The notes under the pieces are model-generated. The model ran no database searches, had not been told where the DNA came from, and saw only the letters and a program-made list of their open reading frames with translations. From Demequina sp. NBRC 110052 (GTDB lineage: Bacteria; Actinomycetota; Actinomycetes; Actinomycetales; Demequinaceae), in NCBI RefSeq assembly GCF_002090075.1, contig NZ_BBRI01000004.1, positions 62,001 through 126,000 on the forward strand: 64,000 nucleotides of DNA, read 5' to 3'. Both the position numbers and the translations under genes were made by a program. Of the stretch, positions 1-64,000 are shown in pieces (positions within the stretch are counted from its first letter, which is position 1; every line of letters begins with the position of its first letter).

Positions 1-1
1 C

Positions 2-652
2 GCTGACGTGTGGGCGTCGCCCGCCGCCTCGGCCGTGTACGGCGACTCGTGGCTGCGCCAGATGCAGCGGCTCGCGACCAGCCGCATCCACCTCAACGAC
101 CCCGCACCCCTGCGCACCCTCATCGCAGACATGGTGGGCGGCACGACCACGTTCGCCGACCTGCGGGTGCCGCTCGCGGTGTGCGCCGCCAGCATCGAGG
201 GCGCGGCCGAGCGGTGGTTCGACTCCGGGCCCGTGGTCGAGGCGGTGCTCGCCTCCGCCTCCGTCCCCGCTGCACTGCCTCCCACGCTGATCGACGGCGA
301 ACACTTCGTGGACGGCGGCATCGTCAACTCGATCCCACTCGGAGAGGCGATCGCGCGCGGCGCCACCGAGGTGTACGTCCTCCAGGTGGGGCGCATCGAG
401 GAGCCCCTCACGGCGCCGACCAAGCCGTCCGAGGTGGCGCGCGTCGCCTTCGAGATCTCGCGCCGCCACCGCTTCGCGCGCGAGCTGTCCCAGGTTCCCG
501 AGGGAGTCGACGTCCACGTGCTGCCCTACGGAGGGCCGCAGCCGGACGACGCCAGCCTCGCCTCGTACCGCAAGATGGACGCCACTCACGCGCGCATCGC
601 GGCGGCGTACGAGGCGTCCGCCGCGTACCTCGCCCTCAAGGGAGACGCGTGA
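2..652 (+). CDS. Patatin-like phospholipase, 3' part (5' end outside window)
   Basis: The frame is open from the left edge of the window, so this is the C-terminal part of a gene beginning upstream. The visible 216 or so residues hold the patatin second-half signature: a DGGIVNSIPL segment near residue 100, whose Asp is the catalytic-dyad Asp of the family, followed by an alternating beta/alpha stretch. The nucleophile motif GxSxG must lie before the window and cannot be checked. Family members are serine acyl hydrolases acting on phospholipids or other lipids. The stop overlaps the GTG start of the next gene (GTGA), so the two are probably translated together and both work on lipid acyl groups. 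The substrate is unknown. Confidence 0.85.
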   Translation, partial: ADVWASPAASAVYGDSWLRQMQRLATSRIHLNDPAPLRTLIADMVGGTTTFADLRVPLAVCAASIEGAAERWFDSGPVVEAVLASASVPAALPPTLIDGEHFVDGGIVNSIPLGEAIARGATEVYVLQVGRIEEPLTAPTKPSEVARVAFEISRRHRFARELSQVPEGVDVHVLPYGGPQPDDASLASYRKMDATHARIAAAYEASAAYLALKGDA

Positions 653-2193
653 AGAGCCTGAGACTGCCGCCCGTGTGGGTGCGCCGCGTCGTGATCGCCC
701 CGCTGGTCGTGCTGCTCGCGGTCGCAGGCGTCCCGGTGGTGGTGCTGCTCGCGGCCTTCGTCGCGGGCGTCGTGAGCTGGGCGCTCCCGGGGCGGCTGCG
801 CCTGACCCGCGTGCTGTTCATGGGCGTCTTCTACCTGATGTGGGACGCGTTCGCGCTCGTGGCGCTGTTCGCGCTGTGGGTCGCATCCGGCTTCGGCCTG
901 CTCCTCAAGCGCCCCGCGTTCCAGGAGGCGCACTACACGCTCACCAGCAGGCTCATGGCGATCCTGTTCTGGCAGATCCGCTGGACGCTCCGCCTGGACA
1001 TCGTGCACGTGGACGCCGACCTTGACAGCGCCGCGCGCGGTCTGCCGATCATCGTCGTGAGCCGCCATGCCGGCCCCGGAGACTCCTTCGTCATCGTGGA
1101 GGCACTTCTCAACCGCTTCTCGCGCGATCCCATGATCGTCCTCAAGGACACGCTGCAGTGGGATCCCGCGATCGACGTGCTGCTGCACCGCATCCCGTCG
1201 CGCTTCGTCACCCCCCGACGCCACCGTCGGGCAGGCGCCCCCGGGGGCGCGGAGGCCGTGGGCCAGCTCGCCGCCGGGATGGATGACGACGACGCGGTGC
1301 TCATCTTCCCCGAGGGCGCCAACGCGACGCCGCGTCGGCGCGAGGCGCGCATCGCCGCGCTGCGCGACGCCGGGCACGAGGCGCTCGCGGAACGGGCAGC
1401 GGCGATGCCCCACGTGATGCCGCCGCACGTGGGCGGCGTCATGGCCGCGATGGAGGCGTGCCCGCAGGCAGCCGTGGTCGTCGTCGCGCACACAGGCCTC
1501 GAGGACCTCTCCTCCGTGCGCGACGTGTGGCGCGCTCTGCCGGTCGACAAGCGCATCACCATGAAGGGCTGGACCGCGATGCCGAACGAGATCCCGGCGG
1601 ACGCGGAGGCGCGCACTGAGTGGCTCTTCGACTGGTGGGAGACAGTGGACCGCTGGATCGACAGCAAAGACGTGGAGGTCTCGCGAGCGGCCTCCGAAGG
1701 AAGGATGGTGGCTCACCGGATGAAGCTCCTCGACAGGCAGGCACGCATCGACTGGGCGCTCGTGGGCGCGCAGGCGTTGCTGTTCCTGGGCATCGGGTTC
1801 TGGCCGCCCTCGTGGAGCCCCGACACCGCGTCGGCGCCGCTGCCTGGGCTCGCCGTGGTGCTGCTCGGCTCGGTCGGGCTGGTGCTGTCCGGATATCACC
1901 TGGGGCGTGCCCTCACACCGCTGCCGACGCCCAACGGCACCGGCCTCGTCGCGAGGGGCCTGTACCGGTGGATGCGCCATCCCGTGTACACGGCTGTCGT
2001 CGTGATTTGCCTGGGCGTGGCGATCGCGCGCGGGGAGGTCGTCGTATGGGGCCTCGTCGCAGTGCTCGCGGTATTCTTCGAGTCCAAGACCAGGCTTGAG
2101 GAGCGCTACCTTCTCGCGGAGTATGAGGGATATGCGGAGTATGCGTCGCGCACCGGGAAGTTCGTGCCGTGGCTGGGACGACGCCGCCCGTGA
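649..2193 (+). CDS. PlsC-like acyltransferase fused to an isoprenylcysteine/PEMT-type methyltransferase domain
   Basis: A 514-residue membrane protein starting at a GTG that overlaps the previous stop. After N-terminal membrane segments (roughly residues 10-90), the first half has lysophosphatidate-acyltransferase motifs: HAGPGD (HX4D) and FPEGAN. The second half (after about residue 350) has several hydrophobic segments, the RHPVYT motif and a C-terminal E-R-Y...Y...Y...R...FVPWL pattern typical of isoprenylcysteine carboxyl methyltransferase/PEMT proteins. There is no stop between the halves. An internal ATG at 1705, preceded by a purine-rich AAGGAAGG, could additionally start the second half. 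This suggests membrane lipid acylation plus methylation in one polypeptide; the order of reactions and the substrate are inference. Confidence 0.75.
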   Translation: MKSLRLPPVWVRRVVIAPLVVLLAVAGVPVVVLLAAFVAGVVSWALPGRLRLTRVLFMGVFYLMWDAFALVALFALWVASGFGLLLKRPAFQEAHYTLTSRLMAILFWQIRWTLRLDIVHVDADLDSAARGLPIIVVSRHAGPGDSFVIVEALLNRFSRDPMIVLKDTLQWDPAIDVLLHRIPSRFVTPRRHRRAGAPGGAEAVGQLAAGMDDDDAVLIFPEGANATPRRREARIAALRDAGHEALAERAAAMPHVMPPHVGGVMAAMEACPQAAVVVVAHTGLEDLSSVRDVWRALPVDKRITMKGWTAMPNEIPADAEARTEWLFDWWETVDRWIDSKDVEVSRAASEGRMVAHRMKLLDRQARIDWALVGAQALLFLGIGFWPPSWSPDTASAPLPGLAVVLLGSVGLVLSGYHLGRALTPLPTPNGTGLVARGLYRWMRHPVYTAVVVICLGVAIARGEVVVWGLVAVLAVFFESKTRLEERYLLAEYEGYAEYASRTGKFVPWLGRRRP

Positions 2194-2285
2194 CGCGTCC
2201 ACCATTCCCGGCGCTGGCCGGACCTGGACGATCGCACCTGGAAAGGGCCGCTATGCGACGTTCTCAACTCTTCAATCTCGCCATC

Positions 2286-2291
2286 TAGAAT
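2286..2291 (+). promoter_or_regulatory. -10 element TAGAAT, leaderless promoter for the ArsR-type gene
   Basis: TAGAAT lies 6 nt before the ATG at 2298 in a locally AT-rich patch. That spacing places transcription initiation at or next to the start codon, and no Shine-Dalgarno sequence is present. The same arrangement recurs at several other genes in this window. Confidence 0.5.
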
Positions 2292-2297
2292 AGACAG

Positions 2298-2846
2298 ATG
2301 ACAGCTCGACGCATCCAGACTCTGCTCCATCCCGTCCGCATGCGCGTCGTGCTCGCGCTCTCGCAGGAAGAGCTCAGCGTCAAGCAGCTCGCGAGGCTGC
2401 TCGACGACGTTCCTCAGGCCTCCCTCTACCGCGCGGTCACCGAACTTCACGAGGCGGGCCTCATCACCGTCATGCGCGAGGAGCGCCGCGGCGGCGCCAC
2501 CGAGCGCTTCTTCCGCGCCGAGCGCGGCGAGGACCTGCTGTCGCGCCAGGACATCGGCGCCCTGAGCGGGCCCGAGTTCGTCGCCGGAATCGAGGCGTAC
2601 AGCCGCATGCTCGCGCAGGACGCGACGCGCTACATCACGTCCGAGGGCGCGAGCTGGGTGGATGACTTCACGATCGTCAGCCGTGAGGTGGCGCATCTCA
2701 CCGACGAGGAGCGTGAGGAGATCGAGGGTCAGCTGCGCAGCATCATCGAGCGCGTGCAGGCCTCGCGCCCCCGGCCCGGCACCACGGCCACCGTGCTCAA
2801 CATCACGGCGTTCCCGCACACGGTGAAAGCGGAGGACGGGGCCTAG
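2298..2846 (+). CDS. ArsR-type winged-helix transcriptional regulator
   Basis: 182 residues. The N-terminal 80 form a winged helix: a helix-turn-helix with SVKQLARLL and QASLYRAVTELHEAGLI as recognition region, then a beta wing (TVMREERRGGATERFFRA). This matches the ArsR/HTH_20 superfamily. The remaining 100 residues are charged and helical and probably dimerise or bind an effector. No metal-binding Cys cluster is visible, so metal sensing is not supported. The stop TAG shares the palindrome CTAG with the convergent VOC gene. The neighbours do not identify a regulated pathway. Confidence 0.75.
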   Translation: MTARRIQTLLHPVRMRVVLALSQEELSVKQLARLLDDVPQASLYRAVTELHEAGLITVMREERRGGATERFFRAERGEDLLSRQDIGALSGPEFVAGIEAYSRMLAQDATRYITSEGASWVDDFTIVSREVAHLTDEEREEIEGQLRSIIERVQASRPRPGTTATVLNITAFPHTVKAEDGA

Positions 2847-3247
2847 GCAGGCAGGTCCGTCAGCCGCGCCTCGGTGAAGCACACCCAGTTCTTCGCCGGA
2901 TCGCGCACCCACGCCGAGGGCGGCATGCCCTCGACCCCGCGTGCCACGCCGGTCTCGTCCGTCCATTCGAGAGGCTCGGGCTTGATCCCTGCGGCATCGA
3001 GCGCGGCGACCGTCGCGTCGATGTCATCCACGAGCAGCGTGAGCGCCGTGTGCTTGGCAGGCTCGTGGTCGTCCTTCAGGTAGATGAACGCCGTGCTGTC
3101 GTGCGCGAGCGCCAGTGCGATAGCGTCCTCGACGCCGATCGTGTCAGGGCCAAGAACCTTGAGGCCCAGCTTGGTGCCGTAGAAGTCGATCGCGTCATCG
3201 ATCGAGTCCGTCGAGAACGTCGCGACGGCGGTGGCAGTGATGGTCAT
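2843..3247 (-). CDS. VOC (glyoxalase/bleomycin-resistance) family protein
   Basis: 134 residues with the paired beta-alpha-beta-beta-beta modules of the vicinal-oxygen-chelate fold: TFSTDSIDDAIDFYGTKLGL opens module one and LTLLVDDIDATVAALDAAGI opens module two. It ends with an aromatic FTEA strand. An AAAGGAG ribosome site lies about 10 nt before the ATG. Family members include metal-dependent lyases, dioxygenases and drug-binding proteins; the usual His/Glu metal ligands are not clear here, so the activity is unknown. Its 3' end overlaps the convergent regulator gene by 4 bp. Confidence 0.8.
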   Translation of the reverse strand: MTITATAVATFSTDSIDDAIDFYGTKLGLKVLGPDTIGVEDAIALALAHDSTAFIYLKDDHEPAKHTALTLLVDDIDATVAALDAAGIKPEPLEWTDETGVARGVEGMPPSAWVRDPAKNWVCFTEARLTDLPA

Positions 3248-3333
3248 GGCGGGGGCTCCTTTGCGGTCGTGGCGCCGTCCGGCGCCGGCCCCCGCGGAGC
3301 CGGGCGGTGTCGTCTCCAGTGTGCGTCAGGCAT

Positions 3334-3383
3334 GCCCGACGCGCTCGCTGAGACGGTGCACCCGCCCGGCCCTCGCGTCGGGC
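3334..3383. repeat. Inverted pair GCCCGACGC / GCGTCGGGC (copy 1)
   Basis: Two perfect 9-bp complementary arms at 3334-3342 and 3375-3383 enclose 32 bp in the gap between the VOC gene and the DUF885 gene. The right arm starts just beyond the DUF885 stop codon. A role as terminator or protein-binding repeat is inference; there is no clear T run. Confidence 0.6.
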
Positions 3384-3384
3384 G

Positions 3385-5022
3385 TCAGGAACCCAGCACC
3401 TGCGCGCGCAGCGTCGTCAGGGGGACCGCGCCGTGGCGCAGAACCTTGTCGTGGAAGTCGCGGATGTCGAAGTCCGCCGCCTTCTCTGCCTCCGCGCGAA
3501 TGTCGAGGATCTCGAGCCGGCCCACCATGTACGACAGCGCCTGGCCTGGCATGCCGACGTAGCGGTCGACCTCCTGCTCCACGTGGGCACGGTCGATCGG
3601 GGAGTGGTCGCACATGTACTGGATGGCCTGCTCGCGGCTCCAGCCGAGCGCGTGGATGCCGGTGTCCAGCACCAGGCGGCCGGCGCGCAGCGAGTCGTGG
3701 CTCAGCATGCCCACGCGCGACAGTTCCGAGGAGTACATGCCCATCTCGTCCGACAGGCGCTCGGTGTACAGGCCCCAGCCCTCGATGTAGGCAGTGTTGT
3801 GGAACTCGCGCTGCACCTTGTGCAGGTCGGTGCTCTCCGCGGCGAGCGCGATCTGCAGGTGGTGGCCCGGGATCGCCTCGTGGAACGTGAGGGCTTCGAG
3901 CTCGTAGCTCGACCACGCCGAGGGGTTCGAGGTCTTGACGAAGAACGCGGCGGGCTTGCCCGTCTCGGGGTCGGGTGCGCTGTAGTAGCCCATCGCGCCG
4001 AAGTCGGTCGCGTTGGCCGAGCACTTCGAGTCGGGGAGGTTCGTGAACCACTCCGGCGCGGCCGCCTCGGCCTTCGCCAGCGCGGCGCGCGCGTCGGTGA
4101 TGATCGCCTCCGCCGAGGTGTACTTGAGGCTCTCGTCCTCGCGCAGACGCCGGTAGATCTCCTGGATGTCGTCGGTGCCCAGCAGCGGGCCCGCGATCGC
4201 GCGGTACTCGTCCTCGAGCTTCGCGATCTGGTCGAGGCCCAGCTGGTGGACCTCCTCGGGGGTCTTGTCGAGCAACAGGTGCGACCACATCTTGTCGCGG
4301 TACACGTCGAGGCCGCCCGGCAGGTGCACCAGGCCCGGCTTCTCGTCCGGCATGCCGCGCTCAGCGAGCGTGAGCAGACGCGTGCGGAACTCGGCCAGGC
4401 CGGGGCGCACCACGGAGCGCAGCGCCTCGTCTCGCTCGGCGCGCCACGCCTTCTGGGTGGCCTCGTCGAGCTCGGTGGGCGGCGCCTGCTGGGCGAGCCT
4501 CTCGTCCGGGCCCGACGGCGTGGCCAGGTAGGACTCGACCGACGCGGCGGTCTCCTTGAGATGGCGTGCGAGAGCGACGCGGCCCTCGCCCGCGGCGGCC
4601 TCGGCGACGTCCATGAGCTGCTCGAGCATCGCCGGCATCGCGCGGAGCTTCGCAATGTAGTCCGCGCCGTGCTGCGCCGTCGTCAGTGGGAACGAGACGC
4701 CGAACGAGAGGATCATCTCCCACGCGCCCATGCGCGGGTTCAGCATGAACAGCTCCGGCTGCCAGGCGCCGCCGCGCACCTCGGAGCGCGCTGTCGTGGC
4801 GATCACGTCACGCAGCGCGCGCTCGCCCTCGCCGTCGATCTCGATGGCCTCCGCCTCCTCGGCGAACTCCAGGAAGCGGGCGTCGAGCGCGGCGCGCGCC
4901 TCGGGCGAGAAGTCGTCCCAGTCCGCGAGGCGCTGGAGCTTGCCATTCCACAGCAGCGCGATGGGGCTCGCGGCCATGGCGAAGTCGTAGAAGTCATCGG
5001 CGAGATCAGTCAGTTGCGTCAT
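3385..5022 (-). CDS. DUF885 family protein (putative zinc-dependent peptidase-like)
   Basis: 545 residues, mostly helical, with the family hallmark HEAIPGHHLQ near residue 381, a variant zinc-peptidase HExxH-like helix, and a downstream E-G-W-G-L-Y-T-E segment that supplies a further acidic residue in this family. There is no signal peptide, so it is probably cytoplasmic. The start is the ATG at 5022, giving the usual family beginning (TQLTDLADDFYDF). A TAGCGT hexamer 7 nt upstream and no Shine-Dalgarno suggest a leaderless message. Peptidase activity is inferred from the family motif. Confidence 0.85.
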   Translation of the reverse strand: MTQLTDLADDFYDFAMAASPIALLWNGKLQRLADWDDFSPEARAALDARFLEFAEEAEAIEIDGEGERALRDVIATTARSEVRGGAWQPELFMLNPRMGAWEMILSFGVSFPLTTAQHGADYIAKLRAMPAMLEQLMDVAEAAAGEGRVALARHLKETAASVESYLATPSGPDERLAQQAPPTELDEATQKAWRAERDEALRSVVRPGLAEFRTRLLTLAERGMPDEKPGLVHLPGGLDVYRDKMWSHLLLDKTPEEVHQLGLDQIAKLEDEYRAIAGPLLGTDDIQEIYRRLREDESLKYTSAEAIITDARAALAKAEAAAPEWFTNLPDSKCSANATDFGAMGYYSAPDPETGKPAAFFVKTSNPSAWSSYELEALTFHEAIPGHHLQIALAAESTDLHKVQREFHNTAYIEGWGLYTERLSDEMGMYSSELSRVGMLSHDSLRAGRLVLDTGIHALGWSREQAIQYMCDHSPIDRAHVEQEVDRYVGMPGQALSYMVGRLEILDIRAEAEKAADFDIRDFHDKVLRHGAVPLTTLRAQVLGS

Positions 5023-5029
5023 GGAAGCG

Positions 5030-5035
5030 ACGCTA
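5030..5035 (-). promoter_or_regulatory. -10 element TAGCGT, leaderless promoter for the DUF885 gene
   Basis: On the minus strand TAGCGT is followed by 7 nt and then the ATG at 5022. No ribosome-binding site is visible. Confidence 0.4.
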
Positions 5036-5101
5036 CCCCCGCACGCCCGGCTCCCGCCGCTTCGTGACACCGCGTGCCGCGTTCGGCCAGGGGCCGCGGT
5101 C

Positions 5102-6790
5102 CTAGCGCTCCTTGGGTGCGTGCGGGGGCGCAGGCGTGGGTGGCCTTGCTGCCTTGACCTTCTTGACCTGCTTTGCTTCCTTGGGAGCCTTGGCGGGCTT
5201 GGGCGCCTTCGGCATGCGCTTCGCGGTGAGCGTGCGCGCCTGCTTGCCCGCGTGGCGTGCGGCGTTCTGGCCTGCGAACCAGGCGGCGCCGATCGGGCGT
5301 CGGGCAGGCTGCGCCGCACGGCGCCGCCACTCGTCGCGACGCACCCGCAGCTCCTCGCGCCTCTCGAGCGCGAGGCGCACGCTGCGCGGCACGGCAAGGC
5401 GACCGAGCACCTTGGGATCGACAGTGCCGACCACGACCACCGCGACGAGGGTGAGACCCAGCGACACGAACGGCAGCATGCGTGCACCCCATTGCGACAC
5501 GACGAACGCGCCCAGCAGGGGACCGAGAGCGGCGCCCGAGTTCACCGTCACCATGTAGATGCTCGCGCCCACGTCCGTGCGCCACGGCGTGTGGCGCATG
5601 GCCCAGTTGAGCAGCGCAGCGACCAGCACCGCCCAGCCTGCGGAGACCACCACCTGGCCCAGGATCGCGCCCCACCGCTCGCCGGTCGCGAACAGGATCC
5701 ACGACAGGGTCACGCCGACGAGGCCCAGCCCCACGGTGTGCACAGGCCGCCGCGCCAGCACCGGACCGATCGCGAGCGTGCAGGCCACGCCCACAATGCC
5801 GCCGAGCGCGAACAGCACAGGTACGGAGGAGGTCCCCACCCCTGAGACGTCCACGTAGTACGTCACGATGTACGTCCACGTGGCGCTCATGCCGATCTGC
5901 ACGGCGAAGCCCACGGCGAGCACGCGGATGAACAGCGGCAGCGAAGGCAGGTCGCCTCGCGAATGCGGCGCAACGGTCTCAGGGAACGGAGGCTCGGGCT
6001 CGTCCTCGTCCGGCTCGGCGTCGACGATCTTCGGAGGGGGTCCCGGCAGCGCGAGCGCGAGCGCGATCGTCAGGATCACGCCGAGTCCCGCAAAGGCCCA
6101 GAACGGCGCCTGCCACCCGATCTGGTTGCCGGCGACCGTGATCAGCGGCGTGCCGATCACGCCGACCGCCGCACCTCCGACCATGATGCGCGTGACCGTC
6201 ATGCCCCGCAGGTGCGGCGCGAACAGGCTCGCCGCCGTGGGAGCGACGATGCCCCAGAACAGTGCGTGAGCCGCCGCGGACACCACTCGTCCCGCGGCGA
6301 GCTGCGCGAACGAGTCCGCGGTCGCGGCGATCGTGACGCCCACGGTCCACACTGCGAGGGTCGCGGTCAGGGTGGTGCGTGCAGCGAAGCGGCCCGTGAG
6401 CAGCGTCAGCGGCACGGTCGCGATCACCACGGTGAGGGCGAAAGCCGTGACCAGCAGCCCCACCTGCGTCACGGGCACGCTCAGGCCCGACGCGATGGCC
6501 GGGCTCAGCGCGACGATCGCCGCCTCGTTCACGCCGGTCGCGAACGTGGTGGCGGCGAGCACCCACAGTGCGGTCTTCGCGCGACGGCTCGAGAGCGTCA
6601 GCTCGGTGAGGGAGCGCTCCGCCGGATCGGTCTCCTCGATGACGATCGCTTCGGCGCTGCCGAGGATGGGGATCGTCGCGGTGGTTGGCTCGCCCTCGTG
6701 AGGATCGGCGTGTGCAGGCTCCACCGGCGCGTGCGAATCCAAGAGCTCCTCCAGGACGGGGAGCTCGAGGGTGCGGGTGGTGGGTGACAA
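5102..6790 (-). CDS. MFS efflux/uptake transporter with basic C-terminal tail
   Basis: About 562 residues. The chosen start is a TTG at 6790, because GGGAAGGAA lies 4 nt upstream and the frame has no ATG near the membrane domain. A 90-residue acidic N-terminal region precedes about 12 hydrophobic segments in the AraJ/drug-H+ antiporter arrangement, with a central loop rich in D, E and P. The last 60 or so residues are unusually rich in Lys, Ala and Pro and probably cytoplasmic. Substrate unknown; the fold resembles sugar or drug efflux carriers. Confidence 0.8.
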   Translation of the reverse strand: MSPTTRTLELPVLEELLDSHAPVEPAHADPHEGEPTTATIPILGSAEAIVIEETDPAERSLTELTLSSRRAKTALWVLAATTFATGVNEAAIVALSPAIASGLSVPVTQVGLLVTAFALTVVIATVPLTLLTGRFAARTTLTATLAVWTVGVTIAATADSFAQLAAGRVVSAAAHALFWGIVAPTAASLFAPHLRGMTVTRIMVGGAAVGVIGTPLITVAGNQIGWQAPFWAFAGLGVILTIALALALPGPPPKIVDAEPDEDEPEPPFPETVAPHSRGDLPSLPLFIRVLAVGFAVQIGMSATWTYIVTYYVDVSGVGTSSVPVLFALGGIVGVACTLAIGPVLARRPVHTVGLGLVGVTLSWILFATGERWGAILGQVVVSAGWAVLVAALLNWAMRHTPWRTDVGASIYMVTVNSGAALGPLLGAFVVSQWGARMLPFVSLGLTLVAVVVVGTVDPKVLGRLAVPRSVRLALERREELRVRRDEWRRRAAQPARRPIGAAWFAGQNAARHAGKQARTLTAKRMPKAPKPAKAPKEAKQVKKVKAARPPTPAPPHAPKER

Positions 6791-7344
6791 CGCGTTCCTT
6801 CCCGGGTGTGGCAGGTGCTGGTACGGATCAGTGTGGGGGCATGCGGCGGCGCCCGCATCTGCAGGTCGGGTCACATGGGGATGTGCGCCGCACGCCGGGG
6901 AGCCGGGTCCCTCGGAATGATCAACGACGCAGGTCAGCGTATGTTTCCGAGCCTCCACGCGTCGAACCGCGTCGGCGTGTCGCAGCGGACACGCCGGGGT
7001 CCTTGCGAGGCCTTGACGAGGGGTCGAGAGGCGCTTGACGTCGCGTCCTGGCCGCGGTTCCCGCAGGGAGGTCCGAGACGGTGCCGCGGACACTCTCTGA
7101 CGTGGGTCGGTCACCTGGCCCGGCAGGCTCGTGGGACGCGCCGAGCTGGCTCGCGCCGTGTGTCCGAAGGGGCCGCCGAGTATGCGGTCCACGGCGCCCG
7201 CCGACCGTGACGCACGCACCTTGCGCTGCACACGGCGTGTCGCCGGGGCTGAGCGGCCCGACACGCCGCATGCAGCGCGAACTGCGTGCGGGAGCGGTGG
7301 GGCGCTCGAGCAGGTGGAGGTGGCCTCCTCCGGGGGCGGTGCCG
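6791..7344. other. Non-coding stretch upstream of the ileS leader
   Basis: About 550 bp between the divergent MFS and ileS transcripts. Short open frames exist on both strands, but none has a ribosome site or a recognisable protein. Two TTGACG hexamers occur near 7013 and 7043. I see no further convincing feature. Confidence 0.5.
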
Positions 7345-7617
7345 TAGACTCTGGCACCAACAGCGTCGACCCGGCCATCACCGGCGAGCTTGCGGAAGAA
7401 ACCCGGCCCCAGCGTCGGGCGGTAGAACCGCACGGGCAGCCCGTCACAGCGTCCGTCCCGTGGCTGCGGGGCATGAGCGGCCGTGATCCGCCTGCGAGGC
7501 AGGGGAGAGCGGCAAGCGAGGTGGTACCGCGCGTGCCCCCGGTGAAGGCCGGCGGCGAGCGTCCTCGCAGGAGACCAGCATCACGGTCCCCGAGTCGACG
7601 CACCACCAGCAGAAGGA
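7345..7617 (+). promoter_or_regulatory. T-box riboswitch (isoleucine), translational type, for ileS
   Basis: The T-box core AGGTGGTACCGCG is at 7519-7531. Its UGGU is complementary to the ACCA end of tRNA-Ile. The candidate specifier ATC (Ile) is at 7377-7379, followed by ACCGGCGAGCTT, resembling the ultra-short stem I leaders described for actinobacterial ileS. A GGTAGAACCG segment at 7421-7430 is also typical. The ribosome site AGAAGGA (7611-7617) lies downstream, fitting control of translation rather than termination, since no terminator is visible. TAGACT at 7345-7350 is a plausible -10. Confidence 0.88.
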
Positions 7618-7625
7618 ATACAGGC

Positions 7626-10600
7626 ATGAGCGACGCCCGCTATCCGCTCCACCGGCCCACCTCCGAGGTCCCCGCCTCGCCGAGCTTCCCCTCCATCGAG
7701 GAGGACGTGCTCGCGTACTGGAAGGCCGACGGGACGTTCCAGGCGTCGATCGACAACAGGGCCGACGCCGAGGAGTTCGTCTTCTACGACGGACCGCCGT
7801 TCGCCAACGGACTGCCGCACTATGGCCACCTGCTCACCGGCTACGTCAAGGACGTCGTGCCGCGCTTCGAGACGATGCGGGGCAAGAAGGTCGAGCGCCG
7901 CTTCGGGTGGGACACCCACGGTCTGCCTGCCGAGCTCGAGGCCGAGCGCATCCTCGGCATCACGGACAAGGCGCAGATCGAGGAGATGGGCATCGCCCAG
8001 TTCAACAAGGCCTGCAAGGACTCGGTGCTGAAGTACACCAAGGAGTGGGAAGAGTACGTCACCCGCCAGGCCCGCTGGGTCGACTTCGAGAACGACTACA
8101 AGACGCTCGACGTCACCTTCATGGAGTCCGTGATCTGGGGCTTCAAGACGCTGTATGACAAGGGACTCGCGTACGAGGGCTTCCGCGTGCTGCCGTACTG
8201 CTGGCGCGACGAGACGCCGCTGTCCAACCACGAGCTGCGCATGGACGACGACGTGTACGCGATGCGTCAGGACCCGGCGCTCACGGTGACGCTGCCGCTC
8301 GTCGACGGCCCCAGTGACCTCGCGGGCGCCGAGCTGGTCGTGTGGACCACCACGCCGTGGACCCTGCCGTCCAACCTCGCCGCTGCCGTCGGCGCTGATA
8401 TCGACTACGTCGTCGTGCGTCCCGTCGAGGGCGCCTTCGTGGGCCGCCGCCTCGTGTTCGCCGCCTCCCGCGTCGGCGCATACTCCCGCGAGCTCGGAGA
8501 GGGCTACGAGACGCTCGCGACCGTCAAGGGCGCTGACCTCGACGGACTGCAGTACACGCCGCCGTTCCCGCACTTCGTGGGGAACGAGAACGCGCACCGC
8601 GTGTGGGTCGCGGACTTCGTGAGCACCGAGGACGGCACCGGAATGGTCCACCTCGCCCCGTACGGTGAGGACGACCTGCACGTGCTCGGCGAGAAGGGCG
8701 TGCACCCGGTCGAGACCGTCGACGCGAAGGGCCGCTTCACGTCGCTGGTGCCCGAGTACCAGGGCGTCCAGGTGTTCGACGCGAACAAGCAGATCATCAC
8801 TGACCTCAAGGAGCGCGGCGTCGTCGTGCGCCACGAGACCTATGACCACAGCTACCCGCACTGCTGGCGCTGCCGCAACCCGCTGATCTACAAGCCCGTG
8901 AGCTCGTGGTTCATCCGCGTCACGGAGTTCCGCGACCGCATGGTCGAGCTCAACGAGGACATCACGTGGGTGCCCGAGCACATCAAGCACGGCCAGTTCG
9001 GCAAGTGGCTCGAGGGCGCGCGCGACTGGTCGGTCAGCCGCAACCGCTACTTCGGCACGCCCATCCCGGTGTGGGTGTCCGACGACCCTGAGCACCCGCG
9101 CATCGACGTGTATGGCTCGCTGGCCGAGCTCGAGGCCGACTTCGGCCGTCTGCCGCTCGACGAGAACGGCGAGCCCAACCTGCACCGCCCGTACATCGAC
9201 GACCTCACGCGCCCCAACCCGGACGACCCGACCGGCACGTCGACCATGCGCCGCATCCCCGACGTGCTCGACGTGTGGTTCGACTCGGGCTCCATGCCGT
9301 TCGCACAGGTGCACTACCCGTTCGAGAACCGCGAGTGGTTCGACAGCCACAACCCGGCGGACTTCATCGTGGAGTACATCGGGCAGACGCGCGGCTGGTT
9401 CTACGTGATGCACACGCTCGCGTCCGCCCTCTTCGACCGCCCCGCGTTCACCACGTGCATCTCGCACGGCATCGTGCTGGGCGACGACGGCACCAAGATG
9501 TCCAAGTCGCGCCGCAACTACCCGGACGTCAACGAGGTGTTCCACCGCGATGGCTCCGACGCGATGCGCTGGTTCCTCATGGGCTCGCCCATCCTGCGCG
9601 GCGGCAACCTCATCGTCACCGAGCAGGGCATTCGCGAGGGCGTCCGCCAGGTCATGCTTCCGCTGTGGTCCACGTACTACTTCTTCACGCTGTACGCAGG
9701 CGCCGCGAACGGCGGCAAGGGGCTGCTGGGCAAGAAGCTCGTGCCCGAGCGCATCGCAGAACTCCCGGTCATGGACCGCTACGTGCTCGCCAAGACCGCA
9801 GAGTTGATCGACACGGTCACCGCGCAGATGGACGAGTTCGACGTGCCGGGCGCCTCCGACGCGCTCGCGCAGTTCATGGACCTGCTCACGAACTGGTACG
9901 TCCGCACGCAGCGCGACCGCTTCTGGGACGAGGACCGCGACGCGTTCGACACGCTCTACACCGTGCTCGAGTCCGTCTCGCGCCTCGCTGCGCCCCTGCT
10001 GCCGCTGACCACCGAGGAGGTGTGGCGCGGACTCACGGGCGAGCGCTCGGTGCACCTCACCGACTACCCGACCGCACCGTCGGCCTGGCACGACGACACG
10101 CTCGGAGCGGTCATGGACCAGGTGCGCGAGGTCGTCTCCTCCGCCCACGCGCTGCGCAAGAAGGAGCAGATCCGCGTGCGCCAGCCGCTGCCGGCTCTCG
10201 AGGTCGCGGTGGCCGACCCCGCCGCGCTCGCGGACTATGCGGACCTCATCGCGTCGGAGCTCAACGTCAAGGCGGTGCGCCTCACCACGACGGGGGAGTT
10301 CACGGAGGCCAACCCGGTCGAGCGTCGCCTCACGGTGAACGCCCGCGCCGCCGGCCCGCGCATCGGCAAGCAGGTTCAGGAGGCCATCAAGGGCTCCAAG
10401 ACCGGCGACTGGTCCGAGGTCGATGGCGTCGTCACCTCGGGCGGCATCGCGCTCGTCGAGGGCGAGTACGAGCTCGTGACCGTCATCGGCGGTGAAGGCG
10501 ACGACGCGCTGGCTGCCTCCGTGCTGCTCAGCGGCGGCTTCGTGGCGCTCGACACGGCACTGACCCCCGAGCTCGAGGCCGAGGGCTTCGCGCGCGACCT

Positions 10601-10793
10601 CATCCGTGCGATCCAGGACGAGCGCAAGGCCGCAGGCCTCAACGTGGGCGACCGCATCGCGCTGTCGCTCACGGTGCCCGCCGAGCGCGTCCCCGCGGTC
10701 GAGGCGCACCGCGACCTCATCGCCGGCGAGGTCCTCGCGACCTCGCTCGACGTCACCGCAGGCGACCAGGCCATCGCGGTCGCCAAGGCCTGA
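7626..10793 (+). CDS. ileS: Isoleucyl-tRNA synthetase
   Basis: 1055 residues, the length of type 2 (eukaryote-like) IleRS. The HIGH-class motif reads HYGH near residue 63, within the [15 protein letters not shown] segment. KMSKS is exact near residue 624 ([12 protein letters not shown]). The editing domain lies between them ([13 protein letters not shown]), and an anticodon-binding and C-terminal region follows. It charges tRNA-Ile in the cytoplasm. The start ATG at 7626 follows AGAAGGA by 8 nt; a longer upstream open frame runs through the T-box and is not used. Type 2 enzymes are often mupirocin-insensitive, which is family knowledge, not shown here. Confidence 0.97.
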
Positions 10794-10794
10794 C

Positions 10795-11727
10795 ATGCCC
10801 GACGCTCGGGGTGAGGGAGAGGGCGGCCCGGCCGACGCGTCGGGCGCCTTCCCCACGCTCGCCGACCTCGTGGGCGGCACCGCCGTGGTGAGGCTTCAGC
10901 GGCTCGCGCCCCAGGGGTCCACGGTGCTCGCGAAGCTGGAGGGGGACAACCCCGCGGGGTCGGTGAAGGACCGCCCGGCGTTCTCGATGATCGCCGCCGC
11001 CGAGCGCGACGGACGCATCGCGCCGGGCTCTCTGATCGTCGAGGCGACCAGCGGCAACACGGGCATCGCGCTCGCGGCCGCCGCCGCAGTGCTGGGCTAC
11101 CGCTTCGTGCTCGTGATCCCCGAGGGCTCGTCGCGCGAACGGATCGACGCGATGCGTGCCTACGGTGCCGAGGTCGTGGAGACGCCCAAGGACTTGGGCA
11201 TGGAGCACGCGCGCGACGTCGCCGAGGAGATCGAGCGCGACCGAGGTGCCGTCCGTCTGGACCAGTTCTCCAATCCCGCCAACCCCGCCTCGCACGTGGA
11301 TGCGACTGCCCGCGAGATCTGGGAGCAGACCCACGGGCGGGTGACGCACGTGGTGTGCACGATGGGCACGACGGGCACGGTCACCGGAGTCTCGCGCGGT
11401 CTCGCCGCGATCACGCCGCACGTCAAGGTGTACGGCGTGCAGCCCGAGCCGGGCGAGTCGATCCCCGGCATTCGCGCGTGGCCCCAGGAGTACCTGCCCG
11501 CGATCTTCGACGACACTCACCTCGCGGGCGTCCGCACGGTCTCCGCGGAGCGCGCCGTCGCCACCGCGCGCGACCTCGCCAAGCGCGAGGGCCTGCTGCT
11601 GGGGCTCAGCGCAGGAGGTGCGGCCGCGATCGCGATCGACCTGGCGGTCGAGGAGCCTGGATCGGTCGTGCTCTTCGTGGCGCCCGACCGTGGCGACCGC
11701 TACCTGTCCACAGGCGTCTTCGGCTGA
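10795..11727 (+). CDS. cysM: Cysteine synthase (CysM/O-acetylserine sulfhydrylase type)
   Basis: 310 residues of the PLP-dependent beta-substitution family. The PLP lysine is K58 in GSVKDRPA, the substrate loop is EATSGNTGI, and the phosphate-binding loop is CTMGTTGTVTG. The short C-terminal end and PEGSSRERIDA loop favour the CysM branch over CysK. It likely makes cysteine from an activated serine and sulfide. The ATG starts 1 nt after the ileS stop. The first 17 residues fall inside a GCCCGACGC/GCGTCGGGC repeat pair and are not family-conserved. A sulfurtransferase gene follows, consistent with sulfur metabolism. Confidence 0.88.
   Translation: MPDARGEGEGGPADASGAFPTLADLVGGTAVVRLQRLAPQGSTVLAKLEGDNPAGSVKDRPAFSMIAAAERDGRIAPGSLIVEATSGNTGIALAAAAAVLGYRFVLVIPEGSSRERIDAMRAYGAEVVETPKDLGMEHARDVAEEIERDRGAVRLDQFSNPANPASHVDATAREIWEQTHGRVTHVVCTMGTTGTVTGVSRGLAAITPHVKVYGVQPEPGESIPGIRAWPQEYLPAIFDDTHLAGVRTVSAERAVATARDLAKREGLLLGLSAGGAAAIAIDLAVEEPGSVVLFVAPDRGDRYLSTGVFG
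10797..10845. repeat. Inverted pair GCCCGACGC / GCGTCGGGC (copy 2)
   Basis: 9-bp arms at 10797-10805 and 10837-10845, with centres 40 bp apart as in copies 1 and 3. It spans the ileS/cysM junction and encodes the non-conserved N-terminus of CysM; the first arm shares its G with the ATG. Confidence 0.6.
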
Positions 11728-11807
11728 CCCGAGCGCCGGGACGGGGCTAGCCTCGAAGGCGACGTCCCCCGCAATGATGACGACCGACGGTGACGAGAGG
11801 TGACGAC

Positions 11808-12635
11808 ATGACCGTGCTGATCACGGCCGCAGAGCTCGCGGAGGAGCGCGCCGGCGCGCACCCGCCCGTGGTGCTGGACGTGCGATGGTCGCTTGCGCAG
11901 CCCGACGGCCGCGCCGAGTTCGAGGCCGGGCACATCCCGGGCGCCGTCTACGTGGACCTCGAGACGGAGTTGTCGACGCCTGGTGAGCCCACCGAGGGCC
12001 GGCACCCCCTGCCCACGCACGAGCGCTTCCAGGAGGTCGCGCGCGCCTGGGGGCTCAACGACGGCGACCGCGTGGTCGTCATGGACGGTGGGACCTCGTT
12101 CGGTGCGGCGCGCGCGTGGTGGCTGCTGCGACATGCAGGGGTCGACGTGCGCATCCTGGACGGAGGGCTGCCCGCGTGGGAGGACCTCGCACTTCCCGTC
12201 GCCGAGGGTCCGTCTGAGCCGTGGGAGGGTGGGATCACGCTCGGCTGGGGCCACATGCCCGTCATCGACGCAGATCAGGCGGCGGAGTTCCCCGGCATGC
12301 TGCTCGACGCGCGAGCTGGCGAGCGGTACCGCGGCGAGGTGGAGCCCATCGACCCGGTGGCAGGCCACATTCCCGGCGCCGTGAGTGCGCCCACCACCGG
12401 CAACGCCGAGCCCGACGGGACGTTCCGCACGCCCGAGGCGATCGCGACGCGCTTCGCCGAGATCGGGTACGAGTCTGGCCCTGTGGCGGTGTACTGCGGC
12501 TCGGGAGTGACGGCCGCGCACCAGATCGCGGCCATGGAGATCGCGGGCCTCACCGGCGCGGCGCTGTACCCCGGCTCATGGTCCGAGTGGTCGAACCAGG
12601 GTAGGGACGTCGTGCGCGGACCCGATCCCCGCTAG
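11808..12635 (+). CDS. Sulfurtransferase, two rhodanese domains (3-mercaptopyruvate type)
   Basis: 275 residues in two rhodanese modules. The first (residues about 1-135) lacks the catalytic Cys. The second has YCGSGVTA with Cys near residue 230. A CGSGVT loop is typical of 3-mercaptopyruvate sulfurtransferases, whereas thiosulfate rhodaneses usually have CRKGVT, so SseA-like activity is favoured. Domain-boundary motifs GHIPGAVYVDLE and GHIPGAVSAPTTG are present. The ATG at 11808 follows GAGAGGTG. It lies 80 bp after the cysteine synthase gene, in the same direction, and probably joins cysteine/sulfur handling. Confidence 0.88.
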   Translation: MTVLITAAELAEERAGAHPPVVLDVRWSLAQPDGRAEFEAGHIPGAVYVDLETELSTPGEPTEGRHPLPTHERFQEVARAWGLNDGDRVVVMDGGTSFGAARAWWLLRHAGVDVRILDGGLPAWEDLALPVAEGPSEPWEGGITLGWGHMPVIDADQAAEFPGMLLDARAGERYRGEVEPIDPVAGHIPGAVSAPTTGNAEPDGTFRTPEAIATRFAEIGYESGPVAVYCGSGVTAAHQIAAMEIAGLTGAALYPGSWSEWSNQGRDVVRGPDPR

Positions 12636-12662
12636 CTTCGACTCCGCGCGTTCGCGAGCGCG

Positions 12663-13556
12663 TCAGCGCGCGAGCATGCGGGTGATCGCCGCCTGCGTGA
12701 GCGAGCGGTCCACGTCGAGGGTGCGGCCGTTGAGCGTGTGCACGGGCCGCAGGAGGAACGCCGAGTCCGCGAGCCACACCGCGTCCGCGCTCGCGAGCTG
12801 CTCCACGGTGATGTCGCGGTACTCGCACGCGAGCCCCTCGGCCTCGCATGCTTCGAACGCGGCCTGCTGCGCGGTGCCGTGCAGCAGGCCGCCGTCCACG
12901 GCGGGCGTCAGCACCGTGCCGCCGGTGCGCAGCAGCACTGTGGAGCGAGGAGCCTCGAGCACGAAGCCGTCCGTCGTCGTGAAGATGACCTCCTCGGCTC
13001 CGAGCGAGGCGGCGTGGCGCAGGGCCGCCATGTTGACGGCGTACGAGAGCGTCTTGGCGCCGATGGTCAGCCAGGGCGCCTGCGTGCCGATGCGCAGCGG
13101 GTAGCCACGCGACAGCATCACCGCCGAGCAGCCGTCGCGACGCGCGTCGGTCGGGTCGGGGAACTCGTATGCGAGCGCGAAGCCCAGCGGGTGGCCCGGC
13201 GGCGTCGAGGCGGCGGCCTCGAGTCCGCGGGTGTAGACCACCTTGCACAGCGCGGTGACTGGCGGCTGGTCGCGGCGCGACAGGAGGTCATCGATCGCCA
13301 TGAGGATCGCGGCACGGAATGCGTCGAGGTCGGGCGCGGGCAGGTCGAGCATGCGTGCCGACTGCGCGAGCCGCTCCAGGTGGGGCTCGAGGTCGTGGAT
13401 CACGCCATGGTGCACGCCCACGGACTCGAAGACGCCGTCGCCGCGTGTGAGCCCCAGATCAGTGGCAGAGGCCAGGGGGGTGGACGGGTCCTCGAGGCGA
13501 GACGGCTGGGCCGGCATGCCGAGCGCGGGCGAGCCGCAGACCACGAGTGAGGACAT
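12663..13556 (-). CDS. Aminotransferase class IV, 4-amino-4-deoxychorismate lyase-like
   Basis: 297 residues of the fold-type IV PLP family. The PLP lysine is probably in TIGAKTLSYAVNM. The sequence begins with a LGLTRGDGVFES element and has the family's late FTTTDGFVLEAPRSTVLL block. Members include PabC (p-aminobenzoate synthesis) and branched-chain or D-amino-acid aminotransferases. The two folC genes downstream on the opposite strand make PabC and folate synthesis attractive, but that is inference. GAAGGGAG precedes the ATG at 13556, and a TAGCGT -10 candidate lies at 13580-13585 on the same strand. Confidence 0.8.
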   Translation of the reverse strand: MSSLVVCGSPALGMPAQPSRLEDPSTPLASATDLGLTRGDGVFESVGVHHGVIHDLEPHLERLAQSARMLDLPAPDLDAFRAAILMAIDDLLSRRDQPPVTALCKVVYTRGLEAAASTPPGHPLGFALAYEFPDPTDARRDGCSAVMLSRGYPLRIGTQAPWLTIGAKTLSYAVNMAALRHAASLGAEEVIFTTTDGFVLEAPRSTVLLRTGGTVLTPAVDGGLLHGTAQQAAFEACEAEGLACEYRDITVEQLASADAVWLADSAFLLRPVHTLNGRTLDVDRSLTQAAITRMLAR

Positions 13557-13644
13557 GATGCTCCCTTCGTCCACCACCCACGCTAACGGTCCTGGTCGCG
13601 TGGGTGAACCCCGTGCCAGGATGGGAGTAACGAAGGGGTGCGCA

Positions 13645-14022
13645 GTGACGCGAGCGGCAGGATGGCACATCGTGGGCGGGCGTGCCCGCTATTGGGACGG
13701 TCTGCAGTGGGTCGGAGGTGACTTCGATCCGGCCACGCTGTCGCCAGAGATGCTGGGGCACGCACGGCCCTCCGCCGCCCGCTCCGCTCCGGCACCTGTC
13801 GCAGGCCCTGTGGGCGCCCCGAACGCAGCGCCAGTGCCGGCGTCGGGCGCGGGTGCGCCGCCGCCTCCCCGCGCGCCTCAGGCCGGGCCGGTGCGACCGC
13901 TCCAGGCTCCGCCGAAGCCCCCGACCGGGACGGGCGCCACGCCCAAGTCCAACGTCGGCAAGGTCGCCATGGCGATCTTCAGTGTGATCGTGGCGCTGAA
14001 GTTCTTCGAGGGCATGTTCTGA
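13645..14022 (+). CDS. Small DUF2510-like protein with C-terminal membrane anchor
   Basis: 125 residues from a GTG chosen because GAAGGGG lies 7 nt upstream; an ATG at 13621 would add 8 residues. The first 25 residues (AGWHIVGGRARYWDGLQWVGG) resemble the short Trp-rich DUF2510 motif common in actinobacterial membrane proteins. A 70-residue Ala/Pro/Gly linker follows, then a single hydrophobic segment (VGKVAMAIFSVIVALKFF) at the very end. Function unknown. It is divergent from the PabC-like gene. Confidence 0.6.
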   Translation: MTRAAGWHIVGGRARYWDGLQWVGGDFDPATLSPEMLGHARPSAARSAPAPVAGPVGAPNAAPVPASGAGAPPPPRAPQAGPVRPLQAPPKPPTGTGATPKSNVGKVAMAIFSVIVALKFFEGMF

Positions 14023-14154
14023 CCTCGGTCGCAGCCTGCCGACGGGCGACACGCAGTCGCCCGAATCTGTAGATCTGCCAGGGGTGATAGAGGGAGAGTG
14101 ACACCTCCGGAAAAATGTTCCCGGAAGTGGTCACGAGCACTCGTTCACGTGCCT

Positions 14155-14160
14155 CAGAAT
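14155..14160 (+). promoter_or_regulatory. -10 element CAGAAT, leaderless promoter for the first folC
   Basis: CAGAAT is separated by exactly 6 nt from the GTG at 14167, with no Shine-Dalgarno sequence. It matches the spacing seen at 2286. Confidence 0.4.
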
Positions 14161-14166
14161 TGCCCG

Positions 14167-15636
14167 GTGACCACACCAGGTTTCCCCCAGATCAGCCTGA
14201 ACGAGGCTGAGCGCGAGATCGATTCGCACATCTTCGCCCGCCACCCCGAGTCCGACCACGAGGCCAAGCTTCTGCGCGTCTCCGAGGCGCTCGGCATGCT
14301 CGGCGATCCGCAGCGATCCCTGCGGATCGTGCACGTCACCGGCACCAACGGCAAGACGTCCACGAGCCGCATGATCGAGTCCCTGCTGCGCGCCTCTGGC
14401 CTCCGCACGGGCCTGTACACGTCGCCTCATCTGACGACCCTGCGCGAGCGCATCCAGATCGACGGGCGCCCGCTTCCGCAGGAGGACCTGGTGCGCCTGT
14501 GGCAACGCGTCGCACCGGCGATCCACGCCGTCGACGCCGCGTCGCTGCAGCGCGGCGGTCCGCGCATGAGCTTCTTCGAGGTGCTGACGGTCCTGGGCTT
14601 CACGGCGTACGCCGACGCCGCCGTGGACATCGCGGTGATCGAGGTGGGCATCGGCGGCCGACGCGACGCCACCAACGTGGGCGACGGTCGCGTCGCGGTG
14701 CTCACGCCCATGGCGCTCGACCACGACGGCTACTTCACCGGCGGCCTGCCGGGGATCGCGCAGGAGAAGTCCGGCATCATCAAGCCCGGCGCCGCGGTCA
14801 TCTCGGCGACGCAGCGCGACGAGGCGGCCGAGATCATCACGGCCGTCGCTGCCGAGCGCGGAGCCGACGTGTTCTGGGAGGGAGCGCACATGAGCGTCGA
14901 GGCCCGACGCGTGTGCCCCGGAGGCCAGATCGTCACCCTCCGCACCGGCGCGGCCACGTACGAGGACGTCCTCGTGCCGCTGCACGGCGAGTTCCAGGCC
15001 CAGAACGCTCTCACGGCGCTCGCCGCGGTCGAGGTCGCGCTCGGCGACGGCATCCCTCGTTCGCTGGACCGCGAGGTGGTGCTCCGCGGCTTCGCGGCTG
15101 CCACGTCGCCCGGTCGTCTCGAGGTGATCGCCGCCGACCCGATCGTCGTCGGCGACGCCGCGCACAACCCGCACGGCATCGCCGCGCTCGCGCACTCTCT
15201 CGAGGAGGCCTTCGGTCTCACCCGCGTCGTGGGCGTCGTGGGCGTCCTCGCCGACAAGGACTACGAGGGCATCCTCGCGGGCCTTGCGCCCATCCTCGAC
15301 CACGCCGTGATCACCCGCACGGCGTCCCCGCGCGCTCTTCCCGCGGACGCGCTCGCGGCGCAGGCGCGTCTGGCGCTCGGCGACGAGCGCGTCTCGGTCG
15401 CTCCCGACGTCGCGACGGCTCTCACGCAGGCGCGCGCGCTCGCTGCGGCTCACGGCGAGGGAGCCGGCGTGCTCGTCGCCGGCTCCATCACGCTCGTGGG
15501 AGAGGCTCGTCGGGCGCTCGCGGTGCCGTCCCTGGACAGTGTGGCCGGGGTGCAAATGCCCGACGCCGGGGTCACGCAGGCGAGGCCCTCGCGTCACGGC
15601 GCGGCGGATGGCACGTCGGAGACCCAGCCTGCCTGA
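14167..15636 (+). CDS. folC: Folylpolyglutamate synthase/dihydrofolate synthase, copy 1
   Basis: 489 residues of the Mur ligase superfamily. The P-loop GTNGKTS is near residue 60, followed by TSPHLTTLRERIQIDG (folate loop), VEVGIGGRRDATN, the carbamylated-Lys-type segment EKSGIIKPG, and DAAHNPHG opening the C-terminal domain. It adds glutamate to (dihydro)folates. Compared with copy 2 downstream, the LDHDGYFTGGLPGIA segment departs from the usual DHxxxLGxxxxxIA, so specificity may differ. The last 35 residues are low complexity and include a GCCCGACGC motif at 15558. The GTG start agrees with the homologous start of copy 2. Confidence 0.88.
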   Translation: MTTPGFPQISLNEAEREIDSHIFARHPESDHEAKLLRVSEALGMLGDPQRSLRIVHVTGTNGKTSTSRMIESLLRASGLRTGLYTSPHLTTLRERIQIDGRPLPQEDLVRLWQRVAPAIHAVDAASLQRGGPRMSFFEVLTVLGFTAYADAAVDIAVIEVGIGGRRDATNVGDGRVAVLTPMALDHDGYFTGGLPGIAQEKSGIIKPGAAVISATQRDEAAEIITAVAAERGADVFWEGAHMSVEARRVCPGGQIVTLRTGAATYEDVLVPLHGEFQAQNALTALAAVEVALGDGIPRSLDREVVLRGFAAATSPGRLEVIAADPIVVGDAAHNPHGIAALAHSLEEAFGLTRVVGVVGVLADKDYEGILAGLAPILDHAVITRTASPRALPADALAAQARLALGDERVSVAPDVATALTQARALAAAHGEGAGVLVAGSITLVGEARRALAVPSLDSVAGVQMPDAGVTQARPSRHGAADGTSETQPA

Positions 15637-15654
15637 GCGCGCTCACGCGGGGAC

Positions 15655-16188
15655 TCAGGGCATGCAGGGGCTGAACTCCTTGTCGACCTCCCAGGGCCAA
15701 CGGGCGTAGTCCCCTCCTGCCGAGGCCATGTACACGCACAGGTCTTCGCTGGAGGTGCCGGTCATGCCGCCCCACGCGACGCCGGGAGTGGCGGGCACCT
15801 CCGCGAACACCTCGGTGCCGGGGCCGATCACCAGGTACGCGTCGTCCTCGTTCTCGATGCGCGGCAGGCCCTCGCCCGGGTGTCGGATGAGGTAGCGGTC
15901 CACCTGATCCCACACGCGTCTCGCGTCGATGCGCGCGTCGTCGGCCTGCGCGTACCTGAGTTCGACCCCTGAGAGTTCGTCGTGATCGCCCGGGGGCGGT
16001 GCCGAGAGTGCGGCGCTGATGCGGAACGCGAGCATCAGGACGACGCCGACGGTCACCAGGACCCCCAGGGTGATGGGGATCAGCCGGTCTGTGCGCGGCC
16101 CGCGCCGTCGCGGCGACGGGCCTCCCGACTCGGTCGGCGACTCCCATACGTCACCGTGCGTCGGGTCGGAGCGGCGTGGTGATGTCAT
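15655..16188 (-). CDS. Single-pass membrane protein of unknown function
   Basis: 177 residues: a charged N-terminal 45 residues rich in Arg, Pro and Ser, one membrane segment (LIPITLGVLVTVGVVLMLAF), then about 110 extracytoplasmic residues with two Cys, near the sequence DLCVYMASAGG and at the extreme C-terminus (SPCMP), possibly a disulfide. AAGGGGGGA precedes the ATG at 16188. It sits on the opposite strand between two folC paralogues. I do not recognise a family. Confidence 0.65.
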   Translation of the reverse strand: MTSPRRSDPTHGDVWESPTESGGPSPRRRGPRTDRLIPITLGVLVTVGVVLMLAFRISAALSAPPPGDHDELSGVELRYAQADDARIDARRVWDQVDRYLIRHPGEGLPRIENEDDAYLVIGPGTEVFAEVPATPGVAWGGMTGTSSEDLCVYMASAGGDYARWPWEVDKEFSPCMP

Positions 16189-16274
16189 GACGGATCCCCC
16201 CTTGGATGCCGCGGGCGCCGCTCGCGCGGCGACCCCTCCGCCCACCGTAGCAATGCGCGCACCCGGCGGCGCCG

Positions 16275-16303
16275 CCCATGCCCGGCCCCGCGTCGGGCAT
16301 GGG
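16275..16303. repeat. Perfect 10-bp inverted repeat upstream of second folC
   Basis: CCCATGCCCG (16275-16284) pairs with CGGGCATGGG (16294-16303) around a 9-nt loop that includes part of a GCGTCGGGC motif. Its right arm abuts the putative -10 (GAGACT, 16303-16308) of folC copy 2, so it could be an operator or an RNA hairpin. Confidence 0.6.
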
Positions 16304-16308
16304 AGACT
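16303..16308 (+). promoter_or_regulatory. -10-like GAGACT before second folC
   Basis: GAGACT is followed by 7 nt and the ATG at 16316. The first base departs from TANNNT, but the position matches the other leaderless candidates and an identical GAGACT precedes ftsY. Confidence 0.3.
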
Positions 16309-16315
16309 GGTGCGC

Positions 16316-17713
16316 ATGACGGACCTGGACCTCGGCGGCCTGTCGCTCGACGAAGCCGAGCGTGAGATCTACGCCCACATCATCTCCCGCAGCCCCGAGC
16401 ACGACTTCGAGCCCACGCTCGAGCGTGTGCAGGCGGCGTGCGAACTGCTCGGCGACCCACAGCGGGCCTACAAGGTGATCCACCTGACGGGCACCAACGG
16501 CAAGACCTCCACAGCGAGGATGGCGGAGTCCCTGGTGCGCGAGCACGGGCTGCGCACCGGACTGTTCACCTCGCCGCACCTCACCACGGTGCGCGAGCGC
16601 ATCCAGATCGACGGCGAGCCGATCTCGCAGGAGGACTTCATCCGGCTGTGGCAGGACGTCGCGCCGATCCTGCACATGGTGGACGCGCGTTCGACGTCCG
16701 AAGGCGGACCTCGCATGAGCTTCTTCGAGGTGCTCGTGGTGCTCGCGTACGCGGCCTTCGCCGACGCCCCCGTGGACGTCGCTGTGGTCGAGGTCGGGAT
16801 GGGCGGCGTGTGGGACGCGACCAACGTCGCGGACGGCGACGTCTCCGTCATCGCGCCCGTCGCGATGGATCATGCGCAGTGGCTGGGCGATTCGCTCGTC
16901 GACATCGCGAGCGAGAAGGCGGGGATCATCAAGGACGGCGCCGTCGCGGTCGTCGCGCACCAGCCCGACGCGGTCGAGCCCGTCCTCGCGGAGGCCGCCA
17001 GGGAACGTGGCGCACGAGCGCTGTGGGAGGGCGAGGAGCTCGAGGTCGTGGACCGCAGCCCCGGCGTCGGCGGTCAGCTCGTGACGCTGCGCACTCCCGC
17101 GGCCACCTATGCCGACGTCTTCGTGCCGCTGTACGGCGAGTACCAGGCGCACAACGCGCTGCTCGCGCTCACGGCGGTCGAGGCGCTCATGGCAGACGGG
17201 GGAGAGCCGCGCGCGCTGGACGGCTCCGCCGTCGAGGCGGGGTTCGGCGCCGTGACGTCGCCCGGGCGTCTCGAGGCGGTGCGCACCTCGCCGATGATCC
17301 TGGTGGACGCCGCGCACAACCCGGCGGGCGCCGAGGCGCTCGTGGGCGCACTCGACGAGTCGTTCCACTTCGAGGCGCTCGTGGGCGTGGTCGGCGTGCT
17401 CACCGACAAGGACGCCGAGGGCATCCTCGGCGCGCTCGAGCCTGCGCTCGACCACGTCGTGGTCACCGCGTCGAGCTCGCCGCGCGCGATCCCGGCGGAC
17501 GACCTCGCGGCCATCGCGCGCGACGTCTTCGGGGATGATCGGGTCTCGGTTGCCAGCTCGGTGCCCGACGCGCTCGACCAGGCCGTGCAGATCGCGGAAC
17601 GCGATCACGACATGGGTGCGGGCGTGCTCGTCGTGGGCTCGATCACGCTCGTCGCCGACGCGCGGGTGCTGCTCGGAGCCGACAAGCGCAAGGGGACGGG
17701 GCAGGCGCGATGA
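16316..17713 (+). CDS. folC: Folylpolyglutamate synthase/dihydrofolate synthase, copy 2
   Basis: 465 residues with the full family set: TGTNGKTSTA near residue 60, TSPHLTTVRERIQIDG, VEVGMGGVWDATN, DHAQWLGDSLVDIASEKAGIIKDG and VDAAHNPAG. This copy keeps the canonical LGD...IA..KAGIIK region, so it is the better candidate for housekeeping FolC. Its stop overlaps the ATG of a DUF4233 gene, the usual actinobacterial folC neighbour, which supports the same conclusion. It converts 7,8-dihydropteroate to dihydrofolate and extends the glutamate tail. Confidence 0.92.
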   Translation: MTDLDLGGLSLDEAEREIYAHIISRSPEHDFEPTLERVQAACELLGDPQRAYKVIHLTGTNGKTSTARMAESLVREHGLRTGLFTSPHLTTVRERIQIDGEPISQEDFIRLWQDVAPILHMVDARSTSEGGPRMSFFEVLVVLAYAAFADAPVDVAVVEVGMGGVWDATNVADGDVSVIAPVAMDHAQWLGDSLVDIASEKAGIIKDGAVAVVAHQPDAVEPVLAEAARERGARALWEGEELEVVDRSPGVGGQLVTLRTPAATYADVFVPLYGEYQAHNALLALTAVEALMADGGEPRALDGSAVEAGFGAVTSPGRLEAVRTSPMILVDAAHNPAGAEALVGALDESFHFEALVGVVGVLTDKDAEGILGALEPALDHVVVTASSSPRAIPADDLAAIARDVFGDDRVSVASSVPDALDQAVQIAERDHDMGAGVLVVGSITLVADARVLLGADKRKGTGQAR

Positions 17714-18126
17714 GCGAGACGCAGACCAGGCCGCAGCGCTCGGCGCGGCTGATCTTCACGCAGACGGTGCTCGCGCTGCAGGGGATCGCGGCGCTCTTCG
17801 CCGCGATCGTGTCGCTGGGTCTCGGCAAGGCCGGCATGCTCGGCGGCTGGGTCGACCTCGCGCCCCAGGCGCTCGTGATCGGCGGGCTCGTCCTGATGCT
17901 GCTGCTCCTTGCTGCTTCGGGAGTGCAGCAGCGCCCCTGGGGGCGCTGGCTGGGATGGGTGCTTCAGGCGCCGATGATCGCCGCCGGCGTCGCGGTGCCT
18001 GCGATCGGCGTCATCGGCCTCATGTTCCTCGCGCTGTGGATCACGGCGCTGCGGCTCGGCGGCCGCATCGACCGCGAGCGTGCCGAGCGCGCAGCGGTGG
18101 CTGCGGGCCATGAGGACGACGCATGA
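17710..18126 (+). CDS. DUF4233 membrane protein
   Basis: 138 residues with four hydrophobic segments, a basic N-terminus and an acidic, charged C-terminus. Length, topology and position immediately after folC (4-bp ATGA overlap) fit the actinobacterial DUF4233 family, which is of unknown function. The following membrane-protein gene overlaps it in the same way. Confidence 0.75.
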   Translation: MSETQTRPQRSARLIFTQTVLALQGIAALFAAIVSLGLGKAGMLGGWVDLAPQALVIGGLVLMLLLLAASGVQQRPWGRWLGWVLQAPMIAAGVAVPAIGVIGLMFLALWITALRLGGRIDRERAERAAVAAGHEDDA

Positions 18127-18584
18127 GCCGGCTGCTGTGGAGCGTCGGCGGCCTGCTCGCCGCAGGCGTGATCGGACTGAGCATGCTGTTCTGGGCTCTC
18201 GAACGCACCGTGCTCGTGAGCTACGCGGCTGGCGCCGACGCGAACCCACCGCTCAGGATCTACGTGCTGCTGTTCCTGGGCCTGTCGATCTCGAGCATCG
18301 CAGGCTTCCTCGCGCTGCTGCGATGGTCGCGCTACCTGCGGGATCACCCCGGCACGCCGCAGGCGCCCGTGTGGCTGCTCGTGATCGTCGGCGGCCTCGC
18401 GGTGGCGGCACTCGTCACGGCCATCGCCACGCACGCCGCCTACATACGCTCCCTGAGCGTGGTGCCGGTGGACCCCAACCAGGGCTACATCGCCTTCCAG
18501 GCGTCCATGGGAGCCATCATCGGCATCTGCCTCGTGCTCCTCGGCGCGCGATGGGCGCCCGGCTACAAGCACGTGCCCGCCTGA
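18123..18584 (+). CDS. Small four-helix membrane protein, function unknown
   Basis: 153 residues with four predicted membrane segments (residues about 5-27, 45-65, 82-103 and 125-143). The ATG overlaps the upstream stop by 4 bp, so it is translationally coupled to folC-DUF4233. No motif is recognised. The genes may form one transcript with folC. Confidence 0.65.
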   Translation: MSRLLWSVGGLLAAGVIGLSMLFWALERTVLVSYAAGADANPPLRIYVLLFLGLSISSIAGFLALLRWSRYLRDHPGTPQAPVWLLVIVGGLAVAALVTAIATHAAYIRSLSVVPVDPNQGYIAFQASMGAIIGICLVLLGARWAPGYKHVPA

Positions 18585-18648
18585 TCTGACCGGACCCGCC
18601 TCGAAGGCGCGTGCGAAGCGACCGGGAGTGCGGCGTCGGGCGTGTGGC

Positions 18649-19155
18649 CTAGACGGAGACGATCGCGTTCAGGTCGTACGCCGCCAGCGCCTCGCGGCCG
18701 GGGAGGTCGGCGATCTCCATGAGGAAGCTGAAGCGCACGCTCGCGGCACCCGCACGCTCGAGCATCTCCGCGACCGCGAGAGCGGTGCCGCCGGTCGCGA
18801 GCACGTCGTCGATCACGAGGACATGCTTGCCCTCGATTCCCTGCGGGTTGATCGTCAGCTCGGACGAGCCGTACTCCATCGTGACCTCGGCCTCGAGGAG
18901 GTCCCCGGGCATCTTGCCCTTCTTGCGCACCATCGCCATGCCGACGCCGAGCGTCTGCGCCACGACGGGCGCGAAGATGAAGCCGCGCGCATCCACCCCG
19001 ACCACGATGTCCACCTGGGAACCACGCGGTGGCATGAGGTCGATGCACGCCTCGCGGAAGCGCTCGGGGCTCGCCAGAATGGGCGCGATGTCGTAGAACA
19101 GGATGCCGTCGACGGGGAAGTCGGGATACGTGTCGAAGTCCTCGAGCGTGATCAT
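18649..19155 (-). CDS. apt: Adenine phosphoribosyltransferase
   Basis: 168 residues. The PRPP-binding motif VLVIDDVLATGG lies at residues 112-123, and the family segments VGVDARGFIF and MVRKKGKMPG are present. It salvages adenine with PRPP to AMP in the cytoplasm. The ATG at 19155 gives normal family length; AGGA lies about 8 nt upstream. The usual FRDITP segment reads FYDIAP. It is divergently transcribed from ndk with 58 bp between starts, so two nucleotide-metabolism genes share a control region. Confidence 0.93.
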   Translation of the reverse strand: MITLEDFDTYPDFPVDGILFYDIAPILASPERFREACIDLMPPRGSQVDIVVGVDARGFIFAPVVAQTLGVGMAMVRKKGKMPGDLLEAEVTMEYGSSELTINPQGIEGKHVLVIDDVLATGGTALAVAEMLERAGAASVRFSFLMEIADLPGREALAAYDLNAIVSV

Positions 19156-19200
19156 GCATCCATCCTGGCACGAGCCGGGCGCGGTCCGCGGCGAGGGCGA

Positions 19201-19206
19201 TAGGCT
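19201..19206 (+). promoter_or_regulatory. -10 element TAGGCT, leaderless promoter for ndk
   Basis: TAGGCT is followed by 7 nt and the ATG at 19214. No Shine-Dalgarno sequence is seen in the gap. Confidence 0.45.
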
Positions 19207-19213
19207 CGCAGGC

Positions 19214-19630
19214 ATGGAACGCACTCTGATCCTCGTGAAGCCCGACGGCGTCAAGCGCGGCCTGTCGGGGGAGATCCTGCGCCGCATCGAGGGGAAGGGC
19301 TACCGCCTCGTCGCGGTGGAGCTTCGCCAGGCGACGCCGCAGCTGCTCGGCAAGCACTATGCGGAGCACGCGGGCAAGCCCTTCTACGAGGCGCTCGTCG
19401 AGTTCATGCTCTCCGGCCCGACGCTCGCGATCGTCGCGGAAGGCCAGCGAGTAATCGAGGGGTTCAGATCCCTCGCGGGCACGACCGACCCGACGTCGGC
19501 GGCTCCAGGCACCATCAGGGGCGACCTGGGACGCGACTGGGGCCTCAAGGTCATGCAGAACCTGGTGCACGGCTCGGACTCGCCCGAGTCGGCTGCGCGC
19601 GAGATCGGCATCTGGTTCCCCGAGCTCTAG
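19214..19630 (+). CDS. ndk: Nucleoside diphosphate kinase
   Basis: 138 residues, family length. The catalytic His is H119 in NLVHGSDSPESA; the N-terminal LILVKPDGVKRG and the TIRGDLGRDWG loop are conserved. It equilibrates NTP and NDP pools. The gene ends at 19630 in a 220-bp gap before the YqhA-like gene. I see no clear terminator hairpin in that gap. Confidence 0.96.
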   Translation: MERTLILVKPDGVKRGLSGEILRRIEGKGYRLVAVELRQATPQLLGKHYAEHAGKPFYEALVEFMLSGPTLAIVAEGQRVIEGFRSLAGTTDPTSAAPGTIRGDLGRDWGLKVMQNLVHGSDSPESAAREIGIWFPEL

Positions 19631-19742
19631 CGCAGGGCACCGCCCTTCCCGGTTTCTCCCTTTTGTCCCCTCGAGCAGGGCTTTCTGTGTACGTGGGGCC
19701 TTCCTTCCGCATGCCCTGACCGGTATGGTGCGAATGCGGTCG

Positions 19743-19760
19743 GTGTGACGTAGATCACAC
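19743..19760. promoter_or_regulatory. CRP/GlxR-type site GTGTGA-N6-TCACAC
   Basis: The sequence is a perfect 6+6 palindrome with 6-bp spacer (core TGTGA-N6-TCACA at 19744-19759), identical to the CRP/GlxR consensus. It lies about 90 bp before the GTG at 19851. A TATGGT hexamer at 19724-19729 could be a -10, which would place the site just downstream of transcription start and favour repression. Confidence 0.6.
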
Positions 19761-19850
19761 GGAACCGGACGTCCCCCGCGTCGGCGCCCTGTGCTGGGCT
19801 CGGCCCGCGATCGCATCTGATCCGCAGGGCACCGTGCTGAGGGAGGCGCC

Positions 19851-19916
19851 GTGAGGGAATGATACGAGGACGCGCTTGAGACCGTCCTGTTCGCGAGCAG
19901 ATGGATCCTGGCGCCG
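19851..19916 (+). other. Interrupted N-terminus of the YqhA-like gene (in-frame TGA)
   Basis: GAGGGAGG followed by a GTG at 19851 forms a good translation start, but the fourth codon (19860-19862) is TGA. The codons after it read YEDALETVLFASRWILAP, which matches the expected N-terminus of YqhA proteins and continues in frame into the downstream gene. No ATG, GTG or TTG lies between the TGA and 19917. A TGG-to-TGA change, sequencing error, readthrough or re-initiation are the options. Confidence 0.6.
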
Positions 19917-20474
19917 ATGTATCTGGGGCTCGTCGCTGGTCTCGTGCTGGTGACGGTGAAGTTCTTCCTGGAGTTCATCCATCTCGCCCAAGGGTTCAGC
20001 CTCGACTCGCCCGCCGACGAGGTGACGGTCGCCATCCTGACGCTCATCGACATCGCGCTGCTGGGAAACCTGATCCTCATCGTGATCTTCGCCGGCTACG
20101 AGAACTTCGTGTCCAAGATCAAGACCGCGGAGGACTCCGTGGACCGTCCCTCGTGGATGGGCCACGTGGACTTCTCCGGCCTCAAGATGAAGCTCATCGG
20201 CTCGCTCGTCGCGATCTCCGTGATCCTGCTGCTCAAGGACTTCGTGGCGGTCGCCGACGACCCCGACGTCGACTACGAGCCGATCGCGTGGCGCATCGGG
20301 CTGCACGTGACGTTCGTGATCTCCGGCGTGCTGTTCTCCGTCATGGACTACTGGGCCGCCAAACGGCAGGTGCTGCTCGCGCAGGCGCACCAGGACGAGC
20401 CGACGTCGGTCGCAGGCCCCCATGCGGGCGGGGTCTCGCACGTGGAGTCGGCTCCGGTCGACAGGATCCCGTGA
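19917..20474 (+). CDS. YqhA/UPF0114 family membrane protein (N-terminus interrupted)
   Basis: 185 residues from the first usable ATG. There are three to four membrane segments: residues 1-24, 38-62, 93-112 and about 125-145. The FAGYENFVSKI segment and the conserved GLKMKLIGSLVAIS stretch identify the UPF0114/YqhA family. Family proteins normally begin about 22 residues earlier, and that missing part is encoded in frame at 19863-19916 behind a TGA. Function in the family is poorly defined. The gene may therefore be functional with a shortened first helix, or a recent pseudogene. Confidence 0.75.
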   Translation: MYLGLVAGLVLVTVKFFLEFIHLAQGFSLDSPADEVTVAILTLIDIALLGNLILIVIFAGYENFVSKIKTAEDSVDRPSWMGHVDFSGLKMKLIGSLVAISVILLLKDFVAVADDPDVDYEPIAWRIGLHVTFVISGVLFSVMDYWAAKRQVLLAQAHQDEPTSVAGPHAGGVSHVESAPVDRIP

Positions 20475-20501
20475 GAGCTGCCTGCCCGACGCCTGGGCTG
20501 G

Positions 20502-21134
20502 CTACGCCTCGAAGCGCTGGTACCCGCCCGACCAGTACATGAGCGGCGGCCTTGCGTCCTGGGATCCGCGCAGGGCCGTGACGCGGGCGATGACCACGAT
20601 GTGGTCGCCCGCCTCGATCTCGCTCTCGATCTCGCACTCGAACCAGGACACACAGCCAGCGATCACGGGCGCGCCGCCCGGCGTCGCCGCCCACGCGACG
20701 CCGGCCCACTTGTCGGTGCCTGAGCGCGCGAACTGATTCGACAGCTCGCGCTGATCTTCCGCGAGCACCGAGATGGCGATGCGGTGGGCGTCACGGATCG
20801 TCGGATATGTGGTCGAGGTCGACATCACACTCAGGGCGACCAGCGGCGGGTCAAGAGACACGGAGAAGAAGCTCTGGCAGGTGAATCCTGCGGGTGCACC
20901 GTCGTGCATGCCCGTCACGATGGTGACGCCCGAGCCGAACGTGCCGAGCGCTGCCTTCAGCTGATCCCTATCCACGCCCAGCTCGTCGCGCGCGCGGGAG
21001 CCGGCACGAGCGTCGGGCAGGGGAGAGGGACGGCGCGACGAGGGGTCGGCGGCCGCATGCTCGACGATGTCGGTGAGAACTCCCGCGATATGGGCGGCGA
21101 GGACCTGGTCGCGCTCGGGCATCAGGAGGCTCAT
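20502..21134 (-). CDS. Flavin reductase domain protein (FMN reductase of a two-component oxygenase)
   Basis: 210 residues. From about residue 55 it has the flavin reductase-like fold: LKAALGTFGSGVTIVTG, the FTCQSFFSVSLDPPLVALSV block, and C-terminal H-I-V-V-I-A-R-V-T. It should supply reduced FMN by NAD(P)H oxidation. The ATG overlaps the stop of the oxygenase gene (ATGA), a tight coupling typical of such pairs. The first 50 residues are unusual for the family and contain a GCGTCGGGC motif (21010-21018). It is the last gene of the divergent catabolic operon. Confidence 0.83.
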   Translation of the reverse strand: MSLLMPERDQVLAAHIAGVLTDIVEHAAADPSSRRPSPLPDARAGSRARDELGVDRDQLKAALGTFGSGVTIVTGMHDGAPAGFTCQSFFSVSLDPPLVALSVMSTSTTYPTIRDAHRIAISVLAEDQRELSNQFARSGTDKWAGVAWAATPGGAPVIAGCVSWFECEIESEIEAGDHIVVIARVTALRGSQDARPPLMYWSGGYQRFEA

Positions 21135-22276
21135 GCCTCGTCCAGGAACCAGCCGCCGACCAGCCCCTGGCTGAACGGCACCGAGTACGCCATGAGGGCG
21201 CCGGCCTGCGCGTCGCGCTGGATCCGCTGCACCGGAGACTTCACCAGGTAGCCGCCACCGCCCGCGACGCGCACCATGAGCGCAGCGGTGCGCTTGGCCA
21301 CCTCGTTGGCGAGCATCTTCGCGGTGGTCGACGCCTGGATCCAGGCCTCGTCGCCTTGATCGGCGAGCCACGCGGCCCGCTCGGCGAGGGCCTTGGCGGC
21401 CTCGACCTCGGCCCACGCCATGCCGGTCTCCATGCGCACCCACTCAGCGTCCGCGAGGGTCGCCGTGGCGCCGGGCTTGGGCTTGGTGGCGGACGCCTTG
21501 AGCTGCGCGAGCGCGGCCTCGGCGATGCCGATCGAGATGAAGGCGAAGCCGACCGTGATGAGGTTCGCGTATGTCGGCGCAGGCGGCGCGCACAGGCGCT
21601 CCTTCAGCAGAGGAGTGGCGGCGAACGCGACGCCGCGCGAGCGGGTGGCACGCATGCCGCTGGTCTCGTCGATCGGCGGGAAGGACACCGTGTCATCCAC
21701 CGTCACCCCGAAGAACCCGCGGTGGCCGTCGACGCGGGCGTTCATGAAGAAGTGCGTCGCGACCTCGGAGCCGGTGATGAACATCTTGCGGCCAGTGAAA
21801 GACCAGCCGGCATCGGTCGCGGGCGCGTCCGTCTGCGAGGTGAGGAACAGGTTGCCCCCGCCCGGCTCGGACAGCGCGTTCGAGAACCGCGCGCCACGCG
21901 CAAGCTCCGACGCGAAGAAGGTCGCCTGCTCCGGAGCCGAGAGGGTGACGAGTGCGTGAGCGGCTCCGAGGTGCATGAGCCACAGCGTCGCGGCCGACGG
22001 GTGAGCCGTGGCGATCATGCGCACGACGGCCACGAGCGTCGCGTAGGACAGCGCCTCGCCGCCGTGCTCACGCGGCAGGAAGGCGGCGTCGAGGCCCGTC
22101 GCGTGCAGCGCTTCGAGGTGCTCGAGCGGGATCCGTGCGTCCCTATCGTCCTGCGCGACGGTGGCGGCGAGCTCAGGCAGGAGCGCGGCGACCCTGTCGA
22201 GCCAGACTCGCTCGTGCTCGGGTACGGCGGTGGGGCTGGGGGCAACGTCGACGGGGGCGGCGGAGGCGGTGGTCAT
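21131..22276 (-). CDS. Acyl-CoA dehydrogenase-fold flavin monooxygenase (DszC/SfnC-like)
   Basis: 381 residues of the acyl-CoA dehydrogenase fold: N-terminal helical domain, beta domain with LSEPGGGNLF and FTGRKMFITGSE, and C-terminal helices with GGGGYLVKSPVQRIQRDAQAG. The flavin reductase directly downstream and coupled to it argues for a reduced-flavin-dependent monooxygenase (DszC, SfnC and HsaA group) rather than a true dehydrogenase. AAGGA precedes the ATG at 22276. It lies in one operon with two deaminase-family hydrolases, so it may oxidise an N- or S-heterocycle. The substrate is unknown. Confidence 0.78.
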   Translation of the reverse strand: MTTASAAPVDVAPSPTAVPEHERVWLDRVAALLPELAATVAQDDRDARIPLEHLEALHATGLDAAFLPREHGGEALSYATLVAVVRMIATAHPSAATLWLMHLGAAHALVTLSAPEQATFFASELARGARFSNALSEPGGGNLFLTSQTDAPATDAGWSFTGRKMFITGSEVATHFFMNARVDGHRGFFGVTVDDTVSFPPIDETSGMRATRSRGVAFAATPLLKERLCAPPAPTYANLITVGFAFISIGIAEAALAQLKASATKPKPGATATLADAEWVRMETGMAWAEVEAAKALAERAAWLADQGDEAWIQASTTAKMLANEVAKRTAALMVRVAGGGGYLVKSPVQRIQRDAQAGALMAYSVPFSQGLVGGWFLDEA

Positions 22277-22305
22277 GAGGCAGTCCTTGTCGCTCGGGGT
22301 GCGGT

Positions 22306-24096
22306 TCAGTGGGAGTGGGAGTGAGTGTCGCCGGAGGTGAGCAGGTCGATGAATCGCTGGGATTCCACATCGATGAGGCCCAGCTCGGTGAGCCCGATCT
22401 CGGGGACGACGAACATGCCGACGAACGAGAGGATGATGTACGGCGCGCGAATCTCGCATCCGAGCGACGCAGCGGCGTCGTGTGCGGCAACCAGCAGAGC
22501 ATTCGTCTCCTCGAACGGGGCGTCGCTCATCACCCCGCCGATCGGCAGCGGAACGCGCGCGAGCACCTCGCCGTCGGCGACAGCGACGAAGCCGCCGCCG
22601 AGCGCACGCAGCTCCTCGATGGCGTGCAGCATGTCCGCGTCGGTGACGCCCACTGCCGCGATGTTCATGTTCATGCAGTTCATGCTGACCGCGATGGCTC
22701 CGCGCGTGAGGGCGAAGCCGCGGACGAAGCCGACGCCGCGCTCGCCGCTGCCGTGGTGGCGGTCCATGACGGTGATCTTCAGCATGTCCTGCGTGGGATC
22801 TGCACGCACGGTGCCGTCCACCACGGGGAGGGTGGCCGTCACGGCACGCTTGAAGTACCCGTGGTACATCTCCATGGCGCGCACCTCGACGGCGGCGACG
22901 CCCGCCGGAGCGGTGACCGCGAGCGTCGTCGGGTCCAGGGTGTCGGGCAGGCGGATCGTGCCGCGAGTCCACTCAGGAAGCACGTCCTCGTTGGTGAACA
23001 GCGGCTGACCCTCGCGGGCGACGACAGCGCCTGAGCTGAGCACCACTGACGGACGGGCCTCGGCGAGCTCGGGGATCACCAGCACATCGGCGAGCCGCGA
23101 GGGCGCGAGCACGCCGACGACCTGGTCGAGCCGGTAGTACTGCGCCGGCTGGGTGGTGGCCATGCGGTAGGCGAGCTGCGGGTCCACTCCCATGCTGATC
23201 GCCCGGCGCACGTGGTGGTCGATGTGGCCTTCGCTCACCAGGTCCGCGACCTGCTTGTCGTCAGCGCAGAAGCACAGCGACCTGAGCGCGGGTGCGACGG
23301 CGTCGAGATCGGCGAAGATGCTGTGCGTGTTGTCCGCGAGTGACGAGGCCATCACCGTGATCATGGCGCCCAGACGAGTGCGCTCAAGCACCTCGTCGAT
23401 CGTCACCGAGTTGTGGTCGTCGCTGACTCCGGCAGCGAGGTAGCCCCACAGCGACTCCTCGGTCTGCGCGGCGGTGTGACCCGTGATGCGGCGCCCCTGG
23501 ATGAGGGCCTCGCGGAAGCGCGCGCTCGAGACCTCCGAGTAGTCGAAGGGATTGGACTCGCCCAGCGTCACAGCGGAATTCTCTGCGAGCCGCGCGAGCA
23601 CCGTCTCCTCCGCGAGCCGTTGGCCGCCGCGCTCAAGCGTGTCGGACGCGGGTGCGGTGGGGGAGACCTGATGGAGGATTCTCAGGGGAGTGGTCGTGTC
23701 GAGCATGAACTCGAGGCCCCGCTCGCCCCAGATGTTGGCGGCGGCATTGGGGTCCGTGAGCACGGTCGTGGTGCCTTGCGGCACGCTGACGCGGCCGAGC
23801 TCCCCGGGGGTGAGGTTCGTGTACTCGATGTGCAGGTGCGCGTCGATGAACCCCGGCACCACGTACGAGCCCGACGCGTCGACCTCCTCGGTCGCCGAGG
23901 CGAACCTTCCCCATGGCGTGAGCGCGGCGATGTGGCGGCCGGCGACGACCACGTCGCGCTCGAGCCACTCCTCGGTGCCGGGCGACTGCACGAGCCCGCC
24001 TCGGATGATGAGGTCTGGCGTCTCGGCGCCCGACGCCACCGCCCGCAGGCGGACGAGCTCGGCGGTACTGGGGTACAGGTCACGCATCTGCGTCAT
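22306..24096 (-). CDS. Adenine deaminase (Ade)-family amidohydrolase
   Basis: 596 residues with Ade architecture: composite beta domain, TIM barrel starting VPGFIDAHLHIEYTNLTPGEL (metal-binding HxH), and a C-terminal domain with GFVRGFALTRGA and NMNIAAVGV...ELRALGGG. Two places depart from the family norm as I know it. The usual SDHE-type motif is GVSDDHNSV, and the following I-R-E-G-S-type loop is VMASSLADN. The product ends in a His-rich SHSH. Its ATG overlaps the stop of the neighbouring ADA-like gene (ATGA). Family chemistry is hydrolytic deamination of adenine; the changes leave the true substrate open. Confidence 0.8.
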   Translation of the reverse strand: MTQMRDLYPSTAELVRLRAVASGAETPDLIIRGGLVQSPGTEEWLERDVVVAGRHIAALTPWGRFASATEEVDASGSYVVPGFIDAHLHIEYTNLTPGELGRVSVPQGTTTVLTDPNAAANIWGERGLEFMLDTTTPLRILHQVSPTAPASDTLERGGQRLAEETVLARLAENSAVTLGESNPFDYSEVSSARFREALIQGRRITGHTAAQTEESLWGYLAAGVSDDHNSVTIDEVLERTRLGAMITVMASSLADNTHSIFADLDAVAPALRSLCFCADDKQVADLVSEGHIDHHVRRAISMGVDPQLAYRMATTQPAQYYRLDQVVGVLAPSRLADVLVIPELAEARPSVVLSSGAVVAREGQPLFTNEDVLPEWTRGTIRLPDTLDPTTLAVTAPAGVAAVEVRAMEMYHGYFKRAVTATLPVVDGTVRADPTQDMLKITVMDRHHGSGERGVGFVRGFALTRGAIAVSMNCMNMNIAAVGVTDADMLHAIEELRALGGGFVAVADGEVLARVPLPIGGVMSDAPFEETNALLVAAHDAAASLGCEIRAPYIILSFVGMFVVPEIGLTELGLIDVESQRFIDLLTSGDTHSHSH

Positions 24097-25238
24097 CGCG
24101 CCATCTCCGTGCTCTTCTGCTTGGCGCGCGCCGTGGCCACGGTCTCGCTGAGGTCGGCATGCAGTGCGGCCTTGAGGGAGTCGTCGGCGAAGCTGGCGTC
24201 GATCGAGCGCGCCGCGAAGCCCGCCATGACGTCGAGTCCCCAGCCGAAGTGCGCCGACGTCTCGACCCAGTCGTGCGCGAGGGTCGTGCCGAGCGGCTCC
24301 GGATCGTCAGTGTTGAGCGTGACCAGCACGCCCGCATCGAGCAGCGCGGGCAGGGGGTGTGACGCCCAGCCGTCGTAGACGCCCAGCGTGAGGTTCGAGC
24401 GCGGGCACACGCCGAGCGCGATGCCGTCCGAGATCAGGCGCTCGATCAGCGCCGGGTCCTCGATCGCACGCACGCCGTGATCGATGCGCTCCGCGTGCAG
24501 CAGGTCCACCGCGTCCCACACGCCCTCGGGACCGGACGACTCGCCCGCGTGCACCGTGCGATGCAGTCCCGCGTCACGCGCCAGGGTGAACGCCTCGGAG
24601 AACTTCTCGCCGGTGCGTCCGGCAACCTTCTCATCGCCGTCGACGGACAGCGCGACGATGCGAGGCGAAGGGCCTGCGACGATGCGCTCGACGATCTCGC
24701 GGGCCTCGGTGGCCGTCTGGCTGCGCAGCAGGGACCACGCGAGGTTCACCACGCACAGCCCATCCTGCTCGGCCTCGGCGAGGCCAGCCGCGATAGCGGC
24801 CATGAGGTCGTGCTCCTTGCCCCGCCAGCCGTGCCAATGGGTGGGGTTCACGATCGCGTCGGTGTAGCGCACCCCGGAGCTCGACTGGCGCGCGGCGAAG
24901 GCGTATGCCACGCGTGCGGCTTGGTCGGGGGTGCGGACCAGGCCGCACTGCCAGTCGAGGAAGCGCAGGAAGCCGCTGAGCCCGCCGGTGCCGACGCCGT
25001 CGCCGCCTCCTGTGGTCTCCTCCGGCATCTCGAAGTCCGTATGGGTGGAGACGTCGAAGAGGGTGGCAGCCGGCCCGGGAAGCGACTCGCCGTTCTCCTT
25101 CGCGAGCCACAGCAGGTCGGCGAGCGCGAGCCCGCCCTCGAGGTGCACGTGCACCTCGGCCTTGGGCAGGGCGCGTGCGGTCGCGATGTCGATGCCGAGG
25201 GTCTCGGCGGGGGCGGAGGTCAGGGAGGAACCGGTCAT
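24093..25238 (-). CDS. Adenosine/adenine deaminase family protein
   Basis: 381 residues with all metal and catalytic motifs of the family: HVHLEGG, HAGESSG, ERIDHGVRA and NTDDP. The RIDHG form (instead of RIGHG) is what I associate with the adenine-deaminase (Aah1-like) branch, so adenine or a modified adenine may be the substrate. A glycine-rich insert follows FEMPEETT. The start is ATG 25238; an upstream TTG at 25274 would lie inside an operator palindrome and is rejected. It is coupled to the Ade-like gene by a 4-bp overlap. Confidence 0.82.
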   Translation of the reverse strand: MTGSSLTSAPAETLGIDIATARALPKAEVHVHLEGGLALADLLWLAKENGESLPGPAATLFDVSTHTDFEMPEETTGGGDGVGTGGLSGFLRFLDWQCGLVRTPDQAARVAYAFAARQSSSGVRYTDAIVNPTHWHGWRGKEHDLMAAIAAGLAEAEQDGLCVVNLAWSLLRSQTATEAREIVERIVAGPSPRIVALSVDGDEKVAGRTGEKFSEAFTLARDAGLHRTVHAGESSGPEGVWDAVDLLHAERIDHGVRAIEDPALIERLISDGIALGVCPRSNLTLGVYDGWASHPLPALLDAGVLVTLNTDDPEPLGTTLAHDWVETSAHFGWGLDVMAGFAARSIDASFADDSLKAALHADLSETVATARAKQKSTEMAR

Positions 25239-25263
25239 GGTGCCACTCAACACGAGCGGGGCA

Positions 25264-25275
25264 CTTGTTGACAAG
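25264..25275. promoter_or_regulatory. Operator A, CTTGTTGACAAG
   Basis: CTTGT-N2-ACAAG is a perfect 5+5 palindrome, 25 bp before the ADA-like ATG. It is the best-conserved of four similar sites around the GntR gene. Its position downstream of any likely promoter fits repression. Confidence 0.65.
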
Positions 25276-25358
25276 CCGGTCGCGAACCTTTTTCACACTC
25301 GTAACATCGACGAAACCGGAGCACGGCGCTTGGGACTACTGCGAGTCTTCGGCGTCCG

Positions 25359-25370
25359 CTTGTCAACTAG
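25359..25370. promoter_or_regulatory. Operator B, CTTGTCAACTAG
   Basis: One mismatch from the palindrome. On the minus strand it reads ACTAGTTGACAAG and contains TTGACA, a possible -35 for the ADA-like operon. It lies between the end of the GntR gene and operator A. Confidence 0.55.
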
Positions 25371-25400
25371 TGATGGATCGCGTGGTGAGCGTTCCGCGGC

Positions 25401-26132
25401 TCATGCCCACGGCGGGCGCGCGGTGCGCACCATGGAGTAGCTCACGAGCGAGGGGTCGTGGTACTCCATCGAGTGCAGCAGCCGCGTGCCGCTCGCGCCG
25501 ATGCCGATGAACTCGAATGTCATCACCGGGGTGCCCGGCTCGCGCTCGAACTGTTCAGCGAGCTCGCCCTCGAGCGTGGCGAGCCCCGGCGTCGTGACCT
25601 CCCACACGACGGCCTCTCCGTGAAGTCTCGCAATCGCGTCGAAGACCGACTCCTGCGGGTCCACGTCGCCTCCGTCGGGCAGGGGCATCGAGTTGTCAGC
25701 GATCATCGCGACCTTGCCGTCCGCTCTCCAGCGCTTGCGCATCGAGGCGATCAGAGTCGAGTCGGGGAGCTCCATGAGCGCGGCGATGTGGCCGGGGATC
25801 GGGATCGTCTCGGAGGACAGGCCCTCCACCGTCGCGGAATACCCGAGCCGGTTGAGCAGATCCGTGTGCTCGAACTGCTCCTCCAGGCGCACGCTCATCC
25901 GCAGCGCGATCGGGTCCACCGTGGTGACCGTGCCCTGGCGGCGGCGCACGATTCCCTGCCGCTCGAGTGCCTGCAGCGCATTCCTCAGCTGCTGACGCGT
26001 GCAGCCCAGCCGGCTCGTGAGCTCGAGCTCGCCGGGCAGCGGTGCGCGCTGCGCGGCAGCCTCGCGCGCGAACCGCAGCAGCTGCATCTGGATCGAGTCC
26101 ACATCGGGCGTGGAGAACGGAAGGAAGGTCAC
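25401..26132 (-). CDS. GntR family regulator with UTRA ligand domain (HutC subfamily)
   Basis: 243 residues from a GTG preceded by GAGGGGA. The N-terminal 70 residues are a winged helix (ELELTSRLGCTRQQLRNALQALERQGIVRRRQG); the rest is a UTRA effector domain with the conserved IPIPGHIAALMELP and VWEVTTPGLATLEGELAEQFE elements. The start overlaps the DUF296 stop (GTGA). Four CTTGT-N2-ACAAG-like palindromes flank the gene at the heads of the operons, so it is the obvious regulator of the whole cluster. The effector is probably the transported compound or a breakdown product (inference). Confidence 0.88.
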   Translation of the reverse strand: MTFLPFSTPDVDSIQMQLLRFAREAAAQRAPLPGELELTSRLGCTRQQLRNALQALERQGIVRRRQGTVTTVDPIALRMSVRLEEQFEHTDLLNRLGYSATVEGLSSETIPIPGHIAALMELPDSTLIASMRKRWRADGKVAMIADNSMPLPDGGDVDPQESVFDAIARLHGEAVVWEVTTPGLATLEGELAEQFEREPGTPVMTFEFIGIGASGTRLLHSMEYHDPSLVSYSMVRTARPPWA

Positions 26133-26650
26133 GGCATCGTCCCCTCGTGTCGTTGCCGCAAGGCTAGTGCCGGGGGCGCATCGGCGGAAGTGTCCAGGAA
26201 CCGCCACGCAGGAACCCCCCGGGTGGCGTCGCTCGCACTTCGGAAGGTGCGCGGCTCCAGAACCTCGTCCAGCACGACCTCGACCACATACTGGGCTTCA
26301 CCTGCAAGCAGGTGTCCCGCGTAGGCGGCGCCCGCCTCCGCGCGGACGCCGACTGCGACATGCACGTGGACGGACAGCGTGCCGTCGTCGAGCGTGGCGA
26401 CGGTGCCGGAGCCGACTCCCTCGACGTGCGTCACCTCGACCGCGTCTGTCAGCGGCTCCTCCGGGTCCAGGCGGTCATCGTGGTGCGTCGCGATGAGGCG
26501 TACCCGCCGGAACGCACCGCTGAACGTCACGATCACTGCCTGCGCGATTCCGTGATCGGAGCACGCCTGTCCGATCGATCCGAGGACGTCGTCCCCGGGC
26601 TCGAGCGCGAGAGCGAGGCGGCGCCCGCTGGCGATCTCTGTCGAGTGCAT
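26129..26650 (-). CDS. DUF296 (PPC/PCC domain) protein
   Basis: 173 residues. The LSVHVHVAVG...YAGHLLAGEAQYVVEVVLDEV block is the DUF296/PCC core, a small beta-rich trimer-forming domain also found in plant AT-hook proteins; stand-alone bacterial members have no settled function. The N-terminal part (GDDVLGSIGQACSDHGI and VTFSGAFRRVRL) fits the same fold. A perfect AGGAGG lies 5 nt before the ATG. It is the first gene on the minus side of the divergent region and is translationally coupled to the GntR gene. Confidence 0.78.
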   Translation of the reverse strand: MHSTEIASGRRLALALEPGDDVLGSIGQACSDHGIAQAVIVTFSGAFRRVRLIATHHDDRLDPEEPLTDAVEVTHVEGVGSGTVATLDDGTLSVHVHVAVGVRAEAGAAYAGHLLAGEAQYVVEVVLDEVLEPRTFRSASDATRGVPAWRFLDTSADAPPALALRQRHEGTMP

Positions 26651-26692
26651 GGTGCCTCCTGAGGTCGGGGAGAGAAGAGTGGTGCGCGCGCA

Positions 26693-26704
26693 CTTATTGA
26701 CAAG
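26693..26704. promoter_or_regulatory. Operator C, CTTATTGACAAG
   Basis: One mismatch from the palindrome, 43 bp before the DUF296 ATG. On the minus strand a TAGGAT hexamer (26718-26723) would place transcription start just upstream of this site, which fits repression of DUF296-gntR. Confidence 0.55.
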
Positions 26705-26730
26705 GGCGCTGATTGCGATCCTAGTTCTGT

Positions 26731-26742
26731 CACGTACACGTG
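26731..26742. promoter_or_regulatory. Second palindrome CACGT-N2-ACGTG in the divergent region
   Basis: A perfect 5+5 inverted repeat between operators C and D. It differs from the GntR motif, so it may bind another factor. Only one copy was noticed. Confidence 0.35.
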
Positions 26743-26801
26743 CGCATTACACGCACGGCGACGCGCATTTCCTGCGTGTTAACTTCTCGTTGCATTTCCC
26801 A

Positions 26802-26813
26802 CTTGTTGACATT
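26802..26813 (+). promoter_or_regulatory. Operator D overlapping a TTGACA -35 of the importer operon
   Basis: CTTGTTGACATT keeps the left arm and loses part of the right arm. TTGACA at 26806-26811 is a consensus -35, and TAACGT at 26832-26837 is a possible -10 at a long 20-bp spacing. Binding here would block the plus-strand operon promoter. Confidence 0.5.
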
Positions 26814-26901
26814 TGAGCCTCCGGTCGGCGCTAACGTGGCACACATCCCCACGCGACATCGCCGGTCGCGGCACACCCCCACAGCACTGAGGAGAGCCCT
26901 C

Positions 26902-28134
26902 TTGAGCGACCCCGCACGCACCCTCGCAGGACTGCCCGTCTGGGACGGCACGGCCGCGCGCGGCGTCGCGACAGTGACCTGGAGCGCAGGCCGCATCGAC
27001 GACGTCACAGCATCCGAGGCCTCCGTTCTTGCCGACGAGTACAGCGTCATTCCGGGCCTGATCGACACCCACGTGCACCTCGACTCGTCGGCGGGCAGCG
27101 CGCCGACGGACTGGGCCACCTGGCCGATCATCACCCCCGCAGCGGAGAAATCGCTTCACGTCGTCGCGCATGCTGCCGCTGCCGCGCGCGCTGGCGTCAC
27201 GACCCTGCGTGATCTCGCGGGCTCAGAGGTGCAGCTCGCAGCGGCGCGTGGACTCGACGATCGACTCGTTCCTGGTCCCCGCCTGCGCGTGTATGGCACG
27301 GTCGGCATGACGGCAGGGCACGGCGACCTTTTCACTCCTCCGCACTACCCACACCGGGCTCCGACCGCAGACTCGCCCGACGAGTGCCGGAAGCTTGTGC
27401 GGCAGTGGGCACGCCAGGGCGTGCACGGCATCAAGATCCACCTGTCTGGCGGCGTGCTGTCGATGGGAGACGGCGTGGGCTGGCGCAACCAGACCGACGC
27501 TGAGATTGCCACGACCATCGACGAGGCCCACGCGTTGGGGATGCTGGTAGCGGCGCACACGCACTCGGTCGAAGGCGTGGACCGTGCTCTCGCCCACGGG
27601 GTCGACTCGATCGAGCATGGCACGGGCATTCTCGAGCGTCACTGGGCCGAGCTTGCCGAGCGGCGCATTCCTGTTGCGCCCACGCTCCTGATCAACGACC
27701 GCATCGCTGCACGTGAGATCCCGGTCACGGACGAGGCGGCTGACAAGGCCAAGGGCGTGGTCGCTGAGCGTGACGAGCGGTTCGTCGGCGCCGCCAGGGC
27801 CGGGGTGAGGTTCGTGCTCGGAACCGACGCCAATGGGGTGATGGTGCGGTTCGGTGACCAGCACGAGGAACTGCGCCACATGCAGGCGCTCTTCGGATGG
27901 ACGGCCGAGCAGGCGATGATCGCCGCGACCTCCGACGCCGCCGACGCGATCGGAATGCCGAGCCTGGGTCGCATCGCGCGAGGTGCCGAGGCCGATCTCG
28001 TCGTGGTCAAGGGACGCCCCTGGGAGCGTCTCGAGGACCTCACCTCTGACTCGATCGTCGCCGTGGTCAGCCGCGGCGAGACCATCTTCGGCGCGCTGCC
28101 GGAGCTCACCCCCACTCAAGGAGCAAGCAAGTGA
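26902..28134 (+). CDS. Metal-dependent amidohydrolase (imidazolonepropionase/prolidase-like)
   Basis: 410 residues from a TTG preceded by GAGGAGAG at 5 nt. Metal-site motifs in order: GLIDTHVHLD (HxH), IKIHLSGG (Lys expected to be carboxylated), AAHTHSVEG, SIEHGTG and LGTDANG. A conserved C-terminal beta segment (GAEADLVVVKGRPWE) follows. Family members cleave cyclic amides, ureas or dipeptides. It leads the importer operon and its stop overlaps the binding-protein start (GTGA), so it probably hydrolyses the imported compound or an intermediate. No export signal is seen, so it is cytoplasmic. Confidence 0.85.
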   Translation: MSDPARTLAGLPVWDGTAARGVATVTWSAGRIDDVTASEASVLADEYSVIPGLIDTHVHLDSSAGSAPTDWATWPIITPAAEKSLHVVAHAAAAARAGVTTLRDLAGSEVQLAAARGLDDRLVPGPRLRVYGTVGMTAGHGDLFTPPHYPHRAPTADSPDECRKLVRQWARQGVHGIKIHLSGGVLSMGDGVGWRNQTDAEIATTIDEAHALGMLVAAHTHSVEGVDRALAHGVDSIEHGTGILERHWAELAERRIPVAPTLLINDRIAAREIPVTDEAADKAKGVVAERDERFVGAARAGVRFVLGTDANGVMVRFGDQHEELRHMQALFGWTAEQAMIAATSDAADAIGMPSLGRIARGAEADLVVVKGRPWERLEDLTSDSIVAVVSRGETIFGALPELTPTQGASK

Positions 28135-29747
28135 CCATCCCCGCCCGCATTCCCCCGCGGCGCCTGGCCATGCCAGTGGCCGCCGTCGCATTCGCCACCG
28201 TGCTCGCCGGGTGCTCCGGCGCGTCGGAGACGCCGACGTCGGACACCCCAGACGCCGAGCCGGCCGCAGTGCAGGACGTCGTCTTCGCACTCAAGGAAGA
28301 CCCCACCTGCCTCGATCCGCAGCAGACCTCGATGACCACCTCGCTGAACGTCGGCCGCCAGCTCACCGATTCTCTTCTCGACCAGGATGCTGAGACTGGG
28401 GATATCGTGCCCTGGCTCGCCTCCGACTGGTCGGTGAACGACGACGCGACCGCGTACACGTTCACCCTCGCCGAGGGGGTCACGTTCTCGGACGGCACCG
28501 CGCTGACCTCTGACGTGGTCGCAGCGAACTTCGACGCGATCGTGGAGCTCGGGGCCGCCGCGTCCCTGGCGAGCGCCTACCTGGGTGGCTACGCCGGTAC
28601 CGACGTCATCAGTGACACCGAGTTCACGGTGAACTTCTCCGCGCCGAACGTCCAGTTCGCTCAGGGCGCCACCACCATGAGCCTCGGCATCCTGTCCGCG
28701 GAGACCGTCGCGGCCTCGGCAGAGGAGCGTTGCCTGTCCCTGGTGGGCACTGGCCCGTTCGTGCTCGACTCCTACGTCGTCAACGACTCCGTGAAGATCG
28801 TGAAGCGTGAAGGATATGACTGGGGCTCCGAGCTGCGTGGCCACACCGGAGAGGCGTACCTCGACTCGGTCACCTTCCCGATCATCACCGAGGCCTCAGT
28901 CCGCACCGGTGGCCTCGAGTCCGGCGAGTACGACCTCATCCAGGACGTGCCGTACATCGACGAAGCGCGATTCGCCGGTGACGAGTACCACCTCTACGCC
29001 GCTGCCAACCCCGGTGTCCCGAACGCGTTCCTCGTCAACACCACGCACGGGCTCATGGGCGAAGAGGCCGTGCGCCAGGCCATCACCAAGTCGCTCGACC
29101 GCGATCAGATCAACGTGCTCACCGGCTCGGTCAGCGGTCAGGCGCCCACGAGCGTCCTGACCTCCTCGACTCCCGGCTACACCGATCTCGGCGACACCCT
29201 CGCGTACGACCCCGAGGGCGCTGCCGCGCTGCTCGAGGCGGATGGCTGGGAGCTCGGAGCGGATGGCATCTACGAGCGCGACGGTGAGGCCCTGACGTTC
29301 ACCGTGACCGCCTTCTACGCGCAGGACGTGCTCGAGGCGGCGCAGATCCAGCTCGCCGACAACGGCATCGACATGCAGATCAACATGGTCTCCGCAGGTG
29401 ACTTCTTCGGTGCCATCGCCACGGGCGACTACGACGCTCTCGGCGCTGGCCTCACTCGCACCGACCCTGACGTTCTCCGGGTGCTGCTGTCCGTCGACGG
29501 GGGCTCGCGCTGGGCGATCGCGGAGGACGACGAGCTCGAGGCGCTGCTCCAGGAGCAGGCCGCGACGGTCGACACCGACGCGCGCCAGGCGATCATCGAC
29601 GAGATCCAGCAGCTCGTCGCCGAGAGGGCCTACGTCATCCCGACGCTCGAGACCGTGCAGCTGCACGCCTCGTCGTCGTCCGTCGAGGGTCTGACCTTCG
29701 ACTCGGCTGCGCGCATCAACCTCTACGACGCCGTGGTCGTCGACTAA
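28131..29747 (+). CDS. ABC importer substrate-binding lipoprotein (family 5, Dpp/Opp type)
   Basis: 538 residues. Signal peptide with lipobox VLAGC around residue 28, then the SBP family 5 fold: QDVVFALKEDPTCLDPQQT, D...WLASDWSVNDDATAYTFTLAEGVTFSDGT, and EAVRQAITKSLDRDQI. It captures the substrate outside the membrane for the two permeases and fused ATPase downstream. Family 5 proteins bind peptides, opines, nickel or other small cations; specificity cannot be read from sequence. GTG start, overlapping the amidohydrolase stop. Confidence 0.9.
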   Translation: MTIPARIPPRRLAMPVAAVAFATVLAGCSGASETPTSDTPDAEPAAVQDVVFALKEDPTCLDPQQTSMTTSLNVGRQLTDSLLDQDAETGDIVPWLASDWSVNDDATAYTFTLAEGVTFSDGTALTSDVVAANFDAIVELGAAASLASAYLGGYAGTDVISDTEFTVNFSAPNVQFAQGATTMSLGILSAETVAASAEERCLSLVGTGPFVLDSYVVNDSVKIVKREGYDWGSELRGHTGEAYLDSVTFPIITEASVRTGGLESGEYDLIQDVPYIDEARFAGDEYHLYAAANPGVPNAFLVNTTHGLMGEEAVRQAITKSLDRDQINVLTGSVSGQAPTSVLTSSTPGYTDLGDTLAYDPEGAAALLEADGWELGADGIYERDGEALTFTVTAFYAQDVLEAAQIQLADNGIDMQINMVSAGDFFGAIATGDYDALGAGLTRTDPDVLRVLLSVDGGSRWAIAEDDELEALLQEQAATVDTDARQAIIDEIQQLVAERAYVIPTLETVQLHASSSSVEGLTFDSAARINLYDAVVVD

Positions 29748-29763
29748 GCGAAGGGCGACCCAC

Positions 29764-30792
29764 GTGAGATCAGCAGGAAGGCTTCACCGGGCGGGACCGC
29801 TCGTGCGGTTCGTGGCTCCCAAGGTGCTCCAGGCCCTGTTCGTGGTGTGGGCCACCTACACGGTGACCTTCCTGCTGATCCACGCCCTGCCCGGCGACCC
29901 GGTGCTCGCCGCTCTCGCGGTGCGCGCCGGGGACGCCGCGACCACCGACCCGGAGGTGCTCGACGCGCTCCGGGCGCAGTACGGCCTCGACGGGTCGGTC
30001 CTCCACCAGTACGTCACCCACTTCCTCGCCCTGTTCAGGGGAGACCTGGGCGTCTCCATGGCCACCGGATACGAGGTGTCCGACATGGTGGCGCGGGCGC
30101 TCCCGAAGACGGCCGCAGTCGCGGCACTCGCGCTCGCGCTCGGGTTCGCCGGTGCGCTCTCCTTCACGATCGCCGCGTACCTCGCCCGCCCCCACTGGCT
30201 GCGCAGCACGATCTCTCAGATCCCGCCGCTCGGCATCGCGATCCCCGCGTTCCTCACGGGAGTGGTGCTCATCAGCGTCTTCTCGTTCCAGCTCGGTTGG
30301 TTCCCCGCCTCCGGCGCCAACGGATTCTCTTCGATCGTGCTGCCCGCCATCACGCTGTCCCTTCCCACCGGTGCCGTCTTCTATCAGGTCTTCTCCGCGG
30401 CGGTGTTCGAGGCCGGCGATGCGGGCTTCGTCCGCACTGCGCAGGCCAAGGGCCTCAGCCAGCCTGTCGTCATCGGGCGCCACATCCTCCGCAACGCGGT
30501 GCTGCCCGCGATCACGATCATCGGCATCCAGATCGGCTACCTCGCAGGCGGCACCGCCGTCGTCGAGACGGTGTTCTCCCGCGACGGCATCGGACGCATC
30601 ACCGTGGACGCGGTCCTCGCTCGCGACATCAACGTCGTCACCGGCGTGGTCATGGTGGTCGCCGTCATCTATGCGGTCACGACCATGATCGTGGATCTCC
30701 TCTACGGCGTGCTCGACCCCCGCATCCGCACTCGCGTCGCCGCGAAGCCCCGCGCACGCGCGACGACTCCGGCAGGAGGTGCAGACGCATGA
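29764..30792 (+). CDS. ABC importer permease, DppB type
   Basis: 342 residues with six membrane segments. The DppB-specific N-terminal HALPGDPVLA and the periplasmic DPEVLDALRAQYGLDGSVLHQYVTH loop are present, as is a cytoplasmic EAA-type loop (FVRTAQAKGLSQPVVIGRHILRNAV) that contacts the ATPase. GTG start after GAAGGG. It forms the channel with the next gene, whose ATG overlaps this stop. Confidence 0.9.
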   Translation: MRSAGRLHRAGPLVRFVAPKVLQALFVVWATYTVTFLLIHALPGDPVLAALAVRAGDAATTDPEVLDALRAQYGLDGSVLHQYVTHFLALFRGDLGVSMATGYEVSDMVARALPKTAAVAALALALGFAGALSFTIAAYLARPHWLRSTISQIPPLGIAIPAFLTGVVLISVFSFQLGWFPASGANGFSSIVLPAITLSLPTGAVFYQVFSAAVFEAGDAGFVRTAQAKGLSQPVVIGRHILRNAVLPAITIIGIQIGYLAGGTAVVETVFSRDGIGRITVDAVLARDINVVTGVVMVVAVIYAVTTMIVDLLYGVLDPRIRTRVAAKPRARATTPAGGADA

Positions 30793-31586
30793 GGCGGCTG
30801 CTCAACCCCGTGGCGCTGCTCTCAGTGCTCGTGCTCGCGGTGACCCTGGTCGCCGTGATCTGGCCCGCGCTGCTCGCGCCCTATGACCCGTTCGACTCCG
30901 TCGGCACCGCACGACTCGAGCCGCCCAGCTGGGACCACCTGTTCGGCACCGATGCGCTCGCCCGTGACGTCTTCTCCCGCGTCGTCCATGGTGCACGTCT
31001 CTCGCTCCTCGCCGCGGTTCTCGCCACCACCGCGGGTGCGGTGCTCGGTGCTCTGATCGGACTCGTCAGCGGCGCCGCAGGCGGTCGCGTCGACTTCGCG
31101 GTGATGCGAGTCGTCGACGTCATGCTCGCGATCCCCGGGATTCTCCTCGCACTCATCGTCGTCGCGTCGCTGGGCTTTGGCGCGGTCTCGATCGCGATCG
31201 GCGTCGGCCTCGGGGCCACCGGCTCGTTCGCTCGCGTGATGCGCGCCCAGGTGATGCGCGTCAGGAACGAGGAGTACATCGAGGCTGCCCGCACCATGGG
31301 ATTGCGGCGCCCCACGATCCTGCTGCGGCACGTGCTTCCGAACGCCTCGAAGCCGATTGTCGCGATGGCGTCCACCGAACTGGCGCTCGCCATCCTTGCG
31401 GTGTCCGCGCTGAGCTTCCTCGGCTTCGGCGCCCAGCCGCCGACTCCCGAGTGGGGGTCGCTCGTATCCGACGGACGCCAGTTCATCGCCACCGCGCCGT
31501 GGCTGAGCATCATGCCCGGATCCGTGATCCTCGTCGTCGTGCTCGCCGTCAATGGCGTCGCCCGCAACCTCGGAGGCAACCGATGA
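30789..31586 (+). CDS. ABC importer permease, DppC type
   Basis: 265 residues. The DppC hallmark FGTDALARDVFSRVVHGARLSL follows the first membrane helix, and the EAA loop is EYIEAARTMGLRRPTILLRHVLPN. It ends with the typical FLGFGAQPPTPEWGSLV block. It overlaps its neighbours by 4 bp on both sides, so the importer genes are one translational unit. Confidence 0.9.
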   Translation: MRRLLNPVALLSVLVLAVTLVAVIWPALLAPYDPFDSVGTARLEPPSWDHLFGTDALARDVFSRVVHGARLSLLAAVLATTAGAVLGALIGLVSGAAGGRVDFAVMRVVDVMLAIPGILLALIVVASLGFGAVSIAIGVGLGATGSFARVMRAQVMRVRNEEYIEAARTMGLRRPTILLRHVLPNASKPIVAMASTELALAILAVSALSFLGFGAQPPTPEWGSLVSDGRQFIATAPWLSIMPGSVILVVVLAVNGVARNLGGNR

Positions 31587-33211
31587 GCGATGTCCCTGTG
31601 CTGAAGGTCACCGACCTCCACGTCACCTACGGCTCCGGCGCTGCCCGCCATCACGCCGTGCGCGGCGTCGATCTCGAGCTCGCCGCGGGCCGCATCCTCG
31701 CTGTGGTCGGCGAGTCGGGGTCCGGCAAGAGCACCGTCGCCAACGCGGTGCTCGGGCTCCTGCCTGACGGGGCGCGCCGCACCGAGGGCACGGTCGAGGT
31801 CGACGGCATCGAGCTCACCGCGCTGCGCGAGCGTGCGCTCCGACGCCTCAGGGGAGACGTAGTCGGCTTCGTCCCTCAGGACCCGTCGCGCAGTCTCAAC
31901 CCGGTGCTGAGGATCGGCGAGCAGATCGCCGAGGCTCTGCGTCGCCACACCGGCGCGAGCCGTGCCAACGCCGCTTCGCGCGCCATCGAGATCCTCGACG
32001 AGGTGGGCATCCCTGACCCCGAGCGGCGAGCCCGCCAGTACCCGCACGAGCTGTCCGGCGGGCTCAGGCAGCGCGTGCTCATCGGTATCGCATGGGCGTG
32101 CACACCCCAGATCGTCGTCGCTGACGAGCCCACCAGCGCACTCGATGTGACCGTCCAGCGGCACGTGCTCGACCGGATGGAGTCACTGCGCGCGGCCCAC
32201 GGCACCGCCGTGCTGCTGATCACGCATGATCTCGCCGTCGCGGCCGATCGCGCCGACGACATCGTCGTCATGCAGCAGGGGATCATCGTCGAGTCCGGCC
32301 CCGCGGCGGAGGTCCTCGCGGCGCCCCAGCACGAGTACACCCGTGCGCTCGTCGCGGCAGCGCCGGGTCTGCACTCGGCCCGGCTCCGTCCGCGTGCCGA
32401 GGTCACTGCGGTCACGGCCGACGCGTCAGGGACTCCGCTGCTCAGCGCGCGAGGTCTCGTGAAGACCTACCCGGGCGACGGCGGCTCCGGCGCGGTCCAC
32501 GCCGTCACGGGGGTCGACCTCGAGATTCGTCGGCGGGAGACCTTCTCCATCGTCGGCGAATCGGGATCCGGCAAGTCCACCACCGCGCGCATGATCGCGC
32601 GGATCATCGATGCAGACTCGGGCGAGATCCGCTTCGACGGCGAGGAGCTCTCCGCGATGGAAGGGGAGCGGCTGCGGCGCTTCCGCCGATACATCCAGGT
32701 CGTCTTCCAGAACCCCGTCGGATCGCTGGACCCGCGGATGAGCGTGGAGAAGCTCGTCACGGAGCCGCTCCGGGCGGGCGGCACGATGTCGCGCAGGCAG
32801 CGCGCCGCGACGGCCGCCGAGCTGCTCGACCAGGTGAGGCTCGGTCCGGAGCATCTCGAGCGGCGGCCCGCCCAGCTCTCGGGAGGCCAGGCGCAGCGCG
32901 TCGCGATCGCCCGAGCGCTCGCCGTGCGGCCCGAGCTGCTCGTGCTCGACGAGCCGGTCTCGGCGCTCGACGTGTCCGTGCAGGAGCAGGTCCTGCAGCT
33001 GCTCGTGGATCTCCAGGCGGAGCATGGCCTCACGTATCTCTTCATCTCTCATGACCTCGCGGTGGTCCGCCAGATCTCCGACAGCATCGCCGTGATGTCC
33101 CAGGGCGCGATCGTCGAGCGTGGGCCGGCCGCGCAGGTCCTCGAGGCCCCGGGAACCGCCTACACGCGCGAGCTCATCTCAGCGATCCCCGGAGCGGCCG
33201 TCACCGCCTGA
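31583..33211 (+). CDS. ABC importer ATPase, two fused domains (DppD-DppF)
   Basis: 542 residues holding two complete nucleotide-binding domains. Domain one has Walker A GESGSGKST, signature LSGGLRQRV and Walker B VVADEPTSALD. Domain two has GESGSGKST, LSGGQAQRVAIARAL and LLVLDEPVSALD. Both carry the oligopeptide-type C-terminal extension (P...EYTRALVAAAP and APGTAYTRELISAIPG). It powers the preceding permeases, giving a self-contained importer. Confidence 0.93.
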   Translation: MSDVPVLKVTDLHVTYGSGAARHHAVRGVDLELAAGRILAVVGESGSGKSTVANAVLGLLPDGARRTEGTVEVDGIELTALRERALRRLRGDVVGFVPQDPSRSLNPVLRIGEQIAEALRRHTGASRANAASRAIEILDEVGIPDPERRARQYPHELSGGLRQRVLIGIAWACTPQIVVADEPTSALDVTVQRHVLDRMESLRAAHGTAVLLITHDLAVAADRADDIVVMQQGIIVESGPAAEVLAAPQHEYTRALVAAAPGLHSARLRPRAEVTAVTADASGTPLLSARGLVKTYPGDGGSGAVHAVTGVDLEIRRRETFSIVGESGSGKSTTARMIARIIDADSGEIRFDGEELSAMEGERLRRFRRYIQVVFQNPVGSLDPRMSVEKLVTEPLRAGGTMSRRQRAATAAELLDQVRLGPEHLERRPAQLSGGQAQRVAIARALAVRPELLVLDEPVSALDVSVQEQVLQLLVDLQAEHGLTYLFISHDLAVVRQISDSIAVMSQGAIVERGPAAQVLEAPGTAYTRELISAIPGAAVTA

Positions 33212-33326
33212 CCGCACCGGCGTCGGGCGCGACTCTCCTGAAAGGGCGTCGGGCGCGGCTGGCGACCTGGAGGGTCTCCCGTGAGGCTCCCCGAGCCGGG
33301 TACTCCCGTCCCCTAGACTCCCTGGC
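33212..33326. other. Gap with two direct copies of GCGTCGGGC
   Basis: The 115 bp between the importer operon and smc hold GCGTCGGGC at 33220-33228 and 33246-33254 in the same orientation, 26 bp apart. No hairpin terminator with a T run is seen. Confidence 0.5.
33314..33319 (+). promoter_or_regulatory. -10 element TAGACT, leaderless promoter for smc
   Basis: TAGACT, 7 nt, then ATG at 33327, with no ribosome site. The same hexamer precedes the ileS T-box leader. Confidence 0.5.
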
Positions 33327-36300
33327 ATGCATCTCAAGACGCTGACGCTGCGCGGCTTCAAGTCGTTCGCGTCGGCGACCACCCTTGAGTTCGAGCCAGG
33401 GGTGACGTGCGTCGTCGGGCCCAACGGCTCCGGCAAGTCGAACGTGGTCGACGCGCTCGCGTGGGTGATGGGAGAGCAGGGCGCCAAGACCCTGCGCGGC
33501 GGCAAGATGGATGACGTCATCTTCGCCGGAACCTCCGGTCGCGCACCGCTGGGTCGCGCCGAGGTGTCGCTCACGATCGACAACGCCGACGGCGCGCTCC
33601 CGATCGACTACGCCGAGGTCACGATCTCGCGCACGCTGTTCCGCTCGGGCGGGTCCGAGTACGCGATCAACGGCTCGCCGTGCCGCCTGCTCGACATCCA
33701 GGACCTGCTGTCGGACTCGGGCCTCGGCCGAGAGATGCATGTCATCGTGGGCCAGGGTCAGCTGGACGCGGTGCTGCGTGCCACACCCGAGGACCGCAGG
33801 CACTTCATCGAGGAGGCCGCGGGAATCCTCAAGCATCGCCGCCGCAAGGACAAGGCGCTGCGCAAGCTCGACGCGATGCAGGCCAACCTCACGCGCGTGC
33901 AGGACCTCACGACGGAGATCCGCCGCCAGCTGGGGCCGCTCGGCAAGCAGGCTGAGGTGGCGCGACAGGCGCAGGTCATTCAGATCCAGGTGCGCGACGC
34001 GAGGTCTCGACTGCTGGCCGATGACCTCGCACGCCTTACCGCCCAACTTGAGCAGGAGAAGGCCGACGAGACCGCGCTGCAGGAGCAGCGCGCGACGCTC
34101 GAGGCCTCGCTCACTGCCGCGCGCACGCGCCTCGCGGAGCTCGAGCGCATCGCTGCCGAGGCCACGCCGGCCCTCACCAAGGCGAACGACGTCTACTACC
34201 GGCTCAGCGCCATCCGCGAACGCCTGCGCAACCTCGCGAACCTCGCCGACGAGCGCCTCCGCATGCTCGGCACGCACGTCGACTCGTCGCCGCCCACCGA
34301 CCTGGTGGATCTGGACGAACAGGTCGAGCGCGCCAAGTCCGCGCGCGCGGAGCTGCACTCCGAGCTGACGGCCGCCGGCGCGGAACTCGAAGCCGCCGAG
34401 GCGGCGCGCAAGGACGCCGAGGACCAGGCCTACAACTCGGAGCGGCACCACGCGACCCTGCTGCGCTCGGTCGCCGACCGGCGCGAGGGCGTCGCCCGCG
34501 TGGCGGGCCAGGTCGCGGCCAAGCGCTCGCGAGTGGAAGCGTCCGAGGCCGAGATCGGCCGACTCCAGGAGTCGCTCGCCTCCGCCGAGAAGCGCGCGCA
34601 CGAGGCGACGACCGAGTTCCAGGCGCTCGAGACCACCGTCGCCTCCGTGGAGGAGGGCGAGGAGGACCTCGACACGCAGCACGAGAGCGCGACCGAGGCG
34701 TGGGACGCCGCCAAGGAGCGGTTGTCGGAACTGAAGGATGCGCTCAACACCGCGATGCGGGAGCGCGACACGTGGGCCGCGAAGGCCGAGGCGCTCGAAC
34801 TCTCGCTTGCGCGCAAGGATGGCGCGGGCGCGCTTCTCGCCGAGGGTGTGCGCGCGGTGCGCGGCACCGTCGCCTCTCTGGTGGAGATCGAGGCGGGCGC
34901 CGAGGACGCGATCGCCGCGGCGCTCGGACCTCTGGCAGATGCGCTCGCGGTGGACTCCGTCGAGGATGCCGTGGACGCGATCCGGTGGCTTCGCGACGAG
35001 GACGCCGGCCGCGCTCGGTTCGTCGTCGCGGACTCGGACGCGGTCGCTGACAACCCCGGCATCGCTCTTCCCGAGGGTGCCGCGTGGGCGTCCGAGCTTC
35101 TGTCGGGGCCCGCGGGGATCGTCGACACCGTCAGGGCGTCCGTGTCCGGCGTCGCCGTCGTCGAGGACCTCGTCGCGGCTCGCTCGCTGGTCACGGCTCA
35201 CCGCGGCATCACTGCCGTCACCCGGCGTGGCGACCTCTTGGGCGGACGCAGCGCGTACGGCGGCGCCGGCGATGCGCCCAGCGTGCTGCACATGCAGGCC
35301 GCACTCGATGACGCGCGCGACAAGCGCGACGCCGCCGCGCGGACCGTCGAGGCCACGAGCTTCGAGATCCGCGGAGCCGAGGAGGCGGAGGCCACGACGC
35401 GCGCCGCCTATCAGCACACGCTGGAGCGCCTCAACGAGTCCGATGCGCGCATGGCCGCCGTCGCCGAGCAACTCGGCCACCTCAACGCCTCCGCGAGGGC
35501 CGCGAAGGCCGAGGGAGAGCGCCTGCAGGTGCAGCTGGACGAGGCCGCGCAGCGGATCGCCGCCGATCAGGAGGCGCTGGTGGAGCTCACCGAGCGTCTC
35601 ACCGCCGCCCAGGCCGAGCCGGAGCAGTTCGAGGCGGACGTCGCGACCGCGCAGCAGGCGCGCGATGCCGACGCGCAGGCCGCAGTGGCGGCCCGTGCGC
35701 GGGAGACCGAGGCGCGTCTTGCGCTGCGCACCGCTGAGGAGCGCGCACGCGCCCTCGCCGCGCGGGCGGAGAGCCTCGAGAAGGCGGCCCAGGCGGAACG
35801 GGACGCGCGAGCGCGCGCGGCGGAAGCGGCGGCGCGGCGCGAGCGCCAGGCGGTCGCGGCGCGCGAGGTCATCGCGGGCGCTACCGATGCCCTCCAGGCG
35901 ATCGACGTGTCCGTGCAGCGCGCCGACGACGCGCGCGCCGAGGCTGAGCTCGCGCGCTCCGAGCGGGCGGGGGAGCTGTCGGAGGTGCGCCGCAAGGTCG
36001 ATGACCTCGCGCAGGAGTACGCGCGACTGACGGACGACGCGCACCGCGACGAGGTGGCGAAGGCCCAGATGAAGGTGCGACTCGAGCAGCTCGAGCAGCG
36101 CGCCATCGACGAGCTGAACACCGACCCCGCCGTGCTCGTCGAGGAGTTCGGGCCCCACCTTCCCGTGCCACTGCTGGGCGAGGCGGGTGACCGGGCGCGC
36201 GCATCGGCGCAGGAGTCGGGCGAGCAGCTGCCCGAGGACTGGACGCCCACCGAGCCATTCGTGCGCGAGACACTTGAGAAGAGGCTGCGCCAGGCCGAGC

Positions 36301-36926
36301 GCGCGATGGGCCAGCTGGGCCGCGTCAACCCGCTCGCACTCGAGGAGTTCGCGGCGCTCGAGGAGCGCTACACGTTCCTGCAGGAGCAGTTGGCCGACAT
36401 CAAGAAGTCGCGTGAGGACCTGCTCGAGATCGTCAAGGAGATCGACGAGCGCGTGGAGCGCATCTTCGTCGAGGCCTTCGAGGACACCGCGAAGCAGTTC
36501 GAGCGGATCTTCCCGCGACTGTTCCCCGGGGGCGAGGGACGGCTCGTGCTGACGGACCCCAAGAACATGCTCACCACGGGCATCGAGGTCGAGGCGCGTC
36601 CCGCAGGCAAGAAGGTCAAGCGGCTGTCGCTGCTGTCGGGCGGCGAGCGCTCCCTCACGGCCGTCGCGATGCTCGTGGCGATCTTCAAGGCACGCCCGAG
36701 CCCGTTCTACGTGATGGACGAGGTCGAGGCGGCGCTGGATGACGTCAACCTGGGGCGTCTGCTGGAGATCTTCACGGAGCTGCAGGAGGACTCGCAGCTC
36801 ATCGTCATCACGCACCAGAAGCGCACCATGGAGATCGCCGATGCGCTGTACGGCGTGACGATGCGCGGCGACGGCGTGACGACGGTCATCTCGCAGCGAC
36901 TGCGCGACGAGGGCGACGCCGCCTAG
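33327..36926 (+). CDS. smc: Chromosome segregation protein SMC
   Basis: 1199 residues, full length. Walker A GPNGSGKSN is near residue 31, followed by long coiled coil, a hinge around residues 505-650 (VRGTVASLVEI to GITAVTRRGDLLGG), a second coiled coil very rich in Ala, Glu and Arg, and the C-terminal ATPase head with LSLLSGGERSLTAVAML near residue 1100 and Walker B FYVMDEVEAALDD. With ScpA/ScpB it organises and helps segregate the chromosome. The stop shares CTAG with the convergent gene. Confidence 0.97.
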   Translation: MHLKTLTLRGFKSFASATTLEFEPGVTCVVGPNGSGKSNVVDALAWVMGEQGAKTLRGGKMDDVIFAGTSGRAPLGRAEVSLTIDNADGALPIDYAEVTISRTLFRSGGSEYAINGSPCRLLDIQDLLSDSGLGREMHVIVGQGQLDAVLRATPEDRRHFIEEAAGILKHRRRKDKALRKLDAMQANLTRVQDLTTEIRRQLGPLGKQAEVARQAQVIQIQVRDARSRLLADDLARLTAQLEQEKADETALQEQRATLEASLTAARTRLAELERIAAEATPALTKANDVYYRLSAIRERLRNLANLADERLRMLGTHVDSSPPTDLVDLDEQVERAKSARAELHSELTAAGAELEAAEAARKDAEDQAYNSERHHATLLRSVADRREGVARVAGQVAAKRSRVEASEAEIGRLQESLASAEKRAHEATTEFQALETTVASVEEGEEDLDTQHESATEAWDAAKERLSELKDALNTAMRERDTWAAKAEALELSLARKDGAGALLAEGVRAVRGTVASLVEIEAGAEDAIAAALGPLADALAVDSVEDAVDAIRWLRDEDAGRARFVVADSDAVADNPGIALPEGAAWASELLSGPAGIVDTVRASVSGVAVVEDLVAARSLVTAHRGITAVTRRGDLLGGRSAYGGAGDAPSVLHMQAALDDARDKRDAAARTVEATSFEIRGAEEAEATTRAAYQHTLERLNESDARMAAVAEQLGHLNASARAAKAEGERLQVQLDEAAQRIAADQEALVELTERLTAAQAEPEQFEADVATAQQARDADAQAAVAARARETEARLALRTAEERARALAARAESLEKAAQAERDARARAAEAAARRERQAVAAREVIAGATDALQAIDVSVQRADDARAEAELARSERAGELSEVRRKVDDLAQEYARLTDDAHRDEVAKAQMKVRLEQLEQRAIDELNTDPAVLVEEFGPHLPVPLLGEAGDRARASAQESGEQLPEDWTPTEPFVRETLEKRLRQAERAMGQLGRVNPLALEEFAALEERYTFLQEQLADIKKSREDLLEIVKEIDERVERIFVEAFEDTAKQFERIFPRLFPGGEGRLVLTDPKNMLTTGIEVEARPAGKKVKRLSLLSGGERSLTAVAMLVAIFKARPSPFYVMDEVEAALDDVNLGRLLEIFTELQEDSQLIVITHQKRTMEIADALYGVTMRGDGVTTVISQRLRDEGDAA

Positions 36927-38209
36927 TCGATCAGCACGACCCGCAGGTCGTAGTTCTCAGCCTCGCCACCGAAGAACGTGGTCACGGCGATGATGATGCG
37001 GCCGGCGGGCAGCACCTTATCGATCATGGGGTCGGTCAGCGCCAGCGAGGTCGCCTCGGGACTGTCATCGGTCCAGCCGATCCGCACCGGCGTGCCGTCC
37101 ACGAACTGGACGAGCTCGAGCACGAGGTCCTGCTCGCCGAGCGTGGCAGCCTCTACCCTCAGCCGCTGTGCGGTCGGATTGTCAAGGCACACGTACTGGG
37201 TGGGCTCGGCGAACGTGCGCTGCTCCCCGGCTGCGATCGTGGGGGAGCCGTCGCACACCGACGCGGTGATGCTGGCGAGCACGGAGCTGACCTCCCCGGT
37301 GCGCATCACGGAGCCCGCCGGACCGGCGTAGAGAGTGAGGTCGCCCGTCTCCACGCCGAACCACGCCTCGGCGGCGATCAGGTGCAGTCCTGCAGGCAGG
37401 TCGACGGTGACCTCGGGGTCGTAGCCGTACACGTCGTCGTTCGCCCGCACGGTGCGTGCGATGCCGTCCGCGTCGAACGTGGAGACTGCGAGCTGGAGGT
37501 CCGGGCCGCCCTGGTCTGGCGCGAGGTCGGAGTGCGAGATCGCGCCTGCGACGATGAAGGTGGGCTCTTCGAGTTCGAGGCACAGGAACGGCGCGTCGGA
37601 CGAGGCCTCGATCTCGCCCGCCCCGGTGACTAGGGGCACCTCGGCGCCGCACGCGTCGGCCGTGGGGGTGACGGCGCCCGACGCGGAGGGCGCCTGTGAC
37701 GAGGCCGCGAACGTCGCGCTGTAGACGAGGAACGGGGGAGCGTCGCCCCCGTCGAGCGCAGTGACCCGGCCCACGTACGTCCCGGGATCGAGCACGAGCG
37801 TCAGCACCGGGTCGGCGCCGAGCGAGGAATCCGCGCGGGCGAGCGGCGTGCCCCCGGAGTTCTCGAGAGTGATGGAGATGCCCTCGGAGACGTCGAGTGC
37901 CGCGACGCCCAAGGTGAGTTCGACGCGGTCCTCGAGCACGAGGCAGAACTCGCTGGGCGCGTCCGTGGTCTGACTGTCGAGCGCGATCTGCTCGACGCCC
38001 AGGGCCTCGCATGCGGAGGCGCCCGCGGTCGGCGACTCCGTCGCCTCGGGGTCCTCGCCACGCGCGAGCCTCCAGCCGAGCGCGCCGGCGGCGATCACGG
38101 CCACGCCGATCGCGGCGATGATCACGTACCTCGCGAGCGGGCCAGAAGATGCGGTCTCCGTGGCCTCGGGTGCCGCCGACGCCTCGTCCGGCTGCTCGCG
38201 ATCACTCAT
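36923..38209 (-). CDS. Membrane-anchored protein with three tandem Cys-pair repeats
   Basis: 428 residues. Acidic cytoplasmic N-terminus, one membrane helix (about residues 28-46), then three extracytoplasmic beta-rich repeats. Each repeat starts with a Cys and has a second Cys 22-23 residues later (67/89, 187/210 and 319/341), suggesting one disulfide per repeat, and ends in a P-A-G or D-P-G-T-Y-type turn. The repeats resemble PPC-like jelly-roll modules. The ATG at 38209 has TACGCT 6 nt upstream. Function unknown. Confidence 0.7.
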   Translation of the reverse strand: MSDREQPDEASAAPEATETASSGPLARYVIIAAIGVAVIAAGALGWRLARGEDPEATESPTAGASACEALGVEQIALDSQTTDAPSEFCLVLEDRVELTLGVAALDVSEGISITLENSGGTPLARADSSLGADPVLTLVLDPGTYVGRVTALDGGDAPPFLVYSATFAASSQAPSASGAVTPTADACGAEVPLVTGAGEIEASSDAPFLCLELEEPTFIVAGAISHSDLAPDQGGPDLQLAVSTFDADGIARTVRANDDVYGYDPEVTVDLPAGLHLIAAEAWFGVETGDLTLYAGPAGSVMRTGEVSSVLASITASVCDGSPTIAAGEQRTFAEPTQYVCLDNPTAQRLRVEAATLGEQDLVLELVQFVDGTPVRIGWTDDSPEATSLALTDPMIDKVLPAGRIIIAVTTFFGGEAENYDLRVVLID

Positions 38210-38215
38210 GAGGGA

Positions 38216-38221
38216 AGCGTA
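38216..38221 (-). promoter_or_regulatory. -10 element TACGCT, leaderless promoter for the Cys-pair repeat protein
   Basis: On the minus strand TACGCT is followed by 6 nt and the ATG at 38209. Hexamer and spacing are identical to rimM. Confidence 0.45.
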
Positions 38222-38364
38222 GACGGCGCCTCGCGCGTTGAGGGGGAGGACGCTCGCGGTGGCGCCCCCTATGCAGGGGGCTTGCTCGATCGTGGCGCAC
38301 GCCTGATGCTGGTGTCCGGAATATCCGTTTCGCGCCCCTGGTGGCGCTGAGCCTGGGAGGCACA

Positions 38365-38667
38365 TTGTTCTCGTTCGACGACATGCAGGGCGCGATGATC
38401 CCCGCGATCGCGCTGTCCGTCATCGTGATCGTCGCCGCGCTGCTCGCGGAGGGCCGCGGCGCGCACCTCGTGCGCAGCGTTCTGCGACTCACCGAGCGTC
38501 CCCTGAAGGGCCGACCTCGCGCCGAGATCGTCGAAGAGGTGCGGGCGGAGATGTTCGGCACCGAGGTGCCACGCTCGGGCGAGTGGGAGCTGGTCGGCGA
38601 CGTGGACGCGCCAGAGGGGCCCCGCGTGTCGTTCCGCGAGACCGTGCGCGAGGTCGTCAAGCGCTGA
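38365..38667 (+). CDS. Small single-pass membrane protein, function unknown
   Basis: 100 residues from a TTG chosen because GGGAGG lies 4 nt upstream; an in-frame GTG at 38341 would add 8 residues. One hydrophobic segment (MIPAIALSVIVIVAALLAEG) near the N-terminus is followed by a charged cytoplasmic tail. It ends 30 bp before ftsY in the same direction. Confidence 0.5.
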   Translation: MFSFDDMQGAMIPAIALSVIVIVAALLAEGRGAHLVRSVLRLTERPLKGRPRAEIVEEVRAEMFGTEVPRSGEWELVGDVDAPEGPRVSFRETVREVVKR

Positions 38668-38685
38668 CGCGCCGCGCGCCTCTGA

Positions 38686-38691
38686 GAGACT
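38686..38691 (+). promoter_or_regulatory. -10-like GAGACT before ftsY
   Basis: GAGACT is followed by 6 nt and the GTG at 38698. An alternative GTG at 38692 would directly abut the hexamer. Confidence 0.3.
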
Positions 38692-38697
38692 GTGCCC

Positions 38698-39795
38698 GTG
38701 GACGTCTCATGGATTCCTGGAAGCGCTGACCTCGTCGTCGTCATCGTCGCCGTGCTTGCCGTCGGAGGCGGCACCGCGGCGCTCCTGACCCGCAGGCGTG
38801 GACTGCCGGCGCCGAAGTCGCCCGCAACGCCGGCCACACCCGCATCGGGCGATGTCGACGCGGAGTCGACCGCGACGACGGTCGCCGCCCCCGAGGCGCC
38901 GGCGAGCAGGCTTCAGCGGCTGCGCTCGCGGCTGGGCGGGGGACTCGGCGGTTCGCTCCTCGCGATCTTCTCGCGTGACTCCCTTTCTCAGGACGACTGG
39001 GACGAGCTCGAGGAGACGCTCCTCGCGGCAGACGTGGGAGCGGCGGCCACCGACGAGCTGCTGGCGGACCTGCGCGCCCGGCTCCAGCGCACGCCCGACG
39101 AGGATCCTCGCGCACTGCTCCACGAGGCGCTGCTGGAGATCGTGGACCCCTCGCTCGACCGCTCGCTCGCGCTCGACGGAGAGGCGCCGGCGACCGTCGT
39201 GGTTGTCGGCGTCAACGGCGTGGGCAAGACGACCACCGTCGGCAAGATCGCCCGCGTGCTCGTCGCGCAGGGCAAGTCCGTCGTGCTCGCGGCCGCCGAC
39301 ACGTTCCGTGCCGCGGCAGCCGACCAGCTCGAGACGTGGGGTTCGCGCGTCGGCGTGCCCGTCGTTCGCTCGCATGCCGACGGAGCGGACCCCGCCTCGG
39401 TCGCGTTCGAAGGCGCAGCGAAGGCGCGCGACGAGAGCACCGACGTGCTGCTGGTCGACACTGCGGGCCGCCTCCAGAACAAGGCTGGCCTCATGGACGA
39501 GCTCGGGAAGATCGTGCGCGTCGTGTCCAAGGTCAGCGCACCGCGCGAGGTGCTACTCGTGCTCGATGCGACCACGGGTCAGAACGGGCTCACGCAGGCG
39601 CGCGTGTTCGGTGAGGTCGCGCCTCTCACGGGCATCGTGCTCACCAAGCTCGACGGCACTGCCCGCGGAGGCATCGTCATCGCGGTGCAGCGCGAGCTCG
39701 GCGTGCCCGTGAAGTTCATCGGACTCGGCGAGGGCGAGGACGACCTCGCGCCGTTCGATGCGGAGCAGTTCGTCGCTGGCCTGCTCGGCGAATAG
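38698..39795 (+). CDS. ftsY: Signal recognition particle receptor FtsY
   Basis: 365 residues. A short N-terminal membrane-like helix (DLVVVIVAVLAVGGG) is followed by an Ala/Pro/Thr linker, the NG domain with P-loop GVNGVGKTTT near residue 172, the DTAGRLQNKAGLMDEL G3 region, and the TKLDGTARGG closing motif. It is the GTPase that docks Ffh-ribosome complexes at the membrane; ffh lies four genes downstream. GTG 38698 is preferred over GTG 38692 because of the leaderless -10 spacing. Confidence 0.95.
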   Translation: MDVSWIPGSADLVVVIVAVLAVGGGTAALLTRRRGLPAPKSPATPATPASGDVDAESTATTVAAPEAPASRLQRLRSRLGGGLGGSLLAIFSRDSLSQDDWDELEETLLAADVGAAATDELLADLRARLQRTPDEDPRALLHEALLEIVDPSLDRSLALDGEAPATVVVVGVNGVGKTTTVGKIARVLVAQGKSVVLAAADTFRAAAADQLETWGSRVGVPVVRSHADGADPASVAFEGAAKARDESTDVLLVDTAGRLQNKAGLMDELGKIVRVVSKVSAPREVLLVLDATTGQNGLTQARVFGEVAPLTGIVLTKLDGTARGGIVIAVQRELGVPVKFIGLGEGEDDLAPFDAEQFVAGLLGE

Positions 39796-39924
39796 TCCGG
39801 TTCCTCCCCGGAGCCCGGCCGCGGCGTCGGGCGCGTACGCTTCCGCGCGCCTCGCCCCTCGCACTCTCCCGCGCGTCTCACCAGGTGGACAGGGCAACAC
39901 ACTCTTTACCCGTACACCCGTCTT

Positions 39925-39940
39925 GTAACCGTCCGGAAAC
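39925..39940 (+). promoter_or_regulatory. GlnR box GTAAC-N6-GAAAC upstream of amt
   Basis: GTAAC, 6 nt and GAAAC match the actinobacterial GlnR consensus gTnAC-n6-GaAAC exactly. The box lies 80 bp before the amt start in a 224-bp gap. A degenerate second half-site (GTAAC) begins at 39958. This suggests induction of amt-glnB-glnD under nitrogen limitation. Confidence 0.75.
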
Positions 39941-40019
39941 ACAAGGGCAGTTCGGGTGTAACAGATCTGCGGGAGGGTGGCTGTACCTGGCCGGAGGGTC
40001 AGCGAAAGGGAGAATCAAT

Positions 40020-41282
40020 ATGGAAGACGCAATGGCTTACGCCGACGGCGTCGGGGCAGTCGCCTGGCTCCTCGTGTCGGCTTCGCTGGTGCTGCTGATG
40101 ACGCCTGCTCTGGCGTTCTTCTACGGCGGCATGTCGCGCAGCAAGTCCGTTCTGAACATGATGATGATGAGCTTTGGCGCCATGGGCGTCGGCGTGCTCG
40201 CCTGGGTCCTGGTCGGCTACTCGATCTCGGCCGGCGACACCATGAACGACATCATCGGTGACCCCGGCTACGACTTCGGCATGATCGCCACGATGGAGTC
40301 CGGTGACGCTGCCGGCATCATCTCGGCAGGATTCGGCGCCACCTTCGCGATCATCACGGTCGCGCTGATCTCGGGTGCGGTCGCCGACCGCATGAAGTTC
40401 GGCGCCTGGATGCTCTTCGCCTTCGTGTGGGTCATCCTCGTGTACGCGCCCGTGTCCCACTGGGTGTGGGGAGATGGCTTCGCCGCGCTGCTCGGGCCCG
40501 ATGGACCGTGGTTCGGCGACCTGCCCGGCCCGTATGACTTCGCCGGCGGTACCGTCGTGCACATCAACGCCGGTGTGGCCGCGCTCGTCCTCGCGCTGCT
40601 GCTCGGTGTCCGCAAGGGCTTCGGCAAGGAGCCGTTCAAGCCGCACAACCTGCCGTTCGTCATGCTCGGCGCCGCGCTCCTGTGGTTCGGCTGGTTCGGC
40701 TTCAACGCCGGTTCGGCCTTCGCTGCCGACGGTTACGCGGCTATCGCGTGGGTCAACACCACGGTCGCCACCGGTATCGCGATGCTCGGCTGGCTGCTCA
40801 CCGAGAAGATCCGCGATGGCAAGGCCACGTCGCTCGGCGCCGCTTCCGGTGTCGTCGCCGGTCTGGTCGCCATCACCCCGTCGTGCGCCTCGGTGGACAC
40901 GTGGGGCGCGATCATCATCGGCTTCCTCGCCGGTGTGTTCTCGGCCCTCGCGGTCGGCCTCAAGTACAAGCTGGGCTACGACGACTCGCTCGACGTCGTC
41001 GGCGTCCACCTCGTCTCGGGTCTCTGGGGCACCCTGGCCATCGGCCTGGTCGCCTCCGGCACCATCAACGGCGACGCGGGTCTGTTCTACGGTGGCGGCA
41101 TCACGCTGCTCGGCGTCCAGGCTCTCGCTGCTCTGGTCGTCATCGTCTACTCGGCTATCGCTACGCTGATCATTGGACTTGCTATCAAGTACACGATCGG
41201 CCTGCGCGTCACCGAGGAGGTCGAGGTGTCCGGCATCGACCTCGCCGAGCACGGCGAGTCCGCTTACGAGGAGGCTGTGTAA
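40020..41282 (+). CDS. amt: Ammonium transporter
   Basis: 420 residues with about 11 membrane segments. Family signatures present: FFYGGMSRSKSVLNMMMMSFGAM at the first pore helices, and D-F-A-G-G-T-V-V-H-I-N-A-G with the twin-His region. GAAAGGGAG lies just before the ATG. It conducts ammonium or ammonia across the cytoplasmic membrane and is normally gated by the PII protein encoded 3 bp downstream. A GlnR box lies upstream. Confidence 0.96.
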   Translation: MEDAMAYADGVGAVAWLLVSASLVLLMTPALAFFYGGMSRSKSVLNMMMMSFGAMGVGVLAWVLVGYSISAGDTMNDIIGDPGYDFGMIATMESGDAAGIISAGFGATFAIITVALISGAVADRMKFGAWMLFAFVWVILVYAPVSHWVWGDGFAALLGPDGPWFGDLPGPYDFAGGTVVHINAGVAALVLALLLGVRKGFGKEPFKPHNLPFVMLGAALLWFGWFGFNAGSAFAADGYAAIAWVNTTVATGIAMLGWLLTEKIRDGKATSLGAASGVVAGLVAITPSCASVDTWGAIIIGFLAGVFSALAVGLKYKLGYDDSLDVVGVHLVSGLWGTLAIGLVASGTINGDAGLFYGGGITLLGVQALAALVVIVYSAIATLIIGLAIKYTIGLRVTEEVEVSGIDLAEHGESAYEEAV

Positions 41283-41624
<342 letters not shown>

Positions 41625-41639
41625 GGAGACACACCGCAC

Positions 41640-43433
41640 ATGCCGAGCCGGAACGGCCAGTTCCGCGAAGGCTCACACGCTGAGGTCCCGCATCCCGATG
41701 GGGTGCGGGACCTCAAGCGTCTGAGGCAGGAGCTGGCACACGAGCTGTACCGGGTGGGGGCCCCGGGGAACACGCGCAGGACGCGCCTCACCGAGATTAC
41801 GGTCTCTGCCCTCCGGCAGCACTGGGACGAGGTGGCGGGAGACCTGGGCGAAGGCGTCACGCTGGGCGCCGTCGGGTCACTGGGGCGCGGCGACACCGGT
41901 CCCGCCTCTGACCTCGACCTGGTGCTGATCCACGACGGGCGCACTCTCAAGGCCGATGCCGTGGCGGACCTCGCGCAGCGCCTCTGGTACCCGATCTGGG
42001 ACGCCGGGCTCGAACTCGACTATTCGTCGCGCTCCCTCACCGAGGTGCGCCAGGTGGCCGCGAAGGACCTGGCCGCCGCGTCGGGCCTGCTCGACCTGAG
42101 GCCTATCGCTGGCGACGAGGCGCTCGCCAAGCACGCGCGCGCCACGATCTATCAGGACTGGCGCGCGGCGGCGCGCAAGCGCCTCCCGGAACTGCTCGCG
42201 GCGTCGCGCGCCCGGGCGGAGCGCTTCGGCGAGCTCGCGTACCTCATCGAGCCACACCTCAAGGAGTCTCGGGGAGGCCTGCGCGACCTCGTGAGCCTGA
42301 CAGGACTGTCAGCGACGTGGCTCACCGACCGCCCGCATGGCGCCGTCGACGACGCCGGCGCGTTCCTCATGGATGTGCGCGACCAGATCCAGATGCAGCT
42401 GGGACGCCAGCAGAGCGTGCTGGGCCGGCACATCGCCGACGAGGTGGCTGAGGGCCTCGGATTCGGCCACCCCGACGAGCTCCTCGCCGCGCTCGCTGAG
42501 GCCGGGCGCACCGTCGCCTACGCGGTCGACACGACCGAGCGCGGCGCGCGGCGCTCGCTCGAACGCTCAGGCGTGGGATCGCGCGCCTTCCTTGCGCGCC
42601 GACGAGCGAAGGCGCCGCGGCACATCGTCGTCGCGGAGGGGCTCATCGACGTGGACGGCGAGCTCGCACTCGCGCCGGGGTACGCGGCTGAGGACGATGC
42701 GCTGCTGCCGTTGCGCGCGGCCGCCACCGCCGCCTCGACGGGATTGACGTTCACCCCGACGCTGCTCACGACGCTGCAGCGCTGCCCGGACCTGCCGGTC
42801 CCGTGGCCGCCTGAGGCGCGTGCGCTGCTCAAGGAGCTCCTGCGCGGCTCCGCCCACCTGGTTCCCGTGTGGGAGGCGATCGACCTCGCGGGCCTCGCGG
42901 TGCGCTGGCTCCCCGAATGGGAGGGCGTGCGCAACCGCCCGCAGCGCAGCCCGATCCACCGCTTCACCGTGGACCGCCACATGATCGAGGCGACCGTGCT
43001 CGCGGGCCGCCTGCGACGTCACGTGCCGGACCCCGACCTGCTGAGGATCGCGTCGTGGCTGCACGACATCGGCAAGCGAGCGGGCGCGTCCGATCACTCC
43101 ACGGCTGGCGCGGCGCTCGTGCCGGCGATTGCGGCACGGCTCGGCCTTTCGGAAAGCATGGCTGCCGACATCGAGCGCCTCATCCGTGAACACCTCACGC
43201 TCGCCGACCTCGCCACGAGCGCGGACCCGGACGACCCGGCGACGACTGAGCGCCTGCTCGATGCGGTGGACCGTCGCGTCGACCTGCTGGACACGCTCAG
43301 GGCTCTTACCGAGGCCGACGCCAAGGCCGCGGGCCCCAAGGCATGGACGGCGTGGCGCGCGCAGCTCGTGGACCAGCTCTACCTGAAGGCGCGCGGTGCG
43401 CTCGAGGCAGGGCCTCCGCCCGACCCTGCCTGA
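41640..43433 (+). CDS. glnD: PII nucleotidyltransferase GlnD, lacking C-terminal ACT domains
   Basis: 597 residues against roughly 800-890 in typical GlnD. The nucleotidyltransferase motif [16 protein letters not shown] is near residue 79, and the linker has [14 protein letters not shown]. An HD hydrolase domain has [15 protein letters not shown] near residue 473. The protein ends about 95 residues after that, where family members continue into two ACT (glutamine-sensing) domains. Ffh follows 58 bp later and leaves no room for them. In actinobacteria GlnD adenylylates PII; here glutamine control may be lost or provided otherwise. Confidence 0.9.
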
Positions 43434-43455
43434 GGTCGGTCACGCGAGGCCCCGG

Positions 43456-43461
43456 TAGGCT
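43456..43461 (+). promoter_or_regulatory. -10 element TAGGCT for ffh
   Basis: TAGGCT lies 30 nt before the GTG at 43492 and would give a short leader containing the GAAGGGA ribosome site at 43480-43486. Confidence 0.35.
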
Positions 43462-43491
43462 GGGACGCCTAGCAATCGTGAAGGGACACCT

Positions 43492-45078
43492 GTGTTCGCC
43501 AACCTCTCCGATCGGCTCGCCGAGACCTTCAAGTCCCTGAGGGGCAAGGGCAGGCTGACCGAGGCCGACATCGACGGCACGATCCGCGAGATCCGTCGAG
43601 CCCTCCTGGACGCCGACGTCGCGGTCGCCGTGGTGCGCAGTTTCACCGCGGCCATCCGCGAGCGTGCGCTCGGCGCCGAGGTCTCTGAGGCCCTCAACCC
43701 CGCCCAGCAGGTCGTCAAGATCGTCCACGAGGAGCTCATCTCGGTCCTCGGAGGCGAGGCGCGCCCGTTGCGGTACGCCAAGTCTGGGCCGACGGTCATC
43801 ATGCTCGCGGGTCTCCAGGGCGCCGGTAAGACCACCTTCGCAGGCAAGCTCGCCCTGCACCTCAAGCAGCAGGGCGCGACGCCGCTGCTCGTCGCCGCGG
43901 ACCTGCAGCGTCCGAACGCGGTCACGCAGCTCAAGGTCGTCGGCGAGCGCGTGAACGTGCCAGTGTTCGCGCCCGAGCCGGGCGTGACGCGCGAGGACGA
44001 GCGCGTGCGCGGCAACCCCGTGAAGGTCGCCAAGAAGGGCCTCAAGGAGGCCCAGGACAAGCAGCACTCCGTCGTGATCGTCGACACGGCCGGCCGCCTG
44101 GGCGTGGACGCCGAGCTCATGAAGCAGGCGGGCGACATCCGCAAGGCCATCGAACCGGACGAGGTCCTGTTCGTCATCGACGCGATGATCGGTCAGGACG
44201 CCGTCGCGACGGCGCAGGCGTTCCAGGACGGCGTCGACTTCACCGGCGTCGTGCTCTCCAAGCTCGACGGTGACGCACGAGGCGGCGCCGCGCTCTCGGT
44301 CGCGCAGGTCACCGGCCGCCCGATCATGTTCGCGTCGGTGGGAGAGAAGCCCGAGGACCTCGAGGTCTTCCACCCCGACCGCATGGCGTCTCGCATTCTC
44401 GATATGGGCGACATGCTCACGCTCATCGAGCAGGCCGAGCGCGTGTTCGACAAGGCCGAGGCCGAACGCATGTCGACCAAGGTCGAGCGCGGCGAGGACT
44501 TCACCTTCAGCGACTTCCTGTCGCAGATGCAGCAGCTCAAGAACATGGGCTCGATGAAGAAGATGCTCGGCATGCTGCCCGGCATGGGTGCGATGCGCGA
44601 CCAGATCGAGAACCTGGACGAGAACGAGCTCACCCGCACCGAGGCGATCATCCACTCGATGACGCCCTACGAGCGCGACAACCCCAAGGCGCTCAACGGG
44701 TCGCGGCGTTCGCGCATCGCGCGCGGCTCCGGCACGTCCGTCGCGCAGGTCAACGCCCTCGTCAAGCGTTTCGAGGACGCGCAGCGCATGATGAAGGCCA
44801 TGGCCAAGGGCGGTGGCATGCCCGGCATGGGAGGCGCTCCCGGCTCGTTCGGCGGCCTGCCAGGCGGCAAGAAGTCCAAGGGCAAGCAGGCGCCCCAGCG
44901 CAAGGTCAAGGGCAAGTCGGGCAACCCCGCCAAGCGCGCGCAGCAGGAGGCCGCGGCCCGTGCCAAGGCAGCAGGCGAGGCAGCCCCCGGGGCGTCCTTC
45001 GGCGCTCCTGCGCAGGAGGAGCCCAAGCAGTTCGACCCGAGTTCGATCCCCGACCTCGGCAAGTTCCTGGGCCGCTGA
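43492..45078 (+). CDS. ffh: Signal recognition particle protein Ffh
   Basis: 528 residues. N domain, G domain with P-loop GLQGAGKTT near residue 108 and DTAGRLGVDAELM, then the methionine-rich M domain (MQQLKNMGSMKKMLGMLPGMGAM) that binds signal peptides and 4.5S RNA (RRSRIARGSGTS). The C-terminal 100 residues are Gly, Lys and Pro rich. GTG start after GAAGGGA. Partner of FtsY encoded upstream. I did not find an SRP RNA gene in the window. Confidence 0.96.
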   Translation: MFANLSDRLAETFKSLRGKGRLTEADIDGTIREIRRALLDADVAVAVVRSFTAAIRERALGAEVSEALNPAQQVVKIVHEELISVLGGEARPLRYAKSGPTVIMLAGLQGAGKTTFAGKLALHLKQQGATPLLVAADLQRPNAVTQLKVVGERVNVPVFAPEPGVTREDERVRGNPVKVAKKGLKEAQDKQHSVVIVDTAGRLGVDAELMKQAGDIRKAIEPDEVLFVIDAMIGQDAVATAQAFQDGVDFTGVVLSKLDGDARGGAALSVAQVTGRPIMFASVGEKPEDLEVFHPDRMASRILDMGDMLTLIEQAERVFDKAEAERMSTKVERGEDFTFSDFLSQMQQLKNMGSMKKMLGMLPGMGAMRDQIENLDENELTRTEAIIHSMTPYERDNPKALNGSRRSRIARGSGTSVAQVNALVKRFEDAQRMMKAMAKGGGMPGMGGAPGSFGGLPGGKKSKGKQAPQRKVKGKSGNPAKRAQQEAAARAKAAGEAAPGASFGAPAQEEPKQFDPSSIPDLGKFLGR

Positions 45079-45079
45079 C

Positions 45080-46201
45080 GTGAGCGTCGCGCGACCGGGC
45101 GACCACGGCGTCGGGCAGGTGCCGACTCTGCGCCTCGAGGGCCCGGTGATCGTCGGAGACGACGAGGTGCGCGACGGCGCGTGGGTGGTCGGCGGTGCCG
45201 TCACGTTCGACGAGCCCGACGCGCCGGTCGACCAGGTGCTCGAGGGTGTCACCGTGCCGGGCCTCGTGGACGTGCACTGCCATGTGGGCCTCGACAGCGG
45301 GGGAGCGGTCGAGCCCGAGCTCGCGCTCAAGCAGGCCCTCGTCGATCGCGACGCCGGCACGCTGCTGATCCGCGACGCCGGCTCGCCGACCGACACGCGC
45401 TTCCTCGACGGCGTGGTCGAGGCGCCACGCCTCATCCGCGCGGGGCGGTTCATCGCACGGCCCAAGCGCTACCTGCGGTACTACGCGCGCGAGATCGAGG
45501 TGGATGACCTGCCGCGCGTCATGGCGGAGGAGGCCCGCAAGGGCGACGGCTGGGTCAAGATCATCGCGGACTGGATCGACCGTGACGCTGGCGACCTCGC
45601 GCCGCTGTGGCCCGCCGAGGTGCTCGCTGAGGGCATCGCCGCCGCGCACGACGCGGGCGCGCGCGTCACTGCGCACACGTTCGCGACCGAGAGCATCGAT
45701 CCACTGCTCGACGGGGGCATCGACTGCCTCGAGCACGGCACCGGCATGACGCCTGCGCACATGGAGCGCGCGGCGGCCGAGGGAATCCCCGTGGTGCCGA
45801 CGATGCTGCAGATCGACAACTTCGCGGGCTTCGCCGCCCAGGGGCGCGCGCGGTTCCCCGCCTACGCCACGCGCATGGACGCGATGTACGAGCGGCGCGC
45901 GACCCACGCGCGCGAGCTGTGGGAGGCGGGCGTGCCGCTGCTGCTCGGCACCGACGCCGGCGGGACCCTCGGTCACGGGCTCCTGCCGCTCGAGGCCGCC
46001 GCGCTCGTCGACGCTGGAATCCCGGCCAGCGATGTGGTCGCGATGGCGACGTGGCGTGCGCGCGCGTTCCTCGGCGTCCCCGCGCTCGAGGAGGGTGCCA
46101 GCGCCGATCTGGTCGTCTACGCCCGGGATCCCCGCGAGGACATCACCGAGCTCGCACGCCCCCAGCACGTGGTGCTGCGGGGCGCGCGCGTGGCGCCCTG
46201 A
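45080..46201 (+). CDS. Metal-dependent amidohydrolase
   Basis: 373 residues from a GTG 1 nt after the ffh stop; GTG 45119 is an alternative just after a GCGTCGGGC motif that encodes part of the non-conserved N-terminus. Metal motifs: VDVHCHVGL (HxH), GWVKIIADW (Lys), TAHTFATES, CLEHGTGM and LGTDAGG. This is the same superfamily branch as the amidohydrolase at 26902 but with no close similarity around the active site. No signal peptide. The substrate is unknown; it begins the block inserted between ffh and rpsP. Confidence 0.8.
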   Translation: MSVARPGDHGVGQVPTLRLEGPVIVGDDEVRDGAWVVGGAVTFDEPDAPVDQVLEGVTVPGLVDVHCHVGLDSGGAVEPELALKQALVDRDAGTLLIRDAGSPTDTRFLDGVVEAPRLIRAGRFIARPKRYLRYYAREIEVDDLPRVMAEEARKGDGWVKIIADWIDRDAGDLAPLWPAEVLAEGIAAAHDAGARVTAHTFATESIDPLLDGGIDCLEHGTGMTPAHMERAAAEGIPVVPTMLQIDNFAGFAAQGRARFPAYATRMDAMYERRATHARELWEAGVPLLLGTDAGGTLGHGLLPLEAAALVDAGIPASDVVAMATWRARAFLGVPALEEGASADLVVYARDPREDITELARPQHVVLRGARVAP

Positions 46202-46315
46202 CCTGAGGAACGCCTGAGGATGCCCCAGGGACCCTTGCCCGACGTGCCGCCGCCAGGCGACAGTGGTGCCACGCGCTCGGACGCCTCCGAGTCCCCAAAC
46301 CCGCGAGAGGCCCCC

Positions 46316-47710
46316 ATGACCTCGTCGACGACCCACGGAACCGCGCCCGCCCGCCCGCGGATCCCCACCGCCGACCGTGCACGACGCGCCGCACGCCGCA
46401 CCTGGTGGGCCGACGGCCTCGAGGCAGCGATCTGGTTCGCCGCCGCGATCGGCGTCGCGCTCATGCTGCGCGCGGGCGGCCTGCTCGCCAGCGCGCCGAT
46501 CGACTACGTGTACTCCGCCGGCCGCGCGCTCGGCATCGTGGCCACGGTGCTGATGCTCGCCCAGGTGCTGCTCGTCGCGCGCGCGCCGTTCATCGAACGC
46601 TCCGTCGGCCACGACCGCACCACCGCGCTGCACACGAAGCTCGGCAAGTGGGCCATCGTGCTGATGCTCGCGCACGCCGCCGTCATCACGTCCATGTACG
46701 GCTACTACGACGGACGCGGGCCCTTCGCGCAGGCTGTCGCGCTGTTCACCCAGTCGTGGTTCCTTGCGACCGCCCAGGTCGCACTGGCGCTCTTCCTCGT
46801 GGTGCTCGCGCTGTCGCTCGCGATCGTCAGGCGCCGGTGGCGCTACGAGCGCTGGCACACGGTGCACCTCATCGTCTACGTCGCGGTCGCCGCTGCGGTG
46901 CCGCACCAGTTCCTCGAGGGTTCGACGTTCCGGGGGTTCAGCGCGGCCGCGTGGTACTGGCTCTCGCTGTACGTGGTCGCCTTCGGCGCGCTGCTCGCGT
47001 TCCGCGTGGTGCGGCCGCTCGCGCGGTTGCGTCGTCACGGGACGCACGTCTCGCACGTGCGTCGCGAACCCGACGGCTCCGCGACGATCACGGTGACCGG
47101 GCGCGATCTGGACCGCCTGCGGGCTCAGCCCGGTCAGTTCATGCTGTGGCGCTTCCTCGACGGCACGCGGTGGCGCGAGGCGCACCCCTTCTCGCTGTCG
47201 GCCGCGCCCACGGGCGACGCGCTACGGCTCACCGTGAAGCCGTCCGGCGACCACTCGCGCTCGCTCGCTGACGTCGAGGTCGGCACGAGGGTCATGGTCG
47301 AGGGTCCGCTCGGAGTGTTCACCGACGCCGCGCGGTGCCGTGGCGGCGTGGTGCTTGTCAGCGCGGGCGTGGGCATCACGCCCATGCGCACACTTCTCGA
47401 AGCGCACGACCCGACGGAGCCGTGCGCGGTGATCGTGAGGGCACGCTCGCTCGGCGAGGCGCCGCTGCTCGACGAGATCACTGAGCTCGCGGCACGCGCT
47501 CGGGCCGAGCTCACGGTGCTCATCGGCGAGCGCGGGTCCGGTTGGGCGCCGCGCGACAAGGACGTGTCGCTCGCCGAGCTCGTCGGCGATCTCTCCGATC
47601 GCGACGTGTTCATCTGTGGGCCGGTGCCGTGGGCCGACCAGGTCGAGCGCGACGCGCTCGCGGGCGGAGTCGAGCCCCGTGCCATCCATCGCGAGAGGTT
47701 CGGCTGGTGA
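46316..47710 (+). CDS. Ferric reductase-like flavocytochrome (membrane heme domain + FAD/NAD(P)H domain), copy 1
   Basis: 464 residues. The chosen ATG follows GAGAGG and matches the start of copy 2; an ATG at 46220 would add 32 residues. Six membrane segments carry His residues (HDRTTALHTKLGKW, LAHAAVIT, RWHTVHLIVY, VPHQFLEG) that probably bind two b hemes. The soluble half has HPFSLSAAP for FAD, SAGVGITPMRTLL for NAD(P)H and FICGPVPW near the end. It should move electrons from cytoplasmic NAD(P)H outward, likely to the FMN-binding protein encoded next. Confidence 0.87.
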   Translation: MTSSTTHGTAPARPRIPTADRARRAARRTWWADGLEAAIWFAAAIGVALMLRAGGLLASAPIDYVYSAGRALGIVATVLMLAQVLLVARAPFIERSVGHDRTTALHTKLGKWAIVLMLAHAAVITSMYGYYDGRGPFAQAVALFTQSWFLATAQVALALFLVVLALSLAIVRRRWRYERWHTVHLIVYVAVAAAVPHQFLEGSTFRGFSAAAWYWLSLYVVAFGALLAFRVVRPLARLRRHGTHVSHVRREPDGSATITVTGRDLDRLRAQPGQFMLWRFLDGTRWREAHPFSLSAAPTGDALRLTVKPSGDHSRSLADVEVGTRVMVEGPLGVFTDAARCRGGVVLVSAGVGITPMRTLLEAHDPTEPCAVIVRARSLGEAPLLDEITELAARARAELTVLIGERGSGWAPRDKDVSLAELVGDLSDRDVFICGPVPWADQVERDALAGGVEPRAIHRERFGW

Positions 47711-47738
47711 CTCTCATGGACACGTGGAGGATGGGCGC

Positions 47739-48194
47739 ATGAGAGCGAGCAGGATGGCAGGCGTGGTCGCGAGCTCGGCGGCGATCGTCGCCGCGGGATT
47801 CGCGACAGCGGAGAGAAGCCTTGACACGTCGTTCCTCGATTCCTCCGGGGACGGCGGGTCCAGCGAAGACGCGGGCGAGCCTCAGGACGCGGGGTCGGGC
47901 ACGCCAGACGCGGGCGCGGGCGACACGTTCGACGGACCCGTCGTGACGAACATCAAGGGCGACTTCCAGGCACGCATCGTGGTCGAGGACGGCGTGGTGG
48001 TGGATGTCGTCGCGCTTGCGGCAGGAACGAGCGCGGCTGAGTCGCAGCGAATCAATGCCGAGGCGATCCCCGCGCTCTCCGCGCGGGTGCTGGACGCCCA
48101 GAGCGCGGACGTCGACGCCTATTCGGGAGCGTCCTACAGCTCTCCTGGGTTCCTCGAGTCCGTGGCAGGCGCGTTCGAGGCAGCGGGCCTGTGA
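47739..48194 (+). CDS. Secreted/anchored FMN-binding domain protein, copy 1
   Basis: 151 residues. A hydrophobic N-terminal segment (residues 6-24, signal peptide or anchor) is followed by a Gly/Asp/Ser-rich acidic linker and an FMN_bind domain from about residue 65. The flavinylation motif SGAS lies at residues 129-132 (DAYSGASYSS), where Ser132 would carry covalent FMN attached by ApbE. GGAGG lies 9 nt upstream of the ATG. It is flanked by a membrane reductase and an ApbE gene, which makes an extracytoplasmic electron carrier very likely. Confidence 0.87.
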   Translation: MRASRMAGVVASSAAIVAAGFATAERSLDTSFLDSSGDGGSSEDAGEPQDAGSGTPDAGAGDTFDGPVVTNIKGDFQARIVVEDGVVVDVVALAAGTSAAESQRINAEAIPALSARVLDAQSADVDAYSGASYSSPGFLESVAGAFEAAGL

Positions 48195-48198
48195 CCGC

Positions 48199-49020
48199 GT
48201 GACCGAGGCGGTCGCGCGCGAGGCACGCGCCATGGCGATGGCCTTTCGCGTCAGTGCGCGCGGCGTCGGAGGTCCCGCGCTGGGCACCGCGATGCTCGAC
48301 TTCGAACGCTCTCTGCGCCACGACGAGGCGATGCTCTCGCTGTGGGACGCCCGCAGCCCGCTGAGCATGCTCGCGCGCGGCGAGCTGGACACCGCCGACG
48401 CGCCCGCGGAGGTGCGCGAGGTGCTCGCGCTGTGCGAGTTCTGGGTCGAACGCACCGCCGGCGCGTTCTCGCCGCGGCTCACGGCGCTGGCCGCGCGGGG
48501 CCTGCCGGTGACGTACCCGGAAGGCGCGCCGGACCCCACTGGCCTGGTGAAGACGTGGGCGGTCGCGCGGGCGCTGACGTCTCTCGAAAGCGTCGGGGCC
48601 ACGGGCTGGCTCGTCGATGCCGCCGGCGATGTGTGCGTCGGAGGCGACGGCGCGTGGCGCGTGGGAATCGCTGACCCGTCCCTCACAGGCGACCCGACCG
48701 GCTCTGCCCCGATCACCGTGGTCGAGCTGGGCGGTGACGGGCCTCGTGCGCTTGCGACGTCGGGCGGCGCTCAGGTGCGGGATCACATTTGGGACCCCGA
48801 GACCGGCGAGGTGGCGCGGCACTACCTGCAGGTGAGCGTGCTGGGCGACGATCTCGTCGCATGCGATGCGTGGGCCACGGCGATCGCCGGAGGCGGACCC
48901 CGCGCGCTGACGCGTGCCCACGCGGACGGCTTCGAGGTGCTCGCCGTCACCGGCCGACGCTCGGGCGGGGGCTTCGACGCGGTCGTCACGCCCGGTTGGC
49001 CGGATGCCCGACCTGCGTGA
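48199..49020 (+). CDS. apbE: FAD:protein FMN transferase (ApbE), copy 1
   Basis: 273 residues from a GTG; ATGs at 48232 and 48238 are alternatives. ApbE landmarks: DPTGLVKTWAVARA (substrate/FAD helix), DAAGDVCVGGDGAWRVGI, ALATSGG...DHIWDPETGE and the metal-site CDAWATAI. No signal peptide is evident, unlike many Gram-negative ApbE proteins. It transfers FMN from FAD to a Thr/Ser of FMN-binding proteins, here most likely the neighbour just upstream. Confidence 0.87.
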   Translation: MTEAVAREARAMAMAFRVSARGVGGPALGTAMLDFERSLRHDEAMLSLWDARSPLSMLARGELDTADAPAEVREVLALCEFWVERTAGAFSPRLTALAARGLPVTYPEGAPDPTGLVKTWAVARALTSLESVGATGWLVDAAGDVCVGGDGAWRVGIADPSLTGDPTGSAPITVVELGGDGPRALATSGGAQVRDHIWDPETGEVARHYLQVSVLGDDLVACDAWATAIAGGGPRALTRAHADGFEVLAVTGRRSGGGFDAVVTPGWPDARPA

Positions 49021-49053
49021 GCGCACCCGGCTCCCGGGATACTCCGGAGGGGC

Positions 49054-49071
49054 TCTCAGCGTGCTCTGAGA
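49054..49071. promoter_or_regulatory. Inverted repeat TCTCAG-N6-CTGAGA before the second flavin cassette
   Basis: A perfect 6+6 palindrome in the 118-bp gap before copy 2, overlapping a GAGACT hexamer (49068-49073) that could be a -10. Possible operator. No copy was noticed before cassette 1. Confidence 0.4.
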
Positions 49072-49138
49072 CTTGCGCGGAACAGTGGGGAGTGCCATCG
49101 AGAGATGACGCACTCGCCGCACCCGGGAAGGACCCCGC

Positions 49139-50566
49139 ATGACGCTCACCGCGCCCGCTCCGCCCGCGAGTCACCCTGACCGCGAGGCTCCTGCCGCGAT
49201 CGATGCTCCTCCCCGCGTGAGCGCGCCCGTGGTCCCCCCGGGCGCGGCCCGGCGTCGCGCCCGGGGCGCCGACGCGCTCCAGGCGGCCGTATGGCTCGCC
49301 GCCCTCACCGGCATCGCCTTCATGATCGCCTCCGGCGCGTTCCTCGACGGGGGAGTGTGGGGATGGTTGAGGATGATCAGCCGTGCTCTGGGCATCGTCG
49401 CTGCGGTGATGATGCTCGCGCAGCTGCTGCTCGCCTCTCGCGCGCCGTGGATCGACCGTGTGATCGGCCATGACAAGGCCATCACGCTCCACACCGAGTA
49501 CGGCGTCACGTCGGTGGTGGTGATGCTCCTGCACATCGGTGCCGTGACGGTGGCCGACGCGCACGTCGCTGGTGACAACCCCGCTTCGCAACTGCTGGCG
49601 TACTGGAGCTATGACTGGTTCCTCGCCTGGGCGCTCGTCTCGCTCGCGGCGACCGCGATCGTGCTGGTGACCTCGTTCGCCTCGGCCCGTGCGCGCCTCC
49701 CGTATCACCGATGGCACGCGATCCACCTGCTCAGCTACGTGTCGATCGCGCTCGCGGTTCCTCACCAGTTCCTCCAGGGCGAGACGTTCCGGGGCATGGG
49801 CGCCGCGTGGTGGTTCTGGTTCGCGCTGTGGGTTGGGTCGGGCTCGGCGTTCCTGTTCTGGCGCGTCGTGAAGCCGGTCGTCGTCAACCGTCGCCATCGA
49901 CTCACCGTCAGCGCCCTGCGGCGCGAGAGCGACGGCTCCATCACCGTGACGCTCGCGGGACGCGCCGTGCGCTCGCTCGGAGCGCAGTCGGGCCAGTTCA
50001 TCGGCATCGCCTTCGGCCGGCTCGCATTCGCGCGCGAGATGCACCCGTACTCGCTCTCCGCCGCGCCCGGGGACACGCTGCGCGTCACCGTCAAGCCGCT
50101 CGGTGACGCCTCGGCGAGGATCGCCTCGCTGAAGGTCGGCACGGCGGCGTGGATCGAAGGGCCGCTGGGGATCTTCACGCACGGCTCGCGGTCCGGGCGC
50201 GACCTCGTGCTCATCGGCGCAGGGATCGGGGTGTCGCCCTTGCGCTCGCTGCTCGAGGACGCTCCCGAGGGCGGTCGCATCTCCGTCGTGCTGCGGGGCC
50301 GCTCCCGCGACGAGGTACCGCTGCTCGACGAGATCGAGTCGCTCGCGCGGAAGCGGCGCGCGTCCTATGCACTGCTCGCCGGAGGTCGTGGCCGCACGTG
50401 GGGAACGGCCGATCGCGAGGTCACCCTCGTAGGCGCGATCGCCCGCCCGCACGACACCGACGTGTTCATCTGCGGTCCGCACGAGTGGGGCCGCGTGGTC
50501 CAGGCCGACGCGCTCGCAGCCGGCGTCCCCAAGGAAGCCATCCACCGAGAGGAGTTCGCCTGGTAA
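49139..50566 (+). CDS. Ferric reductase-like flavocytochrome, copy 2
   Basis: 475 residues, colinear with copy 1. Membrane half with HDKAITLHTEYG, LLHIGAVT, RWHAIHLLSY and VPHQFLQG; soluble half with MHPYSLSAAPG, GAGIGVSPLRSLL and FICGPHEWG. GGGAAGGA lies just before the ATG. The two copies share motif order but differ widely in sequence, so the duplication is not recent. The electron acceptor is presumably the FMN-binding protein encoded 13 bp downstream. Confidence 0.87.
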   Translation: MTLTAPAPPASHPDREAPAAIDAPPRVSAPVVPPGAARRRARGADALQAAVWLAALTGIAFMIASGAFLDGGVWGWLRMISRALGIVAAVMMLAQLLLASRAPWIDRVIGHDKAITLHTEYGVTSVVVMLLHIGAVTVADAHVAGDNPASQLLAYWSYDWFLAWALVSLAATAIVLVTSFASARARLPYHRWHAIHLLSYVSIALAVPHQFLQGETFRGMGAAWWFWFALWVGSGSAFLFWRVVKPVVVNRRHRLTVSALRRESDGSITVTLAGRAVRSLGAQSGQFIGIAFGRLAFAREMHPYSLSAAPGDTLRVTVKPLGDASARIASLKVGTAAWIEGPLGIFTHGSRSGRDLVLIGAGIGVSPLRSLLEDAPEGGRISVVLRGRSRDEVPLLDEIESLARKRRASYALLAGGRGRTWGTADREVTLVGAIARPHDTDVFICGPHEWGRVVQADALAAGVPKEAIHREEFAW

Positions 50567-50579
50567 GGGCGGGAACACC

Positions 50580-51137
50580 ATGAAGACCTCACGCGCATTC
50601 ATCGTCGGCGGCACCGCCGCGGCCATCCTCACCACGGGATGGGCCGTCTCGCCGAAGGCCACCGAGGCGGCCCTGAGCGCCTCGGCCTCCACCTCATCCG
50701 CGACCTCATCCTCCGGCTCAGCGACCGGCGCCGCCGGCACGGCAGGCGACTCCGGGTCGAGCGGCTCGAGCGGCACGTCCACGGAGGACTCCACGGACAC
50801 GAGCACGGAGGAGCCCTCGACGGAGGCGAGCGCGACCTCCGACGCGACGGCCGGCACGAGCGGCACCTTCACGGGCGAGTCCGTCCGCACCCGGTATGGG
50901 TCGTTCTCGGTCCAGATCACCACGGTCGACGGTGTGGTCACCGACGTCGCCATGGTCGAGTCAGGTGACAGCGACCACGAGTCCCGCCAGATCAACGCGT
51001 ACGCGCTGCCCACGCTGATGCAGGAAGTGCTCGACACCCAAAGCTCGGACGTGAGTTACATCTCCGGCGCGAGCTACACCTCCGACGGCTTCGCGCAGTC
51101 CGTCGCGGACGCCTTCGCGCAAGCGGGGCTGTCATGA
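50580..51137 (+). CDS. Secreted/anchored FMN-binding domain protein, copy 2
   Basis: 185 residues. An N-terminal signal/anchor segment (residues 5-22) precedes about 75 residues made almost only of Ser, Thr, Gly, Ala, Glu and Asp, a flexible spacer. The FMN_bind domain runs from about residue 97, with flavinylation motif SGAS at 162-165 (YISGASYTSDGF). The long spacer may let the flavin reach across the cell wall region. The stop overlaps the ApbE start (ATGA). Confidence 0.87.
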   Translation: MKTSRAFIVGGTAAAILTTGWAVSPKATEAALSASASTSSATSSSGSATGAAGTAGDSGSSGSSGTSTEDSTDTSTEEPSTEASATSDATAGTSGTFTGESVRTRYGSFSVQITTVDGVVTDVAMVESGDSDHESRQINAYALPTLMQEVLDTQSSDVSYISGASYTSDGFAQSVADAFAQAGLS

Positions 51138-51907
51138 TCCTCACAGCGCGGGCGATGGCCATGGAGTTCACGCTCGACGTGGAGCTCGCCACAGGCGACC
51201 CCGACGATGCCCTGCTCGCGCGCACGATGGCGCACGTGGAGCACGACCTGAGGTGGATCGACGAGGTCTTCTCGACTTTCAAGGCGGGCTCCCATGTCTC
51301 GCGCCTCAACCGCGGTGAGATCTCTCCTGACGATGCTCCGCCCGCCGTCGCGCAGGTACTGGAGCTGTGCGAGAAGTACCGGGAAGAGACCGGCGGCGCG
51401 TTCGACGCGGTCGCTCCCGACGGCACCCTCGACCCCACGGGAATCGTCAAGACGTGGGCGATCGACCGCGTGCGCTGGCGTCTCGACGCGCTGCCGGCGC
51501 GCGGGTGGCTGTGGGGCTGCGGCGGCGACGCGATGGTCTCGGGGCTCGGGCCCGACGCGGGGCCCTGGCGGGTAGGCATCGCTCACCCCGAGGATCGCTC
51601 TCGCCACGTCGGCGCCGTCGAGCTCGGCAGGGGACGCACCGCGATCGCCACCTCGGGCACGACCATCCACGCGCAGCACATCTGGGATCCCGCCGCGGGC
51701 GACTCAGCGTCCTCGACGCGCTACGTGCAGGCGACCGTCATCGGCACTGACCTGATCGAGTGCGACGCGTGGGCGACGGCGATCGTCGCTCGCGGCGAGT
51801 CCGCCGCGCTCGCGGCCCAGGAGCGGGGACTCGACGTGCTCGCGCTGCGCGTGGAGGGGGGCCGCGTGGTCGCCGAGCGCTCGCCCGGGTGGGCCTGGGC
51901 AGCCTGA
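51134..51907 (+). CDS. apbE: FAD:protein FMN transferase (ApbE), copy 2
   Basis: 257 residues, translationally coupled to the FMN-binding protein. Motifs: FSTFKAGSHVSRLNRGE (ApbE N-terminal S-x-x-x-x-S-x-x-x-x-L-N), DPTGIVKTWAIDRV, WGCGGDAMVSG, AIATSGTTIHAQHIWDP and CDAWATAIV. It retains the S.....S.L N start better than copy 1. Expected to attach FMN to the SGAS motif of the preceding product. Confidence 0.88.
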   Translation: MILTARAMAMEFTLDVELATGDPDDALLARTMAHVEHDLRWIDEVFSTFKAGSHVSRLNRGEISPDDAPPAVAQVLELCEKYREETGGAFDAVAPDGTLDPTGIVKTWAIDRVRWRLDALPARGWLWGCGGDAMVSGLGPDAGPWRVGIAHPEDRSRHVGAVELGRGRTAIATSGTTIHAQHIWDPAAGDSASSTRYVQATVIGTDLIECDAWATAIVARGESAALAAQERGLDVLALRVEGGRVVAERSPGWAWAA

Positions 51908-51998
51908 CCCGGCCGTCGCGTCGGGCGGGCACGTGCGCGGGCCGCGCTGGACCGTACGGCCGACGCTCCCAGGGTCGCGAACGACGTGCCCGATCTGG

Positions 51999-52004
51999 CA
52001 TACT
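51999..52004 (+). promoter_or_regulatory. Candidate -10 (CATACT) for rpsP
   Basis: CATACT with an upstream TGG lies about 117 bp before the rpsP ATG, in a 213-bp gap that also holds GCGTCGGGC at 51918-51926. It marks a likely restart of the ribosomal operon after the inserted flavin block. Confidence 0.35.
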
Positions 52005-52120
52005 TGGTCGCTGGCATGCGTGGCCCTCTACCCGCGCACGCTATTCGTCTTGCCAGGCGTCCTGCGATTTCCCCGCAGGGTCACCGCCCGGCTCACACCG
52101 AATACAAGGAGCACACAGCC

Positions 52121-52627
52121 ATGGCTGTCAAGATTCGCCTCAAGCGCTTCGGCAAGAAGCGCGCCCCGTTCTACCGCGTCGTCGTGATGGACTCGCGCAC
52201 CAAGCGCGATGGCCGCGCGATCGAGGAGATCGGCAAGTACCACCCCACCGAGGAGCCCTCGGTCATCGAGATCGACTCCGAGCGTGCCCAGTACTGGCTC
52301 TCCGTCGGCGCGCAGCCGAGCGAGCAGGTCGAGGCCCTGCTCAAGCTGACCGGCGACTGGGGAACCTTCAAGGGCGAGAAGGGTGCCAAGAGCACCGTCA
52401 AGGTCGCCGAGGGCAAGGCCTCGGCCGAGGACGCCATCAAGGCCCACGCCGACGCCGCGGAGAAGGCCAAGGCCGCCGCCGCCGCGAAGAAGGCCGAGGA
52501 GGCCGTCGCCGACGAGTCGTCCGAGGTCCCCGGTGACGAGGACGCCGACGACAAGATCGAGATCGCCGAGGGCGACCCGAGCGACGCCGACGACAAGGTC
52601 GAGGGCACCCTCGACGAGGAGAACTAG
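52121..52627 (+). CDS. rpsP: Ribosomal protein bS16 with long acidic tail
   Basis: 168 residues; the bS16 core ([31 protein letters not shown]) takes the first 80 or so. The remaining 85 residues are Ala/Lys/Glu then Asp/Glu rich (ending DEEN) and are likely disordered. Extended bS16 tails occur in actinobacteria but this one doubles the length. AAGGAG lies before the ATG. First gene of rpsP-khpA-(membrane protein)-rimM-trmD-rplS. Confidence 0.95.
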
Positions 52628-52632
52628 TCAGC

Positions 52633-52863
52633 ATGGTCCTCGACGCACTGGAGTTCCTGGTTCGCAGCATCGTCCGCAACCCGGATGACGTGCGCGTCAC
52701 TGAGCGCACCGGGCGTCGCGGCACCACGCTGAACGTGGTCGTCCACCCGGACGACCTGCCTCGCGTGATCGGCCGTCGCGGTCGCACCGCGCAGGCGATC
52801 CGCACCGTCGTCGACGCGATCTCGCGTGACGACGTGCGAGTGAACATCGTCGACGTCGCCTGA
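52633..52863 (+). CDS. khpA: KH-domain RNA-binding protein KhpA
   Basis: 76 residues, a single KH domain with the GxxG loop GRRG in PRVIGRRGRTAQAIRTV. It lies 5 bp after rpsP, the usual place. In firmicutes KhpA pairs with KhpB/Jag in RNA control of cell division; that role is not demonstrated here. Its stop TGA overlaps the next ATG (TGATG). Confidence 0.92.
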   Translation: MVLDALEFLVRSIVRNPDDVRVTERTGRRGTTLNVVVHPDDLPRVIGRRGRTAQAIRTVVDAISRDDVRVNIVDVA

Positions 52864-53405
52864 TGTCGGCACTCGAGAGGGCCCCGTGGCGCGCTGAGCG
52901 CCCGGGGCCCTTTCGTCTCATCTCCGCCGGCGCGGTCCTCGCGCTGGTCCTCGTGCTCGCCGGCGTGGCCTTCGAGATCGCGCTGAGCTCAGAGCCCGCC
53001 GCATTCCCTGTGCTGGGGATCGCGCTCACCCTGCTCGCGCTGTGGCGCCTGTGGGACCTCTTCAAGATCGTGGGCCTGGTGCCGATCGCCATCGTCGACC
53101 TCTCCGAGGGCCACGCGCAGCTGCGCACCCCCGTGCTCGGCACAACCTTCACGCGTGTCCCGCAGCCGCTCTCCGCGCCGCTGCACCTGGACGTGCGCAG
53201 CCGCCGCGGCATCTTCGGCGGCACCCACACGTATCGCCTCAACTCCGAGGGTCCCGGCGTTGCGCTCGTGTCCTCGGTCCCCGTGTCGGCTGACTCGCTC
53301 GCGGCATTCGGTGCCGCGGTCGAGCGCGCCGGCGGCTCCCTCACCACTGGCGAGGTCGAGGTCGACCGCTTCGGCCGCCCCAAGGGCGAAGGCGGCGCCG
53401 CATAG
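52863..53405 (+). CDS. Membrane protein with PH-like C-terminal domain, function unknown
   Basis: 180 residues: two hydrophobic segments (about residues 20-40 and 48-68), then a soluble beta-rich domain (VPIAIVDLSEGHAQLRTPVLGTTFTRVP onward) resembling short PH-type domains of bacterial membrane proteins. The first 16 codons overlap a strong terminator-like hairpin, so the true start may be later, although no other start codon precedes the first helix. It sits between khpA and rimM. Confidence 0.6.
   Translation: MSALERAPWRAERPGPFRLISAGAVLALVLVLAGVAFEIALSSEPAAFPVLGIALTLLALWRLWDLFKIVGLVPIAIVDLSEGHAQLRTPVLGTTFTRVPQPLSAPLHLDVRSRRGIFGGTHTYRLNSEGPGVALVSSVPVSADSLAAFGAAVERAGGSLTTGEVEVDRFGRPKGEGGAA
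52879..52910 (+). terminator. Terminator-like hairpin after khpA
   Basis: GGGCCCCG (52879-52886) pairs perfectly with CGGGGCCC (52903-52910), with a CGC/GCG inner pair, and is followed by TTTCGTCT. It has the look of an intrinsic terminator closing rpsP-khpA, yet lies inside the 5' codons of the following open frame. Confidence 0.55.
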
Positions 53406-53431
53406 CGCGATCCGCCATCGTGGCGGGGCCC

Positions 53432-53437
53432 TACGCT
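53432..53437 (+). promoter_or_regulatory. -10 element TACGCT, leaderless promoter for rimM
   Basis: TACGCT, 6 nt, then ATG at 53444. No ribosome site other than the GGTGGG within the 6-nt gap. Confidence 0.45.
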
Positions 53438-53443
53438 GGTGGG

Positions 53444-53983
53444 ATGAACGTCACCGTCGCCCGCATCGGACGCGCCCACGGCCTCAAGGGGGAGCTCTCG
53501 GTCGAGCTGCGCACCGATCTGCCCGAGGAGCGGCTCGCCCGCGGCGCCGTGCTCGCCACGGAGCCCGCGGACGCGGGTCCGCTCACGGTCGCCGGAACCC
53601 GCGTGCAGGCGGGCCGCTGGTATGTGAGGTTCGAGGAGATCACCGATCGGACCGCCGCCGAGGCGGCGCGTGGCGTCGAACTCGTCGCCGATGTCGATCC
53701 CGACGAGGAGGACGAGGCCTGGTTCGTCCAGGATCTCGTGGGGCTCACCGCAGTGCGGCCCGATGGCGAGCGGCTCGGCGAGGTCGTCGACCTCATGTCC
53801 ATGCCCGCTCAGGACCTGCTCGTCGTGAAGCAGGCGGGTGGTCACCGCGCGATGATCCCGTTCGTGGACGAGTTCGTCGCCGACGTGGACCTCGACGAGG
53901 GACGCATCGTGCTCACGCCTCCGTACGGGCTGCTCGCGGGTGAGGAGCCCGAGGCCACCGGCGAGACCCGTGGGGAGGACTGA
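53444..53983 (+). CDS. rimM: 16S rRNA-processing protein RimM
   Basis: 179 residues. N-terminal RimM domain ([21 protein letters not shown]) and C-terminal PRC barrel ([32 protein letters not shown]...MIPFVDEFV). It assists 30S head maturation by binding uS19. The ATG at 53444 is chosen because the conserved sequence begins immediately after it. It ends 4 bp before trmD. Confidence 0.95.
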
Positions 53984-53987
53984 GCCC

Positions 53988-54716
53988 GTGCGCATCGACG
54001 TCATCACGATCTTCCCCGAGTTCTTCCAGGTGCTCGACGTCTCGCTGCTGGGCAAGGCTCGGCAGGCCGCCCTGGTGCAGACCCACGTGCATCAGCTGCG
54101 CGAGTGGGCCGCGACCAAGGCGGACGGCACGCCCGACCCGCACCGCACCGTCGACGACGCGCCTTTCGGCGGCGGAGCCGGCATGGTCATGAAGCCCGAC
54201 GTCTGGGGCAAGGCCCTCGACGACGTGCTCCAGGACGGGGGAGTGCTCGTCATTCCGAGCCCCGCGGGAGTGCGCTTCACGCAGGCTCTCGCCGCCGAGC
54301 TCTCGAGCGCGCCGCAGCTCGTGTTCGCGTGCGGACGCTACGAGGGCATCGACGCGCGCGTCGCCGAGCACTACGCGCAGCAGGGCGTGCGCGTGCTCGA
54401 GGTGAGCCTGGGCGACTACGTGCTCAACGGGGGAGAGGTCGCCGCGTTCGCGATGATCGAAGCCGTCACGCGTCTCATCCCAGGCTTCATGGGCAACGCG
54501 GAGTCGATCGTCGAGGAGTCCCACTCCGACGGGCTCCTCGAGTACCCCTCGTACACGCGGCCCGCCTCGTGGAGAGGTCTTGACGTGCCCGACGTGCTCC
54601 TGAGCGGCCATCACGGCAAGGTCGCGCAGTGGCGCGCCGAGCAGCAGCTCTCACGCACGCGCGAGAGGCGCCCTGACCTTCTCCCGCCCGACGCGGGGGG
54701 CGGCCTGGACGCGTAG
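53988..54716 (+). CDS. trmD: tRNA (guanine-N1-)-methyltransferase TrmD
   Basis: 242 residues. SPOUT knot region with [13 protein letters not shown] and [12 protein letters not shown]-terminal [25 protein letters not shown] loop; C-terminal [11 protein letters not shown]. It methylates G37 of tRNAs with S-adenosylmethionine. GTG start with GGGGAGG upstream. The last codons contain a GCCCGACGC arm of a repeat pair. Confidence 0.96.
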
Positions 54717-54734
54717 CCTGCCACCGCGTCGGGC
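54686..54734. repeat. Inverted pair GCCCGACGC / GCGTCGGGC (copy 3)
   Basis: 9-bp arms at 54686-54694 (in the trmD 3' end) and 54726-54734 (just after the stop), centres 40 bp apart. A further CGTCGGGC/GCCCGACG hairpin can form downstream (54727-54757), which might act as a terminator for trmD. Confidence 0.6.
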
Positions 54735-54763
54735 GTGGGCTGGGCGAAGCCCGACGGGTGTGG

Positions 54764-54769
54764 CAGAAT
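54764..54769 (+). promoter_or_regulatory. Candidate -10 (CAGAAT) and leader of rplS
   Basis: CAGAAT at 54764-54769 would start an RNA leader of about 125 nt before rplS. The leader has GC-rich self-complementary stretches and may fold, but I recognise no known L19 leader motif. Confidence 0.35.
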
Positions 54770-54900
54770 AGTGCGTCGGCGCGCCCGGCGCTCACACCTG
54801 CCACAGGGGGTGGAGCATCCGCCGGAGCGTGGCACTCATCACCGTAGCCTTCGGGCAGAACCGCATGGTGACCTGTGGCATGTGCGAGGAGAGACACGTC

Positions 54901-55248
54901 ATGCAGAAGCTTGACTCTGTGGTCGCGGGCCAGATCCGCGACGACATCCCGGACTTCCGTGCCGGTGACACCATCAACGTCCACGTGAAGGTCGTCGAGG
55001 GCAACCGCTCGCGCATCCAGGTCTTCAAGGGCGTCGTGATCGCGCGTCACGGCAAGGGCATCGGCGAGACCTTCACGGTCCGCAAGATCTCGTTCGGCGT
55101 GGGCGTGGAGCGCAAGTTCCCGCTCAACGCCCCCACGATCGAGCAGATCGAGCTCGTCTCGCGCGGCGACGTGCGCCGCGCCAAGCTCTACTACCTCCGC
55201 GGTCTCCGCGGCAAGGCTGCGCGCATTCGCGAGAAGCGCGAGAGCTGA
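54901..55248 (+). CDS. rplS: Ribosomal protein bL19
   Basis: 115 residues, family length, with [33 protein letters not shown] and the C-terminal [29 protein letters not shown] precedes the ATG at 54901; an in-frame ATG at 54829 would add a non-family N-terminus. A 50S protein at the 30S interface. A strong hairpin follows 21 bp after the stop. Confidence 0.97.
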
Positions 55249-55269
55249 GCATCAGCGCATCCACCGACC

Positions 55270-55305
55270 GGCCGGCGGACCGGGGCACTGCCCCGTCCGC
55301 CGGCC
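55270..55305 (+). terminator. Long GC-rich hairpin between rplS and lepB
   Basis: GGCCGGCGGAC (55270-55280) pairs with GTCCGCCGGCC (55295-55305), and GGGGC pairs with GCCCC inside, leaving a 3-nt loop and one bulged C. It ends 5 nt before the lepB GTG. There is no T run, so termination may be partial. Confidence 0.6.
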
Positions 55306-55310
55306 GTCGT

Positions 55311-55964
55311 GTGTGGCTATGGGTGCGCGAGCTGGCGATCATCGTGGTCGCCGCGCTCGTCCTCTCACTGCTGATCAAGACGTTCCTGGTCCAGTCCTTC
55401 TGGATCCCCTCGGGGTCCATGCACCCGACCCTGGTCGAGGACGACCGCATCCTCGTCACCAAGTGGCGCCCGGGCCCGCTCGAGCTGCGTCGCGGTGACG
55501 TCGTCGTCTTCAAGGATCCCGGCGGCTGGCTCACCGGCGGCTCGGCGGCGAACGCCACCGGCCTGCCCGTACCGGTGAACGACCTGCTGGTGTTCGTCGG
55601 CCTGCTGCCAGAGGACGCGGGCGAGCACCTCGTCAAGCGGGTCATCGGCGTCGAGGGCGACGTGGTGAGCTGTCCCGACGCGGACGGCCCTGTGTACGTC
55701 AACGACGTGCCCCTCGAGGAGGACTACCTCGCCGAAGGCTCGCAGCCGTGCGGCATGGAGTTCACCGTGGAGGTGCCCGCGAACTCGCTGTGGGTCATGG
55801 GCGACAACCGCGACAACTCCGCCGACTCGCGCTACCACCAGGGCCTTCCAGGCGGCGGCACCATCCCGCTCGACTCCGTCGTGGGCACCGCTTTCGTGAC
55901 CGTCTGGCCCGTCGACCACTGGGGCGGCATCGGCAATCCGCTCGTGGACACCGGCCAGGCCTGA
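55311..55964 (+). CDS. lepB: Signal peptidase I
   Basis: 217 residues. One N-terminal membrane helix (ELAIIVVAALVLSLLIK), then catalytic Ser in PSGSMHPTL near residue 36 and catalytic Lys in HLVKRVIGVEGD near residue 109. The C-terminal box GDNRDNSADSRYH is present. It removes signal peptides from secreted proteins at the outer membrane face. The GTG at 55311 is the first possible start in this frame and has no Shine-Dalgarno, only the hairpin upstream. Confidence 0.95.
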   Translation: MWLWVRELAIIVVAALVLSLLIKTFLVQSFWIPSGSMHPTLVEDDRILVTKWRPGPLELRRGDVVVFKDPGGWLTGGSAANATGLPVPVNDLLVFVGLLPEDAGEHLVKRVIGVEGDVVSCPDADGPVYVNDVPLEEDYLAEGSQPCGMEFTVEVPANSLWVMGDNRDNSADSRYHQGLPGGGTIPLDSVVGTAFVTVWPVDHWGGIGNPLVDTGQA

Positions 55965-55967
55965 GCC

Positions 55968-56657
55968 GTGCCCGTCTCGCTCGCGCACGAGAGCGCGCTG
56001 TGGGATGCGGGCGCCCGTGTGGTCGTCGGCATCGACGAGGTGGGCCGCGGCGCCCTCGCCGGACCCGTGAGCGTCGGCGCCTGCGCGGTCGAGCGCCGCG
56101 ACGACTGGCCCGCCGGGCTGGCGGACTCCAAGGAGCTCACCCCGGCCAGGCGAGAAGCCCTCATCGACGCGCTGGCCGAGTACGGCGTCGGGCGGGCGGT
56201 GGCACACGCCGCACCGGCCGAGATCGACGCGTTTGGCATCGTGCGCGCACTGAGGCTTGCGGCGCTGCGCGCGCTCGCGGCGCTCGCCGAGGCCGGCACC
56301 GTGGCGGACGCGATCCTGCTCGACGGCAAGCACGACTGGCTTACGCCGCCCGCGGCCGACCTGTTCGCCGCCGCCGAGGGCGACCCCATCGTCGGGCTGG
56401 TGCCCACGGCGCCCGAACCTGTGCCCGTCACGATGGTCATCAAGGGCGACTCGCTGTGCGCGTCGATCGCTGCAGGCTCCGTGCTGGCCAAAGTCGAACG
56501 CGACGCGCTCATGGTCGCCGCCGCCGCCGAGCACCCCGACTATGGGTGGGCCGGCAACAAGGGCTACGGCGCCGCCGCGCACCTCGACGCGCTGAGGCGG
56601 CTCGGCCCGACGCCGCTCCACCGCCTCAGCTGGTCGTTGCCCGCGCGCGAACGCTGA
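55968..56657 (+). CDS. rnhB: Ribonuclease HII
   Basis: 229 residues. Catalytic acidic motif GIDEVGRG (D23, E24), followed by ADSKELTPARRE, the LLDGKHDWL strand and K-G-D-S-L-C-A-S-I-A-A-G-S-V-L-A-K. It removes ribonucleotides and RNA primers from RNA-DNA hybrids. GTG start 3 bp after lepB; last gene of the conserved block. Confidence 0.95.
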   Translation: MPVSLAHESALWDAGARVVVGIDEVGRGALAGPVSVGACAVERRDDWPAGLADSKELTPARREALIDALAEYGVGRAVAHAAPAEIDAFGIVRALRLAALRALAALAEAGTVADAILLDGKHDWLTPPAADLFAAAEGDPIVGLVPTAPEPVPVTMVIKGDSLCASIAAGSVLAKVERDALMVAAAAEHPDYGWAGNKGYGAAAHLDALRRLGPTPLHRLSWSLPARER

Positions 56658-56682
56658 GCACACTCGCCCAGCGCCGGCCGAG

Positions 56683-56705
56683 GCGGTCGATCCTCATCCG
56701 ACCGC
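56683..56705. terminator. Hairpin in the convergent rnhB/GH31 gap
   Basis: GCGGTCG and CGACCGC form a perfect 7-bp stem around a 9-nt loop in the 116-bp convergent gap. It could serve both transcripts; there is no clear T run. Confidence 0.35.
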
Positions 56706-56773
56706 GCCAGCCACGTCCTCGTGCGTGCCACACCGCGCGACGACGCCCTTGGGCGACTCGGCGCATGCGTCAG

Positions 56774-59020
56774 CTACGGGTGGAAGACGGGGCGCAGGGA
56801 GCTCCATGCGCGCTCCCGCACGAAGACCGGGACCCTATGGCGCGGGGTTGTCGTCCGCACCGTCGCGCCCCCGCGCTGCGCCTCGCCCGTCCAGGCATCG
56901 CGCCACTCGCCGTCGGGCAAGTACACGTTCCAGTCCTCGCCGGGGGCGAGCACAGGTGCCACGAGGATGTCGTCGCCCAGCGTCCACTGCGGTGAGGCTT
57001 CCCAGACTGCCGGGTCGTGCGGGTGGTCGAAGAACAGCGGCCTCATGAGCGGGCGAGAGGTCTCGATCGAGAGACGCGCCTGCGCCTCGAGGTAAGGACG
57101 CAGGCGTTCCCGCAGCGCCACGATCTCGCGGATCTCCGCGATGACGGCAGCATCGCCGGACTGCTCGGCGATGTTCCAAGGGGTGCGGTCGCGCGAGGGC
57201 GTCCGGTGGTGATTGAACTCCGAGTGGTACTGCATGATCGGCACGAATGCGCTCGCAGCGAAAGCGCGCACATACAGCTCTGCATCGGGCACAGGACCGG
57301 AGAAACCCGCGATGTCCCAGCCCCAATACACGATGCCGCAGGTCGCCGCATTGAGGCCAGCCCACATGGACCACCGGAAGGCATCCCAGGTCGAGTTCTC
57401 ATCGCCCGCCCAGAAGGCCCCGTGCGCCTGCGAACCGGTGAAGCCTGCGCGAGAGAAAGTGACGGGAGCCTTGCCCGCACGCTCGAGCAAGTCGCCGTAG
57501 GCCTTCGCATACGCCACGGGGAACTCGTTGTTGCGCTCATCGCCGCGTCCACCGTCGAGGTACACGAGCTCGTCGCCCCATGCGTGCTCGCCACCGTCGG
57601 TCTTGAAGCCATCGATTCCGATCTCGTCGACGAGGTACCGGCGCTTGTCCGTCCACCACCGTGCCGCGGCGTCATCGGTGAGATCGGGCATGAGCGACAG
57701 TGGGAACCACCATCCGCGGTTGCGGTACGGCCGCAGGCTGCCGTCTGGCGCCGGCTCCTGGATGACCCGTCCGTCGCGCACTGCCGCGGCGGCGTCCGCG
57801 GCCGCCTGCGCGGTCGGATGCGGACGCATCTTGATCAGCGGGATCTGCCACAGCAGCAGCCGCACGTCCTCGTCGTGAAGCGAGTCGACCATTCCCTTCG
57901 GGTCGGGCCAGGCGCCGTCCTCGGGGAAGGTGAAGTCCGCGAGGCTCAGCGGACCACCGTCGGCCCGAGGCGTGTACTCGGCATCACGCCATGCGGTGAA
58001 CGTCGACTCGTCGCTCCACGCCTCGATGACGACACTCCCGATCGGGATGCCGTGCTCTCGGTGAAGAGCGACCTGGCGCTCGACCTCAGCCTGGGTGTTC
58101 CACTCGTTGCCGGAGGCCCACAGCCCGAACACCCAGCCCGGCAGCTCCCGCGACCGACCGACTCGGGAGAGGAACGCGTCCAGCACCTCTGCGGGAGTGC
58201 CGGTGAAGGTGCGCACCGAGAGCGCGGTGAGCGCTTCTACAGGCGCGTCGACGACGGCCTCGACGGCCATGAGGTCGCTGTCTGCGGCGCCCACGTCGAA
58301 CCACACGCGACGCGAGGTCTCCACATGGAAGCCCCACCCGGAGCCGCCCACCACGTGTGCGAACGGCATCGGCATGTACGTCCGTCGCATCGCTCCCTGG
58401 CTCTTGTACTGCTCGAACAGCTGCGAGTCCAGCGCGGCGCCTCGCTGATCGATCGCGTCGAAGCGCTCGCCGAAGCCCGCGACATGCTCGCCGCGTGCGA
58501 GCGGCAGAGCGAACGAGACGCGTGCGATCCGGGTCGGGGTGCACAGCGCGCGCACCGAACCCGGGACGACAGCCACAGCCGCTCCCGTCACGTCCACCAG
58601 CGAGTCGTCCGCAGTGCGCCACGCCGCCACCTCCGAGCGGAACTCGCGCGTGCGCGCCGAGCCCGCGTCGCCTGACGCCGAGAAGCGGTACGTGATGCTC
58701 GCGGCATCGTCGGGAACGTCCAGCTCGGCCTCCCAGCCGCCCGCGCCGCGCTGCTGGCGCGCCTGTGCGGACGCGAGATGCCCACCGTCCACTACCTGGC
58801 CTCGCGAGCTTCGCGAGACGCGGGAGCACGGGACCTCGAGGTCCTCGCGGGCCCCGTCCACGCGAGTCACGGTGAGGTGGAGCACGACAGTCGTGGCGTC
58901 GGTCGTGGCGCGGGCGCCGAGCCGCAGCGGCTCGCCGGCGACGGGAAGTGTGGGGGAGCGCTGCTCGGTGTCATCGGTGTACGGATGGCCGGAGCCGAGC
59001 GGGACGTGGCGGATTCTCAT
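56774..59020 (-). CDS. Glycoside hydrolase family 31 alpha-glycosidase
   Basis: 748 residues. N-terminal beta-sandwich, (beta/alpha)8 catalytic domain with nucleophile Asp in DGFKTDGGEHAWGD and the acid/base region FWAGDENSTWDAF, then C-terminal beta domains. No signal peptide, so it is cytoplasmic. FKTDGGE resembles the FKTDFGE of the alpha-xylosidase/alpha-glucosidase subgroup; the substrate is probably an imported alpha-glucoside. The ATG at 59020 overlaps the GH15 stop (ATGA); a longer upstream frame lies in GH15 coding sequence. Confidence 0.88.
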   Translation of the reverse strand: MRIRHVPLGSGHPYTDDTEQRSPTLPVAGEPLRLGARATTDATTVVLHLTVTRVDGAREDLEVPCSRVSRSSRGQVVDGGHLASAQARQQRGAGGWEAELDVPDDAASITYRFSASGDAGSARTREFRSEVAAWRTADDSLVDVTGAAVAVVPGSVRALCTPTRIARVSFALPLARGEHVAGFGERFDAIDQRGAALDSQLFEQYKSQGAMRRTYMPMPFAHVVGGSGWGFHVETSRRVWFDVGAADSDLMAVEAVVDAPVEALTALSVRTFTGTPAEVLDAFLSRVGRSRELPGWVFGLWASGNEWNTQAEVERQVALHREHGIPIGSVVIEAWSDESTFTAWRDAEYTPRADGGPLSLADFTFPEDGAWPDPKGMVDSLHDEDVRLLLWQIPLIKMRPHPTAQAAADAAAAVRDGRVIQEPAPDGSLRPYRNRGWWFPLSLMPDLTDDAAARWWTDKRRYLVDEIGIDGFKTDGGEHAWGDELVYLDGGRGDERNNEFPVAYAKAYGDLLERAGKAPVTFSRAGFTGSQAHGAFWAGDENSTWDAFRWSMWAGLNAATCGIVYWGWDIAGFSGPVPDAELYVRAFAASAFVPIMQYHSEFNHHRTPSRDRTPWNIAEQSGDAAVIAEIREIVALRERLRPYLEAQARLSIETSRPLMRPLFFDHPHDPAVWEASPQWTLGDDILVAPVLAPGEDWNVYLPDGEWRDAWTGEAQRGGATVRTTTPRHRVPVFVRERAWSSLRPVFHP

Positions 59021-60120
59021 GCGTGGATCTCCTGGTTCAGTCGCAGCACCATCGCGTGAGACCACAGGAGCGGGGTGGCGACGGGCCCCCAGCGGTCGAT
59101 CCATTCCTGACGGTGCTCGGGCGCGAGAAGGTGGTGGGGGACCTGCTCCGGCAGGTCGAGTTCGGAGGTTGCCTGGGCGGCGGCCCAGGCAAGGTACTTC
59201 GCGGCGGTGTCACGCTCTCCGAGCGCGGCGTGCGCGAGGCCGGCGAAACAGCTCAGCAGCGGCCATTGACCCCCTCCGTAGAACACGTCCGCTGCGAAGC
59301 GGTGCACACCATGGTCGACGGCGAGGTCGCGTTCGATGGCGGCGAGGGTCGCCGTCGCCACCGGATGCTCGGGGGGTATGACACGCAACGGAGAGATGAG
59401 CGCTGCGAGCGAACCGTCGACGGCTGACGACCCGATCCACTTGACGAGATGTCCCTCGCGCACGCCATGTTCCAGGATGTACTCCACGACCCGCGCGGCG
59501 GTGTTCGTCGCGTCGCGAGAGCGCCGGTCATCGAGCACGCCGAGACGTGCCGCGGCAGTGAGCCCCGCTGCGATGCACCCGAGCGTGGAGACATGGACGT
59601 GCTCGTCGTGCTCCTCCCACCAGTCGAAGCACGGTCTGCGCCACGAGGCGACCAGGTAGTCGACCGTGAGCGTCACTGCGTCGGCGTAGGGCTGAGGGTC
59701 CGTGCCGTGACGCGTGACATGCTCGCCGAGCGCCCACAGCCACGTGCCGAAGCCATCGAGCTGGAAGTCCCACCACTCGTCAGCCCCGCGGCCGCCGTCG
59801 AAGGTGAAGCGTGCAGGCAGCATCTCGTCGTCCGGCAAGGGATCGTCGGCAGCGGCGCGCGCAACCGCGCTGCCGATGGTGCCGGCGTAGCGGCGCACTA
59901 CCGACGCGCACCAGGTGAGGAACTCCGCGGCAGAGTCGTCATCGCCGACCGCCGACATGCCGTCGGCGATGAAGGCGCCGTCTCGGAACCAGGAGTAGCC
60001 GCGATACGCGGAGAAGGTGGGGCTTGCGGGATACGCGCCCTCGGACGTCTGAAGCGCCCGGATGAGGGCGCGCGAGTGCGTGATCAGCGCTTCCGATGGC
60101 GTGCCGATGGCCGCGGTCAT
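59017..60120 (-). CDS. Glycoside hydrolase family 15 glucohydrolase (glucoamylase/isomaltose glucohydrolase-like)
   Basis: 367 residues, an (alpha/alpha)6 barrel without starch-binding domain or signal peptide. Motifs: YRGYSWFRDGAF, DEWWDFQLDGFGTWLWALGEH, FDWWEEHDEHVHVS (general acid Glu region) and a late LPEQV near the expected general base. Short intracellular GH15 enzymes of this type act on isomaltose or small alpha-glucans. No Shine-Dalgarno precedes the ATG at 60120. Coupled to GH31 by a 4-bp overlap. Confidence 0.83.
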   Translation of the reverse strand: MTAAIGTPSEALITHSRALIRALQTSEGAYPASPTFSAYRGYSWFRDGAFIADGMSAVGDDDSAAEFLTWCASVVRRYAGTIGSAVARAAADDPLPDDEMLPARFTFDGGRGADEWWDFQLDGFGTWLWALGEHVTRHGTDPQPYADAVTLTVDYLVASWRRPCFDWWEEHDEHVHVSTLGCIAAGLTAAARLGVLDDRRSRDATNTAARVVEYILEHGVREGHLVKWIGSSAVDGSLAALISPLRVIPPEHPVATATLAAIERDLAVDHGVHRFAADVFYGGGQWPLLSCFAGLAHAALGERDTAAKYLAWAAAQATSELDLPEQVPHHLLAPEHRQEWIDRWGPVATPLLWSHAMVLRLNQEIHA

Positions 60121-60148
60121 GAGGAGCTCGTTTCGGTGGGTCTGGGAC

Positions 60149-60179
60149 GGTCCGGCGGCGGCTGGGCCGCCGCCGGACC
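60149..60179 (-). terminator. 14-bp perfect stem-loop after the binding-protein gene
   Basis: GGTCCGGCGGCGGC and GCCGCCGCCGGACC pair perfectly around TGG, 12 bp after the lipoprotein stop. No T run follows. It probably protects the 3' end of the binding-protein message or attenuates the GH genes, giving more binding protein than enzyme. Confidence 0.65.
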
Positions 60180-60191
60180 TGTCAGGGGGTG

Positions 60192-61463
60192 TCAGCCGAG
60201 AAGATCGTTGATCTTCGACTCGGCGTTGGCGAGCGCCTCCTCGGCGGTGATGCGGCCCGCTGCGGCTTCGGTGAGCTCGTTGCCGATGATGTCCTGCATC
60301 TGGGCCTGGTTGTCGCCGATGATAGGCGGCAGCGCGATCCCATCGAGCGAGTCGAACACGGCCTGCCTGTTGTCAGGGTCTCCCTGGTCGAGGTAGGTCG
60401 ACAGCGTGGCGGTGTCGGAGATCGCGGGGAGCTCCCAGCCGGTCTCCAGGCGAACGTCGACCATGGTGTCCGATGCCGACAGGAACTCGGCGAACAGCGC
60501 CGCAGCATCCTGGTGCTCCGAGGTGGCGGAGACCGCGACCGCGTTGGAGAACACTGCAGAGGCGTTCTGCACGTCGCCGGGCTCGACTGCGATGTCCCAC
60601 GCGAAGTCCGAGCCGTCTGCCGCGCCGAACATCCAGATGCCCGTGTGCCACATGCCGAGCTTTCCATCCGCCCACAGCGAGGTATCGAAGTCGGCGGTAC
60701 CGGCGCCCTGCTCGGCGGTCGGCATCACGGTTCCGCTCTTCTCGACGAGCCACTCGGCCGCCGCGAGTCCCTCGGGCGAGTTGAAGGCCACCGCGCTGCC
60801 ATCGTCGGTGAGGAACTGACCACCGGCCTGGACGAGAGCCTTGTAGTACTCGTAGTACGAGATCGGCTGGTAGTCGCCCCACACGCCCGCATCGGCGTCG
60901 GTGAGAGCCTCGGCCGCGGCGCGCTCGTCGTCCCAGGTCCAGTCAGACGTCGGGTAGTCGAGCCCCGCGGCGTCGAACAGATCCTTGTTGTAGAACAGCA
61001 CCACGGTCGAGAACGAGGTGGGCAGGGCGTACTGCACGCCGTCCGTCGCGTAGGCCGCTGCGACGTCGCCTCGGTACGCAGAGGTGTCGACGCCGTCGAG
61101 CGGCGCGAACACGCCAGACGGCTGATACGCGGGGTATGTCGCGTACTCGATGTCGAAGACATCGGCCGTCGTGCCGGCGGCGAGGTCCGTCTGGAGCACC
61201 GTGAAGTAGTCGGCGTAGGGGAGTGTGGTGACATCGACGGTGATGTACGGGTACTCCGCCTCGAAGGCGTCGACAATGGTCTGGAGGTTCTCCTCGTTGC
61301 CTCCGTTCGAGATGAAGTTGGAGTAGGTGATGGTCACCGGCTCCATGGCGTCGGACGTCGCGCTCTCGCTGACCTCGGTGCCATCCGTGGAGGATGAGCA
61401 CGCTGCAAGGGCCAGACTCAAGGCGGCGACGCTGCCGATCCCACTGAGAATTCGCTTCCGCAT
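60192..61463 (-). CDS. Sugar ABC transporter substrate-binding lipoprotein
   Basis: 423 residues. Signal peptide with lipobox LALAACSSS, then SBP family 1 (MalE-like) fold: TITYSNFISNGGNEENLQTIVDAFEAEYP, YALPTSFSTVVLFYNKDLF and a C-terminal TAEEALANAESKIN. GAAGGA precedes the ATG at 61463. It captures an oligosaccharide for the two permeases encoded upstream on the same strand. The GH15 and GH31 enzymes downstream suggest an alpha-glucoside ligand. Confidence 0.92.
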   Translation of the reverse strand: MRKRILSGIGSVAALSLALAACSSSTDGTEVSESATSDAMEPVTITYSNFISNGGNEENLQTIVDAFEAEYPYITVDVTTLPYADYFTVLQTDLAAGTTADVFDIEYATYPAYQPSGVFAPLDGVDTSAYRGDVAAAYATDGVQYALPTSFSTVVLFYNKDLFDAAGLDYPTSDWTWDDERAAAEALTDADAGVWGDYQPISYYEYYKALVQAGGQFLTDDGSAVAFNSPEGLAAAEWLVEKSGTVMPTAEQGAGTADFDTSLWADGKLGMWHTGIWMFGAADGSDFAWDIAVEPGDVQNASAVFSNAVAVSATSEHQDAAALFAEFLSASDTMVDVRLETGWELPAISDTATLSTYLDQGDPDNRQAVFDSLDGIALPPIIGDNQAQMQDIIGNELTEAAAGRITAEEALANAESKINDLLG

Positions 61464-61495
61464 TTCGTGTCCTTCGTAGTGGATGTCGACCCGGG

Positions 61496-62311
61496 TCACT
61501 TGATCCCCGAGCCTGCAACGCCCTGGATGATGTACTTCTGGGCGAAGATGTAGATCGCGAGCATCGGGAGGATGCTCACGATGGAGCCGGCCATCATCAC
61601 GTCCCACTCGGTCGTGAACTGCCCCTGGAGCGAAGCCAGGGCGAGCGGGAGCGTCTTCATCTCCTCGGAGCGGAGGATGACGAGCGGCCACAGGAACGCG
61701 TTCCACGAGCTCATGAACGCGAAGATGGAGAAGGTGGCGAGCGCAGGGCGCACGTTCGGCAGGATGATTCGCGCGAAGACCCTGACGTGGCCGGCGCCGT
61801 CGATGGTCGCGGCCTCATCCAGCTCGCGAGGCACCGTCACCATCGCCTGACGGAGCAGGAACACCCCGAACGCGGACGCCATCGTCGGAAGAATGACGCC
61901 GAGGTAGCTGTCGATCAGTCCGTAGTCCCGCATCTGTTCGAACAGCGGCACCAGCAGCACCTGCATCGGGATCATCATCGTCGCGAGGTACAGCGCGAAG
62001 ATCACCCGACGGCCGGGGAACTCGAACCGGGCGAAGGCGTAGGCGGCAGTCGCGGAGGTCGTCACCTGGATCACCGTGACCGCCACAGCGAGTCCGACGG
62101 AGTTCAGGATCACTCGCGCGAACGGCGTGGAGGTGAACAGTGTGCGGTACGCCTCGAGCGAAGGCTCGGCCGGGATGAGGCTCGGCGTCGCGGAGAGCCC
62201 GGCGCCTGAGGTGAGAGAGGTGCTCAGCGTCCACAGGAAGGGGAACACCATGGTCAGCGCGCCCGCCACCAGCAGGGCGTTGACGAGTGTGCCGGTCCAG
62301 CGTCTAGACAT
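61496..62311 (-). CDS. Sugar ABC transporter permease, MalG type
   Basis: 271 residues, six membrane segments, with the EAA loop EAATIDGAGHVRVFARIILP and the family ending YIIQGVAGSGIK. The ATG overlaps the MalF-type gene by 8 bp. No ATPase gene is present in this operon, so a shared MsiK-type ATPase elsewhere is expected. Confidence 0.92.
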   Translation of the reverse strand: MSRRWTGTLVNALLVAGALTMVFPFLWTLSTSLTSGAGLSATPSLIPAEPSLEAYRTLFTSTPFARVILNSVGLAVAVTVIQVTTSATAAYAFARFEFPGRRVIFALYLATMMIPMQVLLVPLFEQMRDYGLIDSYLGVILPTMASAFGVFLLRQAMVTVPRELDEAATIDGAGHVRVFARIILPNVRPALATFSIFAFMSSWNAFLWPLVILRSEEMKTLPLALASLQGQFTTEWDVMMAGSIVSILPMLAIYIFAQKYIIQGVAGSGIK

Positions 62312-63227
62312 AGTTCACCCACTTCCGCTCGCCGCGCATCTGGCCGAGCGTGATGAGCAGGATCACCAGGAACAGCACCATCGACAGGGCGGAGGCGAGG
62401 CCCGCCTCTCCGTAGCGGAACGTCATGTCGTAGATGCGCATGACGACCACCTCGGACGACCCGTTCGGTCCTCCGCCGGTCATTGCATAGACCTGGTCGA
62501 ACACCTGGAATCCGTTGATCAGGGTGATGACGACCACAAAGAACAGTGCAGGGGTGAGCAGCGGGAGCGTGATGCTTCGCAGGCGCCGCCACCAGCCTGC
62601 GCCGTCGATCATGGCCGCCTCCTGCACGTCGGTCGGCAGCGCCTGCAGACCTGCGAGGAGCAGCACCATGACGTAGCCGAGGTCCTTCCACGCAGACGCG
62701 AGGATGATCGACGGCATCGACCAGGCGGGGTCCGTCCACCAGCCGGGGCCGTCGATGCCGATCCACGACAGCGCCTCGTTCACGATGCCGACCGAAGGGT
62801 TGAGCAGCCAGCGCCAGACGATCGCGACCGCGATCCACGAGGTGACGACGGGAAGGAAGTAGACGCCGCGCAGCAGGTTGCGGCCACGGAACGCGCGGTG
62901 CAGCCCGAGCGCCAGCGCGAGGCCTCCGACGAGGGTGAGCGGCAGCACTCCCAGCACGTAGTAGAGCGTGTGCAAGAACGCGGCGGCGGTCTCAGGATCC
63001 GAGACGAGATCCGCATAGTTGTCCAAGCCGACCCATGACTTCTCGGACAGCAGATTCCATTCATGCAGACTCGTCCACGCCGCGCGGAACATCGGATACA
63101 CGACGAACAGCAGCAGCGGAATGGCAGACGGTGCCAGGAAGAGATAGGCGGTCGCGGTCGCGCGGCGCTGACGGCCACGCGCGGTGGCGGTCGGCAGGAG
63201 CCGAGTGCGGGCGGCGGTCGCGGTCAT
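62304..63227 (-). CDS. Sugar ABC transporter permease, MalF type
   Basis: 307 residues with six membrane segments; FLAPSAIPLLLFVVYPMFRAAWTSL opens the membrane domain and the EAA loop reads EAAMIDGAGWWRRLRSITLP. It pairs with the MalG-type protein. The ATG overlaps the ROK gene stop (ATGA). Confidence 0.92.
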   Translation of the reverse strand: MTATAARTRLLPTATARGRQRRATATAYLFLAPSAIPLLLFVVYPMFRAAWTSLHEWNLLSEKSWVGLDNYADLVSDPETAAAFLHTLYYVLGVLPLTLVGGLALALGLHRAFRGRNLLRGVYFLPVVTSWIAVAIVWRWLLNPSVGIVNEALSWIGIDGPGWWTDPAWSMPSIILASAWKDLGYVMVLLLAGLQALPTDVQEAAMIDGAGWWRRLRSITLPLLTPALFFVVVITLINGFQVFDQVYAMTGGGPNGSSEVVVMRIYDMTFRYGEAGLASALSMVLFLVILLITLGQMRGERKWVNYV

Positions 63228-64000
63228 GCGTGTTCGCCTGCCATCGAGCTGATGAGGCGCTCGCGCACGAGCTGGCCCTGCTCACCCGAGACTCCCTCGG
63301 CGTCGAAGGGCGTCGAGAGGACGAGCGCGGCGGCGCCCTGGGCCCACCGATCGTCCTGCCACCGCTCGACCACGACGCTGACCCCGCGCTTGCGGGGGAT
63401 CACGCCCGCCCTCAGGGCCGGCTCGAAGGAGGAAGACCAGTGCTCCCACGCCTTCGCGCCCTCGCCGAGAACGACGATCAGCTCGGGATCGAGCGTGTTC
63501 GTCAGACCCGCGACGACGCGTCCGAGGAGCCGTCCGGCCGTGGAGAACAGAGCGAGCGCTCGTGTATCGCCGTCGTCGGCGGCGCCCTGGAGAGCTTCGA
63601 TTCCGGAGTCTGCGGGGATCACGCCCTCTGCCACGGCCGTGGCGACGAGTGCCTGCTCGCCGATGACTGCCTCAAGGCACCCGTGGGCGCCGCACTGGCA
63701 AAGCGGACCGTCCTCAGCCACGGGGATATGCCCGATCTCGCCTGCGTTGCCTGAGCTGCCGCGAATAATCGCATCGGACGCGACGATTCCTGCGCCGATT
63801 CCTGTTCCGATCGTGACCACGAGGAAGTCCGAGTGCCCGCGGCCAGCGCCGAACAGTGATTCTGCGAGCGCGAGCGCGTTGACATTGTTGTCGATGAGGA
63901 CGGGAAGGTTCGTCGCGGCTCGCAACGCGGATCCCACGGGAGCCTGTGACCATCCGAGCTGGGTGGAGTCGACGATGCCCTCAGACTGGGCGAGCACGTT
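63224..64000 (-). CDS. ROK family protein (regulator or sugar kinase), 5' end outside window
   Basis: The frame runs off the right edge; 258 C-terminal residues are seen. ROK signature VTIGTGIGAGIV...GSSGNAGEIGHIPV, with zinc motif CQCGAHGCLE intact. The ATP-site-like GTGIGAG is also present, so kinase activity is possible. Because it heads a sugar transport operon it is more likely a NagC/XylR-type repressor with an N-terminal helix-turn-helix beyond the window; that part cannot be seen. Its stop overlaps the MalF-type start. Confidence 0.85.
   Translation of the reverse strand, partial: NVLAQSEGIVDSTQLGWSQAPVGSALRAATNLPVLIDNNVNALALAESLFGAGRGHSDFLVVTIGTGIGAGIVASDAIIRGSSGNAGEIGHIPVAEDGPLCQCGAHGCLEAVIGEQALVATAVAEGVIPADSGIEALQGAADDGDTRALALFSTAGRLLGRVVAGLTNTLDPELIVVLGEGAKAWEHWSSSFEPALRAGVIPRKRGVSVVVERWQDDRWAQGAAALVLSTPFDAEGVSGEQGQLVRERLISSMAGEHA

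Follow-up and report, generated by a model that had tools for sequence, protein, structure and literature searches.

Why a member of the genus Demequina should carry two complete gene sets for flavinylated electron transfer side by side, and what these would do, is the question raised by positions 46316–51907 of the window, i.e. the 64,000-nucleotide stretch of contig NZ_BBRI01000004.1 (Demequina sp. NBRC 110052) analysed here. Two successive operons were located there on the forward strand, each encoding a membrane flavocytochrome (A), an FMN_bind protein that has an anchor and an SGAS motif (B) and an ApbE flavin transferase (C), and the reading frames of all six genes were intact. The first operon consists of A1 (46316–47710; 464 aa), a NOX-like (MsrQ-like) flavocytochrome with a Ferric_reduct and a FAD/NAD(P) part, B1 (47739–48194; 151 aa) and C1 (48199–49020; 273 aa; the GTG start was chosen by us). 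The second is composed of the paralogous NOX-like flavocytochrome A2 (49139–50566; 475 aa), B2 (50580–51137; 185 aa) and C2 (51134–51907; 257 aa), with the start of C2 overlapping the stop of B2. Pfam matches were above cut-off for Ferric_reduct (A1 63.8 bits, A2 60.5 bits; cut-off 28), FMN_bind (B1 25.4 bits, B2 25.9 bits; cut-off 22) and ApbE (C1 88.8 bits, C2 113.4 bits; cut-off 25.6), and copies 1 and 2 were 47% (A), 50% (B) and 41% (C) identical over their aligned parts. The twofold A-B-C order, the divergence of the copies and the assignment to ApbE-dependent extracytoplasmic flavinylated electron transfer, all proposed in a sequence-only reading of the window, are borne out by these data. 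In a profile search of the 2.61-Mb genome, no FMN_bind match beyond B1 and B2 and no ApbE match beyond C1 and C2 were obtained; a third Ferric_reduct match was weak and below cut-off, and its protein reads as SdhC-like from the translation. As both of its FMN_bind genes and both of its ApbE genes sit at the same locus, the genome is a closed test case.

The pair belongs to the 'MsrQ-like' flavinylation clusters of Actinobacteria published by Meheust et al. (2021, eLife, PMC8238504). As described in the section of that paper on these clusters, which are found mainly in Actinobacteria, they share with the present locus a membrane protein in which Ferric_reduct is followed by a FAD/NAD part at the C-terminus, and an FMN_bind protein together with apbE in one cluster. 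By sequence, the A proteins are PF01794 members with two putative heme-binding sites: four His (H118, H132, H196 and H209 of A2) were present in 84/84 A proteins, spaced 14 and 13 residues apart within the pairs, and the FAD and NAD(P) motif positions were kept in 81–84 of the 84. The NAD-binding domain PF00175 remained under its cut-off of 22 bits in A1 (21.5 bits) and A2 (17.5 bits); FAD/NAD(P) reductases match this region in sequence and in fold, and a C-terminal PF00175 domain is frequent, not universal, in the clusters as described in the same section (PMC8238504). The locus differs from them in that two paralogous sets adjoin, each with its own ApbE, that the ApbEs are without a visible signal peptide, and that in Demequinaceae the predicted acceptor residue is Ser, which the published motif permits, instead of Thr. 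Paired cassettes are absent from the MsrQ-like section of the paper, and the strings 'tandem' and 'duplicat' from its main text.

Each operon is taken to encode a single wire for electron export, of MsrQ-like type, with a probability of roughly 0.8 for the full mechanism as proposed. The cytosolic part of A would oxidise NAD(P)H via FAD, two b hemes held by the four His of A would carry the electrons across the membrane, and these would then pass to FMN bound covalently by ApbE to the Ser of SGAS in B. Held outside the cell on its N-terminal anchor and a disordered spacer, B would hand electrons on, and their likeliest acceptor is a small oxidant able to diffuse (Fe(III) chelates, quinones or O2).

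The fold of A also bears on a different function. The AlphaFold model of A2 (pLDDT 81.2; membrane part with six long helices) was nearest to SpNOX (E 6.8e-18, TM 0.63/0.74, 402 columns), by which a NOX fold with a bis-heme core is assigned to the modelled protein; human phagocyte NADPH oxidase and mouse DUOX1 were the next-nearest solved folds. The fold and the two pairs of heme His are shared with SpNOX and the eukaryotic NOX/DUOX oxidases, and the related flavin protein SaFMN3, once reduced, is able to use O2 according to the part of its report on this reaction (PMC10339131). A could accordingly be read as an NADPH oxidase serving extracellular superoxide production or oxygen removal, with B as an O2-reducing flavin or side arm and not a relay. 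This is unlikely: A is encoded here, unlike in those oxidases, with an FMN_bind protein and ApbE, of which an oxidase alone would need neither, and it is accompanied by both in 34 of the 35 Demequinaceae loci with a complete interval and, always in the order A-B-C, in 20/20 outgroup loci from other families of the order.

For the proposed relay, the FMN_bind proteins carry the predicted attachment site. SGAS occupies residues 129–132 of B1 (DAYSGAS, predicted acceptor Ser132) and 162–165 of B2 (SYISGAS, predicted acceptor Ser165); B1 fits D-x-x-[S/T]-G-A-[S/T] in full, and B2 keeps [S/T]GA[S/T] without the Asp at -3, which is absent also from 11/23 outgroup rows. The predicted FMN acceptor was Ser in 74/76 Demequinaceae rows and Thr in 23/23 outgroup rows. 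Published ApbE tests, in the part of the report that deals with the motif, found Ser to be a poorer acceptor than Thr and loss of the Asp to have only minor effects (PMC12052999). B1 and B2 contain one FMN_bind domain each, i.e. they are not of the multi-flavinylated type. Among FMN-binding domains, the solved structure nearest to B2 in sequence is 8P2A, a domain of covalently flavinylated SaFMN3 from Streptomyces azureus (PMC10339131), for which the relevant part of the report gives an Em of -184 mV, a threonyl link and a single chain with three domains; the present proteins differ by their single domain and Ser, and in the window's relatives it is separate B genes, not domains, that are added. 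The model of B2 itself was poor (pLDDT 55). Both B proteins start with an uncharged hydrophobic run, and such N-terminal runs, of at least 16 uncharged residues, were present in 96/99 partner FMN_bind proteins; export segments were called by our own heuristic on uncharged or hydrophobic runs, not by a signal-peptide predictor. Between this segment and the domain, with spacer ends set by us, B1 has an acidic spacer of 38 residues (9 S+T, 10 D+E) and B2 one of 69 residues (35 S+T), in agreement with the much longer Ser/Thr-rich spacer reported earlier for the second protein.

The Ser, His and Asp motifs of ApbE are retained in C1 and C2. By the same kind of heuristic, no hydrophobic 19-mer above 1.6 was found in either, and a 16-residue uncharged N-terminal run was absent from 57/61 ApbEs. 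On this basis, C1 and C2 do not appear to be secreted (lipoprotein) ApbEs. As most ApbEs lack the N-terminal run that nearly all B proteins have, the contrast suggests that flavinylation may occur inside the cell, ahead of export. The fuller proposal, that the cytosolic FAD pool supplies the FMN, which is attached within the cytosol, and that B is exported later with FMN in place, is tentative and held at somewhat under even odds. If true, a flavin exporter would be needless, the systems would differ from those with a secreted transferase, and serine would be the acceptor of cytosolic flavinylation in Demequinaceae. The newer points are this Ser acceptor across the family and ApbEs without an uncharged N-terminal stretch; this genome makes it possible to test where ApbE acts and whether, in nature, serine can serve fully as FMN acceptor. 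An export signal was not seen on ApbE though its target B looks exported, which was counted against the main explanation.

For the ancestry of the two cassettes, rows L079, L080, L081, L085, L086 and L088 were dropped as duplicates, and L040 and L043 as fragments, along with short pieces of L034, L038 and L087; L028, which has frameshifts, was counted for gene order and excluded from trees. Long-branch or incomplete rows were excluded from the AU tests for A (L035, L039, L042, L082, L087), B (L008_B2, L033_B1, L039, L041_B2, L042, L082, L087) and C (L039, L082), and the outgroup was reduced to eight loci. All trees came from 'quick' searches, with no bootstraps, and groups with 'single' in their name were named only after the trees were seen. 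With five ABCABC Demequina genomes, one clade of copy 1 and copy 2 was rejected for A (AU p 6.4e-4), C (p 3.7e-5) and, on few columns, B (p 0.021). C2 clusters with ApbE of species with a single ABC set (99.9), and in species with B-A-A-B-C it is the second A that A1 joins (97); single-ABC A may belong with A2 (90 in the full tree, 58 in the reduced tree), and its grouping with A1 was rejected (p 0.012). The same gene order in both cassettes, 41–50% identity between copies and a similar upstream repeat would fit the course supposed in the sequence-only reading, in which one ABC cassette was duplicated in tandem within this lineage and the copies then diverged. Under the models used, this was rejected by the AU tests, the copies being sisters in none of the three trees, and with the placements of C2 and A1 it is extremely unlikely. 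The cassettes are, by these trees, old paralogous Demequinaceae modules side by side and not a recent duplication. The histories of the partners are discordant: in single-cassette relatives the ApbE resembles C2, but the FMN_bind protein is closer to B1. Of the refuting outcome named in the sequence-only reading, independent assembly of the cassettes with unrelated partners, half applies: though homologous, the modules did not descend together as one fixed unit. Demequina members vary, with one, two or mixed sets; some related genomes have only one ABC, others B-A-A-B-(B)-C and a lone ApbE, and the locus has therefore seen loss, gain or recombination of modules. In 11/44 genus genomes (gene counts made by us from listed match positions), three FMN_bind matches accompany a single ApbE gene genome-wide, and several FMN_bind proteins therefore need not have several ApbEs. 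A dedicated specificity behind the two ApbEs is disfavoured by these genomes and by the C2-like ApbE that goes with a B1-nearer partner.

That only one wire works, with one cassette, most likely cassette 1, decaying, is suggested by C1, the more diverged ApbE with the lower Pfam score, in which SRLNRG and GGAFD are altered in the window. Given that its Ser, His and Asp motifs are kept, and cassette 1 retained, in 5/5 ABCABC genomes, and that all six frames are open, such decay is very unlikely.

The acceptor was sought among gene neighbours. The interval from the amidohydrolase gene to rpsP contains A, B and C genes only, in line with the earlier remark that no acceptor is indicated at the locus. 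MsrQ of MsrPQ is a homologous heme membrane protein, as stated in the part of PMC8238504 that treats it; the present system differs, as no MsrP-type (PF00174) match was obtained in this genome, with 9/14 control genomes matched. For the MsrQ-like class, defined by bioinformatics, the corresponding section suggests iron reduction as the role of some members only, from the presence of VIT1, a gene found in 153/1797 published clusters (PMC8238504). A VIT1 gene is present in this genome too, and the wires might be assimilatory ferric reductases supplying an iron importer. This appears rather doubtful, as VIT1 lies on contig C2 and the cassettes on C4, where their interval offers nothing but A, B and C.

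Regarding regulation, an 11-bp-phased repeat stands upstream of both operons, as CTGAG-N6-CTGAG at 46203–46218 (forward strand), 97 bp upstream of A1, and as CTCAG-N6-CTGAG at 49055–49070 (forward strand), 68 bp upstream of A2. The repeat suggests common regulation, and joint activation of the two wires is probable. Nothing found speaks for the two acceptors or two redox ranges that were earlier read from the duplication: this repeat stands before both operons, and some genomes of the genus combine three FMN_bind matches with a single ApbE gene. The locus would allow a test of whether the paired wires are specialised or act as co-regulated spares. In L007 the repeat was absent ahead of cassette 1, and it was absent also from 12/12 single-ABC regions. 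As a route to the acceptor through a regulon, CTSAGN6CTSAG had 13 genomic sites versus 11 for the reversed control, i.e. no enrichment. No sigma-70-type promoter was found in 46100–52200, and one terminator-like match lay inside A2, at chance level. A unique regulator ortholog was not found in the genome, which gave seven matches of 78–97 bits. As leads to the acceptor, the outgroup neighbours of ABC yielded no more than regulator genes, in a few loci: by our reading of the sequences, an OmpR-type regulator and a kinase adjoin ABC in L098 and L103, and a similar regulator does so in L105.

The amidohydrolase gene and rpsP flank two three-gene operons on the + strand of the window, each coding for a Ferric_reduct membrane protein with a C-terminal FAD/NAD(P) part (A1, 46316-47710; A2, 49139-50566), a short FMN_bind protein with an SGAS motif (B1, 47739-48194; B2, 50580-51137) and an ApbE (C1, 48199-49020; C2, 51134-51907). 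The six genes were found as A-B-C, A-B-C, as the sequence-only reading had it, and the divergence of the copies that it described was borne out, with identities between copy 1 and copy 2 of 47% (A), 50% (B) and 41% (C). Intergenic gaps in gene order are 28, 4, 118, 13 and -4 bp, the sole long one preceding A2. No FMN_bind or ApbE genes beyond those of the two operons were found in the genome (2.61 Mb, 99.99% complete); one further Ferric_reduct match, weak, reads as SdhC on translation. The locus is confirmed and belongs to a known kind, and its evolutionary history is informative.

The portion of the survey by Meheust et al. used here (PMC8238504) gives 1797 MsrQ-like clusters in 1468 genomes, broadly Actinobacteria, typically carrying apbE and an FMN-binding gene, with PF00175 in 1437 and VIT1 in 153 of them. 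Homologs of A were detected in 47/47 genomes of the family (E <= 1e-20) and in 76 of 248 genomes sampled from the order (E <= 1e-25). Outgroup loci were taken from 20 of the 57 matching order-level genomes outside the family, chosen from the upper part of the match list and for variety; all 20 show the A-B-C order, with an extra B in one (L091) and an extra A in another (L107).

For electron flow, which like cofactors and export in the A/B/C systems we infer, the scheme published for the class (PMC8238504, same portion) suggests that electrons would pass from NAD(P)H to the FAD of A, then over two hemes of A to the tethered FMN on B, and from there to an acceptor. Four histidines, which would suit two b hemes, are kept in 84/84 A proteins; 81-84 of the 84 keep the positions of the FAD and NAD(P) motifs, and the C-terminal residue is Trp in 68/84. 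The AlphaFold model of A2 (pLDDT 81.2) matched SpNOX best (E 6.8e-18), followed by human phagocyte NADPH oxidase and mouse DUOX1. By sequence, the B2 domain matched 8P2A, a structure from covalently flavinylated SaFMN3, for which the excerpted source reports an Em of -184 mV and use of O2 by the reduced form (PMC10339131). The AlphaFold model of B2 is poor (pLDDT 55). C1 and C2 both retain the ATSG, HIWDP and DAWAT motifs, which align with solved ApbEs.

Layouts were counted by eye at 35 Demequinaceae loci covering the whole interval between amidohydrolase gene and rpsP, two of which (L028, L034) are apparently frameshifted. ABCABC was found in five (the window, L006 of Demequina sp. SYSU T00b26, L007 of D. 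salsinemoris, L077, L078), with one to three B genes in cassette 2, a single ABC in 12, B-A-A-B-(B)-C with one ApbE in 16, and B-A-B-C and A alone in one each. Cassette 2 of D. salsinemoris (L007, 11429-13417) has three FMN_bind genes, each separate, and their spacers are ~129, 109 and 26 residues long. At ten B-A-A-B-B-C loci (L022-L027, L029-L031, L037) the B directly after the second A carries a lipobox and a short spacer, and the following B has a long spacer in 8/10; these B genes possibly form a short-to-long tether series. In Demequina lignilytica (L032, 2862-9833), the two A genes are separated by an open frame of 2323 aa that encodes Malectin and Ig-like domains.

The duplication of a cassette, as first proposed, was not supported when phylogenies of the three gene pairs were run. 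AU tests on reduced trees, with A and B of locus L008 treated as copy 2, rejected a clade uniting both copies from the five ABCABC genomes for A (p 6.4e-4), B (p 0.021) and C (p 3.7e-5). A1 groups with the A in second place in B-A-A-B-C (full tree 94, reduced tree 97). C2 groups with single-ABC ApbE (99.9); grouping of the latter with C1 was rejected (p 1.8e-4), as was C2 with the B-A-A-B-C ApbE (p 2.8e-4), and C1 with the B-A-A-B-C ApbE is compatible with the data (p 0.28). Single-ABC A groups with A2 (90 full, 58 reduced; with A1 rejected, p 0.012), and single-ABC B with B1 (80.9, unstarred; with B2 rejected, p 0.0021). The full B tree has a starred group of 43 rows (98) that unites B1 with single B and with the later B of B-A-A-B-C and leaves B2 outside; the reduced tree lacks this group, which was nevertheless not rejected (p 0.42). 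With its A grouping with A2, its B with B1 and its C with C2, the single cassette has the appearance of a mosaic. In the ffh tree, the five ABCABC genomes are separate from other Demequina (27 rows, 98). Loci L015 and L016 sit among single-ABC species by ffh, yet have an extra B-A module (about 7900-9844) whose A falls within the B-A-A-B-C species, which suggests that the module was probably transferred at this locus from a donor of that type. The simplest account is an old module array with differential loss, gain and recombination.

Both window operons are preceded by a C[ACT][CG]AG-N6-C[ACT][CG]AG repeat (46203-46218 and 49055-49070), whose 11-bp period presumably fits an OmpR-type regulator. 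For the window by itself, having two exact CTSAG sites is no rarity (7/100 shuffles reach as many). As the half-site was broadened after examples had been seen, the comparison of spacings is the fair control: across 44 Demequinaceae upstream regions, spacing 6 gave 26 matches (25 regions) and each other spacing from 0 to 16 at most 3; in 22 outgroup regions, spacing 6 gave 15 matches (13 regions) and other spacings at most 5. Reversed controls peaked at 2. The repeat precedes both operons in L006, L078 and L077 (second of L077 in a wider form) and the second in L007, and many outgroup operons follow CACAG-N6-CACAG-like forms. Its absence before cassette 1 of L007 and from 12/12 single-ABC upstream regions counts against a simple picture.

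Among the 99 B rows aligned, 74/76 from Demequinaceae have Ser as FMN acceptor, the other two both being from L008 (SRAT, and one apparently misaligned), and 23/23 from the outgroup have Thr. The residue at -3 tracks the paralog class: D/E in 16/16 B1 and single-ABC rows, S/T in 9/9 cassette-2 rows, G in 15/16 first-B rows of B-A-A-B-C and mixed in its later B (14 E, 7 D, 4 A, 1 G); D stands in 12/23 outgroup rows. ApbE reads DAWAT in 36/40 family rows versus DV[LWY]AT in 17/21 outgroup rows, and MAM in 31/40 family rows, with MGT or MGL in 10/21 outgroup rows and nine unread by the pattern. Since the serine and ApbE differences amount to one branch, co-adaptation of the family ApbE with the Ser acceptor is only a suggestion. 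ApbE can use Ser and prefers Thr, according to the part of the source drawn on (PMC12052999).

From the B stop to the first ApbE core motif there are 41-64 codons in 37/39 Demequinaceae cases (94 and 97 in the other two); the range over 21 outgroup cases is 40-83, and C2 uses 45 codons upstream of this motif. No Kyte-Doolittle 15-mer above 2.0 was found in 61 ApbEs; as many B proteins were also below 2.0, a second measure was adopted, a run of at least 16 residues without D, E, K, R, H, N or Q within the first 60, which was present in 4/61 ApbEs versus 96/99 B proteins. The three B misses (L023, L025, L031) are probably start codons picked too far upstream, since anchors were seen there in the N-terminal comparison. 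Lipobox-bearing B proteins occur in B-A-A-B-C species. As no further ApbE was found in the window's genome, this leaves three alternatives: B may be flavinylated before export, the exit route of ApbE may be unusual, or a signal may escape the heuristics. In the same portion of PMC12052999, most ApbEs are apparently secreted, and Klebsiella has a cytosolic ApbE acting on a soluble fumarate reductase. Flavinylation before export is the boldest surviving reading, held tentatively at slightly under even odds (about 0.4). The part of the literature sampled did not describe an exported protein being flavinylated in the cytosol, which does not prove that no such account exists in print.

By eye, just one ApbE gene was counted in 38/44 genomes of the genus, 11 of these 38 having three FMN_bind matches. 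D. salsinemoris (genome G021) has a third, far more canonical ApbE match (252.7 bits; C16:239478-242242) on a contig other than that of its cassettes; it adjoins another FMN_bind match, and the pair would be a second kind of flavinylation system in that species.
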